This document shows, piece by piece, positions 1-22,432 of a stretch of 22,432 nt of DNA. Source of the stretch: a virus; the IMG/VR virus record IMGVR_UViG_3300048837_002016, positions 1 to 22,432 of that record. One strand, written 5' to 3'. Position numbers and translations under genes: made by a program. The notes below the pieces were generated by a model that ran no database searches, had not been told where the DNA came from, and worked only from the letters and a program-made list of their open reading frames with translations. Numbering within the stretch: the stretch's first letter is position 1; each line of letters starts with the position of its first letter.

Positions 1-89
1 AGATTCCACTCGATTTGCTCGATACCGAAGAAGGTGCTCGCGAGGTCGAGACCATTCTTGGCCGCATAGCCCATGGGATCGCGGCCTGA
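1..89 (+). CDS. Antitoxin, Xre/MbcA/ParS-type C-terminus (partial)
   Basis: Only the last 28 codons are in the window, read from base 3 to the TGA at 87-89. The visible peptide ends in ILGRIAHGIAA, preceded by PLDLLDTEEGAREVE. In the Xre/MbcA/ParS (DUF2384) antitoxin family the toxin-binding C-terminal domain characteristically ends with a P..LL.T..G...V...L.RI.HG pattern, so the match is good. The stop codon overlaps the start of the RES-domain toxin (TGATG), the standard order and coupling of this type II toxin-antitoxin class. Such antitoxins block the toxin and usually repress their own promoter. The DNA-binding half and promoter lie before base 1. Confidence 0.85.
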   Translation, partial: IPLDLLDTEEGAREVETILGRIAHGIAA

Positions 90-514
90 TGCGTTTGTGG
101 CGATTGGCCCGCGAGGCCCATTCCGCCTTGGACGGCGAAGGTGCCCGCATGTTCGGGGGACGCTGGAATTCACCGGGACGTCCCGTTGTGTATTGTGCCG
201 GATCGGCCGCTCTGGCCGTTCTTGAGGTTCGCGTCCATCTGGACTTGCCTCTCGACCTACTGCCCGAGGATTACCGGCTCGTCGCGATTGAGACCGGTGA
301 TGTGGGATACGAAGACGCGCAGCCCCAAGCTACGGAAACCGCCAGGGCCTTTGGCGACAAGTGGCTTGCATCGGGAAGAAGCGCGATTCTACGGGTGCCG
401 TCCGTCATCGTGCCCGAGGAGTGGAACGTCCTGATCAATCCACTTCATCCCCATGCTCAGCACATTCAGGTCGAATCGCAACGGCCCTTCGTCTTCGATT
501 CGCGATTGTTCTGA
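89..514 (+). CDS. RES-domain toxin (NAD+-degrading type II toxin)
   Basis: This 141-residue protein matches a full-length RES toxin. RES toxins (for example MbcT and ParT) modify or degrade NAD+ or ADP-ribosylate targets and stop growth when the antitoxin is lost. The family's conserved blocks are present: an early Arg, then MFGGRWNSPGRPVVY at residues 21-35, a Glu in AVLEVRVH near residue 46, and the Ser-containing SAILRVPSVIVPEEWNVLINP block near residues 97-117. The ATG overlaps the antitoxin stop, which fixes the start and indicates translational coupling. No catalytic block looks broken, so the toxin is probably functional. The gene converges on the phage head operon with only six bases between the two stop codons, so it may be a phage-carried stability or defence gene or a host gene at a prophage junction. 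Confidence 0.88.
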   Translation: MRLWRLAREAHSALDGEGARMFGGRWNSPGRPVVYCAGSAALAVLEVRVHLDLPLDLLPEDYRLVAIETGDVGYEDAQPQATETARAFGDKWLASGRSAILRVPSVIVPEEWNVLINPLHPHAQHIQVESQRPFVFDSRLF

Positions 515-520
515 TCGGCG

Positions 521-1156
521 TTACCGCCAGTGCCTGACGATCAGCTCCGGCAGCGCCGAAGCCCACCGCTCGGCGGCGCCGTCCACGTCGATGCGTTTCT
601 TCAAACTGACCTGCGGCACCAGGATGAACATCACCACTGTGGTCATCCCGCGCCCGGTGCGCTGCGCCGAGGCACTGCCCTTGGCGAAGCCGCCCCGTTT
701 TCCGGTGCGTGCCCGCATGTTATCCGCCACCAGCAGCGATGGCGCACCCCGGCGGTAAATGAAGCGCAGCCGGGCACCGTGCATCTGCTCCCATAGGCCG
801 GGCGTCATGCGCTTGGCCCGCGGTCCGGCCCCGGCCGCGGGTGTGGGGATCGCCAGCCAGAAACCATGCCTGGATTTGATCACCGCACCCTGGTCGAAGG
901 CCCGGATGATGGTGGGAGTCCTGGTGAAGACGAAGCCTGCCGCCTTGATGCTTTTCCGGCCCTTGGGATAAAGCTCGGCTCGCCATGTGTTGGCGAGGCG
1001 CTGGCCCATGCCCGCCTCGGTGACCTGATGGCGGAGATCCGCCTTCAAACCGTCAGCGGCCTGCCGCATTCCGGCAGTGACGGCATCCTCGGCGGCCTTG
1101 ACCTCCTCGGCCATGATCTTGCGCAGATCGCCGGATATGGCCGCCGCCAGTTTCAT
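521..1156 (-). CDS. DUF6441-type phage head/tail-completion protein
   Basis: A 211-residue protein starting MKLAAAISGDLRKIM, which I recognise as the DUF6441 family of phage proteins. In this phage group it usually follows the head-tail joining protein and precedes the tail tube genes, so a neck or tail-completion role is likely but inferred from position. The N-terminal 50 residues look helical, with an amphipathic Lys/Ala-rich pattern; the middle holds basic, aromatic segments (TRTPTIIRAFDQGAVI, FWLAIPTP). The ATG overlaps the stop of the upstream gene (ATGA at 1153-1156). It is the last phage structural gene here: its stop is six bases from the convergent RES toxin stop, and the tail genes expected next are absent. 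Confidence 0.72.
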   Translation of the reverse strand: MKLAAAISGDLRKIMAEEVKAAEDAVTAGMRQAADGLKADLRHQVTEAGMGQRLANTWRAELYPKGRKSIKAAGFVFTRTPTIIRAFDQGAVIKSRHGFWLAIPTPAAGAGPRAKRMTPGLWEQMHGARLRFIYRRGAPSLLVADNMRARTGKRGGFAKGSASAQRTGRGMTTVVMFILVPQVSLKKRIDVDGAAERWASALPELIVRHWR

Positions 1157-1449
1157 GCCGGTCTCGTGTTCAAGGTCCAGACCAACCGCTCGGCATCCAG
1201 GCGGGGTTCGCCCTGGACGACGAAGCTGTCGCCGTCATGGATGATGATGTCCCCGGCCTGGGGTGTCGGGACGTCCCGCCGCCGGATCTCGAAAACCGCC
1301 GTGCTGGTCTGCACGGTGATGTCCGAGAATTCGATGTCGCGGTCGGGCCGCCGCACCAGGGCGCGCACGGGGTTGCCCTGGTAGCTGACGGTGACGGTCA
1401 TGTTCGGGTCGGCGAACAGGTCGTCCAAGGCGTCGGCGAACGCGGTCAT
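1153..1449 (-). CDS. Head-tail joining protein (gpFII-like)
   Basis: A 98-residue protein beginning MTAFADALDDLFADPNMTV. Its size, its place directly after the major capsid gene, and a C-terminus rich in short beta strands (DIIIHDGDSFVVQGEP, then LVWTLN) fit the small head-tail joining proteins that bind the connector after DNA packaging. The open frame extends upstream across the capsid gene to 2610, but that extension is Pro/Arg/His-rich shadow sequence. The start at 1449 is chosen because its ATG overlaps the capsid stop codon as TGATG. The stop overlaps the DUF6441 start (ATGA), so the three genes are translationally linked. Assignment to the FII family rests mainly on position and length. 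Confidence 0.72.
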   Translation of the reverse strand: MTAFADALDDLFADPNMTVTVSYQGNPVRALVRRPDRDIEFSDITVQTSTAVFEIRRRDVPTPQAGDIIIHDGDSFVVQGEPRLDAERLVWTLNTRPA

Positions 1450-2471
1450 CAGTTGCCCGAGAACAACCGCACCGCCAGGCGAGGCCGCTTGTTCACCGGC
1501 AGGATGGACGCCTCGGTCTTGACGTCGATGGCGCTGCCGTCCATGCGGGCAAGCTGGCGGGCATACATGGGCACGCCCAGGGTGTTGACCGTCTCGATCA
1601 GGTTGGCCGGGGCGCCGTAGGTGACGAAGGTGTCCATGGTGCCGAGCGGAAAGGCGATGCCCTCGCCGGCCGGGATCAGGGTCTCGGTGGCACCGGTCGA
1701 GAGGGTGACGGTGGCGTTGTATTCCTCGAATACGATGCCGGCGAAGGGGAAGCGGCGACGCACATCTTCCCTGAGCGGCTGGGCGCCGGCCGACGAGAAG
1801 AACTGGTAGGCCGTCTCGACCTTGGCATGGCTGATCAGCTTGTCGAAGAACTCGGGGGAGACCAGGGCCAGCATGCCGGTCATGGTCTCGCCCTTGAGTT
1901 CGGTCTCCACCTTGCGCAACACGTCGCGGATCTTGCCCTGGACGTTGGTGGCGGCGGTGCCCAGCGCGAAATCCACCTGCTGGCGATTGAGTCCGAACTC
2001 GGCGAAGTAGTCGTAGAGGGTGGCGCCGGCACCGTCGCGGACGATGCCCTTGAGCGCGTTGACCTCCATGAACTCCCGCGTCTGGGCGTGCTTCGAGCGC
2101 ATGCGGGTCAGCTTGCGCTCCATGACGGTGGCCAGCGGATCGGCGGCGTCGGCGACGCCGAAGCCGCGCACGCCCTGGACGTCCTGGGGGGTGATGGAAT
2201 CGTCGTGCGGGATCCATGGCACCGTGAACGAGCGCATGGCGCGGCTGTCGCGGTTGGCGACGGTGGCCGGGCCGCCCAGCGGCACGGTGGGCAGCAGGTT
2301 GAGGACGCCTTCGGCCTGCTCGATGATCACCGAGCGCTGGGTGACGCCCTCGAAGCGGAACAGCCCCATCTGGCCCAGCCGGGTGTAGAGGTTGGGCAGA
2401 ATGTTGATGGCTTGGGTCATTTCGGCGAGCGAATAGCCGCCCGCGTCGAAGGGATTGAGAATCTCGACCAT
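1449..2471 (-). CDS. Major capsid protein, lambda gpE family
   Basis: A 340-residue protein of the usual length for gpE-family major capsid proteins, which form the HK97-fold icosahedral shell. Family-like features include the N-terminal stretch NLYTRLGQMGLF, VIIEQAEGVLNLLPTVPLG (about residues 48-66), the basic E-loop-like stretch RSFTVPWIPHDDSITPQDVQGVRG, and a C-terminal domain with FDKLISH and GEGIAFPLGT. A ribosome binding site GGAG sits eight bases before the ATG. The gene lies between the decoration protein and the head-tail joining protein, as in lambda. No frameshift or missing segment is visible. Confidence 0.92.
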   Translation of the reverse strand: MVEILNPFDAGGYSLAEMTQAINILPNLYTRLGQMGLFRFEGVTQRSVIIEQAEGVLNLLPTVPLGGPATVANRDSRAMRSFTVPWIPHDDSITPQDVQGVRGFGVADAADPLATVMERKLTRMRSKHAQTREFMEVNALKGIVRDGAGATLYDYFAEFGLNRQQVDFALGTAATNVQGKIRDVLRKVETELKGETMTGMLALVSPEFFDKLISHAKVETAYQFFSSAGAQPLREDVRRRFPFAGIVFEEYNATVTLSTGATETLIPAGEGIAFPLGTMDTFVTYGAPANLIETVNTLGVPMYARQLARMDGSAIDVKTEASILPVNKRPRLAVRLFSGN

Positions 2472-2485
2472 GAAAGGGACTCCGA

Positions 2486-2875
2486 TCAGACGGTGGTGCG
2501 GGCGACGAGGCCGGCGGCGGCAAGCTGGGTGATCTTGGCGGCCCGTTCGACGGGCTGATCAACCGAGGCATCGAACACCAGAACGCCATCGGCCAGGATG
2601 ACCGGGCCACGGGCCGCGATCAGGCCGGTGACGGCACCATCGGTGGCATCCACCGCGTCCAACAGCACGGCGATGGCGGTTTCGGCGCCTTCATCCCCGA
2701 CCACCTCGGCGGCAGGCGACAGGCGGTATTCTCCGCTGGCGGCGACCTTGCCGAGCACGGAGCCGAGCGGGTAGTTGGTGCCGGCCTTCAGCGTCACGGT
2801 CTCGCGGCCATAGCTGGGGTTGCACTCGAATTTCAGCAGGTCGCCCAGGGTGGGCGATGCGGTCAACGTCGGCAT
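2486..2875 (-). CDS. Head decoration protein, lambda gpD family
   Basis: A 129-residue small beta-rich protein between the head protease and the major capsid gene, exactly the slot of lambda gpD, whose trimers clamp the expanded capsid shell. Family-like features are the N-terminal YGRETVTLKAGTNYPLGSVLG, the central TAIAVLLDAVDATDG, the segment RGPVILADGVLVFD, and a C-terminus ending KITQLAAAGLVAR. AAGGA lies nine bases before the ATG and overlaps the stop codon of the upstream protease gene, so the two are probably translated in sequence. Decoration proteins are not required in every phage, but presence here with an intact reading frame argues that the head module was recently functional. 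Confidence 0.88.
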   Translation of the reverse strand: MPTLTASPTLGDLLKFECNPSYGRETVTLKAGTNYPLGSVLGKVAASGEYRLSPAAEVVGDEGAETAIAVLLDAVDATDGAVTGLIAARGPVILADGVLVFDASVDQPVERAAKITQLAAAGLVARTTV

Positions 2876-2887
2876 GGCGGCGGTTCC

Positions 2888-3223
2888 TTACTTGCGGGAG
2901 GCGGCTTCGCGGGCGCGCCGGACGATGGGGCTTTCGGCCTCGGTCTTGGGGGCTGCGACCGGTGGAGCGGCGGCCACCACGTCGGTGGCGTCGGAACGCT
3001 CGGCCAACTGATCCAGAACCGTGCGGCGCAGTGCCTCGGGACGGATACCCTTGGCCATGGCCTCGGCGGGGTCGATGGCCACACCCAGGCGGGCAGCCTG
3101 GGCGGCGATGGCGCTGATCTCGGAATATTCGGCCCGCAGGCGCTGCTCCAGATCAGCGTTGGCCTGGGCGGGCGGCTGAGGCACGGCAGCGATCACGGGG
3201 ACTTCCCCCTGGGATTCGGACAT
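2888..3223 (-). CDS. Nested scaffold protein (Nu3-like), in-frame internal start
   Basis: An internal ATG at codon 292 of the protease gene is preceded by AAAGGA with a seven-base spacer, one of the better ribosome binding sites in the head operon. Translation from it gives 111 residues beginning MSESQGEVPVIA, with a Pro/Ala linker, a charged helical stretch (DLEQRLRAEYSEISAIAAQA) and a Lys/Arg-rich tail ending AREAASRK. In lambda, gpC and the scaffold Nu3 share a C-terminus in this arrangement, and Nu3 is needed to nucleate prohead assembly. The site and sequence character are seen directly; separate expression is inferred by analogy. Confidence 0.72.
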   Translation of the reverse strand: MSESQGEVPVIAAVPQPPAQANADLEQRLRAEYSEISAIAAQAARLGVAIDPAEAMAKGIRPEALRRTVLDQLAERSDATDVVAAAPPVAAPKTEAESPIVRRAREAASRK

Positions 3224-4096
3224 TGGGACTTCCTTTCGGGCTGCGATGGAGCGGGAAATTGTGGGACGGGCCAGCACGGCCCCGAGATCGGCCAGGGCGA
3301 CGCGCAGGGTGCCGACCTTGTCGGCCAGACCGGCGGCCACCGCCTGGTCGCCCCGATAGACCGCTGCTTCTGTGGCACGAATGGCCTCGGGAGACAGCCG
3401 CCGCCGCTCGGCCACCAGGGCTGTGAATTTCCCGTACAGGGCGTCCACGTCGGCCTGGAGCGTGGCGCGGGCGGAATCCGACAGCGGCTGATGCGGGTTG
3501 CCATCGACCTTCGCCGCCCCCGCGTGGACGAAGGTCCAGGCCAGACCGGCCTGGGCGTCGGCCCCGGATTCGTCGCGGTGGACCGCCACCACACCGATGG
3601 AGCCCACCTCGCCGGTCTGGGTGACGTAGAGGCGGTCGGCGGTACAGGCTATGGCATAGGCCGCCGACAGCGCCGCCTCGTCGGCCACCGCCCAGATCGG
3701 CTTGCCGCACTGGCTGCGGATGGCCTGGATATGGTCGACCAGATCGAACAGGCCGCCGACCTCGCCGCCGGAGGAATCCACGTCCAGCAGGATGGCGCGG
3801 ATGCCGGGATCGGTGGCCGCCGCCTCGATGGTTTCGGCGATATCGGAATAGGCGGTCAGGCCGCTGGCGGCACCGAGATAGCCAGAGCGGGCCACCAGGG
3901 TGCCGATCACCGGCACGATGGCGATGCCGTCGGCAGTGACCACCGCATCGCCGGTCGAAGCTGCGTCACCGTCGAATGAAATGGGCTGCCCGGCCAGCCG
4001 AGGGCCAAGGGCACCCAGGATGACGTCCAGCTTGGAACGGGCAACCAGCAGCGGCGTCCCGTAGAGTCGGGCCGCGAGATGGGGCAGATCGTGCAT
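2888..4096 (-). CDS. S49-family head maturation protease (lambda gpC-like)
   Basis: A 402-residue protein of the SppA/ClpP-fold S49 family that cleaves scaffold and portal or capsid parts during prohead maturation. The oxyanion region ILLDVDSSGGEVGG is at residues 102-115. The predicted nucleophile is Ser144 in AALSAAYAIA, and the predicted general base is Lys196 in GAAKVDGNPHQP, the spacing expected for a Ser/Lys dyad. GSIGVV follows at 165-170. The region after about residue 285 is low in structure and becomes a charged helical tail, which is the scaffold domain (see the nested gene). The ATG is preceded by AAGGA overlapping the portal stop codon. Gene order portal, protease, decoration, capsid matches lambda. 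Confidence 0.9.
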   Translation of the reverse strand: MHDLPHLAARLYGTPLLVARSKLDVILGALGPRLAGQPISFDGDAASTGDAVVTADGIAIVPVIGTLVARSGYLGAASGLTAYSDIAETIEAAATDPGIRAILLDVDSSGGEVGGLFDLVDHIQAIRSQCGKPIWAVADEAALSAAYAIACTADRLYVTQTGEVGSIGVVAVHRDESGADAQAGLAWTFVHAGAAKVDGNPHQPLSDSARATLQADVDALYGKFTALVAERRRLSPEAIRATEAAVYRGDQAVAAGLADKVGTLRVALADLGAVLARPTISRSIAARKEVPMSESQGEVPVIAAVPQPPAQANADLEQRLRAEYSEISAIAAQAARLGVAIDPAEAMAKGIRPEALRRTVLDQLAERSDATDVVAAAPPVAAPKTEAESPIVRRAREAASRK

Positions 4097-4104
4097 GTCG
4101 GTCC

Positions 4105-5529
4105 TTACGGGGTCGGTGGGGGCAGCAAGAGCGGCGACGGATCGGAACCGAAGGTCAGCCCCAGCCGCTGTTCGCGTTCCCGGTCGGCAGCGATCTCGGC
4201 ATCCACCTGTTCGGCGTCATATCCACGCTCGGCCAGCGCCTGGGTGCGGCTTTTCAGGCCGGCACCGATCTGCTCGATCTCGGCCTTGGTGTCCTTCAGC
4301 GGATCGACCCAGTCCCATTTGGGCGGCAGCCAGGAGCAGGCGATGAAGGTGGAGCGGTTGCGTTCATAGCCGGGGATGTCGAGCGCCCCGGACAGCACGG
4401 CCACGTCCATCCAGCGTTGCCAGACCACGCGGCACATCTGGTGGACCATCACCGAGTGCTGCCAGGCTTCGACCCGGCGGCGGAACTCCAGCAGCGCCAT
4501 GCGCGAGTTGGAGTAATTGGCCTTCAGCATGTCATTGCTGAGGTAGGCGTAGGGCACCCCGGTAGCGGCGGAGATCTGCAACAGGGTGCGGTACTCGAAC
4601 GGCTCATAGGAGCCACCGACATCGGCGGGGGCCGAGGTCTGGATCTGTTCGCCCGGCTCCAGCGGCACCACCTGGCCGGGCTGGACATCGACGATGCGGT
4701 CGCCGGAGCCGTCGTCCACCACGTCGATCACGTCGGCGGGGGCCGGAGAGGTCACGAACATGGCGTACATGGCCGCGATCTTCTTGCGCTCCAGTTCGGC
4801 GTCGTCGTACTGGTCGAGCAGGAACAGCTTCACTACCGCCGGGGCCAGCCGGGAGACGCCGCGCAGTTGGCCGGATTCCACCGGGTCGATGACGTGGATG
4901 ATCTCGGACGCCGGCACCCGCACCGTTTCACCGGCCAGACCGGGATCGGTGAGATCACCGGGGTGGCGGCGCAGGAAATGGTAGGCCACCCGCCGGCCGA
5001 TGCGGTCGAACTCGATGCCCTGGCGGATGACGTTGCCGCTGCTCAGGGTCTCCGTCCTGGTCAGCGGCAGCATTTCCGACGGCAGCATCTGCAATTGCAA
5101 CGGCACCGACAGCCCGTCCTCTGGGCGACGGGGACGCAGGCGGAAGAACACTTCGCCCGCGATGAACACCTCCCGGGCGGCACGGCGCTGCTGGCCGTAG
5201 AAATCAGTCAGGCCCTCGGCATCGGACTCGTCGGTCCAGGCCAGCCAGAGCTGCTGCACCAAGGCTTTCAGATCCTTGTCGGCGATCAGCGAGGACGGCT
5301 TGATGCCGGTGCCTACCGCGTTGCCGGTCCAGCTTTCGGCGGCATTGAGGGCATAGCCGTTATTGCGGACCAGATAGCGGGCGCGGGCGGTGATATCGGA
5401 GCCGGCGGCGGCGATCAGGGTGTTGACATGGGCGCGGCTGGGCTGGAAGCCCTTGAGCCGGCGGCTGCCCTGGGCGGCCTCGAAGCCGCCGATCAGGGCG
5501 CCGATCCGCCTGCGCAGTCCCGACAGCAT
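4105..5529 (-). CDS. Portal protein, lambda gpB family
   Basis: A 474-residue portal protein, which forms the dodecameric DNA channel at one capsid vertex and anchors the terminase. Family-like segments are the start MLSGLRRRIGALIGGFEAA, ARYLVRNNGYALNAAESWTGNAVGTG near residues 42-67, FIAGEVFFRLR, IIHVIDPVESGQLRGVSRLAP, and YAYLSNDMLKANYSNSRMALLEFRRRVE. The C-terminus WVDPLKDTKAEIEQIGAGL is typical. The open frame continues upstream to 5889 over gpW and terminase DNA, but this N-terminal part is shadow sequence. The ATG at 5529 has AAGGG nine bases upstream; a GTG two codons earlier (5535) is an alternative. The C-terminus ends in a Pro-rich tail, LLLPPPTP. Confidence 0.93.
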   Translation of the reverse strand: MLSGLRRRIGALIGGFEAAQGSRRLKGFQPSRAHVNTLIAAAGSDITARARYLVRNNGYALNAAESWTGNAVGTGIKPSSLIADKDLKALVQQLWLAWTDESDAEGLTDFYGQQRRAAREVFIAGEVFFRLRPRRPEDGLSVPLQLQMLPSEMLPLTRTETLSSGNVIRQGIEFDRIGRRVAYHFLRRHPGDLTDPGLAGETVRVPASEIIHVIDPVESGQLRGVSRLAPAVVKLFLLDQYDDAELERKKIAAMYAMFVTSPAPADVIDVVDDGSGDRIVDVQPGQVVPLEPGEQIQTSAPADVGGSYEPFEYRTLLQISAATGVPYAYLSNDMLKANYSNSRMALLEFRRRVEAWQHSVMVHQMCRVVWQRWMDVAVLSGALDIPGYERNRSTFIACSWLPPKWDWVDPLKDTKAEIEQIGAGLKSRTQALAERGYDAEQVDAEIAADREREQRLGLTFGSDPSPLLLPPPTP

Positions 5530-5531
5530 GG

Positions 5532-5741
5532 TCACAGACCCTTGGTGGCGACAGCCAGGATGCGCCGACGGGGCTTCCTGCCCTCGGCCTGGGCGATGCG
5601 GCGGTCGAGGTCGGCCAGCACATGGTTGGCCTGGGTCAGGTCGTACTGGACGGTGCGGTCGCCAACGGTGACGCGGGCGACCAGGGAATTGCGCCGCGCC
5701 AGCACCCGCTCGCGCTCGGCCTTCATTTCGTCGAGGGTCAT
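5532..5741 (-). CDS. gpW-like head-completion protein
   Basis: A 69-residue protein between terminase and portal. This is the place of lambda gpW (68 residues), which caps the portal after packaging so that the tail connector can bind. Like gpW it has two helical halves separated by a short beta-type segment (VTVGDRTVQYDL) and ends with a basic stretch, RKPRRRILAVATKGL. The helices carry many Arg/Glu pairs (DEMKAERERVLARRN and ADLDRRIAQAE). It starts two bases after the terminase stop codon and ends two bases before the portal start, so the three are one translational unit. Primary sequence identity to lambda W is low; the call rests on size, secondary-structure pattern and position. Confidence 0.75.
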   Translation of the reverse strand: MTLDEMKAERERVLARRNSLVARVTVGDRTVQYDLTQANHVLADLDRRIAQAEGRKPRRRILAVATKGL

Positions 5742-5743
5742 GA

Positions 5744-7714
5744 TCAGTGCATCCCGCTGAACTTGATGATCCGCCGTGGGCGGCGGGCGATCCGGCGCAC
5801 CTGCCCGGCTTCGGGGTCACTGGTGCTGGCAACACCGGCCAGTTGCCCTTCCAGATCGCGCCATTTGGCCTCCGACCAGCGGTCGGCACCGGCGATCCAG
5901 GCAGCGGCGCGGGCGTAGACCCGGCAATCCAGCGCCTCGTTGCGCTCGCGCAGCTTTTGCCATTCCAGCTTGGAGAAGCCGCGGCGGTTTTTGACCGTCA
6001 CCAACTGCTCGGCGACGAACTGCTTGCACCACTCGGACTCCGCCCACGATGGCAGATGCACCGTTCCGGCCGGGAAACGGACCCCTTCGGCCAGTTCCTC
6101 GTCGGTGGGCCGCTCCAGCCGCAGGAAGCGGTAGGTCTCCGACTTGAAGGTGGACACCGCCACCGTCCAGAGGCGGGCACCACGGCGCACCTTCTTGCCG
6201 CCCTCGGTGGCATCGACCAGGGTGGGGCCGGAGACCGGGCTGGCGCGGTTGAAACCCTCGACGCCCTTAATCGGTGACACCTGGCCGACGCCCATCTTGC
6301 GGCCCCAGGTATAGACCGCCGAGGATTCGTAACCGCTGTCGATGGCGAGGCGAGCGATCTTGAGGGCCGCGCCGCTGGCATGGGTCCAGGTTTGCCCCAG
6401 CACCCGCTCCAGCGCCGCCCAGGTTTCGGCGTGTTCCGGCCCGCCGTCGATGACGATGTGATCGACCAGCCAGCTTTCCAGGTTGCGGCCCCAGGCCCAG
6501 ACGTCGATCTCGACCCGGTCCTTCTGGACGTCGGCCCCCGCGGTGAGGAACAGCCCGCCCGCCGGGACGATGCCGTTGGCCCAAGTTTCGCGGCGGTCGT
6601 AGAGCCGCTGCCAATCGGGCGCCTCGCCGGATTCGACCCAGGTTTCGCCCAGCACGGTGTTGCGGAACACCCTGAGCGCATCGTCGGAACCCTGCGCCGC
6701 TTCCCACAGGCGGGCGATGCTCTCCCACGACTGCCAGCCCGGCGGCGAATAGAGCGCCGAGATGTGGAAGCCGACGGTCCCGGGATCCTCGGCCACCGCC
6801 GTGGCCCGCCAAACGCCTTCCGCCAGCATTCCCGCCTTGGCCGATTCGCTGATCGGCTGGTCGCAGGACTCGCATCGGTAATGGACAGAGGCCGGCTGGC
6901 CCTTGTCCCATTTCAGCCGCTCGAATTTCAGCCACTGCATTTCGCCGCAATGGGGGCACGGCACGAAGAACCGCCGCTGGTCGCTGGCCTCGAATTCCCG
7001 CTCGATGCGCGACAGCCCGCGAATGGTGGGCGTCGAGACCAGGAACGCCTTGGCGCGATGGGCGAAGGTGGCCATGCGGGCGCAGGCCAGTGCCACCGGA
7101 TCACCCTCCTCGTCGGCCGAGGCCGGATAGGCGTCCACCTCGTCGAGGAACAGGTAGCGCGCCGGCATGGAGCGCAGACCCACCGCGCTGTTGGCGCCGG
7201 TCATCACCAGGGTGCCGCCGGGGAAGTCCTTCGACAGCATGGTGTTGCCGGCGTCGCGCGACCGGGCCGGCTTGACCCGTTCCCGCAGGATGGGGCTTTC
7301 GTCGATCAGGGTGTCGATGCGCTGGCGCGAATTGCGCTTGGCCATCTCGACGGTGGGCTGCACCGCCAGGACCGGGCCGGGGGCATGGTGGATGATGAAG
7401 CCAAGGAAGTTGTTGCCGGCCTCGGTCGCCCCGACCTGGGCGCCCTTCATGAACACCACCCGTCGGCAGGGATGCGACGGCGACAGGCAGTCCATGATCT
7501 CGCGCAAATACGGCGTGCGATTGGTGCGATAGCGGCCCGGTTCGGCGGAGGCGCGGCTCGACAGCACCCGGTGCTGGTCTGCCCATTCCGACACGGTCAG
7601 CCGCGGATCGGGACGCATTCCGTCGGCCCAAGCCGACAGGATCAGCTCCGCGCCGTCGAACTCACCGGAAATCCGGTTTGATGTCGGCGAGTTCGGCGAG
7701 ATGAGCGCGGACAT
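5744..7714 (-). CDS. Terminase large subunit, GpA family
   Basis: A 656-residue packaging motor with an N-terminal ATPase and C-terminal nuclease, close to lambda gpA in length (641). The Walker A-like motif is KGAQVGATE at residues 90-98, the form with Lys displaced to the front that is typical of this family. Walker B is YLFLDEVD at 187-194. A zinc-binding pair CPHC (253-256) and CESC (281-284) follows the STPTIRG motif. The nuclease domain begins at TAGADVQKDRVEIDVWAWG (391-409), with Asp395 a probable metal ligand, and a second acidic site lies at AIDSGYE. The ATG has GGAAG just upstream and lies inside the end of terS, giving a 53-base overlap. All catalytic motifs look intact. Confidence 0.94.
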   Translation of the reverse strand: MSALISPNSPTSNRISGEFDGAELILSAWADGMRPDPRLTVSEWADQHRVLSSRASAEPGRYRTNRTPYLREIMDCLSPSHPCRRVVFMKGAQVGATEAGNNFLGFIIHHAPGPVLAVQPTVEMAKRNSRQRIDTLIDESPILRERVKPARSRDAGNTMLSKDFPGGTLVMTGANSAVGLRSMPARYLFLDEVDAYPASADEEGDPVALACARMATFAHRAKAFLVSTPTIRGLSRIEREFEASDQRRFFVPCPHCGEMQWLKFERLKWDKGQPASVHYRCESCDQPISESAKAGMLAEGVWRATAVAEDPGTVGFHISALYSPPGWQSWESIARLWEAAQGSDDALRVFRNTVLGETWVESGEAPDWQRLYDRRETWANGIVPAGGLFLTAGADVQKDRVEIDVWAWGRNLESWLVDHIVIDGGPEHAETWAALERVLGQTWTHASGAALKIARLAIDSGYESSAVYTWGRKMGVGQVSPIKGVEGFNRASPVSGPTLVDATEGGKKVRRGARLWTVAVSTFKSETYRFLRLERPTDEELAEGVRFPAGTVHLPSWAESEWCKQFVAEQLVTVKNRRGFSKLEWQKLRERNEALDCRVYARAAAWIAGADRWSEAKWRDLEGQLAGVASTSDPEAGQVRRIARRPRRIIKFSGMH

Positions 7715-8222
7715 GGGCTTCCAACAGGGTTTGCATCACATGCGGGTCGGTGCCGATTTCCGCCGCCATCAACCCGGCGACACGGGCGGGCCAGCCGACC
7801 CAGGCGTCGCGTTCCTGGCGGGCCAGCTTGAACACCAAGGCCAGGGCATTGGCGCGGTCGATGACCTCGTCCTTCAGACGCTGCACCTGGATGCGGGCCT
7901 TCTGCGCCTTGGCGACCTCGTGAGCAGTGCGGGCCTGGGTGAAGTTGGCGCCTGTCGATGGCAGGGAATCGCGCTGGGGCGGTGAAAGTGGTGCGGCTGA
8001 CGGTGCCGAAGGCGGCGATATCGGAATCGGTGCGGCCTTCTCCGGCGCAGGTGCAGGAGCCTTGCGGGCAGGATCGGTCTGGGCCTCCCAGGCGGCATCG
8101 GCCTTGACCGGGTCGATGGTGCCGTCCGCCTCCTGGGGAATGCGCCCAGCCTTGGCGGCCCGTAGCACCGAGACGTGACTGACCCCGCGATGCCGCGCAT
8201 AGGCGCGTATCGACAGCCCCAT
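7662..8222 (-). CDS. Terminase small subunit (DNA-recognition), Nu1-like
   Basis: A 186-residue protein directly upstream of and overlapping the large terminase. The N-terminus SIRAYARHRGVSHVSVLRAAKAGRIP (residues 4-29) reads as a winged helix-turn-helix like that of lambda Nu1, which binds the packaging (cos) site. A Pro/Ala-rich linker spans about residues 50-85. The C-terminal half is helical (AHEVAKAQKARIQVQRLKDEV, then ANALALVFKLARQERDAW), suited to oligomerisation and contact with the large subunit. It is the first gene of the head operon, so its promoter should lie in the divergent region 8223-8321. I did not find a clear Shine-Dalgarno sequence; GAGGGG lies about ten bases upstream. 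Confidence 0.82.
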   Translation of the reverse strand: MGLSIRAYARHRGVSHVSVLRAAKAGRIPQEADGTIDPVKADAAWEAQTDPARKAPAPAPEKAAPIPISPPSAPSAAPLSPPQRDSLPSTGANFTQARTAHEVAKAQKARIQVQRLKDEVIDRANALALVFKLARQERDAWVGWPARVAGLMAAEIGTDPHVMQTLLEAHVRAHLAELADIKPDFR

Positions 8223-8321
8223 GATCGGCCCCTCGCAGAAAGCAATGAAATGATCGACTTATCGAGTTGATGTCATCGCCGGACAGAGCGATGGATGGTC
8301 CCACGAACAGCGGAGGACCGA
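8223..8321. promoter_or_regulatory. Divergent control region A (terS / plus-strand cassette 1)
   Basis: This 99-base gap separates divergent genes and should hold promoters for the head operon and for cassette 1. At 8253-8271 is the imperfect palindrome ATCGACTTATCGAGTTGAT, with half sites ATCnACT and AGTnGAT, a plausible operator. GGACAGAGCG follows at 8281-8290 and a strong ribosome site GGAGG at 8312-8316. The elements ATCGACTT, GGACAGAGCG and a TCC.CA...GAGG.CCGA stretch recur in the same order in region B (9882-9973). I could not place a convincing -35/-10 pair. Confidence 0.55.
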
Positions 8322-8543
8322 ATGATGAAGCGCACCGACAACACCCAGGCCATCGACGCCTTCCTGGCCAAAAAAGCCGAGTTCGACGCGATGCTGGTCC
8401 GGCTGCAGAGCTTGAGCGCAGATCACTTCAACTGGACGCCAGAAGAGATCAATTGGGGCCACGCCGGAACCATGGCCCACTATGCCGAGATGCTGAAGCG
8501 CATCACCGACAGCGCCTTCCAAGAGGGCGAATTCGCCGCCTGA
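8322..8543 (+). CDS. Small hypothetical protein, first gene of plus-strand cassette 1
   Basis: Not recognised as a named family. The 73-residue protein (start MMKRTDNTQAIDAF) is acidic and probably helical, with conserved-looking aromatic positions in DHFNWTPEEINWGHAGTMAHYAEML. Two adjacent ATGs at 8322 and 8325 follow GGAGG at 8312-8316 with spacers of five and eight bases, so either could be used; upstream in-frame ATGs at 8295 and before lack such a site. It faces away from the head operon and shares its leader type with the DUF6900 gene at 9974. Its position in a strand-switched island between packaging genes and methyltransferases suggests an accessory or regulatory role, which is inference only. 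Confidence 0.7.
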   Translation: MMKRTDNTQAIDAFLAKKAEFDAMLVRLQSLSADHFNWTPEEINWGHAGTMAHYAEMLKRITDSAFQEGEFAA

Positions 8544-8666
8544 TCGACGGCCCTTCCCTTCGCCCCCCGTCTTCATGGGGACAGGCTCCGACCAGCTTCA
8601 GGCTGGCGGGGCTTCGGGTGGTACAGGCGCGGGATTGGCCCGCGTCGCATCCCGGAGGGAACCACC
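8544..8666 (+). other. Spacer with hairpin and GTGGTACAGG motif before the DUF3489 gene
   Basis: The 123-base gap holds a short perfect hairpin, CCAGC (8592-8596) and GCTGG (8602-8606) with a five-base loop, with no T-run after it. It also holds the 12-mer GGGTGGTACAGG at 8616-8627, which recurs exactly at 13796-13807 in the repeat array upstream of the cytosine methyltransferase. A strong ribosome site GGAGGG (8654-8659) serves the next gene. Confidence 0.5.
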
Positions 8667-9230
8667 ATGTCATTGTCCGATACCCAAGCCATCATCCTGT
8701 CCACCGCCTGCGCCCGCGAAGGCGGATTCTTGCTGCCCCTCACCGCCGCCTTGAAGGGGGGCGCGGTAAAGATGGTACTGACCAGCCTGATCAAGAAGGA
8801 ACTGGCCGAGGAGATTCCCGCCGAACCCGGTATGCCGGTCTGGCGCGAGGACGAGGACGGAACGCCGCTCACCTTGCGAGCCACGCCCGCCGCCTACACC
8901 GCGTTGGGCATGGTCGCCGATACGGGTGCGGACTCAGGCATGGACGAGGAACCGGCAACGGACATGGCTGACCAGCCGGAACCCCCGCCCACGGGGGGCG
9001 ACGGCGCGAACACGCCGCGGAAGACCCGCCAGGGGACGAAGCAGGAAGCCCTGATCACCATGCTGAAGCGGCCCGAAGGCGCCAGCATTGACGAGATTGC
9101 TGCAGAATTTGGCTGGGCGAATCATACGATTCGCGGGGCCATTGCCGGGGCCTTGAAGAAGAAGCTGGGCCTGACGATCACCAGCGAGAAGCTCTCTGGT
9201 CGGGGCCGCACCTACAGAATCGCCGAATAG
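8667..9230 (+). CDS. DUF3489-domain protein
   Basis: A 187-residue protein whose C-terminal about 70 residues match DUF3489: RKTRQGTKQEALITMLKRPEGASIDEIAAEFGW, then HTIRGAIAGALKKKLGLTI and a closing GRGRTYRI. This looks like a winged helix-turn-helix, so DNA binding is likely. The N-terminal about 80 residues form a separate unit (SDTQAIILSTACAREGGFLLPL) resembling small helical domains found alone in related genomes, and an acidic Gly/Pro linker joins the two. DUF3489 genes are common on mobile elements of alphaproteobacteria; no molecular role is known to me. The ATG follows GGAGGG with a seven-base spacer, and the stop codon overlaps the ribosome site of the next gene. Confidence 0.82.
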   Translation: MSLSDTQAIILSTACAREGGFLLPLTAALKGGAVKMVLTSLIKKELAEEIPAEPGMPVWREDEDGTPLTLRATPAAYTALGMVADTGADSGMDEEPATDMADQPEPPPTGGDGANTPRKTRQGTKQEALITMLKRPEGASIDEIAAEFGWANHTIRGAIAGALKKKLGLTITSEKLSGRGRTYRIAE

Positions 9231-9239
9231 GAGCCGCCC

Positions 9240-9437
9240 ATGCCCCGCTACAGCGTCATCATCACCCGCGACGTCACCGAAAGCACCGTCGTCCAGGTCG
9301 AGGCCGAAACACCGGATCAGGCCGAGACGGCGGCCTTCGCGAAGCTGCACGGCAGCGCCGACATCGAGTGGGAACTCGATGAAGGCTCCTGGAACAAGGG
9401 CGATTCCTATGTCACCGGCGTGGACGAACTGCCCTGA
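9240..9437 (+). CDS. Small hypothetical protein, last gene of cassette 1
   Basis: A 65-residue acidic protein, not assigned to a named family. It reads as beta-alpha-beta: PRYSVIITRDVTESTVVQVEAET, then the helix PDQAETAAFAKLHG, and a C-terminus with WELDEGSWNKGDSYVTGVDEL. Small proteins of this form occur in phages and plasmids of alphaproteobacteria. AGGAG at 9229-9233 overlaps the upstream TAG stop and sits six bases before the ATG, so it is translationally linked to the DUF3489 gene. The last 31 bases overlap the end of a convergent gene (9407-9604), so read-through from one side would be antisense to the other. Confidence 0.7.
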   Translation: MPRYSVIITRDVTESTVVQVEAETPDQAETAAFAKLHGSADIEWELDEGSWNKGDSYVTGVDELP

Positions 9438-9604
9438 TGGCGCTCGACCTCGGTCAACACCAGGAGAGCAAGGTCGAGAGCCGGGTAATCCCCGGCTCTC
9501 GACGCGCGGTCTACCTTTTCCTTCGCCAATGTTGTGGCGCGACCGCCGTGCCGCTGGAGCAGCTCGGCCGCAGTGCGCGAGATGATGGCGGGATCAATCG
9601 GCAT
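9407..9604 (-). CDS. Small DUF6961-like helical protein
   Basis: A 65-residue protein with the pattern IISRTAAELLQRHGGRATTLAKEK, then AGDYPALDLALLVLTEVERHQG. It resembles the small DUF6961-type proteins, which have an RHG motif followed by a GD..g...W/L segment, but I am only moderately sure of the family. Two helices joined by a short loop are predicted. No strong ribosome site is seen; AAAGG lies about 12 bases upstream. It follows the DUF7220-like membrane gene on the same strand after 67 bases, so both may be read from control region B. Its last codons overlap the convergent 9240-9437 gene tail to tail. Confidence 0.55.
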   Translation of the reverse strand: MPIDPAIISRTAAELLQRHGGRATTLAKEKVDRASRAGDYPALDLALLVLTEVERHQGSSSTPVT

Positions 9605-9671
9605 TGATTAACAGAACCTTTCCGAAGCGCGGATCTGCACAGTAGGGTCGTCAGCGCCCGAATCCAAGCTC

Positions 9672-9881
9672 CTACCGGATCCGCTCGAACACCCGCCGTA
9701 GGACGAAGCCCCGCAACAGGGACACAGCGGCGAAGACCGCACCAATGGCCAGATCGTCGGAAATGGTGATGCGGATGCCGAACAGCGGGAACACCACCAC
9801 CTGCGTCGCCACCGCCAGGGCATAGCCGATGACCACATTGGCGACAGCCTCTATCAGCGACATGCGAGGGCTTTGGTGCAT
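9672..9881 (-). CDS. DUF7220-like small membrane protein
   Basis: A 69-residue protein with two hydrophobic segments: about residues 9-32 (LIEAVANVVIGYALAVATQVVVF) and about 42-58 (DLAIGAVFAAVSLLRGF). It ends with a basic tail, VLRRVFERIR. This agrees with DUF7220, a family of two-helix inner-membrane proteins common in phages and mobile elements. The function is unknown to me; the topology could suit a holin-like or superinfection role, but nothing in the sequence proves this. Starts at 9881 (MHQSPRM) or the second Met at 9863 are both possible, since neither has a clear ribosome site. Homologues usually begin close to MSLIEAVANV, which favours 9863. Confidence 0.68.
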   Translation of the reverse strand: MHQSPRMSLIEAVANVVIGYALAVATQVVVFPLFGIRITISDDLAIGAVFAAVSLLRGFVLRRVFERIR

Positions 9882-9973
9882 TTATCTAATCCATTGAAAC
9901 TGATTGATTAATCGACTTGATAAGCCTGCGGGACAGAGCGTTACTGGCTCCACCACAACGAAGGAGCCGAACG
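9882..9973. promoter_or_regulatory. Divergent control region B (DUF7220 / DUF6900 genes)
   Basis: A distinctly AT-rich 92-base gap in a GC-rich window, between divergent genes. It contains the perfect 8-base palindrome GATTAATC (9906-9913), the quasi-palindrome ATCGACTTGAT (9911-9921), GGACAGAGCG (9931-9940) and a strong ribosome site AAGGAG (9961-9966). The order ATCGACTT, GGACAGAGCG, ribosome site repeats that of region A. A possible TTGAAA -35 box lies at 9894-9899, but no good -10 box accompanies it. Confidence 0.55.
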
Positions 9974-10138
9974 ATGCAAACCCGCGACGAAGCCCTGGCG
10001 AACATCGCCGCCACCATCCTGGACCTGGAAACCCTGGAGACCCGCAACAGCGACCGCCTCGACTTCCACGAACTGGCGGTGTGGCAGATCAAGGCCGCCC
10101 TGGAAGCCGCCTATGCCGCCGGGCGGGAGGCCAAGTAA
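9974..10138 (+). CDS. DUF6900-domain protein
   Basis: A 54-residue protein matching DUF6900, whose signature is an N-terminal helix followed by L.TRNSDRLDFHE.AVW..K.ALEAAY.AG; here LETLETRNSDRLDFHELAVW and ALEAAYAAGREA are clear. The family is short, helical and found on plasmids and phages of proteobacteria; its function is unknown to me. The start at 9974 is fixed by AAGGAG with a seven-base spacer; upstream in-frame starts (9917) would read through the control region. It is the first gene of cassette 2, and the next ATG follows its stop after one base. Its leader resembles that of the gene at 8322. Confidence 0.83.
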   Translation: MQTRDEALANIAATILDLETLETRNSDRLDFHELAVWQIKAALEAAYAAGREAK

Positions 10139-10139
10139 C

Positions 10140-10349
10140 ATGGCCCTGACCGTCCGCCCCACCGCAGCGCTGAAGGCCCATCCGCAGTGGTCGCAAAGCG
10201 ACTTCGAGTACTTCCGGGGCAAGGGCTATTCCAACCAGCAGATCCTGGAGTTCTGGGAGCGCGACCTGCGCTTGGGGTGCAAGCCGGTGAACTGGAAGCC
10301 CACCGACGCCAAGTACCAGCATTCCCTGCGCCGGATCACCCGGCGCTGA
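10140..10349 (+). CDS. Small hypothetical protein, second gene of cassette 2
   Basis: A 69-residue basic protein, MALTVRPTAALKAH at its start, not assigned to a family. It contains two aromatic-rich stretches, HPQWSQSDFEYFRGKGYS and ILEFWERDLRLG, then CKPVNWKPTDAKYQHSLRRITRR. The second resembles short helix-loop modules that contact DNA, but no defined motif is present. GGAGG lies nine bases before the ATG, inside the end of the DUF6900 gene, and one base separates the two reading frames, so co-translation is expected. The last 14 bases overlap the end of the convergent nuclease gene (10336-10902). Confidence 0.7.
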   Translation: MALTVRPTAALKAHPQWSQSDFEYFRGKGYSNQQILEFWERDLRLGCKPVNWKPTDAKYQHSLRRITRR

Positions 10350-10902
10350 TCACCTTCCCGGCGGCGATCTCCGCATCCAGTTTGGTCACTGCGTTCGCGA
10401 ACGTAGCCCCATCAAATTCATGAATCGTCTTCATGCTGGAACCGTAGCGCGCTCCAGGGATGCGCAGGACGGCATAACTGGTGGGCAGGTCAGCCACGGC
10501 AAAATATGCGACGGCCCGTCGGTCGAGAGCCACCAGAGCGAAAACATCGAACTCATTGTCTTGGTATTTTCGCCGCCCCTTCTTTCCTGCGCGACGAATG
10601 TGAAAGAAATAAGCGGGCGTGCTACGGGAACTCGGCTGAGGATTCTTCGGGCAGAGCGTCGATTTCACCTGAACCCGAATCAGCTTCTCACCGGTATCGA
10701 CGATCACGTCGTAGGGAAGACCTTGATCTGTAGCATAAGCCGTCCAGCCATTGAGCAGAAGATCGGCACAGACCAGATGTTCCGCGGCTCGCCCAATTTC
10801 CAGTTCCCGACTGACATTGAGGCCGGAGCGCCGTTCGGCCTGCTGCTTTCGTCGCCGCGGAAGATGAAGTCCTGCCGCATCGAAAAGGGAGGCATCATCC
10901 AT
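10336..10902 (-). CDS. PD-(D/E)XK endonuclease, possible restriction partner
   Basis: A 188-residue protein with a PD-(D/E)XK core like that of the small phage and group I intron-type endonucleases. Glu41 lies in the helix GRAAEHLVCADLLLNG, Asp65 in LPYDVIVD, and the QVK triplet at 78-80 in LIRVQVKST, giving the E...D...QxK layout. A basic segment (RRAGKKGRRKYQ, 103-114) may contact DNA. The N-terminal 30 residues are basic and probably disordered. GGAGG with a six-base spacer precedes the ATG, and the methyltransferase upstream stops only two bases before it, so both are expected from one message. That pairing suggests a restriction role, but a resolvase or repair role cannot be excluded. 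Confidence 0.75.
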   Translation of the reverse strand: MDDASLFDAAGLHLPRRRKQQAERRSGLNVSRELEIGRAAEHLVCADLLLNGWTAYATDQGLPYDVIVDTGEKLIRVQVKSTLCPKNPQPSSRSTPAYFFHIRRAGKKGRRKYQDNEFDVFALVALDRRAVAYFAVADLPTSYAVLRIPGARYGSSMKTIHEFDGATFANAVTKLDAEIAAGKVISAG

Positions 10903-10904
10903 GT

Positions 10905-12164
10905 TCAGCCTCCGCCGTTACGTTCTGCAGCCAATTCGGAAAAGGGCCGTCCATCGCCATCCAGCACGGCAGCCTTGCCCGTTTCCTCCTGCCAGCGCAG
11001 CACGATGACATCGACGTATTTGGGATCGAGTTCCAGCAATCTGGCCTGCCGACCCGTGCGTTCACAGGCGATCATGGTGGTTCCGGAACCACCGAAGGGG
11101 TCGAGGACGATCTCACCCTCCCGCGAGGAATTGCCGATGGCCCGCGCCACCAGTTCCACCGGCTTCATGGTCGGATGGAGATCGTTCCGGGCCGGTTTGT
11201 TGATCGGCCAGACGTCTCCCTGGTCTCGGGCGCCGCACCAGTAATGACCGCCGCCTTCTTTCCAGCCGTACAGAATCGGCTCGTACTGGCGTTGGTAATC
11301 CGAGCGCCCCAAGGTGAAGGTGTTCTTGGCCCAGATGATGAACGTTGACCAGTGCCCGCCTGCTTCGAGGAATGCACTCTGGAGGGTGTGCAGTTCCGAC
11401 GAGGACATGCACATATAAACCGCGCCCTTGGTGACGGTTAGAATGTTGACGCAGACATCATACAGGAACTGCTTGAATCCGCCGCCCAGGGCGTCATTGA
11501 GGATGCGGCGGCCTTTGCCGCCCTTACCGGGGGCACCGTAATCGACATTGTAGGGGCTGTCGGTAAAACACATATCGGCGGGTGTGCCGTCCAGCACCTT
11601 TTCCACATCGGTCAGTATGGTGCTGTCGCCGCACAGTAGGCGGTGGCGGCCTAAAATCCACAGATCACCGGGCCGGGTCACTGGATCGGCGGGCGGTTCC
11701 GGGATCTCGTCTTCGTCCCCGTCGCCCTGGCCTTCGCCTTCATCGTCGAGGGGCGCCATCAGGGCGTCCAGTTCCTCGGCGGAAAAACCGATCAGATCGA
11801 GATCGTAGCCCTCGGCGTTCAGCGCATGCAGTTCCGCCGCCAGGGTTTCATCGTCCCAACCGGCGTTCAGGGCCAGCTTGTTGTCGGCCAGGATGTAGGC
11901 GCGGCGCTGGGCCTCGGTCAGATGGTCCAGGATCACCACCGGCACCGTGGTCAGGCCCAGGGACTTGGCGGCGGCCAGTCGGCCATGCCCGGCGATGACG
12001 TTGCCTTGGCTGTCGGACAGAACCGGATTGGTCCAGCCGAACTCGACCATGCTGGCGGCGATCTGGGCCACTTGGCTGTCCGAATGGGTCCGCGCATTGC
12101 GGCCATAGGGGATCAGCCGGTCGATGGGCCAAGCCTCGACCGTGTCGGGAAGCGGATGGGTCAT
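10905..12164 (-). CDS. ParB-domain N4/N6 DNA methyltransferase
   Basis: A 419-residue fusion of a ParB/sulfiredoxin-like N-terminal domain and an amino-methyltransferase. The ParB part shows RLIPYGRNARTHS (17-28), IAASMVEFGWTNPV and VIAGHGRLAAAKSLGL (56-71). An acidic linker covers 139-160. The catalytic motif IV is TDSPYNVDY (201-209), where DPPY or NPPY is normal, and the SAM-binding motif is LDPFGGSGTT (354-363), giving the motif IV-first order of the beta class. The target recognition region lies between them. The ATG overlaps the upstream cytosine methyltransferase stop (TAATG); an open extension to 12203 is ignored. Such fusions are common in phages, where they guard DNA against host restriction. 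Confidence 0.88.
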   Translation of the reverse strand: MTHPLPDTVEAWPIDRLIPYGRNARTHSDSQVAQIAASMVEFGWTNPVLSDSQGNVIAGHGRLAAAKSLGLTTVPVVILDHLTEAQRRAYILADNKLALNAGWDDETLAAELHALNAEGYDLDLIGFSAEELDALMAPLDDEGEGQGDGDEDEIPEPPADPVTRPGDLWILGRHRLLCGDSTILTDVEKVLDGTPADMCFTDSPYNVDYGAPGKGGKGRRILNDALGGGFKQFLYDVCVNILTVTKGAVYMCMSSSELHTLQSAFLEAGGHWSTFIIWAKNTFTLGRSDYQRQYEPILYGWKEGGGHYWCGARDQGDVWPINKPARNDLHPTMKPVELVARAIGNSSREGEIVLDPFGGSGTTMIACERTGRQARLLELDPKYVDVIVLRWQEETGKAAVLDGDGRPFSELAAERNGGG

Positions 12165-13777
12165 TATCGTTTTCCAACGTCCTGGATGCGTCGGCCCAGC
12201 CACGCCATCACCGGCACGGCCATGGAATTGCCCAGCGCCCGGTAGCGCGGGCCATCGGGACAGTTCTCGACTGTCTTCCGTCGCCAGGGGATCAGGGTGA
12301 AATCATCAGGGAAACCCTGGAGCCGCTCGCATTCGCGGGGTGTCAGGCGGCGCACCGCCATGTCGCGTTGGACCGCCAATTGCCCTCCGGCATTGTCGCG
12401 GCCCAAGGCGTTCATCGCCCGTAATGTCGGTGCTACGGTTCCGGCAGCAACCGGGGTCGCAGCCTTGCCGTCGAACGCCACATAGGTCTGCTGTTTGGTG
12501 CCCGGCTCCGCCGCCAGGGCGCCGGCAACATCCAAAGTACGGACTTCGTTCCGCTGGTTCTGGGCAAACGCCACGGCGTGCTGTTTGCCCGCCTGCAAGG
12601 TGAACATGGGATCGCCGTCACCACCGATGCCGCTCCCGGCACGGGGATCCGTGGTGCTGATTCCCGTGCGGGCACCTGCTTCCAGAATGGGAAACGCCAC
12701 CGGCACCAGCGGCGTGCCGCGTCCGGTGCCGTCTTCCGAGGCGTCGAAGCCCTCGCCGCGCAGGGAATGGGTGACCAGGGTGTCGATGTCGGGCCGGTGG
12801 GCGAGGTTCGCCTTGGCCCGCAGGGTGTGAGCGATCAGCGTATCGGTGCAGTCGCTGTCCACGCCGCGCGACAAATCGCGTGCCCGCAAGGTGGTGGCGA
12901 CGAAGGTCTCGCTCTCGAAATCCATCCGCCCGCTGGCCGAGGCACAGGCGTTGAGCGCCGTGGCGATTTCGATGGGGCCGGAAGTGTTGTTGCCGCCGAA
13001 CGCCTCGGCGATCAGTCCACCGCTGGTGGCGAAAGACGTTTCGCCGCTGCGGCCAGCGCGAGCATCAAGCGTGGGGGCAACAGCTTGTTCCGCTTCTCGG
13101 CGCGGCGGATGATCCCGGCGCACGCCTTCGCGCTCAAGAAGTACTTGGACGGGATCGGCCCGGTCTCCAGCACCTGCGATAACGAACACACGGCGGCGGC
13201 GTTGGGCCAGGCCGAAATATTGGGCGTCGAGCACCCGCCACGCGACTGTGCGCGAGGGTCCAAACACAACACCAGCGTCCGACCATTTGCACCCTGGCGG
13301 GACGAGCGGACCATCTTCTCCGGCCAATCCGCCCAGAAGGCATCCGAAGGCGTTGTCGCGGGTCGATAGGACTCCGGGGACGTTCTCCCAAACAACCCAA
13401 GCTGGATCGATGGCATCGGCGAGTTCCACGAATTTGAGGGCAAGATTGCCGCGGGAATCGTCCAGCGACTTGCGCAGACCCGCCACCGAGAACGCTTGGC
13501 AGGGCGTGCCACCCACCAGCACGTCGATCTTCCCCCGCCATGCCGAACCGTCGATGGCGGTCATGTCGCCCAGGTTGGGCACGGCGGGGTAATGGTGTGC
13601 CATCACGGCGGAAGGAAACGGCTCGATCTCGGCGAAGAGCGCCGCTTGCCAACCCAACGGTTCCCAAGCTGCCGTCGCGGCTTCGATCCCGCTGCACACG
13701 GAACCGTAAACCAGCCCCTGGGCGTGCGGGATCAAGCCGAGCGCCGGGGATACCGGCTCGGTGGGAGCGAGGTGCAT
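12164..13777 (-). CDS. DNA (cytosine-5) methyltransferase
   Basis: A 537-residue C5 methyltransferase with all main motifs: SAM-binding VYGSVCSGIEAATAAW (23-38), catalytic GGTPCQAFS with Cys93, ENVPG (131-135), AQRRRRVFVIA (191-201), LTPRECERLQGFPDDF (478-493) and ALGNSMAVP (514-522). The target recognition region between motifs VIII and IX is long (about 275 residues) and contains a degenerate repeat with a TL.A core. Phage enzymes of this type methylate cytosine in phage DNA and protect it from restriction. The frame is open upstream to 13984, but that part crosses the GTGGTA repeats and is low complexity, so the ATG at 13777 is preferred although no good ribosome site precedes it. Confidence 0.92.
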   Translation of the reverse strand: MHLAPTEPVSPALGLIPHAQGLVYGSVCSGIEAATAAWEPLGWQAALFAEIEPFPSAVMAHHYPAVPNLGDMTAIDGSAWRGKIDVLVGGTPCQAFSVAGLRKSLDDSRGNLALKFVELADAIDPAWVVWENVPGVLSTRDNAFGCLLGGLAGEDGPLVPPGCKWSDAGVVFGPSRTVAWRVLDAQYFGLAQRRRRVFVIAGAGDRADPVQVLLEREGVRRDHPPRREAEQAVAPTLDARAGRSGETSFATSGGLIAEAFGGNNTSGPIEIATALNACASASGRMDFESETFVATTLRARDLSRGVDSDCTDTLIAHTLRAKANLAHRPDIDTLVTHSLRGEGFDASEDGTGRGTPLVPVAFPILEAGARTGISTTDPRAGSGIGGDGDPMFTLQAGKQHAVAFAQNQRNEVRTLDVAGALAAEPGTKQQTYVAFDGKAATPVAAGTVAPTLRAMNALGRDNAGGQLAVQRDMAVRRLTPRECERLQGFPDDFTLIPWRRKTVENCPDGPRYRALGNSMAVPVMAWLGRRIQDVGKR

Positions 13778-13787
13778 GATGGTCGCC

Positions 13788-13931
13788 GTGGTACGGGGTG
13801 GTACAGGTGGTACAGGGGTGGTAGCCGAAAGGTCGGCACCTGGGTTGGCTACCACCCGGCCGGAAAGCTCGAAAGGCGCGCTTTCCATCGACAAACGCGC
13901 CTTCCGGGGTGGTAACTGGTACGGGGTGGTA
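13788..13931. repeat. GTGGTA short-repeat array upstream of the cytosine methyltransferase
   Basis: GTGGTA occurs six times on the plus strand (starting at 13788, 13798, 13807, 13818, 13909 and 13926) and once inverted (TACCAC, 13850). The first four are spaced 9-11 bases, about one helical turn. The longer word GGGTGGTAGCC is exact at 13816-13826 and 13924-13934, and inverted at 13847-13857. The array ends 10 bases before the methyltransferase ATG, where a cooperative regulator could sit. Confidence 0.75.
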
Positions 13932-14112
13932 GCCTTGATTTTTCGGCTGTCGCTAGCGAAGTTCGGCGCTGATGCCCCCCGCATAGCAAAAGTGCCCGGG
14001 AGGAACCAATTTCCGTCCGGTTTGCCTTGACTTGTACTTTTGTTGCTCTCGTCCTGGGCGGCGGATCATTTGTTGACCGTCTTCGCCGCCCCTCGCGAGC
14101 CTTGATCCATCT
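13932..14112. other. Non-coding gap between DUF6362 and methyltransferase genes, with hairpin
   Basis: I see no gene here. A perfect 10-base palindrome TCGCTAGCGA lies at 13950-13959. An 8-base inverted repeat, GGGCGGCG (14057-14064) and CGCCGCCC (14085-14092) with a 20-base loop, lies just after the end of the DUF6362 gene. On the minus strand no T-run follows, so it is not a typical intrinsic terminator. The promoter for the methyltransferase cluster may lie in this gap. Confidence 0.45.
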
Positions 14113-14592
14113 CTATCGCAAACCGGCCTCGCTCGCCATCCTCTGCGATGTATCGATACACTTTTCGCTTTCTTCCGCTGCCCTGGTGCGGGCGATCAGA
14201 TCGACCTTGGAGATGTGCTTGGGGATGCGGCGGCCGTTGAGCGTCCAGGCGATGACGCACAGCGCGAACAGCCAATGCCGGTGGGCGGCGACGCGGGACA
14301 GGCCGACCTTCCAGCAGATCACCTTCCACGGCTCGCCATCGGCCCGCAGCCAGACGATCCGGGCATCGACGGGATCGAGGAGTTGGAGCCACGGCAAGGC
14401 TTCGTCCATGCGGGTGATGGCGGCGGCCGAGGGCGGAGGGCGGCGGAACGTCACATCGTCCGTCGACCGGCATTCCTGGATGTAGGGCGGCCAGGTGCTG
14501 GCATGGCCCTGAACCCGAACCTCGGGCAGTCGGGACAGGGTGTCGGCGGCTTCGGCGAAGCGTTCCTCGACCAGGGAGGGCGTCCAGGTCAT
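14113..14592 (-). CDS. DUF6362-family phage protein
   Basis: A 159-residue protein with the DUF6362 layout: WTPSLVEERFAEAADTLSRLPEVR at the N-terminus, WPPYIQEC, ITRMDEALPWLQLLDPVDARIVWLRA, and a helix-turn-helix-like stretch PWKVICWKVGLSRVAAHRHW followed by ALCVIAWTLNGRRIP. The pattern K.I....GLSR..AHR.W resembles sigma-factor region 4 or small DNA-binding regulators, so late-gene regulation is possible but unproven. The start at 14592 is set by the ATGA overlap with the resolvase stop. The frame is open upstream to 14787, but that part is shadow sequence. It is the last gene of the replication operon before the repeat array. Confidence 0.8.
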   Translation of the reverse strand: MTWTPSLVEERFAEAADTLSRLPEVRVQGHASTWPPYIQECRSTDDVTFRRPPPSAAAITRMDEALPWLQLLDPVDARIVWLRADGEPWKVICWKVGLSRVAAHRHWLFALCVIAWTLNGRRIPKHISKVDLIARTRAAEESEKCIDTSQRMASEAGLR

Positions 14593-15056
14593 TGGGCACC
14601 TCCCTGGGTGTCGATGACCCAGGTGAGGATCGCCAACGCGTCGGCCTCGTTGTCGTCGGCGGGGTGGTGACCGCGTGCCTGCATGGCGGCGATCACCGCG
14701 TCCTTGCCCGCATTGCCCTTGCCGGTGGCGTGGCGCTTGATGGTCCCGACCGGTACACCCTGGTACGGGATGTGTTTCAGTTCGCACCAGGCGGTGAGAT
14801 GGGCCAGGAAGCCGCCATAGATGTGGGCGGCGTCGGTGCCGGCATGGCGGCGGACTTCCTCGAAATGCAGGAGGTCGATCTTCTTGGCGGCGAATTCCAG
14901 GTGGTCGAGCCAGGAGCGGAAGCGTAGGAAACGCATGCCGCCGCCTTCATAGCGGCCGGGCTTGAATTCCATGGTGCCGGAAACGACGGAACCATCGGCC
15001 AGACGCATGGCCCAGCCGGTGGTGGAGCCCAGATCAAGGGCGAGGATGGTGGTCAT
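14589..15056 (-). CDS. RuvC-like Holliday junction resolvase
   Basis: A 155-residue protein with the RNase H fold of RuvC-type resolvases. The first catalytic Asp is Asp8 in ILALDLGSTTGWA, the Glu is at 66-67 in LLHFEEVRRH, and the C-terminal pair lies in ADDNEADALAIL (Asp135 and Asp139). The IP..GVPVGTIKRHATGKGNAGKDAV stretch matches the central signature of phage resolvases. Such enzymes cut branched replication or recombination intermediates before packaging. The ATG at 15056 is the first codon before the conserved strand; no clear ribosome site is seen. It is the first gene downstream of the iteron region, and its stop overlaps the DUF6362 start. Confidence 0.9.
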   Translation of the reverse strand: MTTILALDLGSTTGWAMRLADGSVVSGTMEFKPGRYEGGGMRFLRFRSWLDHLEFAAKKIDLLHFEEVRRHAGTDAAHIYGGFLAHLTAWCELKHIPYQGVPVGTIKRHATGKGNAGKDAVIAAMQARGHHPADDNEADALAILTWVIDTQGGAQ

Positions 15057-15147
15057 GGTGAAGGCTCACAAGGTCTGTGGGCCTTCGGCTTTGGTCGAGA
15101 GGGAGTCTATGGATGTCGGATTCACGGATCAAGCGGTTTCCGGGTCC

Positions 15148-15461
15148 GTCCCAACGTCCCAACCTTTTTGGCCTTTTGAAACATTTTCCCGGCAGGGAAT
15201 ATTTACGGCATATAGGATGTGTGGCCATCAGCAACACACAACCAATATGGCGCATTTTTCTTTTCCCTCACAAACTCTCAAAGAGGTTGGGACGGATGGG
15301 ACGGTTGGGACACAGCCTGGATTTCTGCGGTTTTCCGGCGTCCCAACCTCAAGCCGGAGGTTGGGACGATTGATGGAGGTTGGGACGGATGGTCAACCGA
15401 CCGGACGGGCCGACGTCCCAACCTCGTTCCGGCCATTGCGGGAATGGATCGGGGTTGGGAC
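15148..15461. repeat. GTTGGGAC iteron region, candidate replication origin
   Basis: Nine exact copies of GTTGGGAC lie in 314 non-coding bases. Plus orientation starts are 15286, 15304, 15360, 15379 and 15454; inverted copies (GTCCCAAC) start at 15148, 15156, 15340 and 15415. A variant, GATGGGAC at 15295, makes three tandem 9-base units GG(T/A)TGGGAC at 15285-15311. Between the first inverted pair and the rest, about 15164-15284 is AT-rich with T-runs (CTTTTTGG, CATTTTTC). Iterons beside an AT-rich block next to a primase-helicase gene are typical of replication origins. An operator array for the resolvase promoter is the alternative. Confidence 0.7.
15340..15367. repeat. Perfect 11-base inverted repeat within the iteron region
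   Basis: GTCCCAACCTC (15340-15350) and GAGGTTGGGAC (15357-15367) are exact reverse complements separated by six bases (AAGCCG). The arms each contain one iteron, so the structure places two binding sites face to face or forms a cruciform. It lacks a following T-run on either strand. Confidence 0.8.
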
Positions 15462-15675
15462 GCGATCCGAAGCCGGCACGGCTCACCGATGGGCACAAGA
15501 TCGATTACGGGGGATTTCGGGACCATCAGTCCCATGTTCGGCAGCCACCGTGTCGCCGCGGCAATACCGGCGGCGCGGCGGTCGGTCGGGGGACGTCGAA
15601 AGCAGAGTATGCCGCTACGGAGGCGTGCGGCCGTCGAGGTGGTGCGATCTGTGCGTGCCGGGGTTCAGAATGGGG
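15462..15675. other. Non-coding stretch between iterons and the primase gene end
   Basis: No gene, repeat or RNA is recognised in these 214 bases. Open frames exist on both strands but have no family resemblance and no ribosome site. The bases before the first iteron (15057-15147) likewise hold only the untranslated leader of the resolvase gene. Confidence 0.4.
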
Positions 15676-18231
15676 TCAGCTTGGCACTCGATAACGCCAT
15701 TCCCGGCTGGCGACACCGTTGCGGTACCGCTCCCACTTCCTGGCCTTCAGATACGCCGAGACCCGCATCTGCTCGCTTCGTCCCCAACGGCCCGGCTCGA
15801 TGCCAATGGCATGCTGGAGGATTTCGCTGACCGACACATCGGTGAGCGGTTGGGATCGGGCCACTTCCACATCGCACCAATCGTCGTAGACGCCATGGCC
15901 GCGATTGATCCGCTCCTTGTCGTAGACCAGCCAGTGGTCGATCAGCCCGTCCCAGGCATCGCCCTGATAGCGCTCTTCCTGCTCGGCTTCGGCTTCACGC
16001 CTGGTGTCCTCGTCGATGATCCACCATTTGACACCCTTGGCGTACCAGGCCATCGCTTCCGCCCAAAGCTGGTCACGGTCGCGGCGGAGCGCGTCAATGT
16101 CGATTCGGCCGCAGCGGACGGGCCAGAAGCGGCGGTTGCCGGTTTCATCGCGCAGGTAGGTGTCGGGATTGACGCTGCCGGCGAACACGCATTGGCGCGG
16201 CACATTGATGACGTAGCGGCCGTAGGGCGGGCGGTAGCGGTCGATGGTGCGGGTCAGAAACGACTTGATGCGAGACACCTCGGCGCGGCCGATGGCGTCC
16301 AGTTCGGCGATCTCGATGATCCAGACGCCGCACATCTGCTGGGCGGCATCCTTGCTGCCGATCTCGGCCAACTCGTCGGTGAACCAATCGGCCCCCGCCA
16401 ATGTCCTTAGCGCCGTGGATTTTCGTGCGCCTTGCGGTCCTTCCAGGATCAGCATGTGGTCGGCCTGGACACCCGGGTCCATGATTCGGGCCACCGCCGA
16501 GACCATCCACAGGGGGGCGAAGGCGCGATTGAGACGGGTGTCGGCCGCGCCCAGATAGGTGATGGCCCAGGCTTCCAGCCGGGATACGCCATCCCATTTC
16601 AGGGCGGTCAGATAGTCCCGCACCGGATGGACACGGTTCTGGCGCGTGACGGCGCTGATGCCGCGAGCGACCACGGCGGGAGAAATGTTGATGTCGCGGC
16701 GCTGGAGCCATTCGGCGCAACGGACATCGTCGGAATCGGACCAGGGGCGTGGGAACGCGGTGCCGTCATCCCAGGGCAGCGGACGGTTGACCATGATCTC
16801 CTGACGGAATTCGTCGAATATCAATGCCCCGGCGAAGGCCTGATCATGAGAAATGGCCGTGATGACGTTGGCCTCGTTGCGCTCGGGATTGCCGTCGGGG
16901 CCGGTGCGGATCCGGTCGAACCATGCCGGGCGGACGGATTGGGTGCCATCACCGTTGCGCAGTTCCCGTCGAAGCGCCGCGAGGTGCTTCTCGGTGGTGG
17001 CAATCGGAATGCGGGCCGCCGCCTTGATGGCCGTCAACACCTCGCGTTCATGGGCCGGTTCGAGCCTGGCGCGGGCAAGCTGCCCCAGCACCCGGCTGAA
17101 TTCGTCCATGTCGGGCGGAAAGGTCAGCTTCAGCGCCGCGGCGCGCAGATCGTTGAACCCGGTGAGCGGAGGCGGCTCCGGCAGCCTGTTATAATGTGCG
17201 ACGACCGCGCCCTTGCCGAGGTCGTCGTTGAAGTCGTCGCCGTGCAGGGGCGAGACGATGGTGGACGGGATGTCGGCTGCGTTGAGACGGTCGGCCAGAG
17301 TGGCGGCGGCCTGCTGACCGGCGTCGCCGGCATCGGCGAAGATGGTGACGCGGGTGGTGCCCTCGGGCCATTGCCATTGACGGATGCCATTGGCCGACAG
17401 CGCCGCCCAGGTGGGCACGTTGAAGATGGCCCAGGCCGACAGGGCGGTTTCGATGCCCTCGGCGATGCCCAGGTGACCGTCGGTCGGCATGGGGGCGAGG
17501 CGGACGCTGCCGTTCTCGACCGCGCCCAGCATCTTCTTGCCCGGAGGCGCCTTGCCCGAGCCGTCTTCCAGCAGGAAGGTGCGGTGAATGCCGCCCACCA
17601 GATTGCCGGCGCCGTCACGGACGATGCCCACCAGCCCCGGCCAGCCGCGCCGGCCGTCGAAATCGGTGAGATCGTCGTGGTATAGCAGATCGGGTGATTG
17701 GGGATCGCCGACACCGCGGTTCTTCAGGTAGGCCTCGCCGACGGTGCCGGCCAGCGGCAGGACACAGCCAAGGATGCGGGCGATCTCCAGGGAATGATCC
17801 TGCTCCTTGTCGCGCGGCGGCTTGGCCGGAGCGGGGCGCGGCAACGGGCTGTCCATGCGGGCCAGTCGCGCCGCCTCGCGGAACAGGTCGCGACCCGACA
17901 AGCCGGTGACGATCTGGATCAGGTCGATGGGGCCGGCGCGTTCGCCGGTGGCATGGTCGAATCCCGTTCCGGCATGGGGGCCGGACAGATCAAGGACGCA
18001 CGATCCCAGGTTCCGGGGCGGATCGCCGCGCAGATTGGCGCAGCGCAGGGATTTTCGGTCCGGCTGCATCCTGGCGTTGGGGAATAGGCCCGGCAGCCAA
18101 TCGCGGGCGGTGTCGGCCAGCCGGTCACGGATTTCCTCCAGGTCGAATTCGCTCTCACCGTCCGATGACGGAAACCAGTGGCCCAGGATGGCACCGGGCG
18201 GTGGGGGCTGGATGGTGTTGAGGTCGATCAT
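15676..18231 (-). CDS. Toprim primase plus VapE/D5-like helicase
   Basis: An 851-residue replication protein joining two enzymes. The N-terminal half resembles phage primases: a DUF7146-like region, then a Toprim domain with GIAEGIETALSAW (255-267) and FADAGDAG (298-305). The C-terminal half is a VapE-like superfamily 3 ATPase with Walker A EGPQGARKST (597-606), Walker B WIIEIAELD (637-645), RTIDRYRPPYGR and FAGSVNPDTYLRDETGNRRFWPV (683-705). The Walker A has Arg603 where the Gly before Lys is usual. Such proteins open the origin and prime replication. Its ATG overlaps the helicase stop (ATGA), and its 3' end borders the iteron-bearing gap. Confidence 0.9.
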   Translation of the reverse strand: MIDLNTIQPPPPGAILGHWFPSSDGESEFDLEEIRDRLADTARDWLPGLFPNARMQPDRKSLRCANLRGDPPRNLGSCVLDLSGPHAGTGFDHATGERAGPIDLIQIVTGLSGRDLFREAARLARMDSPLPRPAPAKPPRDKEQDHSLEIARILGCVLPLAGTVGEAYLKNRGVGDPQSPDLLYHDDLTDFDGRRGWPGLVGIVRDGAGNLVGGIHRTFLLEDGSGKAPPGKKMLGAVENGSVRLAPMPTDGHLGIAEGIETALSAWAIFNVPTWAALSANGIRQWQWPEGTTRVTIFADAGDAGQQAAATLADRLNAADIPSTIVSPLHGDDFNDDLGKGAVVAHYNRLPEPPPLTGFNDLRAAALKLTFPPDMDEFSRVLGQLARARLEPAHEREVLTAIKAAARIPIATTEKHLAALRRELRNGDGTQSVRPAWFDRIRTGPDGNPERNEANVITAISHDQAFAGALIFDEFRQEIMVNRPLPWDDGTAFPRPWSDSDDVRCAEWLQRRDINISPAVVARGISAVTRQNRVHPVRDYLTALKWDGVSRLEAWAITYLGAADTRLNRAFAPLWMVSAVARIMDPGVQADHMLILEGPQGARKSTALRTLAGADWFTDELAEIGSKDAAQQMCGVWIIEIAELDAIGRAEVSRIKSFLTRTIDRYRPPYGRYVINVPRQCVFAGSVNPDTYLRDETGNRRFWPVRCGRIDIDALRRDRDQLWAEAMAWYAKGVKWWIIDEDTRREAEAEQEERYQGDAWDGLIDHWLVYDKERINRGHGVYDDWCDVEVARSQPLTDVSVSEILQHAIGIEPGRWGRSEQMRVSAYLKARKWERYRNGVASREWRYRVPS

Positions 18232-19532
18232 GACAGAATCACCAATCCGCGTTCGGCGCGGGTGATGGCGGTGTAGAGCCAGCGGCGGCGGTCCTGCTCG
18301 GTGCGGCCCAGCCCGTCATCCCAGACGACGACGTTTTCCCATTGGGAGCCTTGCGCCTTGTGGCAGGTGATGGCCCAGCCAAAGGTGGCCTCGGTCAGCA
18401 GCCGTTTGTTCTTCCAGTCGCGGTCGTGGCGAGCGGGGTCGAGAGCGACGTGGTCGGCGAAGTGGCCCTTATAGATAAGGAGTCTGCCCGGCTTGCCGTC
18501 GCGTCCGGGATGCCCGACCGAATTGCCGTCCTCGTCGATGCCCGCCGCCGAGAAGTACAGGCTGCCCTCGTCGACGATGTCGGCCAGCGCCAGGAACATG
18601 CCGTTGATCAGGCCGAGGTCGTTCTGGTTCTTGAGGCAGATCACCTTTTCGTCGGGGCCGGTGGGAAGGTAACTTCCGCCGAAGCCGGCGGCACGGCGGA
18701 GCGCATTGTTCAACTGGAACCGGGTGGCGTTGCGGCCGCAGATGACCTGACCACCGCGCAGGGCTTGCTGGGGCGAGACATCGGCCATGGGCATCTTCCA
18801 GACGTGATCGTCGTACTGGCCAAAGCCGATGGGGCGGCCTTCGCGCGCCATGGTCGCCAACCGGATGATGGCGCTTTCGGCCGCCTGACGGTGGATCTCG
18901 GTCAGCATGACATCGGGGGCCTGTTGGGTGAAGGCGCCTTCGCCCTTGATGGGCGGCAACTGGCCGGGATCGCCCAGCACCAGGATGGGGCGGCTGAAGC
19001 TCATCAAGTCGCGGGCCATCTCCTCGCCGACCATGGACACCTCGTCCAGCACGATCAGCCTGGCGCTGGCGGCGGGGCTGGCCGGGTTGAGGGCGAAACG
19101 CGGCTTTTTCATCTCGCGCACTGCCTGGCGCATCGCTTCGATGGCCGCCTCGGCGGAGGTGCGGTCGAAGCCGGCAAGGTGCCGCGCCTTGCTCTCGGCC
19201 TCGGCGATGCGTTTCTGAGCTTCCTCCACTTCCTCCTCGGTGGCCTCGATGACGCTGTAGATCAGGCTATGGATGGTGCGCGCCGGGGTGCCCTTGCGCC
19301 GCAGCACCAGGGCGGCTTTGCCGGTGAAGGTGGCGGTGACCACGCCGGGGCGGTCCTCGGCGTGGGGGGCGAGCCCCAGATCCTCCAGGGCGAACTTCAA
19401 CACCGTGGACTTCCCCGTCCCGGCATAGCCGAACAGCCGGAACACCTGCTGCTCGTCCGTGCGGTTCTGGAACCAGTCGCGGATGGCCGCGATGGCCTGG
19501 GCCTGGGTGTCGGACGGGGTGATGTCGCCCAT
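18228..19532 (-). CDS. RecD/Dda-like superfamily 1 DNA helicase
   Basis: A 434-residue helicase. Numbered from the ATG, motif I is GYAGTGKST (35-43), motif II LIVLDEVSM (159-167), and motif III GDPGQLPPI (187-195). The UvrD_C-type region carries FGWAITCHKAQGSQWENVVV, and motif VI is LYTAITRAERG close to the C-terminus. A long helical insert of about 55 residues (EEEVEEAQKRIAEAESKARH onward) sits between motifs Ia and II. Dda-type helicases help restart replication and recombination. Two starts are possible: the ATG at 19532, used here, or a GTG at 19541 that overlaps the upstream stop as GTGA. Neither has a clear ribosome site. Confidence 0.9.
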   Translation of the reverse strand: MGDITPSDTQAQAIAAIRDWFQNRTDEQQVFRLFGYAGTGKSTVLKFALEDLGLAPHAEDRPGVVTATFTGKAALVLRRKGTPARTIHSLIYSVIEATEEEVEEAQKRIAEAESKARHLAGFDRTSAEAAIEAMRQAVREMKKPRFALNPASPAASARLIVLDEVSMVGEEMARDLMSFSRPILVLGDPGQLPPIKGEGAFTQQAPDVMLTEIHRQAAESAIIRLATMAREGRPIGFGQYDDHVWKMPMADVSPQQALRGGQVICGRNATRFQLNNALRRAAGFGGSYLPTGPDEKVICLKNQNDLGLINGMFLALADIVDEGSLYFSAAGIDEDGNSVGHPGRDGKPGRLLIYKGHFADHVALDPARHDRDWKNKRLLTEATFGWAITCHKAQGSQWENVVVWDDGLGRTEQDRRRWLYTAITRAERGLVILS

Positions 19533-19537
19533 TATCG

Positions 19538-19840
19538 TCACCGGGGCTGGAAGCGTTTCTCAACCTCGGCCAGCCGGTTGGCCAGGGTGCTGGCCTGGGC
19601 GACCAGGGCGGCGATGTCGGTGCGCAGCTGGTCGAGTTCGGGATCGGTGCGGATGGGGCCATAGGCCGCCTCGCGGATCTGCTCGATCATCTTGCGCGGC
19701 AGCTTCAAATCCTCGGCGACGCGCTGGTCGGAATAGCCGTCCAGGTACATGCCCTTGGAATCGTCGAACACCTCGTCCAGCTTGTGGCGGATGCGCATGC
19801 GTTCGTCGGGGGTGGCGGGACGGAGGGCGGACGTGGTCAT
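19538..19840 (-). CDS. Possible nested protein, internal start at codon 95
   Basis: An ATG at 19840, codon 95 of the gene above, follows AAGGA with a seven-base spacer, better than most starts nearby. The product would be 100 residues starting MTTSALRPATPDERM, exactly the helical/coiled-coil domain, with the linker ending just before it. This suggests that the domain is also made free. It is an inference from the ribosome site and the domain boundary. Confidence 0.5.
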   Translation of the reverse strand: MTTSALRPATPDERMRIRHKLDEVFDDSKGMYLDGYSDQRVAEDLKLPRKMIEQIREAAYGPIRTDPELDQLRTDIAALVAQASTLANRLAEVEKRFQPR

Positions 19841-20122
19841 CGGCGTTTCCTTCGGGATGGTGGGTTTGGTGGGTTTGGGCGCCGTCACCTTGAGTGGTGG
19901 ACGGGCCTTGCAGTCGGGGCAGATGGTGCGGCGGGGGCGGTTCTTGTCACAGTCCCAGCCCTTGGCCCGAGCCATGCGCTCGACACCATCGGCGTGATGG
20001 GTGCTGTTCAGGGCGAGGTCCAGCGTCTCGCCGCATTGGGCGCACCACAGGCGGGCGACGGTGCGCGGGCCGCTGGTGTCGCGCACCTGGAGCACGTCGT
20101 AGCTGAGGGGGCGGGTCTTCAT
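19538..20122 (-). CDS. Two-domain protein: Zn-ribbon plus helical domain
   Basis: A 194-residue protein not assigned to a named family. The first 73 residues form a putative zinc ribbon: CAQC in RLWCAQCGETLDLAL and CPDC in RRTICPDCKARPP, with a further Cys in GWDCDKN between them. Residues 74-94 are a Lys/Pro/Thr-rich linker. The C-terminal 100 residues are helical: ATPDERMRIRHKLDEVFDD, YSDQRVAEDLKLPRKMIEQIREAAYG (a DNA-binding-like helix pair), and a coiled coil up to LANRLAEVEKRF. The ATG at 20122 overlaps the exonuclease stop (ATGA), which fixes the start; the longer open frame to 20977 is shadow. Small proteins resembling each half seem to occur alone elsewhere, so a fusion or nested expression is likely. 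Confidence 0.7.
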   Translation of the reverse strand: MKTRPLSYDVLQVRDTSGPRTVARLWCAQCGETLDLALNSTHHADGVERMARAKGWDCDKNRPRRTICPDCKARPPLKVTAPKPTKPTIPKETPMTTSALRPATPDERMRIRHKLDEVFDDSKGMYLDGYSDQRVAEDLKLPRKMIEQIREAAYGPIRTDPELDQLRTDIAALVAQASTLANRLAEVEKRFQPR

Positions 20123-20916
20123 CGGCAGGATCCCCAGCAGCGGTCCTGCCAGGAACAGGCCCCGTGCCACCCGCCCGCCGTCCTGCCGCCGCGGCAAACC
20201 ACCGAGCTGCGTTCGGTGGCGGCGCGGGGCAGCAGTTCCTGGGCGTCGCTGGCCCGCACCACCTGGAATGCGCGGTCGCTCATGGTCTGGGCCAGGGCCG
20301 CGTCGAACGGCACCAGCTCGCAGTGGATCTCCCAGGTGTCGCGGTTGAGAGCCGTGAACAGCGCCGGTGCCGGCAGATCCATGTATGCCTGATAAAGGGC
20401 GATCTGGGCGGCATAGACCGGCTTGGACAACACCACGCCGCGCTTGACCACGTCCTTCCACGATGAGGCGCCGAGCGCCTTGTTCTCCCACAAGGCGGGA
20501 TAGGCCATCACCACCGGGCCGCCGACCAGGCAGCCGTCGATGTGCCCCTTGAAGCGGCCGTTCAGCACCGAGAAGCCGAACTGCTTTCCGTCGCGGCGTT
20601 CGGTGCGCAGATCGAACCCGGCCGATCTCAGCCATGCCGCCACCACGTCCTCGCCGCGATGGCCGGCCTCGAAGATGCGCAGGGTAGCGGGCTCGAAGTC
20701 GCGGCCCTCGTCCTTGGGCACCGCCAGGTAGTCGTATTGGATCTGGCGCAGGCATTCCCGGCCGATGCCCGAGGTGCTGACGTACTGGCGGGCCACCTGC
20801 GCCCGGTTGCGGGCGACCAGCATCCGGTTGATGGCGGCATTGACCGCCACGGTGATGCCGGGATCGCGGTCGGGATTCTGGTATTGGCAACCGGAACCGG
20901 TGTTGAGATCGAGCAT
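20119..20916 (-). CDS. PD-(D/E)XK exonuclease with probable Fe-S cluster (Cas4/RecB-like)
   Basis: A 265-residue nuclease. The core motifs are Glu89 in GHRGEDVVAAWL, Asp127 in GHIDGCL, ENK at 144-146 in LWENKAL, and a QIALYQAYM helix at 171-179, as in RecB/lambda-exonuclease-type enzymes. Cys55 in IGRECLRQIQYDYL and four C-terminal cysteines (241, 254, 260, 264) recall the Cas4/AddB layout, in which one early and three late Cys hold a 4Fe-4S cluster. Together with the ATPase at the right edge, it would make single-stranded ends for phage recombination. The ATG at 20916 follows GAGAGG with a seven-base spacer; a TTG at 20931 is an unlikely alternative. Confidence 0.82.
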   Translation of the reverse strand: MLDLNTGSGCQYQNPDRDPGITVAVNAAINRMLVARNRAQVARQYVSTSGIGRECLRQIQYDYLAVPKDEGRDFEPATLRIFEAGHRGEDVVAAWLRSAGFDLRTERRDGKQFGFSVLNGRFKGHIDGCLVGGPVVMAYPALWENKALGASSWKDVVKRGVVLSKPVYAAQIALYQAYMDLPAPALFTALNRDTWEIHCELVPFDAALAQTMSDRAFQVVRASDAQELLPRAATERSSVVCRGGRTAGGWHGACSWQDRCWGSCR

Positions 20917-20927
20917 GACGGCACCTC

Positions 20928-21293
20928 TCAAAACGGCAGAGGATCGTCGAAGGCGGTACCGGTGCGTTCCGGCACACCGGCCTGCCGCTGCATGGATTCG
21001 ACGTAGCCGGTGACGGCGGCCTCGATCAGCCGGTCGATGTCGGCTGCACTGCGGTTGAAGAAAGGCTCCATCAGGCCCAGCGCCGTCAGCGCCTCGGCGA
21101 AGAGCGGGCGGGCATCCTTGATGGCCTGGGTTTCGCGGGCGGTCTTGTCGATCATGCCGTGGTGATCCCCTGCGATCTTTGCCCCTGCCTCCTGGCAGCG
21201 GCGGGAACAGAAGCGATGGAACGGGTATTGGTCATGGCGCAGGCGGTGGACGTAGCCGAAGCCGAGAGCCTCCCGGTTGCACACCGCGCACAA
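20928..21293 (-). CDS. DUF6511-like Zn-finger protein with TTG start
   Basis: A 121-residue protein, LCAVCNREALGFGY at its start, then FHRFCSRRCQEAG, giving four Cys in a CxxC...CxxxC zinc-binding pattern. A helical C-terminal part follows (GMIDKTARETQAIKDARPLF, then DIDRLIEAAVTGYVESMQRQ). This agrees with DUF6511, a small phage family whose members begin directly with LC.VC.RE..GFG. No ATG lies at the expected start. The TTG at 21293 is two bases after the upstream stop codon and best fits the family; longer extension to 21464 is Gly/His/Arg-rich shadow sequence. Its role is unknown, although its place among recombination genes suggests DNA metabolism. Confidence 0.65.
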   Translation of the reverse strand: MCAVCNREALGFGYVHRLRHDQYPFHRFCSRRCQEAGAKIAGDHHGMIDKTARETQAIKDARPLFAEALTALGLMEPFFNRSAADIDRLIEAAVTGYVESMQRQAGVPERTGTAFDDPLPF

Positions 21294-21295
21294 CG

Positions 21296-21523
21296 TCAGG
21301 CCAGCAAGAACCGGGTCAGGTCCGGGTGTTCGCCCGGCTCGTCCGTGATCCGGGAACAGCCCAGCACCACGAACTTGGCGATGGCGGCCTGGGCCATGGC
21401 CTCGAGTTCCCACATGGCGAGAACCCTGATGGGCTGGTGCAGTCTTCCGCGGGCTTCGAGCCATTCACCGATCGCCTTTGCCGCCTGGCGCGTCACATGC
21501 GCCTGCCATTCGTCGTCCGTCAT
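21296..21523 (-). CDS. Small hypothetical protein in the recombination operon
   Basis: A 75-residue helical protein not assigned to a family. The N-terminus MTDDEWQAHVTRQAAKAIGEWLEARGRL and the stretch LAMWELEAMAQAAIAKFVVLG suggest two or three helices; the C-terminus ends PDLTRFLLA. It lies between the SSB-like gene and the DUF6511 gene on the same strand, with only two bases to the latter's TTG start, so coupling is likely. No Shine-Dalgarno sequence is visible before the ATG at 21523; the GC-rich hairpin at 21531-21555 is immediately upstream and could influence its translation. Composition agrees with its neighbours. Confidence 0.6.
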   Translation of the reverse strand: MTDDEWQAHVTRQAAKAIGEWLEARGRLHQPIRVLAMWELEAMAQAAIAKFVVLGCSRITDEPGEHPDLTRFLLA

Positions 21524-21530
21524 GGGGGAA

Positions 21531-21555
21531 GCCGCCCGCCGGGCTGACGGGCGGC
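21531..21555 (-). other. Intergenic hairpin after the SSB-like gene
   Basis: GCCGCCCG (21531-21538) and CGGGCGGC (21548-21555) form a perfect 8-base stem with a nine-base loop. On the minus strand it lies between the stop of the SSB-like gene and the ATG at 21523, followed by TTCCCCC, not a T-run. It may stabilise the upstream message or hide the next start rather than terminate transcription. Confidence 0.5.
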
Positions 21556-21562
21556 GTCTCCA

Positions 21563-22312
21563 TCAGCCATTGAGCCAGGCCGGGCCGTTGGCCGACGGCG
21601 CGGCAGTGGACTGCTGGGTGGCGGGCTGGGGCTGGGCCGCCCCCTGCTGGTTCCAGGGAACATTGCCGGCCTGCTGCTGCGGCGCCTGCGCCGGTGCGGC
21701 ATCGGTGGCCCAGGCCGGGGCATTCTGACCACCCCCGGCATTGGCAGGCTTGCGCGGCTTGGCGTTGATCGGTTCCGCCTCCACGGCCTCGCCCTTCATC
21801 ACCGGCTCGTACTGCGGCTCGCCGGGCAGCACCACGTTGGCCAGCCGGTTCTGGTCGCGGTATTTGGGGTCGCTGGCCGGTTCGACCATGATGCGGGCGG
21901 CGAAGGTAATGCCGTCCAACTGCTTCAGTCCCTGCAAGACCCGTTTGGCCTTGGCGGCGTCGCTCATGTCCTTGGGGTTGAGGCCGAGGGCGGAATCCAC
22001 CATGGCGCGGAACGACGCCTTCGAGATATTCCAGCCTTTGGACTGGCCCTTGTCGTCGACCTTGCCGCCCGCCACCGTGAAGTTCTGCCAGAACTTGCGG
22101 CGCACAAACGGCCCCTCGACCACGGTGAATTCGCAGTCGAGCATCTTGGCGTCGCTGTCGGCCGAGGCCTTGAGCAGGCCGGCATCCATGGGGGCCGAGC
22201 CGTTGGTGCCGCCGGGGCGGATGGACATGCGGATCTTGGCGAAGGTGCCGTCGGGGATCAGTTCGCCCGTGGGCATCATCTGCGGCTGGGCGTCGTTGAA
22301 GTCGTAGGACAT
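21563..22312 (-). CDS. Phage SSB-like protein (DUF669-like)
   Basis: A 249-residue protein. The first about 165 residues form a beta-rich domain: GELIPDGTFAKIRMSIRPGG, MLDCEFTVVEGPFVRRKFWQNFTV, GWNISKASFRAMVDSALGL and GLKQLDGITFAARIMVEP. This layout resembles DUF669 proteins, OB-fold single-strand-binding proteins placed after Sak4-type ATPases; the family match is moderate. The C-terminal 75 residues are Gln/Ala/Pro-rich and disordered, with repeated Trp motifs (APAWATD, VPWNQQG, GPAWLNG), a tail like those of SSBs that recruit partners. AAAGGA is ten bases before the ATG. It follows the ATPase after 19 bases, which supports a recombination role. Confidence 0.7.
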   Translation of the reverse strand: MSYDFNDAQPQMMPTGELIPDGTFAKIRMSIRPGGTNGSAPMDAGLLKASADSDAKMLDCEFTVVEGPFVRRKFWQNFTVAGGKVDDKGQSKGWNISKASFRAMVDSALGLNPKDMSDAAKAKRVLQGLKQLDGITFAARIMVEPASDPKYRDQNRLANVVLPGEPQYEPVMKGEAVEAEPINAKPRKPANAGGGQNAPAWATDAAPAQAPQQQAGNVPWNQQGAAQPQPATQQSTAAPSANGPAWLNG

Positions 22313-22331
22313 GGGGGTGGGTTCCTTTCAG

Positions 22332-22432
22332 TCAGGCGGGGATGCGGTTGATCTTTGTGAGCAAGGCGCCGAGGTCGGGGGCCTCGGTCACGTCCAGGCG
22401 GCCGGAGCGATCCTTGGCGGGCAGGCCGTAAG
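22332..22432 (-). CDS. RecA-like (Sak4-type) AAA ATPase, C-terminal end (partial)
   Basis: Only the last 32 codons are present before the TGA at 22332-22334. The visible end is YGLPAKDRSGRL, then DVTEAPDLGALLTKINRIPA. A final YGLPA...D...APDL..L...I segment is typical of the Sak4-type RecA-core ATPases that act in phage single-strand annealing recombination and usually precede a DUF669 gene, as here. The ATPase motifs lie beyond the window, so the call depends on this tail and on the gene order. Confidence 0.6.
   Translation of the reverse strand, partial: YGLPAKDRSGRLDVTEAPDLGALLTKINRIPA

Follow-up and report, generated by a model that had tools for sequence, protein, structure and literature searches.

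The origins of PICIs, SaPIs included, directly follow the 3' end of the initiator gene and consist of two iteron sets arranged around an AT-rich region, a layout stated to be common to no other known bacterial replicon (PMC6092414), and SaPI Rep recognizes its origin through the C-terminal domain (PMC7581432). The Cch2 helicase of SCCmec also binds, via its C-terminal domain, iterons located downstream of its own gene, in a putative origin (PMC7581432). P4 alpha is described in PMC4234260, which cites Ziegelin and Lanka 1995 and Yeo 2002, as a single protein that combines a Toprim-type primase, a helicase, and a C-terminal winged helix that binds origin repeats; in iteron plasmid origins (RepA/RepE), the sites for the initiator are repeated next to an AT-rich unwinding element (PMC4980987). 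Here we analyze an iteron array that, given its architecture and the homology of the adjacent helicase, is very probably a self-loading initiator-helicase origin of the PICI/SaPI and P4 type, with predicted replication activity, in a tailed phage.

The stretch of DNA analyzed (hereafter, the window) is a viral contig of 22,432 bp with 66% GC. A word scan reproduced the initial annotation of nine exact copies of the 8-base word GTTGGGAC in 314 non-coding bases (15148-15461), five on the plus strand and four on the minus strand; no Pfam match was obtained for the open reading frames running across it, which appear to be spurious, and an Rfam search of the window yielded no match. The excess over chance, claimed in the same annotation, is borne out: the local base composition predicts 0.013 copies per 314 bp, the dinucleotide-shuffled 22.4 kb sequence contains 0.86 copies on average and 4 at most, and unrelated 8-mers reach no more than 5 copies in any 314-bp stretch of the window. 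The sole other copy (11853, minus strand) is indeed in a coding region, inside an N4/N6 methyltransferase gene. In host genomes, the word is not generally enriched: there are 22-74 copies per ~4 Mb, the counts being at or near those of the reversed-word control in two of three genomes and ~1.3 times higher in one. Eight of the nine copies start with GG, which defines the iteron unit as GGTTGGGAC.

The copies are split around an AT-rich block, as had been noticed. Two head-to-tail iterons on the minus strand (starts 15148 and 15156) make up the left set (15148-15163), and seven copies lie to the right: two (starts 15286 and 15304) in a plus-strand tandem of three 9-bp units (15285-15311), which reads exactly GGTTGGGAC-GGATGGGAC-GGTTGGGAC, GGATGGGAC being a variant copy, followed by single iterons at 15340-15347 (minus), 15360-15367 (plus), 15379-15386 (plus), 15415-15422 (minus), and 15454-15461 (plus). 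The block itself (~15164-15285, 122 bp), with 42% GC in its middle against 66% in the window, is a candidate melting site judging from the GC profile and the geometry in relatives. The array begins 214 bp and ends 528 bp past the stop codon of a VapE gene, and a RuvC-like resolvase gene (14589-15056, minus strand; phrog_159) comes next, 3' of the array, in agreement with the placement between primase-helicase and resolvase given initially.

The VapE gene (15676-18231, minus strand) encodes an 851-aa candidate initiator in which Pfam identifies Toprim (PF13362), DUF7146, and VapE helicase (PF05272) domains. AlphaFold models of this protein end in a winged helix (residues ~797-851; 15679-15843, minus strand), the predicted origin-binding domain, with a pLDDT of 89.5 for residues 425-851 and 91.3 for the last 93 residues. 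The helicase part is homologous to SaPI PriRep1, the structure of which was solved with dsDNA (7PDS; phmmer E 3.9e-49; Foldseek E 4e-31; VIA Z 32.2, rmsd 4.1 over 398 residues). The winged helix alone produced only weak matches to the PDB in Foldseek, and VIA ranked 7PDS second (Z 6.2 over 75 residues) in a tie with unrelated winged helices, so that this match says no more than "winged helix".

The array is not a peculiarity of the window. Viral contigs were searched for a pattern of three GTTGGGAC copies with short gaps and for a mixed-strand pattern, which 85 and 15 stretches matched, respectively; most of the arrays that have at least seven copies, distributed over both strands, either have a VapE gene nearby, with a product 32-64% identical to that of the window, or show the same spacing in contigs in which the VapE position falls beyond the fetched stretch. 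The initial annotation would have taken related phages that share the primase and lack the array as a refutation. Such a lack is true of the word: VapE relatives that are 63-74% identical, found by protein search alone, have no GTTGGGAC array. It is not true of the array, because another word, one that follows the VapE C-terminus, is repeated in the same place. Thus, close relatives carry different bidirectional 8-10-mer arrays, of GGTGGGAAC, GGTGGTGAC, GTTGGTGAC, GGTGGGACA, or GGTAGGAC, and the words at the position of the window array are GTGGGAAC in L009, GTGGTGAC in L010, GTGGTGCA in L011, GTGGGACA in L012, and GTTGGTGAC in L013-L015.

When VapE loci were gathered without reference to any word, and an 8-mer occurring at least five times in 500 bp was sought within 4 kb downstream, arrays were detected in 187 of the ~275 loci with enough sequence (redundant contigs counted), the maximum in 40 shuffled regions being 4. 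About one-third of the loci have no array within 4 kb at the chosen threshold, which is explained in part by arrays that are located farther off (~4.1 kb in L303/L441) or have diverged. The lowest-GC 50 bp, searched for in the array and 600 bp on each side, fall inside the array in 72 of 85 loci, and in 58 of the 85 the iterons beside the lowest-GC block point outward on both sides, as they do in the window. Bidirectional arrays, each with a word of its own, also occur 3' of VapE-type genes in named phages (L353, L354, L358, L359, and L360), namely, Marinobacter phage PS3 (GTGGGGTGACC), Pseudomonas phage vB_Pae_U5 (GTGGGACA, GTAGGACA), Rhodobacter phage RcAqua (AGGGTGAG), Yersinia phage YeP5 (GGTTGTCT), and Paenibacillus phage Bob (TGTTGCAG); by the same measure, Emery, VarioGold, and Aval have weak arrays or none. 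A class-wide genome search added few full-length relatives.

The word scan also turned up GTTGGGAC in other settings. Clusters 33-46 bp after helicase genes of other families, with initiators that look unrelated, were found next to DUF5906 (L025, 4882-5044; L092, 1381-1403) and DUF927 (L100, 8545-8627 and 13604-13686). In L023, L056, L060, and L093, the repeats are one-directional, spaced by multiples of 3, and inside long open reading frames; these are probably coding repeats unrelated to origins.

A strong connection between the array and VapE comes from the way in which the word changes. We labeled the iterons of 85 non-redundant loci (VapE proteins less than 95% identical) by their left half, GGTT versus GGTG/GGTA, and right half, TGAC (with an extra T) versus GGAC, and ranked 820 alignment columns by the fraction of label entropy explained; the truncated L160 protein and the loci L158, L278, L115, and L276 did not enter the statistics, having been removed by hand. 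For the left half, the best of the 820 columns is 818 (0.91), with R in 46 of 47 GGTT loci and K in all 38 GGTG/A loci, ahead of 825 (0.71) and the next column (0.43). The right half is best predicted by 837 (0.98, against 0.65 for the next column), with Q in 26 of 26 TGAC loci and R or K in 59 of 59 GGAC loci. All four combinations of the halves are present among the loci. In the AlphaFold models, 818 opens the recognition helix (R818 in the window; codon 15778-15780, minus strand), 825 is two turns further in the same helix (S825; 15757-15759, minus strand; S/T/A/G as opposed to always G in the GGTG/A types), and the wing carries 837 on its first strand (R837; 15721-15723, minus strand).

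On a tree built from VapE residues 1-790, that is, with the C-terminal domain left out, the left label switches 18 times and 818 switches as expected in 17 of 18 disjoint pairs, and the right label switches 6 times, accompanied by 837 in all 6. Neighboring genes track the left base poorly in these loci: for RuvC, Dda, DUF6362, DUF6511, and SSB, the top-scoring columns explain 0.12-0.28 of the left-half label entropy, compared to 0.88-0.98 for VapE, and for the methyltransferase 0.36, compared to 0.97. The suggestion in the initial annotation that the DUF6362 protein might be the alternative binder finds no support, its best column reaching 0.21 in loci where VapE reaches 0.98; RuvC, which likewise fails to track the left base, was rejected as a binder as well and stays outside the proposed recognition. 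For the right half, columns of the methyltransferase (0.88) and SSB (0.71) score too, and with only six changes of the right label, the signal is due in part to co-inheritance with the remainder of the genome; the left half is therefore the cleaner evidence.

The pattern at 818 and 837 was spotted by eye before the columns were ranked, which is countered in part only by the held-out loci. For these, the rule was fixed in writing before a new scan, and among the scorable loci, those with a recognizable array and a VapE protein less than 95% identical to the training ones (several are 80-94% identical), it was right for the left half in 14 of 14 and for the right half in 12 of 12. There are exceptions to the 818 rule: in a distant clade, K is found with GGTTGGGAC (L057 and L079), and the rule also fails in Yersinia phage YeP5 and once inside the family (L298). 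L158 and L276 (R/R) have ATGGGTCC-like repeats, a poor fit to the code. In L278 and L115 (R818, Q837), the predicted TTGGTGAC was found nearer to VapE, in 3 and 2 copies. The first pick of the script as the iteron of L158, L278, and L115, GGTTTCCA, was discarded, being actually a second array beside the methyltransferase gene. Outside the scored set, L444, in which VapE is a 35% identical relative, contains AGGTTGTGACA 10 times downstream; with R and Q at the positions of 818 and 837, it fits the code, although the label rule could not score this locus.

A second, different bidirectional array is present in the window itself, at 13789-13934 (core GGGTGGTA/GGTGGTAC, an 8-mer in 5 copies), near the start of a C5-cytosine methyltransferase gene. 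In a comparable place, the same word is found in L009, L274, and L275, and GGTTTCCA in L013, L114, L277, and L349, so the word of the second array also varies between relatives.

Taken together, these observations make it likely that a two-position code joins the winged helix of the initiator to the iterons across a large phage family, whereby R or K at 818 reads GGTT or GGTG/GGTA, and Q or R/K at 837 reads TGAC or GGAC. Such a code, switched repeatedly, would render co-resident prophages blind to each other, as incompatibility groups, and would make the iterons predictable from the protein; in the literature searched, it apparently has not been described so far. Two prophages in one genome, that of Magnetospirillum sp. 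SS-4 (L274 and L275), encode VapE proteins that are 86% identical and carry different words, GGTAGGAC and GTGGGAAC, so that their origins are possibly mutually blind; if the origin and code are as proposed, this suggests that prophages sharing a cell avoid interference by changing the iteron word.

The initial proposal of a replication origin stands as by far the best reading of the array, and we hold it to be highly probable that this origin is bound by the phage's own Toprim-VapE protein via the winged helix. We strongly infer, from comparison of sequences, that VapE physically binds the iterons: the C-terminal winged helix would engage GGTTGGGAC, with the left part read by the recognition helix (R818, S825) and the right part by the wing (R837). 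Acting like SaPI Rep and P4 alpha, Toprim-VapE would then assemble as hexamers at the iteron sets flanking the ~120-bp AT-rich block, the block would melt, the protein would load itself as the replicative helicase, and the Toprim domain would make primers. What the computation shows is the array, the architecture, the homology to PriRep1, and the co-variation of the word with the two residues; of the steps, recognition alone has support of its own here, whereas melting, self-loading, and priming, and hence initiation, are proposed because homologues act in this way.

Other readings of the array have to be weighed against this one. An operator, at which VapE or another protein would control transcription of the RuvC-DUF6362-methyltransferase genes while replication starts elsewhere, would accord with the array preceding the next codirectional gene and with the fold of the winged helix, which is like that of MarR-type repressors. 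However, with nine copies spaced widely about an AT-rich block, the array has the look of a PICI origin (PMC6092414) and not of an operator, different genes come after it (RuvC in most loci, terminase or others elsewhere), and the protein with the matching residues is the helicase itself. We therefore consider a purely regulatory role improbable, although VapE may regulate its own expression on top of the origin role. A parS-like partition site, bound by the ParB-N domain of the N4/N6 methyltransferase or by another protein, is less probable still: parS clusters can be repeated, and there is a ParB_N match in the methyltransferase, but no ParA or separate ParB gene is present among the genes examined, the methyltransferase tracks the left base poorly (the above 0.36 against 0.97), and in relatives the array goes with VapE, not with the methyltransferase. 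The domain in question is N-terminal and ParB_N-like, in a gene (10905-12203) that adjoins those for the C5 methyltransferase and a PD-(D/E)XK nuclease-like protein.

Recognition during packaging, at a pac or cos site, is brought to mind by four loci (L057, L072, L077, and L079) in which the array lies between the VapE and terminase genes, but in most loci RuvC follows and the terminase is far off, and the array word tracks VapE residues, so this option seems as unlikely as partition. Chance or coding repetition, such as accounts for the one-directional, in-frame GTTGGGAC clusters elsewhere in viruses (L023, L056, L060), has a negligible probability in the window, given the 0.013 copies expected, the location on both strands of non-coding DNA, and the recurrence of the array at the same place in independent phages.

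If the array is an origin read by VapE, then for an entire family of prophages, mostly alphaproteobacterial, in which the origin is, as far as we could find, unannotated so far, sequence alone would suffice to locate the origin and name its initiator. The two-residue code, if true, would supply naturally occurring orthogonal initiator-origin pairs and would offer a direct test of origin choice by self-loading helicases. Furthermore, the PICI-type layout would not be peculiar to satellites but would be employed by tailed phages, too, which bears on the source of PICI replicons.

Among the known systems, iteron plasmids resemble the window in that repeated sites lie beside an AT-rich element. 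Initiators of the RepA/RepE type are not helicases, however, unlike the candidate initiator of the window, and use iterons that are, for the most part, ~20-bp direct repeats. SCCmec Cch2 shares with the window the location of the iterons downstream of the helicase's own gene and the C-terminal domain as the reader, a predicted one in the window, but its iterons are three in number and 5 nt long, and its primase, of the polymerase type, is a separate protein. With P4 alpha, the window protein shares the combination of a Toprim-type primase, a helicase, and a C-terminal winged helix (PF13362, PF05272, and the model). It differs in that its helicase is of the VapE/PriRep1 type, and no P4 sequence or structure, P4 alpha included, is among the matches listed by phmmer, Foldseek, and VIA. 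The crr of P4 is a second copy of its iteron array, whereas the window contains no second copy of the same array.

The PICI/SaPI system is matched in several respects: the array is directly 3' of the primase-helicase gene (214-528 bp past the stop), two sets of short iterons (2 and 7 copies) surround the 122-bp AT-rich block, and the helicase is homologous to SaPI PriRep1 (7PDS; E 3.9e-49, Z 32.2). The C-terminal winged helix of the window protein is predicted to be the origin reader, as the strong co-variation with 818 and 837 suggests. The differences are that the primase part of the window protein is Toprim and that the contigs of the relatives contain terminase and portal genes of phages and are not satellites. 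Two large open reading frames of the window (5744-7714 and 4105-5889) match the terminase large subunit and portal genes of related phages (named by reading, not by family search); with these genes present, the origin is of the PICI type but the element itself is not a PICI. The iteron word family, GGTTGGGAC and its variants, was not found in the literature searched, where the listed matches to GTTGGGAC are unrelated primers or sequences and no paper joins VapE and iterons; the initial statement that no described origin has this word thus holds within that literature. The tailed-phage loci analyzed here argue against the claim that the layout is exclusive to PICIs (PMC6092414). This kind of origin has already been described (PMC6092414, PMC7581432). 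Two things appear to be new within the literature searched: that a large family of tailed phages has it, and the two-residue code.

Follow-up and report, generated by a model that had tools for sequence, protein, structure and literature searches.

What is the role of a perfect palindrome built from two iterons in the gap between a VapE-like helicase gene and a RuvC-like resolvase gene? The palindrome lies in a virus contig of 22,432 bases, which was analyzed as a whole and is called the window here. Among the genome contigs found, those closest to it come from a Phaeospirillum MAG (87%) and Magnetospirillum sp. SS-4 (74%). A sequence-only reading had assigned the palindrome to the iterons of a probable replication origin, and had proposed that it is a cruciform or dimer site with a special role, such as nicking or initiator loading. 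Our comparison with related sequences supports the first assignment. In all probability, positions 15148-15461 are a prophage replication origin, the palindrome is one of its iteron pairs and the winged helix of VapE reads the iterons (Table 1).

The iteron GTTGGGAC occurs ten times in the window, against 0.86 expected. Nine of these copies are found within 15148-15461, and the tenth is isolated at 11853, within a methylase gene. The array fills the gap between the VapE gene and the RuvC-like gene. The iterons are located 215-528 bp 3' of the VapE stop codon in the window, and in relatives they occupy the same gap. A low-GC stretch separates two of the sites from the other seven. Its GC content at 15165-15282 is 0.415, the minimum among all 118-bp segments of the record (overall GC 0.66). 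The VapE-like protein matches PF05272 (E 3.3e-84) and PF13362 (E 2.9e-26), and passes the gathering score of PF05272 (282.1 bits vs a cut-off of 25).

Table 1. Features of the putative origin and the genes on both sides of it
Feature	Position	Strand	Remarks
RuvC-like Holliday junction resolvase gene, the origin's other boundary	14589..15056	-	PHROG 159, E 3.9e-27
Iteron GTTGGGAC, set next to RuvC gene	15148..15155	-	
Iteron GTTGGGAC, set next to RuvC gene	15156..15163	-	
Presumed melting region between iteron sets	15164..15285	.	GC minimum inside
Iteron GTTGGGAC, set next to VapE, inner edge	15286..15293	+	
Variant iteron GATGGGAC	15295..15302	+	
Iteron GTTGGGAC	15304..15311	+	
Head-to-head (convergent) iteron pair	15339..15368	.	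12-bp perfect arms, 6-nt spacer
Iteron, left arm of the pair	15340..15347	-	
Iteron, right arm of the pair	15360..15367	+	
Iteron, direct repeat	15379..15386	+	19 bp from the pair's right arm
Iteron, outer part of VapE-side set	15415..15422	-	
Iteron, outer part of VapE-side set	15454..15461	+	
Toprim primase / VapE-like helicase gene, proposed initiator	15676..18231	-	851 aa; Pfam PF05272, PF13362
Predicted C-terminal winged helix of VapE, aa 801-851	15679..15831	-	AlphaFold2
Word-linked residues in the VapE winged helix			R818, S825, R837; R835 post hoc

The exact inverted repeat is present as described, with inner 11-mers GTCCCAACCTC (15340-15350) and GAGGTTGGGAC (15357-15367) on either side of the spacer AAGCCG. 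In addition, C15339 pairs with G15368, so that the arms are 12 bp, one base longer per side than first noted. The left arm is CGTCCCAACCTC (15339-15350) and the right arm is GAGGTTGGGACG (15357-15368), with six bases between them. This 30-base arrangement, allowing up to three mismatches, is found once in the window and in none of 100 shuffles. The CTC/GAG bases that extend the iteron had been given a special role. However, the 11-mer composed of the iteron and these bases is found five times, and CTC/GAG is therefore an ordinary iteron flank. An array of many iterons in both orientations, spread over 314 bp, can be expected to contain some head-to-head pair. What appears to go beyond chance is that the pair and its spacing are retained in relatives.

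The relatives have the same layout and a different word. GTTGGGAC was not found in the VapE-RuvC gaps of nine relatives (L001-L008 and L131). Eight of the nine gap stretches hold a similar arrangement of another word at the equivalent place. The other words include GGTGGGAAC, GGTGGTGAC, GGTGGTGCA, GGTGGGACA and GGTTGGTGAC; L005 carries TTGGTGAC, which is visible once a longer stretch is taken. Within one origin, the iteron copies share the changed word. The set was enlarged with alignment scans for VapE (best 80 of 221 relatives) and RuvC (best 80 of at least 584). It then contains 82 distinct VapE-gap-RuvC regions including the window, and is a sample rather than a census. One clear iteron word was found in 73 of the 82 regions, and nine have no clear word. 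Two sets separated by about 75-125 bp recur in relatives; the GC minimum in an automatic split is not always between the sets. In some relatives, mostly of one clade, the origin is at least 2 kb from VapE. RuvC is located on the same strand, no more than 5 kb 3' of VapE, in 98 loci, window included.

Viral contigs were also scanned for the head-to-head pattern, which gave at least 119 stretches. Among the stretches listed, 36 loci have at least five pattern sites within 500 bp, and 25 of the 36 contain a VapE or RuvC relative. The remaining 11 contain neither; six belong to another repeat family and five are without explanation. The other family (L014, L025, L029 and similar loci) is formed by GAAAGATTCCGTGTCCCAACGTTGGGAC..., with 43/45 matches at a 22-base spacing as judged by eye. 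No VapE or RuvC relative was found in the locus for the six loci of this family with at least five sites.

The head-to-head pair is a recurrent feature of these origins. In 64 of 73 origins, there is such a pair with a core gap no larger than 25. In a broader survey, 111 origins were reduced to 93 distinct ones. Rather than single iterons without pairs, 84 of the 93 retain two neighboring iterons that face each other head to head within 40 bp, with the changed word in both arms. This retention argues for the earlier proposal that the pair is a dimer or initiator-loading site. Of the adjacent convergent pairs at distances up to 60 bp (n=124), 101 are spaced 18-22 bp start to start, about two helical turns, and 16 are spaced 29-31 bp. 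The distance is about constant for words of six, seven and eight bases; a few TAGGAC and GTGGTGCAC pairs are found at 30-31.

The changes in the iteron word were compared with the sequence of VapE. Two features were scored. F1 is the base that precedes TGG, either T or G, and F2 is the next step, which reads GG-GAC or GG-TGAC. From the 82 regions, nine without a clear word and three with partial proteins were removed, which left 70 loci. For the first-base test, five loci with GGAC words were also set aside, which left 65. The top VapE columns in this first set are 818 and 825 for F1, and 837 for F2. Residue 825 is G in 28/28 G-words, and S, T or A in 37/37 T-words. Residue 818 is K in all 28 G-words and R in 36 of the 37 T-words, a fit of 64/65 with L199 as the exception. 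Residue 837 is Q in 21/21 GG-TGAC words and R or K in the remaining 49 loci, a fit of 70/70. Natural alleles at 818/825/837 include R/S/R in the window, K/G/R in L131, R/T/Q in L006 and K/G/Q in L002; L002 and L006 are closely related over the remainder of VapE. Crossed residue-word pairings gave no association in the 70-protein set. On a tree of the first set built from aa 1-740, the independent F1 pairs fit in 13/13 cases for 825 and in 12/13 for 818 (one pair shows no difference), and the F2 pairs fit in 6/6 cases for 837.

The rule for 825 and 837 was fixed in writing before three further scans (best 80 of 220, best 80 of 112, and 70 distinct loci of 71). Residue 818 had been noted earlier but is not part of the rule. 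New loci whose VapE tail duplicates one already used were removed, leaving 70. Five of these (L020, L050, L068, L072 and L108) were already known when the rule was fixed, leaving 65. Thirty-eight of the 65 new VapEs were callable and 27 were unscorable; at least eight of the 27 have words outside the called list. Of the 38, 36 could be aligned over nearly their full length and form the held-out set. The first-base test covers 34 of these, and the other two have GGAC words; both carry G825, in line with the frozen rule. Residue 825 predicted F1 in 33/34 held-out proteins. The exception is L208 (R818, G825), which was fetched in the first VapE scan and had been unscored before; the other held-out loci come from later scans. 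Residue 837 predicted F2 in 36/36, and residue 818, outside the written rule, predicted F1 in 34/34.

The held-out set includes many near relatives of the first set, and the tree test is the answer to this kinship. On a tree of 106 proteins built from aa 1-740, the word class changes 36 times. Fifteen independent F1 pairs are found, and on average 14.9 of them go the predicted way for both 825 and 818 (p 6e-5). The F2 pairs do so in 8/8 cases (p 0.008). The rule fits held-out proteins, and independent switches on the tree take the predicted direction apart from rare exceptions, which makes VapE the probable initiator. It is very likely that this neighboring helicase reads the iteron word.

More distant proteins were also compared. 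Four remote VapEs (30-40% identity), found via the iteron and aligned by eye, fit the rule at 825 in 4/4 cases and at 837 in 3/4, with L050 failing. The Pseudomonas phages LPPA36 and Haddon (37% identity), with K, G and R at the three positions, have six and five copies of GTGGGAC, in agreement with the prediction; since their VapE tails are near-identical, the two are taken as a single case. In Marinobacter phage PS3, a head-to-head pair and repeats of another word, GGGGTGACC, are located directly after the VapE gene. No clear iteron was found in Variovorax phage VarioGold or Acidovorax phage Aval. A random class sample of 385 genomes was considered as a held-out set. It gave 65 with a match, remote except for two in the center genome itself, and was left unused.

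A fourth position was noted post hoc. Residue 835 is K in six of the seven GGAC-word proteins and R in 99/99 others; L135 breaks the rule. Words outside the called set (AGGTAGGG-CA, AGTGGGG-CA and TTGGGGAC) are seen in L356, L359, L362, L368, L370, L372, L383 and L354. Most of these eight loci have changes in the winged helix, namely I replacing G/A/S before DQM, K835, or R at 838-839. The coincidence of other words with winged-helix changes suggests that more of the code is readable.

A structural model of the VapE C-terminus was calculated with AlphaFold2 from 62 sequences. The last 105 residues were modeled with a mean pLDDT of 82.7, with elements in the order of a winged helix: helices at aa 801-809 and 818-830 and strands at 834-837 and 845-848. 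In this model, the last helix bears 818 and 825 at a distance of two turns, and the first wing strand ends at 837. We infer that the three residues are placed where a DNA-reading head would be expected. A model of full-length VapE has a mean pLDDT of 64.6 and was interpreted for the C-terminal elements only. With the C-terminal model, Foldseek gave no match at E up to 0.001, and VIA-align gave generic winged-helix matches.

Other explanations were considered for the palindrome and the array. A cruciform or nick site, at which the palindrome would form a hairpin for nicking or for structure-based loading of the initiator, is a remote prospect. As a single strand, the sequence would fold readily (-14.3 kcal/mol, z -4.7), but the complementarity outside the iteron is not retained in related pairs. 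At inner-flank positions -1, -2, -3 and -4, 84, 89, 30 and 38 of the 101 pairs are complementary, and shuffles within word classes gave expectations of 79.7, 89.6, 44.2 and 44.6. The complementarity is thus about equal to the shuffles at -1 and -2, where an excess over cross-class shuffles is due to class composition, and below them at -3 and -4. It appears that complementarity beyond the iteron is under no selection, and therefore a protein-dimer site is favored over a cruciform. The spacer varies in length and sequence, and several relatives have imperfect arms. The nicking role proposed earlier found no support, with no match to a relaxase or nickase family among the subset of window proteins scanned. 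A transcription terminator or structured RNA after vapE would account for a GC-rich inverted repeat 3' of the gene, but its probability is negligible. The iteron word occurs in both orientations across 314 bp, no terminator-like site was found at 15000-15750, and no Rfam match at gathering score was found within the window.

The iterons might instead be repressor or activator sites for the RuvC operon, with no origin present, which we consider improbable. The RuvC gene starts downstream of the low-GC stretch, which contains two sigma-70-like matches, and many initiators also autoregulate. However, a lowest-GC stretch flanked by two sets is consistent with an origin, and the co-varying residues are in the replicative helicase itself rather than in a separate regulator. 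The control genes were RuvC and four other window genes. Even their best columns fit the F1 switch poorly (0.09-0.22 vs 0.87-0.93 for VapE 818). In the cruder projection by local alignment, the values are 0.09 for RuvC, 0.11 to 0.22 for the four other genes and 0.87 for VapE 818. Passive linkage, in which the VapE tail and the array recombine together and residues are associated with bases by hitchhiking rather than by direct reading, is very improbable. The 3' end of VapE adjoins the origin, and part of the co-variation could therefore stem from joint block movement. The F1 association is slightly up over aa 741-815 (mean 0.113 vs 0.04), and some block exchange of VapE tail and origin is likely. 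However, the F1 association peaks at 818 (0.93) and 825 (0.55), followed by 750 (0.38), and not at the VapE columns nearest the origin (839-851), which reach at most 0.23. It is at most 0.15 over aa 1-740 and at most 0.12 in RuvC columns. The rule also mostly holds in remote VapEs and where the origin is at least 2 kb away. F2 follows phylogeny more than F1 does. Residue 837 predicts its class perfectly (accuracy 1.00), and association elsewhere is 0.45 in RuvC columns and 0.63 in columns of the gene at 21563-22312 (n=73, cruder projection). In the cruder local alignment, 837 is only third in VapE (0.29). The evidence for F2 is therefore the tree test together with the perfect fit.

An origin read by VapE could function as follows. 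The C-terminal winged helix would bind each iteron. Residues 818 and 825 on the predicted recognition helix would choose the base before TGG: K and G would go with a G, and R together with S/T/A would go with a T. The choice between GG-GAC (R/K) and GG-TGAC (Q) would fall to residue 837, where the first wing strand ends. On the head-to-head pair, two protomers would be located about two helical turns apart, and may help to nucleate helicase assemblies. These assemblies would melt the low-GC segment, where replication would start, and the primase half of VapE would then provide primers.

Similar arrangements have been described in SaPI/PICI elements. Passages on these elements place the origin directly 3' of the initiator-helicase gene, with an AT-rich region between two iteron sets and recognition of the iterons by the helicase C-terminal domain (PMC6092414, PMC7581432). 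The same passages give no residue-level specificity code (PMC6092414, PMC7581432). Like them, the window has its origin just 3' of the initiator-helicase gene, with at least 2 kb between the genes in some relatives, and two iteron sets around an AT-rich region, and the iteron word appears to vary with the initiator's C-terminal domain. Unlike them, it belongs to prophage-type contigs (nearest named relatives Phaeospirillum and Magnetospirillum), its VapE is joined to a Toprim primase half, and a RuvC gene is located on the far side of the origin. Sequence comparison thus suggests that the element works like the SaPI/PICI Rep-iteron origins, with a partly readable specificity code, in prophages. 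The likeness is claimed for the replicon; we do not call the element itself a PICI. The SCCmec helicase Cch2 is described as binding repeats just downstream of its gene with its C-terminal domain (aa 400-538) (PMC7581432). The window has repeats in the same place, with the C-terminal domain as the predicted reader. Unlike the window array, the putative Cch2 origin is described with only three 5-nt iterons (PMC7581432).

PriRep1 on dsDNA (PDB 7pds) matches the helicase part of VapE in sequence (E 1.7e-48, aa 452-768). This match stops short of the VapE C-terminal domain, where a weak structural match (Z 6.0, 85 residues, rmsd 3.7) is found amid unrelated folds of similar Z. The alpha protein of phage P4 combines primase, helicase and origin recognition in one protein. 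It resembles VapE in its combined functions, and we liken P4 alpha with ori/crr by protein functions rather than by iteron word or layout. P4 replication is described as requiring alpha and its cognate ori (PMC6092414). In the PLE RepA/Odn system of Vibrio, origin and initiator DNA-binding domain are reported to co-vary and to be swapped as a module in a mobile element (PMC8263062). Origin word and initiator domain co-vary here as well. However, the PLE initiator is described as a RepA_N protein and not a predicted helicase (PMC7145576), and the PLE iterons as semi-palindromes of about 30 bp (PMC8263062). Among the papers listed in our literature searches, none was seen to describe the window origin or the residue-base code.

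Apparently, four related prophages with four words are found in Magnetospirillum sp. SS-4. The words are GTGGGAAC (L001), GGTAGGAC (L135), AGTGGCCA (L474) and GTGGCCCA (L214). The four loci share one IMG genome number, and the L001 contig is the SS-4 contig of L132. A search of the SS-4 genome gave four matches, two full-length and two with the primase half only. In L474 and L214, the VapE primase half is kept and the helicase half is DUF927, described as the type of SaPIbov1 Rep (PMC7581432). The related prophages as a group may carry a modular address system, a tentative proposal that we put at a little under even. In such a system, a reading head of three to four residues and a largely predictable word would be switched repeatedly so that co-resident prophages avoid cross-firing. 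Even the entire helicase half could be replaced, with DUF927 taking the place of VapE next to the same primase half, and the word would change as well. A need to avoid cross-firing could plausibly drive word diversity, although the case rests on one genome, and would give a reason for origin diversification among co-resident elements.

Knowledge of initiator-origin specificity usually comes from single replicons. In the present set, dozens of natural alleles tie a few residues to bases, and the recognition code of a self-loading helicase is therefore directly testable. Origins of uncultured prophages may be located in this way, with the word partly predictable from the protein sequence. If our reading is true, a design that one paper called unique to phage satellites extends to a broad prophage group, which would be a counter-example.

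Several additional features are found near the array. A GAAGGC...GCCTTC inverted repeat is located at 15060-15086 (minus strand), immediately upstream of the RuvC start codon. This pattern is present in 85 of 125 regions, and the 30 shown are nearly identical despite different iterons. It is possibly a translation-control hairpin. The RuvC-like frame in L002, L003, L006, L007 and L008 has an additional N-terminal stretch that is missing from the window protein. Beyond the RuvC gene, two overlapping DNA methylase genes (10905-12203 and 12164-13984) are located on the same strand, one of the N6/N4 type with a ParB-like N-terminus and one of the C5 type.
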